A stretch of DNA of 6,565 nt. Source: Candidatus Portnoybacteria bacterium CG02_land_8_20_14_3_00_45_8. Its GTDB lineage: Bacteria > Patescibacteriota > Minisyncoccia > Portnoybacterales > GWB1-42-6. Made by a program: the position numbers and the translations under genes. Location: the NCBI GenBank assembly GCA_002780785.1, contig PEUE01000043.1, positions 1-6,565 on the forward strand. Reading direction: 5' to 3'. This document shows, piece by piece, positions 1 through 6,565 of this stretch (its first letter is position 1; every line of letters starts with the position of its first letter). The notes beneath the pieces are model-generated. The model was not told the DNA's origin. It searched no databases and saw only the letters and a list, made by a program, of their open reading frames with translations.

Positions 1-107
1 CCGCCTCGCCCAACGTAAAAAGACAAAGAAGCGGAGGCGTCTGCGACACATTTTTCTTGACGGCTGGCCTCGCTTAGAAAAAATAACGAGATTAATCTTT
101 TATAAGA
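1..107. other. Upstream spacer or tail of an unidentified gene
   Basis: No recognisable gene. On the + strand, the frame starting at base 2 stays open to a TAA at 131-133 and would give a very basic 43-residue tail overlapping gatA by 26 bases; another frame stops at 75-77. Neither resembles GatC, the expected partner of GatA. Complementary pieces (CGCCTC at 2-7 with GAGGCG at 34-39; AAGCG at 29-33 with CGCTT at 71-75) suggest hairpin-rich spacer DNA like the other spacers here. A TTGACG at 57-62 has no good -10 partner, so no promoter is called. Confidence 0.3.
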
Positions 108-1568
108 ATGGATCTAACCAAATTAACAATTAAACAATCCCACGACGGCTTAGTAGCCAAGGAGTTTTCGGCTAAAGAGTTAACCGAAGCATTTTTGGCG
201 CGCATAAAAAAAGAAGATACTAAAATTCACGCGTATCTGGAAATAACCGCTGATTTGGCGCAAAAGGCGGCGGCGGAAGCTGATGATAAAATCAAGGCCG
301 GGGAAAATATTGGGTTGCTGGAAGGCGTGCCCTGCGCCATTAAAGATAACTTGTTGGTAGAGGGAAAAAAGTGCACGGCGGCGTCAAAAATTCTGGCTGA
401 CTATATTGCGCCTTATGACGCCGCGGTAGTAAAAAAACTAAAATCAGCCGGCGCGGTGATATTGGGTAAATTGAATATGGACGAGTTTGCGATGGGCTCC
501 TCCACCGAAAACTCAGCCTTTGGGCCGACGCGCAACCCGCATGATTTAGAACGGGTGCCGGGCGGCTCTTCGGGCGGTTCGGCCGCGGCCGTGGCGGCCA
601 ACGAGTGTGTCTATGCTTTGGGCTCTGATACCGGCGGTTCAATTAGGCAGCCGGCTTCCTTTTGCGGTGTGGTTGGCCTTAAACCGACCTACGGGGCGGT
701 CTCCCGTTACGGCCTGATGGCTATGGCTTCCTCGCTTGACCAGATTGGGACCTTAACCAAAAACGTGGCAGATTGCCGGGCTGTTTTTGAGGTCATCAAA
801 GGTAAGGATCCGCGGGATTCAACTAGCGCTAGTTTTCCTCAAGCCACTAAGTTTAAGCTAGAAGCCAAGAATTTAAAAATTGGTTTGCCCAAAGAATATT
901 TTGCCAAGGGGTTGGATAAAGAAGTTGAGAAGTTGGTCCGGCAGGCGATTGATAAATTAGTTAAGCAGGGCGCGCGCGTTGAGGAAATTAGTTTGCCGCA
1001 TTCCGAATACGCTCTGGCTTGCTACTATATCATTATGGCTTCGGAGGTCTCGGCGAATTTAGCTCGCTACGACGGCATCAAATACGGCTACTCGGCCGGC
1101 GCCGACCAAAAACAAGAAACAAATAATCTTTTAGATGTTTATCTGAAATCGCGCCAGCATGGTTTTGGCGATGAAGTCCGCCGACGCGTGATGCTGGGCA
1201 CTTATTCGTTGTCTTTCGGCTACTACGACGCCTATTATCTGCGGGCGCAAAAAGTGCGAACCAAAATTTTGTCAGATTTTAGTCAGGCCTTTGATAAGGT
1301 TGATTTGATAATGACGCCGGTAGCGCCAACGCCTGCTTTCAAGCTCGGCGAAAAAATTGATGACCCGGTTACGATGTATCTTTCTGATATTTATACGGTG
1401 CCGGTTAATTTGGCCGGCGTACCGGCGTTGTCTTTGCCCTGCGGTCAGGTGGAGAAACTACCAGTGGGGCTGCAAATTATCGGTAAACATTTTTCCGAAG
1501 AGCTAATCTTTCAGGCGGCGGAGCTCGCCGAGGCACTTATCAAAGGCGGAAATCCGCTATACAATTAA
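108..1568 (+). CDS. gatA: Glu-tRNA(Gln)/Asp-tRNA(Asn) amidotransferase subunit A
   Basis: GatA is the glutaminase subunit of the cytosolic GatCAB complex. It releases ammonia from glutamine, which GatB uses to convert Glu-tRNA(Gln) to Gln-tRNA(Gln) and/or Asp-tRNA(Asn) to Asn-tRNA(Asn). The 486-residue product is full length for the family. The amidase-signature triad is visible: Lys79 in AIKD, the cis-Ser Ser154 in PGGSSGGS and the nucleophile Ser178 in DTGGS, at the same numbers as in the well-studied Staphylococcus aureus enzyme. The start MDLTKLTIKQ is the usual GatA beginning and fixes the ATG, although no Shine-Dalgarno is seen upstream. The next gene begins 6 bases after its stop, so the two are probably cotranscribed. 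gatB and gatC are not in the window. Nothing looks broken. Confidence 0.97.
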   Translation: MDLTKLTIKQSHDGLVAKEFSAKELTEAFLARIKKEDTKIHAYLEITADLAQKAAAEADDKIKAGENIGLLEGVPCAIKDNLLVEGKKCTAASKILADYIAPYDAAVVKKLKSAGAVILGKLNMDEFAMGSSTENSAFGPTRNPHDLERVPGGSSGGSAAAVAANECVYALGSDTGGSIRQPASFCGVVGLKPTYGAVSRYGLMAMASSLDQIGTLTKNVADCRAVFEVIKGKDPRDSTSASFPQATKFKLEAKNLKIGLPKEYFAKGLDKEVEKLVRQAIDKLVKQGARVEEISLPHSEYALACYYIIMASEVSANLARYDGIKYGYSAGADQKQETNNLLDVYLKSRQHGFGDEVRRRVMLGTYSLSFGYYDAYYLRAQKVRTKILSDFSQAFDKVDLIMTPVAPTPAFKLGEKIDDPVTMYLSDIYTVPVNLAGVPALSLPCGQVEKLPVGLQIIGKHFSEELIFQAAELAEALIKGGNPLYN

Positions 1569-1574
1569 AGCACT

Positions 1575-2096
1575 ATGGAGTATTTTTACGACCTCTACGA
1601 CCAAATTTATATTTTTGTATCCTCGGAGCAATTTGCGAACTCTCTTTTGTTCGTGAAGTTGGCCTGTTATTTATTTTCTTTTTTCCTGATTTTTCTTATC
1701 GTGGTGCTGCTAAAAAAGGTTAACGCGGCTTGGTGGATAAAAGAGCGGATTTATGCCTGGGAGTTTGCTATGAGTTCCGGGCCCGACAAGCGCTGGCAGG
1801 GGATTTTGGAACGCTTGCATCGGGGAGACGAAGCCAATATAAAACTCGCCGTAATTGAAGCCGATAATCTCTTTGACAGCATTTTACAGCGCATGGGTTT
1901 GCCGGGCAAAGATATGGATGTGCGTTTGAAAAACTTTGAAGCGCACGAACTCAAAGCCCTGCCGCTGGTCTTAGAAGCGCATCACTTGCGCAACCAGATA
2001 GTCCACGAACCCGGCTTTCAGCTAACTCAAGAGCAAGCCCTGGAGGCCGTTGAAAAATTCGGCGCGGCGCTGAAGGAATTGGAATATTTGTCGTAA
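1575..2096 (+). CDS. Membrane-anchored HEPN-like protein, function unknown
   Basis: I do not recognise a named family. The 173-residue product has one strong hydrophobic segment (about residues 24-47, with LIVVLLKK at its end), then a soluble, helix-rich domain from about residue 85 to 170. That domain carries HHLRNQIVH: Arg139-Asn140-x3-His144, which fits the R-x4-6-H signature of HEPN domains, where a polar residue commonly follows the Arg. HEPN proteins are often RNases (toxins, CRISPR and defence effectors), but many are only binding or scaffold modules. The charge pattern (positive KK and KER after the helix) suggests the HEPN-like part is cytosolic. It sits 6 bases after gatA with no Shine-Dalgarno, so it is probably translated by coupling or from an SD-less start, and a strong terminator follows. 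Whether it cleaves RNA cannot be told from sequence. Confidence 0.7.
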   Translation: MEYFYDLYDQIYIFVSSEQFANSLLFVKLACYLFSFFLIFLIVVLLKKVNAAWWIKERIYAWEFAMSSGPDKRWQGILERLHRGDEANIKLAVIEADNLFDSILQRMGLPGKDMDVRLKNFEAHELKALPLVLEAHHLRNQIVHEPGFQLTQEQALEAVEKFGAALKELEYLS

Positions 2097-2108
2097 AAAA
2101 TAGAGATA

Positions 2109-2142
2109 ATTATAAAAACAGGGTCTCCCCTGTTTTTATAAT
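2109..2142 (+). terminator. Perfect 15-bp terminator hairpin after the gatA unit
   Basis: The arms ATTATAAAAACAGGG (2109-2123) and CCCTGTTTTTATAAT (2128-2142) are perfectly complementary around a TCTC loop. The run of five T inside the right arm and five A inside the left arm makes it a plausible terminator on either strand. It lies 12 bases after the stop of the HEPN-like gene and just before the tRNA promoter. Confidence 0.85.
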
Positions 2143-2146
2143 GTGC

Positions 2147-2175
2147 TTGCCTAAAGGTGTGTTTTTAGTTATACT
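2147..2175 (+). promoter_or_regulatory. Sigma-70-type promoter for the tRNA cluster
   Basis: TTGCCT (2147-2152) and TATACT (2170-2175) are separated by exactly 17 bases, which fits a housekeeping promoter with a start near 2182, about 20 bases before the initiator tRNA. It lies directly after the terminator of the preceding unit. Confidence 0.65.
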
Positions 2176-2202
2176 ATGGTAGTTATAAAATCTTTATTTT
2201 AT

Positions 2203-2273
2203 CGCGGGGTGGAGAAGTAGTATCTCGGGGGTCTCATAAGCCCCAGGCCCGGGTGCAATTCCCGGCCCCGCAA
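2203..2273 (+). tRNA. Initiator tRNA-Met (CAT), unusual core
   Basis: The 71-base cloverleaf folds fully: acceptor 2203-2209/2266-2272, D stem GAGA/TCTC, anticodon stem 2228-2232/2240-2244 with CAT at 2235-2237, T stem CCGGG/CCCGG, discriminator A2273. Two bacterial initiator hallmarks are present: the C1 x A72 mismatch (C2203, A2272) and an A11-T24 pair in the D stem. Odd points: the seven-base D loop is AGTAGTA, without the GG doublet; the T loop begins TGC instead of TTC; and the anticodon stem closes with a T-G pair instead of the third G-C pair normal for initiators. CCA is not encoded. Confidence 0.92.
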
Positions 2274-2285
2274 CACTGAATTATA

Positions 2286-2469
2286 AGCGAAGCTTGAAAT
2301 TGCGGCGCTCGCAAAGAATGAAAATAAACTTTCATTCTTTCCTCACTTGCAATTATTAACGCCGCAAATTAAATGGTGACAGAATTTAATTCAGGCGTTA
2401 TTTTTAAAGGAGTGAGTGAAATGAAGATTCATCTTCATTTCCGAGCGAGTGCAGAAAATATAGCGAAGC
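2286..2469. repeat. Large inverted-repeat (MITE-like) element between tRNA genes
   Basis: Two arms of about 70 bases (2305-2374 and 2384-2452) are diverged inverted copies of each other around a 9-base centre. Matching blocks include GCGCTCGC/GCACTCGC at the outer ends, CTCACT in the middle, and AACGCC plus AATTAAAT next to the centre. Each arm contains its own hairpin: AAAGAATGAAA/TTTCATTCTTT (2313-2323/2330-2340) and GAAATGAAGA/TCTTCATTTC (2418-2427/2432-2441). The 8-base direct repeat AGCGAAGC flanks the whole at 2286-2293 and 2462-2469, as a target duplication would. No coding potential is seen. The alignment was made by eye and needs a few small gaps. Confidence 0.6.
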
Positions 2470-2486
2470 ATACTATTTTTATACGG

Positions 2487-2559
2487 GGCTGCGTAGCTCA
2501 GCGGTTAGAGCGGGCGCTTCATAAGCGTCAGGTCAGTGGTTCAAATCCACTCGCAGCTA
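2487..2559 (+). tRNA. tRNA with CAT anticodon, probably elongator Met
   Basis: A complete 73-base cloverleaf: acceptor GGCTGCG/CGCAGCT (G1-T72 wobble), D stem GCTC/GAGC, anticodon stem GGCGC/GCGTC with CAT at 2520-2522, T stem AGTGG/CCACT, standard T loop TTCAAAT, discriminator A2559, no encoded CCA. The 5' end GGCTGCGTAGCTCAG resembles elongator tRNA-Met. tRNA-Ile(CAT), whose C34 is changed to lysidine by TilS, cannot be excluded from the gene alone. No clear -35 lies upstream, so it may be read from the 2147 promoter; a weak CATACT sits at 2469-2474. Confidence 0.9.
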
Positions 2560-2586
2560 CAAATTTTTCTATCCGAAATATTACTT

Positions 2587-2662
2587 GGGCCGTTAGCGTA
2601 GCCTGGCTTAACGCGTCTCCCTGTCACGGAGAAGATCAGGGGTTCGAATCCCCTACGGCCCG
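2587..2662 (+). tRNA. tRNA-Asp (GTC)
   Basis: A complete 76-base cloverleaf: acceptor GGGCCGT/ACGGCCC, D stem GCGT/ACGC with an 11-base loop containing GG, anticodon stem TCTCC/GGAGA, loop CTGTCAC with GTC at 2623-2625, T stem AGGGG/CCCCT with standard TTCGAAT, and discriminator G2662, an Asp identity base. No CCA is encoded. It follows the previous tRNA by 27 bases and is likely cotranscribed. No convincing terminator follows; TCAGT/ACTGA around 2666-2690 is only 5 bp. Confidence 0.96.
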
Positions 2663-2721
2663 CAGTCAGTTTTTGATGTCGAGATACTGAAAAGTGTCAT
2701 TAGGGGGTGTTAATAAAAAAT

Positions 2722-3162
2722 ATGATAACTTTACAGAAGGCCACAATTGAAGACTTGGGAATTTTGTTGCGGATAGAAAAAAATGTTTCAAATTTGAAAA
2801 CATATTCTGCAATGGTAACTGAAGAAGAATGGAGAGAGGAGCTATCTAAAAGTACTGTATATCTCATTGAAAAAGATGGTGTTGCGATTGGAGACATTAG
2901 TTATGAAATAAAAGGAGACAGCCATGCATATTTGAGTGGCTTTGCAATAATTCCCGAGTTTCAGGGGCAAGGTATAGGGCAAGAAGTTTTGACTAAAATT
3001 TTAGAAGAATTAAAAAATATGCGCAGAATTGATCTTGCGGTTCATCCGCATAATGTGCATGCAGTAATGTTATATCTTTCATTTGGTTTTATTATAGAGT
3101 CACGGAAAGATAATTATTTCGGTGACGGCGAACCAAGAATCATTTTAGCAAAGACTAAATAA
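2722..3162 (+). CDS. GNAT family N-acetyltransferase
   Basis: A 146-residue single-domain GNAT protein, predicted to move an acetyl group from acetyl-CoA to an amine; the acceptor is unknown. The N-terminus MITLQKATIEDL is a typical beta1-alpha1 start. The acetyl-CoA pyrophosphate loop (motif A) is QGQGIG at residues 81-86, after the strand ending FAIIPEF. Motif B is seen as HPHNVHAV then LYLSFGF (about 108-123), including the Tyr118 often used as general acid. The ATG at 2722 is preferred over a GTG at 2707 because it gives the family start and is preceded by GGGGGTG (2703-2709), which can pair with the anti-SD by one wobble, though 12 bases away. It is more AT-rich than gatA and pheS. It follows the tRNA-Asp gene and may be an accessory gene. 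RimI-like ribosomal acetylation is possible but not shown. Confidence 0.88.
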   Translation: MITLQKATIEDLGILLRIEKNVSNLKTYSAMVTEEEWREELSKSTVYLIEKDGVAIGDISYEIKGDSHAYLSGFAIIPEFQGQGIGQEVLTKILEELKNMRRIDLAVHPHNVHAVMLYLSFGFIIESRKDNYFGDGEPRIILAKTK

Positions 3163-3203
3163 GCTCCAACATCGTCCCCTAGCCGCGCATTTTAAAAAAG
3201 CGA
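3163..3203. repeat. Direct repeat, copy 1
   Basis: It begins right after the GNAT stop codon with GCTCCAACATCGTCCC, identical over 16 bases to copy 2 at 3956-3971. Similarity continues more loosely: a variable stretch of about 5 bases, then GC-rich GCGCAT and a T-A6 run ending in GCG. The two copies lie 793 bases apart in the same orientation and bracket the NYN gene. Confidence 0.7.
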
Positions 3204-3247
3204 CGAAGAAATAGCAGAGGAAGCCCTCCTAATAAATAAAAAAATTT

Positions 3248-3792
3248 ATGGAAACTTATAACAAACCAAAGGCGGCGGCCTTTGTTGATATTTCAAACAT
3301 ATTTTATGGAGCAAGGTATGCTAAATGGCGCATTTCTTATAAAAAAATCCAGGAACATCTAGAGAATAAATATGAATTAACCTTTTTTGCCTATATGGTT
3401 GCGAAGATAACAATCCGTCTAACGAAACATTTAAGGAAAGGGCGATAAAACAACAAGGATTTTATAATAAATTAGCCAGCTTAGGAATTAGCGTGTTTAA
3501 AAAACCGCTTCAATATATAGACGGAAAAATTGATGGAGATGTTGATGGCGATATTAAAAATGCCATACATAAGTTTATAAATGACAAGAAGATAGAGTAT
3601 ATTATTTTGTTTTCGGGAGATAAGCATTTTTTACCGGTAATTAAGGAATGCTGTAGCGCCGATAAACGAATTCAGGTTTATTCATTTAGGCAAGTTTTAT
3701 CAGACAAAATAAAAAACTTCGTTTTACAAAATGGTAATAAATGTAATTTTATATATTTAAATAAAAAAAGGAGTGAATTAGAGCATAAATAA
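3248..3792 (+). pseudogene. NYN-domain (LabA/limkain-type, PIN-like) protein, frameshifted
   Basis: The gene is split between two frames. The first part (3248-3448) begins METYNKPK and has FVDISN (Asp14, Asn17), then GARYAKWRISYKK, typical of NYN domains. From about 3394 the other frame continues as YGCEDNNPSNETFKE and runs to the TAA at 3790-3792. Inserting one T into TATATGG (3392-3398) to give TATTATGG restores an AYYGCED junction and a protein of about 181 residues. The second half has the acidic block DGDVDGDIKNAI and LFSGDKHFLPVI. NYN domains are metal-dependent nucleases of the PIN-like fold, using these acidic positions; here the usual SGDxDF reads SGDKHF, with His for the second Asp. 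No Shine-Dalgarno is visible. It is very AT-rich (a sampled line is under 30% G+C). A sequencing error, a true pseudogene, or recoding at the nearby T6 run are all possible. Confidence 0.8.
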
Positions 3793-3815
3793 AAGACACG
3801 CAATCTATAAAAAAG

Positions 3816-3857
3816 CTTGTCAATGTCTTGACAAGGCAAACGCAAAAGGAATATCAT
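3816..3857 (+). promoter_or_regulatory. Promoter with palindrome overlapping the -35 box
   Basis: TTGACA (3828-3833, consensus -35) and TATCAT (3852-3857, five of six -10 bases) are 18 bases apart, so transcription would start near 3864. The -35 lies inside the right arm of a perfect 8-bp palindrome, CTTGTCAA (3816-3823) and TTGACAAG (3828-3835) with a TGTC spacer. This is the arrangement expected of a repressor operator, but could be coincidental. No protein gene follows within reach; the transcript would run into the terminator at 3899-3924. Confidence 0.5.
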
Positions 3858-3860
3858 AAA

Positions 3861-3924
3861 GCTGTAAGATGTAATCCGTTCATTTTGAGCGGAAACAGCA
3901 AAAACCTCCTAACGGGGGTTTTTG
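3861..3924 (+). ncRNA. Candidate small structured RNA, about 60 nt
   Basis: Between the promoter at 3828-3857 and the terminator at 3899-3924 is a short stretch with its own fold. GCTGT (3861-3865) can pair with ACAGC (3895-3899), enclosing a 7-bp hairpin CCGTTCA/TGAGCGG (3876-3882/3886-3892, one T-G pair, TTT loop). The terminator hairpin follows directly. No open reading frame is evident. I know no family with this sequence. It could be a small regulatory RNA, the remnant of a leader, or chance structure. If the start is near 3864 the outer 5-bp stem would be incomplete. Confidence 0.35.
3899..3924 (+). terminator. Intrinsic terminator
   Basis: CAAAAACCTCC (3899-3909) pairs over 11 bp (one T-G) with GGGGGTTTTTG (3914-3924) around a TAAC loop. 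The five T in the right arm serve as the U-tract. It would end the candidate small RNA and any read-through from the NYN gene. Confidence 0.8.
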
Positions 3925-3955
3925 TATAGCTTAGAGCCTATTCTCCATAATATAC

Positions 3956-3998
3956 GCTCCAACATCGTCCCATATACGCCGCATATCAAAAAAACCGC
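3956..3998. repeat. Direct repeat, copy 2
   Basis: GCTCCAACATCGTCCC (3956-3971) repeats the sequence after the GNAT gene exactly, followed by a diverged GCCGCAT and a poly-A run that leads into the next terminator. With copy 1 it brackets the NYN gene and the candidate small RNA. Confidence 0.7.
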
Positions 3999-4016
3999 TT
4001 ATTTGAGCGGTTTTTT
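3989..4016 (+). terminator. Bidirectional-type terminator hairpin
   Basis: AAAAAACCGCT (3989-3999) and AGCGGTTTTTT (4006-4016) form a perfect 11-bp stem with the loop TATTTG. The A-run before and T-run after suit termination on both strands. It lies inside the tail of direct-repeat copy 2 and separates the NYN segment from the next transcription unit. Confidence 0.85.
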
Positions 4017-4064
4017 GGCCTCTTGGGTTAATGGGTTTTATCCACATTTTTATCTATTTTGCCC

Positions 4065-4093
4065 TTGTTTTTTACTTCAAAATCTGGTAAAAT
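4065..4093 (+). promoter_or_regulatory. Extended -10 promoter for the membrane-protein/pheST unit
   Basis: TTGTTT (4065-4070) and TAAAAT (4088-4093) are 17 bases apart, with TG at 4085-4086, two bases before the -10, as in extended -10 promoters. Transcription would start near 4100, giving a leader of about 16 bases before the ATG at 4116. It is the only good promoter seen ahead of pheS. Confidence 0.6.
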
Positions 4094-4115
4094 TAAAACA
4101 GGGAAAAATCTGCTT

Positions 4116-4487
4116 ATGACGCTCAAAACTTACCTTTGGCTGATAGCGCTCGCCAGCTTCGTGGCGCTGGGTTGTTTTTTGGGAATTTTGTGGTGTTTCT
4201 CGCCGCAAAACGCCAACCCGACGATTTTAATTCTATTGTTTTTAAGTTTGTTTCTGGCGATGTGCGGCTTTTTCAGCTTGTTCGGATTTTACTGGCGGCG
4301 GAAGAGAAATAAAACCAAGCCGGCCGAACATTTTTTGGGCACGTCTTTTCGGGAAGGCACTTTGCTTAGCTTGCTTCTAATCGGTTTTTTGCTGATGCAG
4401 TTGGGCGGCGTGTTTTACTGGTGGACATCGTCAATTTTTTTAATAATCGTGGTGGCAATTGAAATTGCCTTTTTGCAGCAGGAATAA
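4116..4487 (+). CDS. Small four-helix integral membrane protein, unknown function
   Basis: The 123-residue protein is not recognised. It has four hydrophobic segments at about residues 5-27, 36-58, 80-100 and 103-120. A basic loop, WRRKRNKTKP (60-69), lies between the second and third and by the positive-inside rule faces the cytosol. The third segment begins with SFREGTLLSLLLIG, a pattern I associate with anonymous Patescibacteria membrane proteins, from memory only. The ATG at 4116 is chosen over an upstream TTG at 4059 because the extra 19 residues are basic and unlike the rest, and because that TTG lies within the promoter. Only a weak GGGA precedes it. It is 115 bases upstream of pheS, and may share its transcript, but the spacer holds a large inverted repeat. 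Confidence 0.75.
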   Translation: MTLKTYLWLIALASFVALGCFLGILWCFSPQNANPTILILLFLSLFLAMCGFFSLFGFYWRRKRNKTKPAEHFLGTSFREGTLLSLLLIGFLLMQLGGVFYWWTSSIFLIIVVAIEIAFLQQE

Positions 4488-4489
4488 AA

Positions 4490-4591
4490 AACATATAAAC
4501 ATCCGAACATATTAACATAAAAACATAGAGGGATAATTTTGCAGCCGTTCAATTAGATGTTGATGTTAAAATGTTAGTATGTTTGAATGTT
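4490..4591. repeat. AACATNNN octamer array facing its inverted copy
   Basis: AACAT occurs five times with an exact 8-base period (starts 4490, 4498, 4506, 4514, 4522). On the other side of a 30-base centre, ATGTT occurs at 4557, 4563, 4571, 4579 and 4587, the last four again in 8-base steps, with a degenerate ATGAT at 4595. The arms (4490-4526 and 4557-4591) are largely complementary and could form a stem of about 35 bp, with changes concentrated in the three variable bases of each octamer. The right arm ends 11 bases before the pheS start. No coding potential is seen. Confidence 0.8.
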
Positions 4592-4602
4592 AAGATGATT
4601 CT

Positions 4603-5622
4603 GTGATAGATAAAGTTAGAAAAAAGTTTGCGGAGGATTTAAAAAAACTCAGCGATAAACAATCGCTGGAGGACTTGCGCGTGAAATATTTGGGCCGGAA
4701 AGGGGAGTTAAATAAAATTTTGGAAAAGGTGAAGACGCTCGGTGAAAAAGAACGAGCGGAGCACGGCCGGCAGCTTAACGCGTTTAAGCAGGAAATTGAG
4801 CAGTTGTTGAAAGACAGCTGGCAAAAAGTTAAAACCGCAAGTCGGCAGTTGGCCGAAGAGTGGTTGGATATTACAGCTCCCGGCGCTAAGCCCTTGGTGG
4901 GTCACTGGCATCCGCGCACCCTGGTGCTGCGGGAGATTGAAAATATTTTCAAGTCGCTGGGCTTTTCTGTTGTTGATGGGCCGGAACTGGAAACCCAATG
5001 GTATAATTTTGAAGCGCTGAATATGCCCAAAGACCATCCGGCGCGCGATATGCAGGATACTTTTTATGTCAAAAATCCGGCGGGCGGAGAGGACTTAGTT
5101 TTACGCACGCATACCTCTCCCAATCAGATTCGTTTTATGGAAAAAAACGAACCGCCTTTTAGGATTATTGTTCCGGGCAAAGTGTTTCGTAATGAGGCAA
5201 CCGATGCTTCGCACGAATATCAACTGCATCAATTTGAGGGCTTAATGGTAGACAAGAATATTTCGGTGGCTAATTTTAAAGCGATAGTGGATGAGTTTTT
5301 CCAGCGGCTTTATGGTCCAAAAGCTAAAATCCGGTTGCGGCCCAGCTTCTTTCCTTTTACCGAACCCAGCTTTGAAGTAGACATGGCCTGTGTTTTTTGC
5401 GACCAAAAGGGATGCCGGGTCTGCAAAAATGCCGGTTGGTTGGAAATGGGCGGAGCCGGTATGGTTAATCAATTTGTCTTTGAATCGGCGGGCTATGTGC
5501 GCAATGAATGGCAGGGCTTTGCTTTTGGATTCGGAATAGATCGGCTGGCGATGTTGAAATATCATATCAATGACATTCGGTTATTAACGGGTGGAGACAT
5601 GAGGTTTTTGAAACAATTTTAA
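4603..5622 (+). CDS. pheS: Phenylalanyl-tRNA synthetase alpha subunit
   Basis: PheS is the catalytic subunit of the cytosolic alpha2-beta2 enzyme that attaches phenylalanine to tRNA(Phe). The 339 residues match the usual length. An N-terminal coiled coil (about 1-85, with LRVKYLGRKGELN at 25-37) binds tRNA. The class II core follows: HWHPRT at 101-106, motif 1 around GFSVVDGPELE, motif 2 FRNEATDASHEYQLHQFEG (195-213), and motif 3 GFAFGFGIDRLAML (305-318). Ala307 is the counterpart of the Escherichia coli Ala294 that lines the Phe pocket. Four cysteines, C263-x2-C266-x4-C271-x2-C274, lie before the GGAGMV strand and look like a zinc knuckle. The start is GTG, chosen because MIDKVRKKF is the family beginning; no Shine-Dalgarno is present. 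pheT follows after an unusually long 232-base spacer. Confidence 0.96.
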   Translation: MIDKVRKKFAEDLKKLSDKQSLEDLRVKYLGRKGELNKILEKVKTLGEKERAEHGRQLNAFKQEIEQLLKDSWQKVKTASRQLAEEWLDITAPGAKPLVGHWHPRTLVLREIENIFKSLGFSVVDGPELETQWYNFEALNMPKDHPARDMQDTFYVKNPAGGEDLVLRTHTSPNQIRFMEKNEPPFRIIVPGKVFRNEATDASHEYQLHQFEGLMVDKNISVANFKAIVDEFFQRLYGPKAKIRLRPSFFPFTEPSFEVDMACVFCDQKGCRVCKNAGWLEMGGAGMVNQFVFESAGYVRNEWQGFAFGFGIDRLAMLKYHINDIRLLTGGDMRFLKQF

Positions 5623-5681
5623 AGGGCTTTCTCTAAAATTTCAAGCACAAAGTGCGTAGAAATTTTAGCCAGAAAACCTTT
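5621..5681 (+). terminator. Interrupted hairpin at the pheS stop codon
   Basis: Starting in the pheS stop codon, AAAGG (5621-5625) pairs with CCTTT (5677-5681), TTTCT (5628-5632) with AGAAA (5671-5675), and CTAAAATTTC (5633-5642) with GAAATTTTAG (5659-5668). An inner GCAC/GTGC closes on AAA (5645-5648/5652-5655). It has no long T-tract after it, so termination is uncertain; it may instead protect the pheS 3' end or partly terminate ahead of pheT. Confidence 0.55.
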
Positions 5682-5791
5682 ACCCCGCCCCATTTCTTTC
5701 CAAGTTTGGCGGCGAACCATAAAACTCAAGAGAAACGGCTTCGCCTTACACAGGTGGACAACCAAGAACTTGGGTGGAAATGGGGCGGGGT
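5682..5791. repeat. GC-rich inverted repeat with 25-base arms in the pheS-pheT spacer
   Basis: The left arm 5682-5706 begins ACCCCGCCCCATTTC and the right arm 5767-5791 ends GAAATGGGGCGGGGT: 15 bp perfect, then three mismatches, then 7 bp (CCAAGTT/AACTTGG), so 22 of 25 positions pair. The 60-base interior has a further possible stem GGCGAA/TTCGCC (5711-5716/5740-5745). No gene is seen in it on either strand. It is more G+C-rich than the AT-rich hairpins on both sides. Confidence 0.75.
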
Positions 5792-5854
5792 GCTCAATGT
5801 TATAGTTAAATTTTAACTCGCATTGGGCTCGTAAAAATTTAAATAACATTGAGC
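5792..5854. repeat. Inverted repeat ending at the pheT start codon
   Basis: GCTCAATGTTAT (5792-5803) and ATAACATTGAGC (5843-5854) are perfectly complementary over 12 bp. After a 2-base bulge, TTAAATTTT (5806-5814) pairs with AAAATTTAA (5834-5842), then two short GC-containing pairs lead to a 5-base loop near 5822-5826. The right arm ends at the base before the pheT ATG and occupies the place of a ribosome-binding site. It begins directly after the preceding repeat. Confidence 0.75.
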
Positions 5855-6565
5855 ATGAAGTTTTCCTATAATTGGCTGAAGGAGTATATCCCCGACATAC
5901 CCGACCCGAAAAAAACGGCGGGCGATTTGAATATGCGAATTTTTGAGGTGGAAGAAGTTCAGCCAATCGGTCGGGACTGGGCGCTGGACATCAAGGTCTT
6001 GCCTAACCGCGCCTTTGATTGCTTATCGCATCTGGGTATAGCGCGGGAAATTGCGGCCATAGAGAATATTGAATTTAAAATGCCGAAGGTGTCCTTGAGG
6101 GAAGACAAGGGTTTTAAAATAAAAGATTATTTGAGCGTTGAGGTGCGAGAGCCGAAGTTGTGTCCGCGTTACAGCGCGCGGGTGGTGGTTGATGTAAAAG
6201 TGGGCGAATCGCCGGAATGGCTTAAAGAAAAATTGGAAGTTTGCGGTCTGCGTTCCATTAATAACATTGTTGATATCACTAATTACGTGATGCTGGAATG
6301 CGGCCAGCCCCTGCATGCTTTTGATTTGGACAAGCTGGGTGAGAAAAAAATAATCGTCCGGCGAGCCGGTGAAGGAGAAAAGATAAACACTCTGGATGAG
6401 GGCAAGGCGCAGCGAATATTGAATGAAAATATTTTAGTTATTGCCGATGCCCAAAACCCAGTGGCCATCGCCGGGATTAAAGGTGGCCGCTTACCCGAAA
6501 TTAGCGCGTCAACTAAAAAGGTGGCGTTGGAGGCGGCTAATTTTGACCCGGTGAACATCAGGAGA
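5855..6565 (+). CDS. pheT: Phenylalanyl-tRNA synthetase beta subunit, N-terminal part, short form
   Basis: PheT is the large subunit of the Phe-tRNA synthetase; it carries tRNA-binding surfaces and the editing site that hydrolyses mischarged Tyr-tRNA(Phe). Only the first 237 codons are in the window; the gene runs off the right end. MKFSYNWLKEYI is the standard start and the ATG at 5855 is the only candidate; no Shine-Dalgarno is visible because a hairpin arm abuts it. The sequence goes from FEVEEVQPIGRDW (30-42) directly to ALDIKVLPNRAFDCLSHLG (43-61), so the EMAP-II-like tRNA-binding domain of about 110 residues, which ordinary bacterial PheT inserts here, is missing. The B3/B4 editing domain follows (about 105-237: RSINNIVDITNYV, QPLHAFDLDKL, NPVAIAGIKGG). 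With pheS just upstream, it is the expected partner. Confidence 0.95.
   Translation, partial: MKFSYNWLKEYIPDIPDPKKTAGDLNMRIFEVEEVQPIGRDWALDIKVLPNRAFDCLSHLGIAREIAAIENIEFKMPKVSLREDKGFKIKDYLSVEVREPKLCPRYSARVVVDVKVGESPEWLKEKLEVCGLRSINNIVDITNYVMLECGQPLHAFDLDKLGEKKIIVRRAGEGEKINTLDEGKAQRILNENILVIADAQNPVAIAGIKGGRLPEISASTKKVALEAANFDPVNIRR

Follow-up and report, generated by a model that had tools for sequence, protein, structure and literature searches.

The window, meaning the whole stretch of 6,565 nt that was analysed, carries gatA, two tRNA-Met genes, a tRNA-Asp gene, a GNAT gene, NYN-like pieces, a small membrane-protein gene, pheS and pheT, of which gatA and pheT were named by eye. The features in and around the gap before pheS are as follows:

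4116..4487, + strand: small membrane-protein gene upstream of the array, its start taken as the ATG at 4116
4488..4602, + strand: entire stop-to-start gap, predicted ladder-like stem-loop (−28.5 kcal/mol, z −4.64)
4490..4526, + strand: distal arm, five AACAT cores at 4490, 4498, 4506, 4514 and 4522, exact period 8
4527..4562, + strand: 36-nt loop between the arms, containing one out-of-phase ATGTT at 4557
4563..4599, + strand: proximal arm, ATGTT at 4563, 4571, 4579 and 4587, exact period 8
4603..5622, + strand: pheS, GTG start, 3 nt past the array

Five AACAT units at an exact 8-base period, facing four in-phase ATGTT units and one offset unit, had been described in the sequence-only reading, together with five constant core bases and variable three-base spacers. 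Both descriptions were confirmed when the array was re-read at 4490-4599, with the offset unit at 4557, distal-arm spacers of ATA, CCG, ATT and AAA in sequence, and a fifth proximal unit that is degenerate but in phase (ATGAT at 4595). Because the stop codon occupies 4485-4487 and the pheS GTG lies at 4603, the array fills the space from the membrane-protein stop to the pheS start, with 2 nt on the stop side and 3 nt on the start side outside the parsed array. Several relatives also carry a similar membrane-protein gene before pheS.

Two further observations were made in the window. The pheS-pheT gap (5623-5857) holds three stacked inverted repeats (5682-5706/5767-5791, 5791-5803/5843-5855 and 5803-5817/5831-5845), the outer arm of the last extending to the pheT start codon; in genome G005 (L156), 1 nt separates the pheS stop from the pheT ATG. 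The NYN-like gene at 3248-3792 is apparently split into two frames, 3248-3448 and 3493-3792, and the second piece matched the NYN model just under the cut-off.

The triple-octamer pattern was matched five times in the window and never in 200 dinucleotide shuffles. The fold predicted for the 115-nt gap (−28.5 kcal/mol, z −4.64) sets five left units against five right units and was equalled by 0 of 200 shuffles, while in a 201-nt context the z value was only −2.65. With Rfam covariance models at the gathering score, only three tRNAs were found in the window, and the array region gave chance-level matches. A known riboswitch, T-box or other Rfam leader was rejected, since no covariance model matched at the array with that score, and no group I intron context was found, the tRNAs being the sole Rfam families in the window. 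An intrinsic terminator was also rejected, as the stem is A+T-rich and no T-run follows it in the window.

In the window's genome (472 kb, 76% complete), 40 triple-octamer matches were obtained, against none with the pattern read backwards. Across 16 genomes chosen for having arrays, the facing order gave 157 nested matches and the inside-out order one. Chance origin of the array was ruled out by the 0 of 200 shuffles, by the 40 matches against 0 in the genome, and by the absence of arrays from block-shuffled copies. Facing arrays were present in 3 of 23 genomes of the order, and a stricter array form in 2 of 379 genomes sampled from the phylum. A scan of GTDB species genomes returned 87 stretches, comprising 66 titled as Patescibacteria lineages, 14 as unspecified bacterium and 7 as other phyla. 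Further facing arrays, which the sequence-only reading had proposed seeking in this genome and its relatives, were thus found elsewhere, far above controls. The pheS array is a single member of a dispersed repeat family whose hosts within Patescibacteria are patchy. Viral contigs yielded five octamer-pattern stretches; in four viral records (L150-L153) the contigs have a related ACATATGA/TTCATATGT array in common, and the octamer pattern matches it as well.

In total, 107 elements were parsed, and two array places of G000 were left unparsed with too few units. AACAT was found in 434 of 474 internal units. Among the 214 outermost units, for which the parser requires CAT, 106 read NTCAT and 70 AACAT; given this frequency of NTCAT, full copies read TCAT...ATGA. 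The arms are mostly 4-6 units long, with a median inter-arm distance of 17-19 nt, and they come paired (212 groups with a facing unit and 24 alone). The base preceding AACAT is genome-specific, being T in RS_12_54 (87%), G in AH-259-L07 (74%), and A or T in the window's genome.

The loop of the pheS array aligns with that of a copy in the ligA leader of the same genome (L033). Among the matches listed, the same-genome pairs L072/L088 and L094/L145 have common arms and loops and unrelated flanks. Together with the likeness of the window copy to the ligA copy, these pairs indicate that copies disperse. In this comparison at least 444 element pairs lay above the cut-off, and a single loop match without arms means little, the loops being short and A+T-rich.

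As to position, 92 copies had both neighbours, and 74 of these gaps were tandem, 16 divergent and 2 convergent, compared with 448, 47 and 53 of 548 other gaps. Eight of the 107 parsed elements (seven titled as other phyla, one of unclear origin) were removed only after neighbour parsing, so that some of them remain in both the 92-copy count and the 548-gap base rates. The two "convergent" copies proved, when read again, to adjoin an rpsN-like and an HU-like start, which also speaks against an intrinsic terminator at the family level. One "divergent" neighbour (L110) was a spurious ORF overlying a tRNA. A purely intercistronic reading was rejected, since true divergent pairs exist (ruvB, PilM/ComF-like and MBL-fold).

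By a nearest-start rule, 75 of 99 copies had the start of an ORF of at least 60 aa within 25 nt, and in 33 of these 75 the terminal ATG of the array is itself the start codon. Of 70 hand-picked tandem cases, 56 had the start side and 47 the stop side between −30 and +15 nt. When 11 of the 12 cases beyond +15 nt were read, an infC-like, an rpsN-like and a small conserved gene did begin at the array, and in L069 and L120 units continue towards a start; L048, L101, L142 and L147 remain as exceptions. In tRNA-tRNA gaps, the copy lay 1-4 nt from both tRNAs in seven of eight cases, and at 4 and 12 nt in the eighth. The downstream genes resemble, by eye, rpmF, ligA, rpoA, clpB, ruvB, rpsN, rplN, fusA, infC, efp and pilM.

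Promoters were searched for in two sets hand-picked from the parsed copies. The 28 copies with upstream room had eight strong promoters, six of them with the −10 box at the outer edge of the array (null means 1.1 and 0.35, maxima 4 and 3, respectively). The 32 operon or tRNA copies had one strong promoter and none with the −10 at the array edge. The six edge promoters include two orthologous pairs and therefore represent four genes. In copies with a recognisable promoter, the −10 box being mostly at the outer edge, the array would be the leader. A sigma-70 promoter inside the arms (TG-T-TNNNAT, resembling an extended −10) was rejected as their general purpose, because at the position where A is expected, A and T are about equally frequent at every rank.

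Within one family, a protein-based search located ruvB in 13 of 14 genomes, and TTGTCA was found upstream in 10 of the 13. TATAAT follows TTGTCA at 16 nt in four relatives, and TAGTAT follows at 17 nt in G427, which has no octamer array even though its RuvB and that of array-bearing G428 are 94% identical. In G428 and G437 the array's own TAACAT lies 17 nt after TTGTCA; in G426 the spacing is 14 nt, a non-standard promoter. In G426, G428 and G437 the array occupies the place of the former −10 and leader as far as the start codon, and in G436 the leader is a heptamer/octamer mixture. A degenerate 8-periodic sequence with no clear facing arm precedes the ruvB start at L229 (G441) and L230 (G439) and is possibly a decaying or nascent octamer leader.

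A Shine-Dalgarno 4-mer was present at 0 of 67 array-linked starts and 19 of 211 other ORFs (p = 0.009), the latter count being a likely underestimate because starts were taken as the first ATG.

The predicted stem is carried by the cores: all 71 elements folded (71/71) did so better than a shuffled copy. When spacers were redrawn from the same genome, the predicted stem became stronger, at −24.8 compared with the real −22.9 kcal/mol (p = 0.00025). Pairing of spacers across the arms was 0.381, against a null of 0.42 (sd 0.033), and under a same-genome null two of the three spacer positions matched across arms less often than expected (z −3.7 each). Spacer position 8 gave a match z of 6.1 over all genomes and 0.7 within genomes, and this signal reflects the genome-specific base, not pairing. 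A continuous duplex selected for pairing was not supported, since spacers are unpaired across the arms and the stem is weaker than with redrawn spacers. Compensating changes between the arms, which the sequence-only reading had proposed as a check, were looked for in core variants and none were seen; variants are equal in both arms (AGCAT, 8 and 9).

The arms are symmetrical relative to the gene (p = 0.14) and the loops show no strand skew and occur in either orientation, both on hand-assigned orientation labels. Unit number varies between copies and shows no correlation between the two arms (rho 0.06). Adjacent spacers were alike at 0.523 over all genomes, against 0.405. Under the same-genome null this shrank to 0.511 against 0.491 (sd 0.013), with position 6 alone at z 2.4; recent unit copying was therefore rejected as an explanation, being at most weak. 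At orthologous sites the cores differ at 23 of 360 positions and the spacers at 61 of 216, a comparison that is biased because both loci were found by the core pattern. The same bias affects core-conservation counts at most loci; those of pheS, rpoA and ruvB were chosen by protein.

Orthologous gaps were compared at several genes. In G005, which is among the closest genomes by PheS (65%), 4 nt separate the membrane-protein stop from the pheS ATG. By eye, the pheS gap was 4-8 nt in G013, G021, G017 and G010, and longer in G003, G011, G019 and G022. One refuting outcome named in the sequence-only reading, homologous pheS gaps that lack both the array and paired changes, was partly borne out, as the octamer array is absent there.

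The rpsD-rpoA gap was compared in 16 of 20 genomes with rpoA, the other four being partial or at contig edges. It was 26-33 nt without a strong stem in four (z 0.85 to −2.6) and at least 55 nt in 12, with a fold z of −4.9 or lower in 11 of these and −2.6 in one. The stems are mostly unrelated in sequence, being octamers in G000, heptamers in G022 and G019, and other palindromes elsewhere; those of G003 and G008 are alike. Octamers occupy the tRNA-Arg/Lys gap in L121 and heptamers that in L136, and L124 looks heptamer-like. Gap-spanning stems with z < −3 were found in 54% of 39 tandem gaps of 50-160 nt (loci chosen by protein) and, in array loci, in 27% of 146 non-octamer tandem gaps, compared with 20% of 15 convergent and 7% of 15 divergent gaps.

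A search for phased inverted arrays of periods 5 to 15 in 633 kb returned period 8 (72), period 7 (25, some overlapping) and period 14 (1); no other period was found, and nothing in three block-shuffled copies. The period-8 count is not a frequency, because the scanned loci were picked for octamers. Period-7 inverted arrays occur at L068, L069, L079, L099, L103, L136, L213 and others, partly in the same genomes as octamers, with unit types TAACGTG, AGTATYA, GAATYAA, CAATTWT, GTAATCA and AAACATA. The limitation of the period to 7, 8 or 14 is a constraint for any explanation.

REP/REPIN palindromes are dispersed extragenic sequences with many copies per genome that go with RAYT transposases. The octamer family resembles them in its many dispersed extragenic palindromes per genome, and differs in its position at gene starts, its phased octamers and the absence of an array beside the Y1 genes read. 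The RHH protein MetJ has 8-bp boxes. The omega heptads (WATCACW) of pSM19035 are, in the available portion of the source, contiguous boxes in direct and inverted order that overlap promoters (PMC9499535). The octamers are likewise contiguous; as far as that portion goes, they differ from such 7- or 8-bp boxes in forming two arms split by a loop, in also lying between tRNAs, and in that no cognate protein was found.

According to the accessible part of PMC4476775, the P6b stem of the Nostoc tRNA-Leu(UAA) group I intron is of variable length and built of a degenerate 7-nt repeat (TDNGATT or NNTGAGT), and one repeat class takes another's place at a given site while the fold stays unchanged. Both systems have a stem whose facing arms repeat a short degenerate unit, some positions of which are fixed and others free. 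As described there, P6b has period 7 and is one intron helix in one gene, whereas the octamer family has period 8, an AACAT core and many leaders or spacers per genome, scattered over a phylum. TAACTGA repeats, in the excerpt of PMC4679880 at hand, occur in Beggiatoaceae, Cyanobacteria and Bacteroidetes with patchy hosts; most lie several nt upstream of start codons where Shine-Dalgarno motifs are rare, the downstream functions follow no pattern, and a post-transcriptional role was proposed. Short exact units just before start codons, rare Shine-Dalgarno motifs and patchy hosts are thus common to both families. By the same excerpt, the TAACTGA repeats have period 7 and are direct repeats, with one exception, without predicted RNA structure, whereas the octamer family has AACAT-N3 units, inverted arm pairs and variable spacers, and lies also between tRNAs. 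As far as these partial texts extend, P6b and the TAACTGA repeats are the nearest described systems, and neither has the unit, order and distribution of the octamer family. Among the matches listed in mostly open-access literature, searched at the level of titles and abstract openings, no description of the family was found, and a term search of the available text of the RepRanger survey (PMC12306157) returned no mention of candidate phyla, Patescibacteria or Parcubacteria.

The AACAT-N3/ATGTT family, predicted to form a ladder-like stem-loop once transcribed, is read here as a leader or spacer element, with a probability of about 0.5. The family mostly fills the segment from a promoter, stop codon or tRNA to the next start codon or tRNA, and this segment would be transcribed, judging from promoter position and operon context. 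The transcribed array may then fold in the cell as an interrupted ladder-like stem-loop, a weak stem that would hold the start codon at its foot. Such a fold could set translation or separate cistrons, and so set or shield expression of the gene behind it; pheS would initiate at the hairpin foot and not from a Shine-Dalgarno motif. The family would spread by copying between spacers. The sequence itself argues for this reading through its architecture, an exact 8-base phase, a constant core, dispersal, nearly flush ends and adjoining starts without Shine-Dalgarno motifs; the computations add a core-borne stem that is weaker than the same stem with redrawn spacers. We read the fixed rungs and the apparently capped strength of the modelled stem as possibly keeping a start codon without a Shine-Dalgarno motif reachable, or the DNA palindrome stable.

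The sequence-only reading had offered three options, a protein-binding array, an RNA stem ending at the start codon and a hairpin-type mobile repeat. The RNA stem is the best supported by virtue of its position, the stem itself being a prediction. Several results run against the leader reading: spacers are unpaired across the arms and unit numbers uncorrelated, and core variants are uncompensated and equal in both arms, although an RNA stem with G-U pairing should tolerate one side more. The loops are unskewed, and the inside-out order is missing although it could fold equally, which common descent would explain. The array is also dispensable, being absent before ruvB in G427 and from most relatives, and the 14-nt spacing in G426 is not that of a standard promoter. 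Confidence is set at one half because the constraint results fit a protein-bound DNA array nearly as well.

In such an array, a DNA-binding protein that oligomerises at a pitch of 7-8 bp would coat a double-stranded operator, in the manner of MetJ or omega. The constant core, exact phase, spacers unpaired across arms and arms symmetrical relative to the gene agree with it, as does the occurrence of phased inverted arrays solely at periods 7 and 8 and one at 14. These features leave the protein-binding option standing, and no candidate protein was found: a single Pfam model, RHH_1 of a short family, was detected in 3 of the 16 genomes with arrays and in 1 of 9 without. The linked genes are general housekeeping genes and tRNAs, with no regulon, heptamer arrays of several units lie beside octamers in one genome, and lone arms are very rare; an operator array is considered quite unlikely. 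Unselected slippage and inverted duplication in A+T-rich spacers, with the array as by-product, would account for unit numbers that vary between copies and for related species holding different hairpins in the same gap. It is very improbable, given adjacent spacers hardly above the same-genome null (recent unit copying at most weak), orthologous cores differing far less than spacers (with the bias stated above), and stems weaker than with redrawn spacers.

The third option, a selfish palindromic repeat of REPIN- or MITE-like type spread by some enzyme, with leaders and operon gaps tolerating insertions, is doubtful, with roughly one chance in four. Patchy hosts with many copies, related loops at unrelated flanks and in either orientation, and the 4-nt gap at the orthologous pheS site of G005 speak for it. 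Y1 transposase genes, present in 13 of 15 genomes with arrays and in 5 of 9 without, may point the same way. Against it, the 25 copies in which both TCAT ends are present show no flush direct repeat of at least 3 nt, and allowing for shifts gave no excess. None of the Y1 loci read, 18 of 20, had an array within about 1.5 kb, L184 and L195 having single unit pairs; in G000 and G008 the Y1 genes bear a different palindrome of their own. At ruvB the former −10 and leader were replaced, not split, and convergent gaps are avoided. The many copies, patchy hosts and unrelated flanks expected of a mobile repeat were thus found, but not a target-site duplication, and no transposase was recognised beside the arrays of the window's genome among ORFs inspected by eye. 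Two specific forms were not supported: a MITE of a DDE transposon (target-site duplication in 0 of 25 copies, flush, at least 3 nt) and a RAYT-mobilised REP (no array beside 18 Y1 loci read, another palindrome at L196 and L198). The Y1 (IS200-like) transposase genes at L196 (G000) and L198 (G008) are 80% identical, although identity between the PheS proteins of these genomes is 46%; copies of the palindrome CTATTGAGGTTGAACCTCGATAG lie around and inside these genes and form a separate REP-like family.

Extended beyond the octamers, the leader reading would describe a general class in Patescibacteria, in which phased inverted 7- or 8-nt arrays replace the Shine-Dalgarno leader, the start codon is the last unit of a weak RNA ladder with fixed rungs, spacers are kept unpaired, and lineages swap unit families gene by gene; this wider proposal is speculative and probably goes too far. 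Patescibacteria are ultra-small and make up a large, mostly uncultured share of bacterial diversity. The octamer family occupies, in exact 8-base phase, the leaders of genes for ribosomal proteins, RNA polymerase, replication and tRNAs. It offers a concrete test object for how Patescibacteria start their genes, few of which have a Shine-Dalgarno motif in the loci read here.
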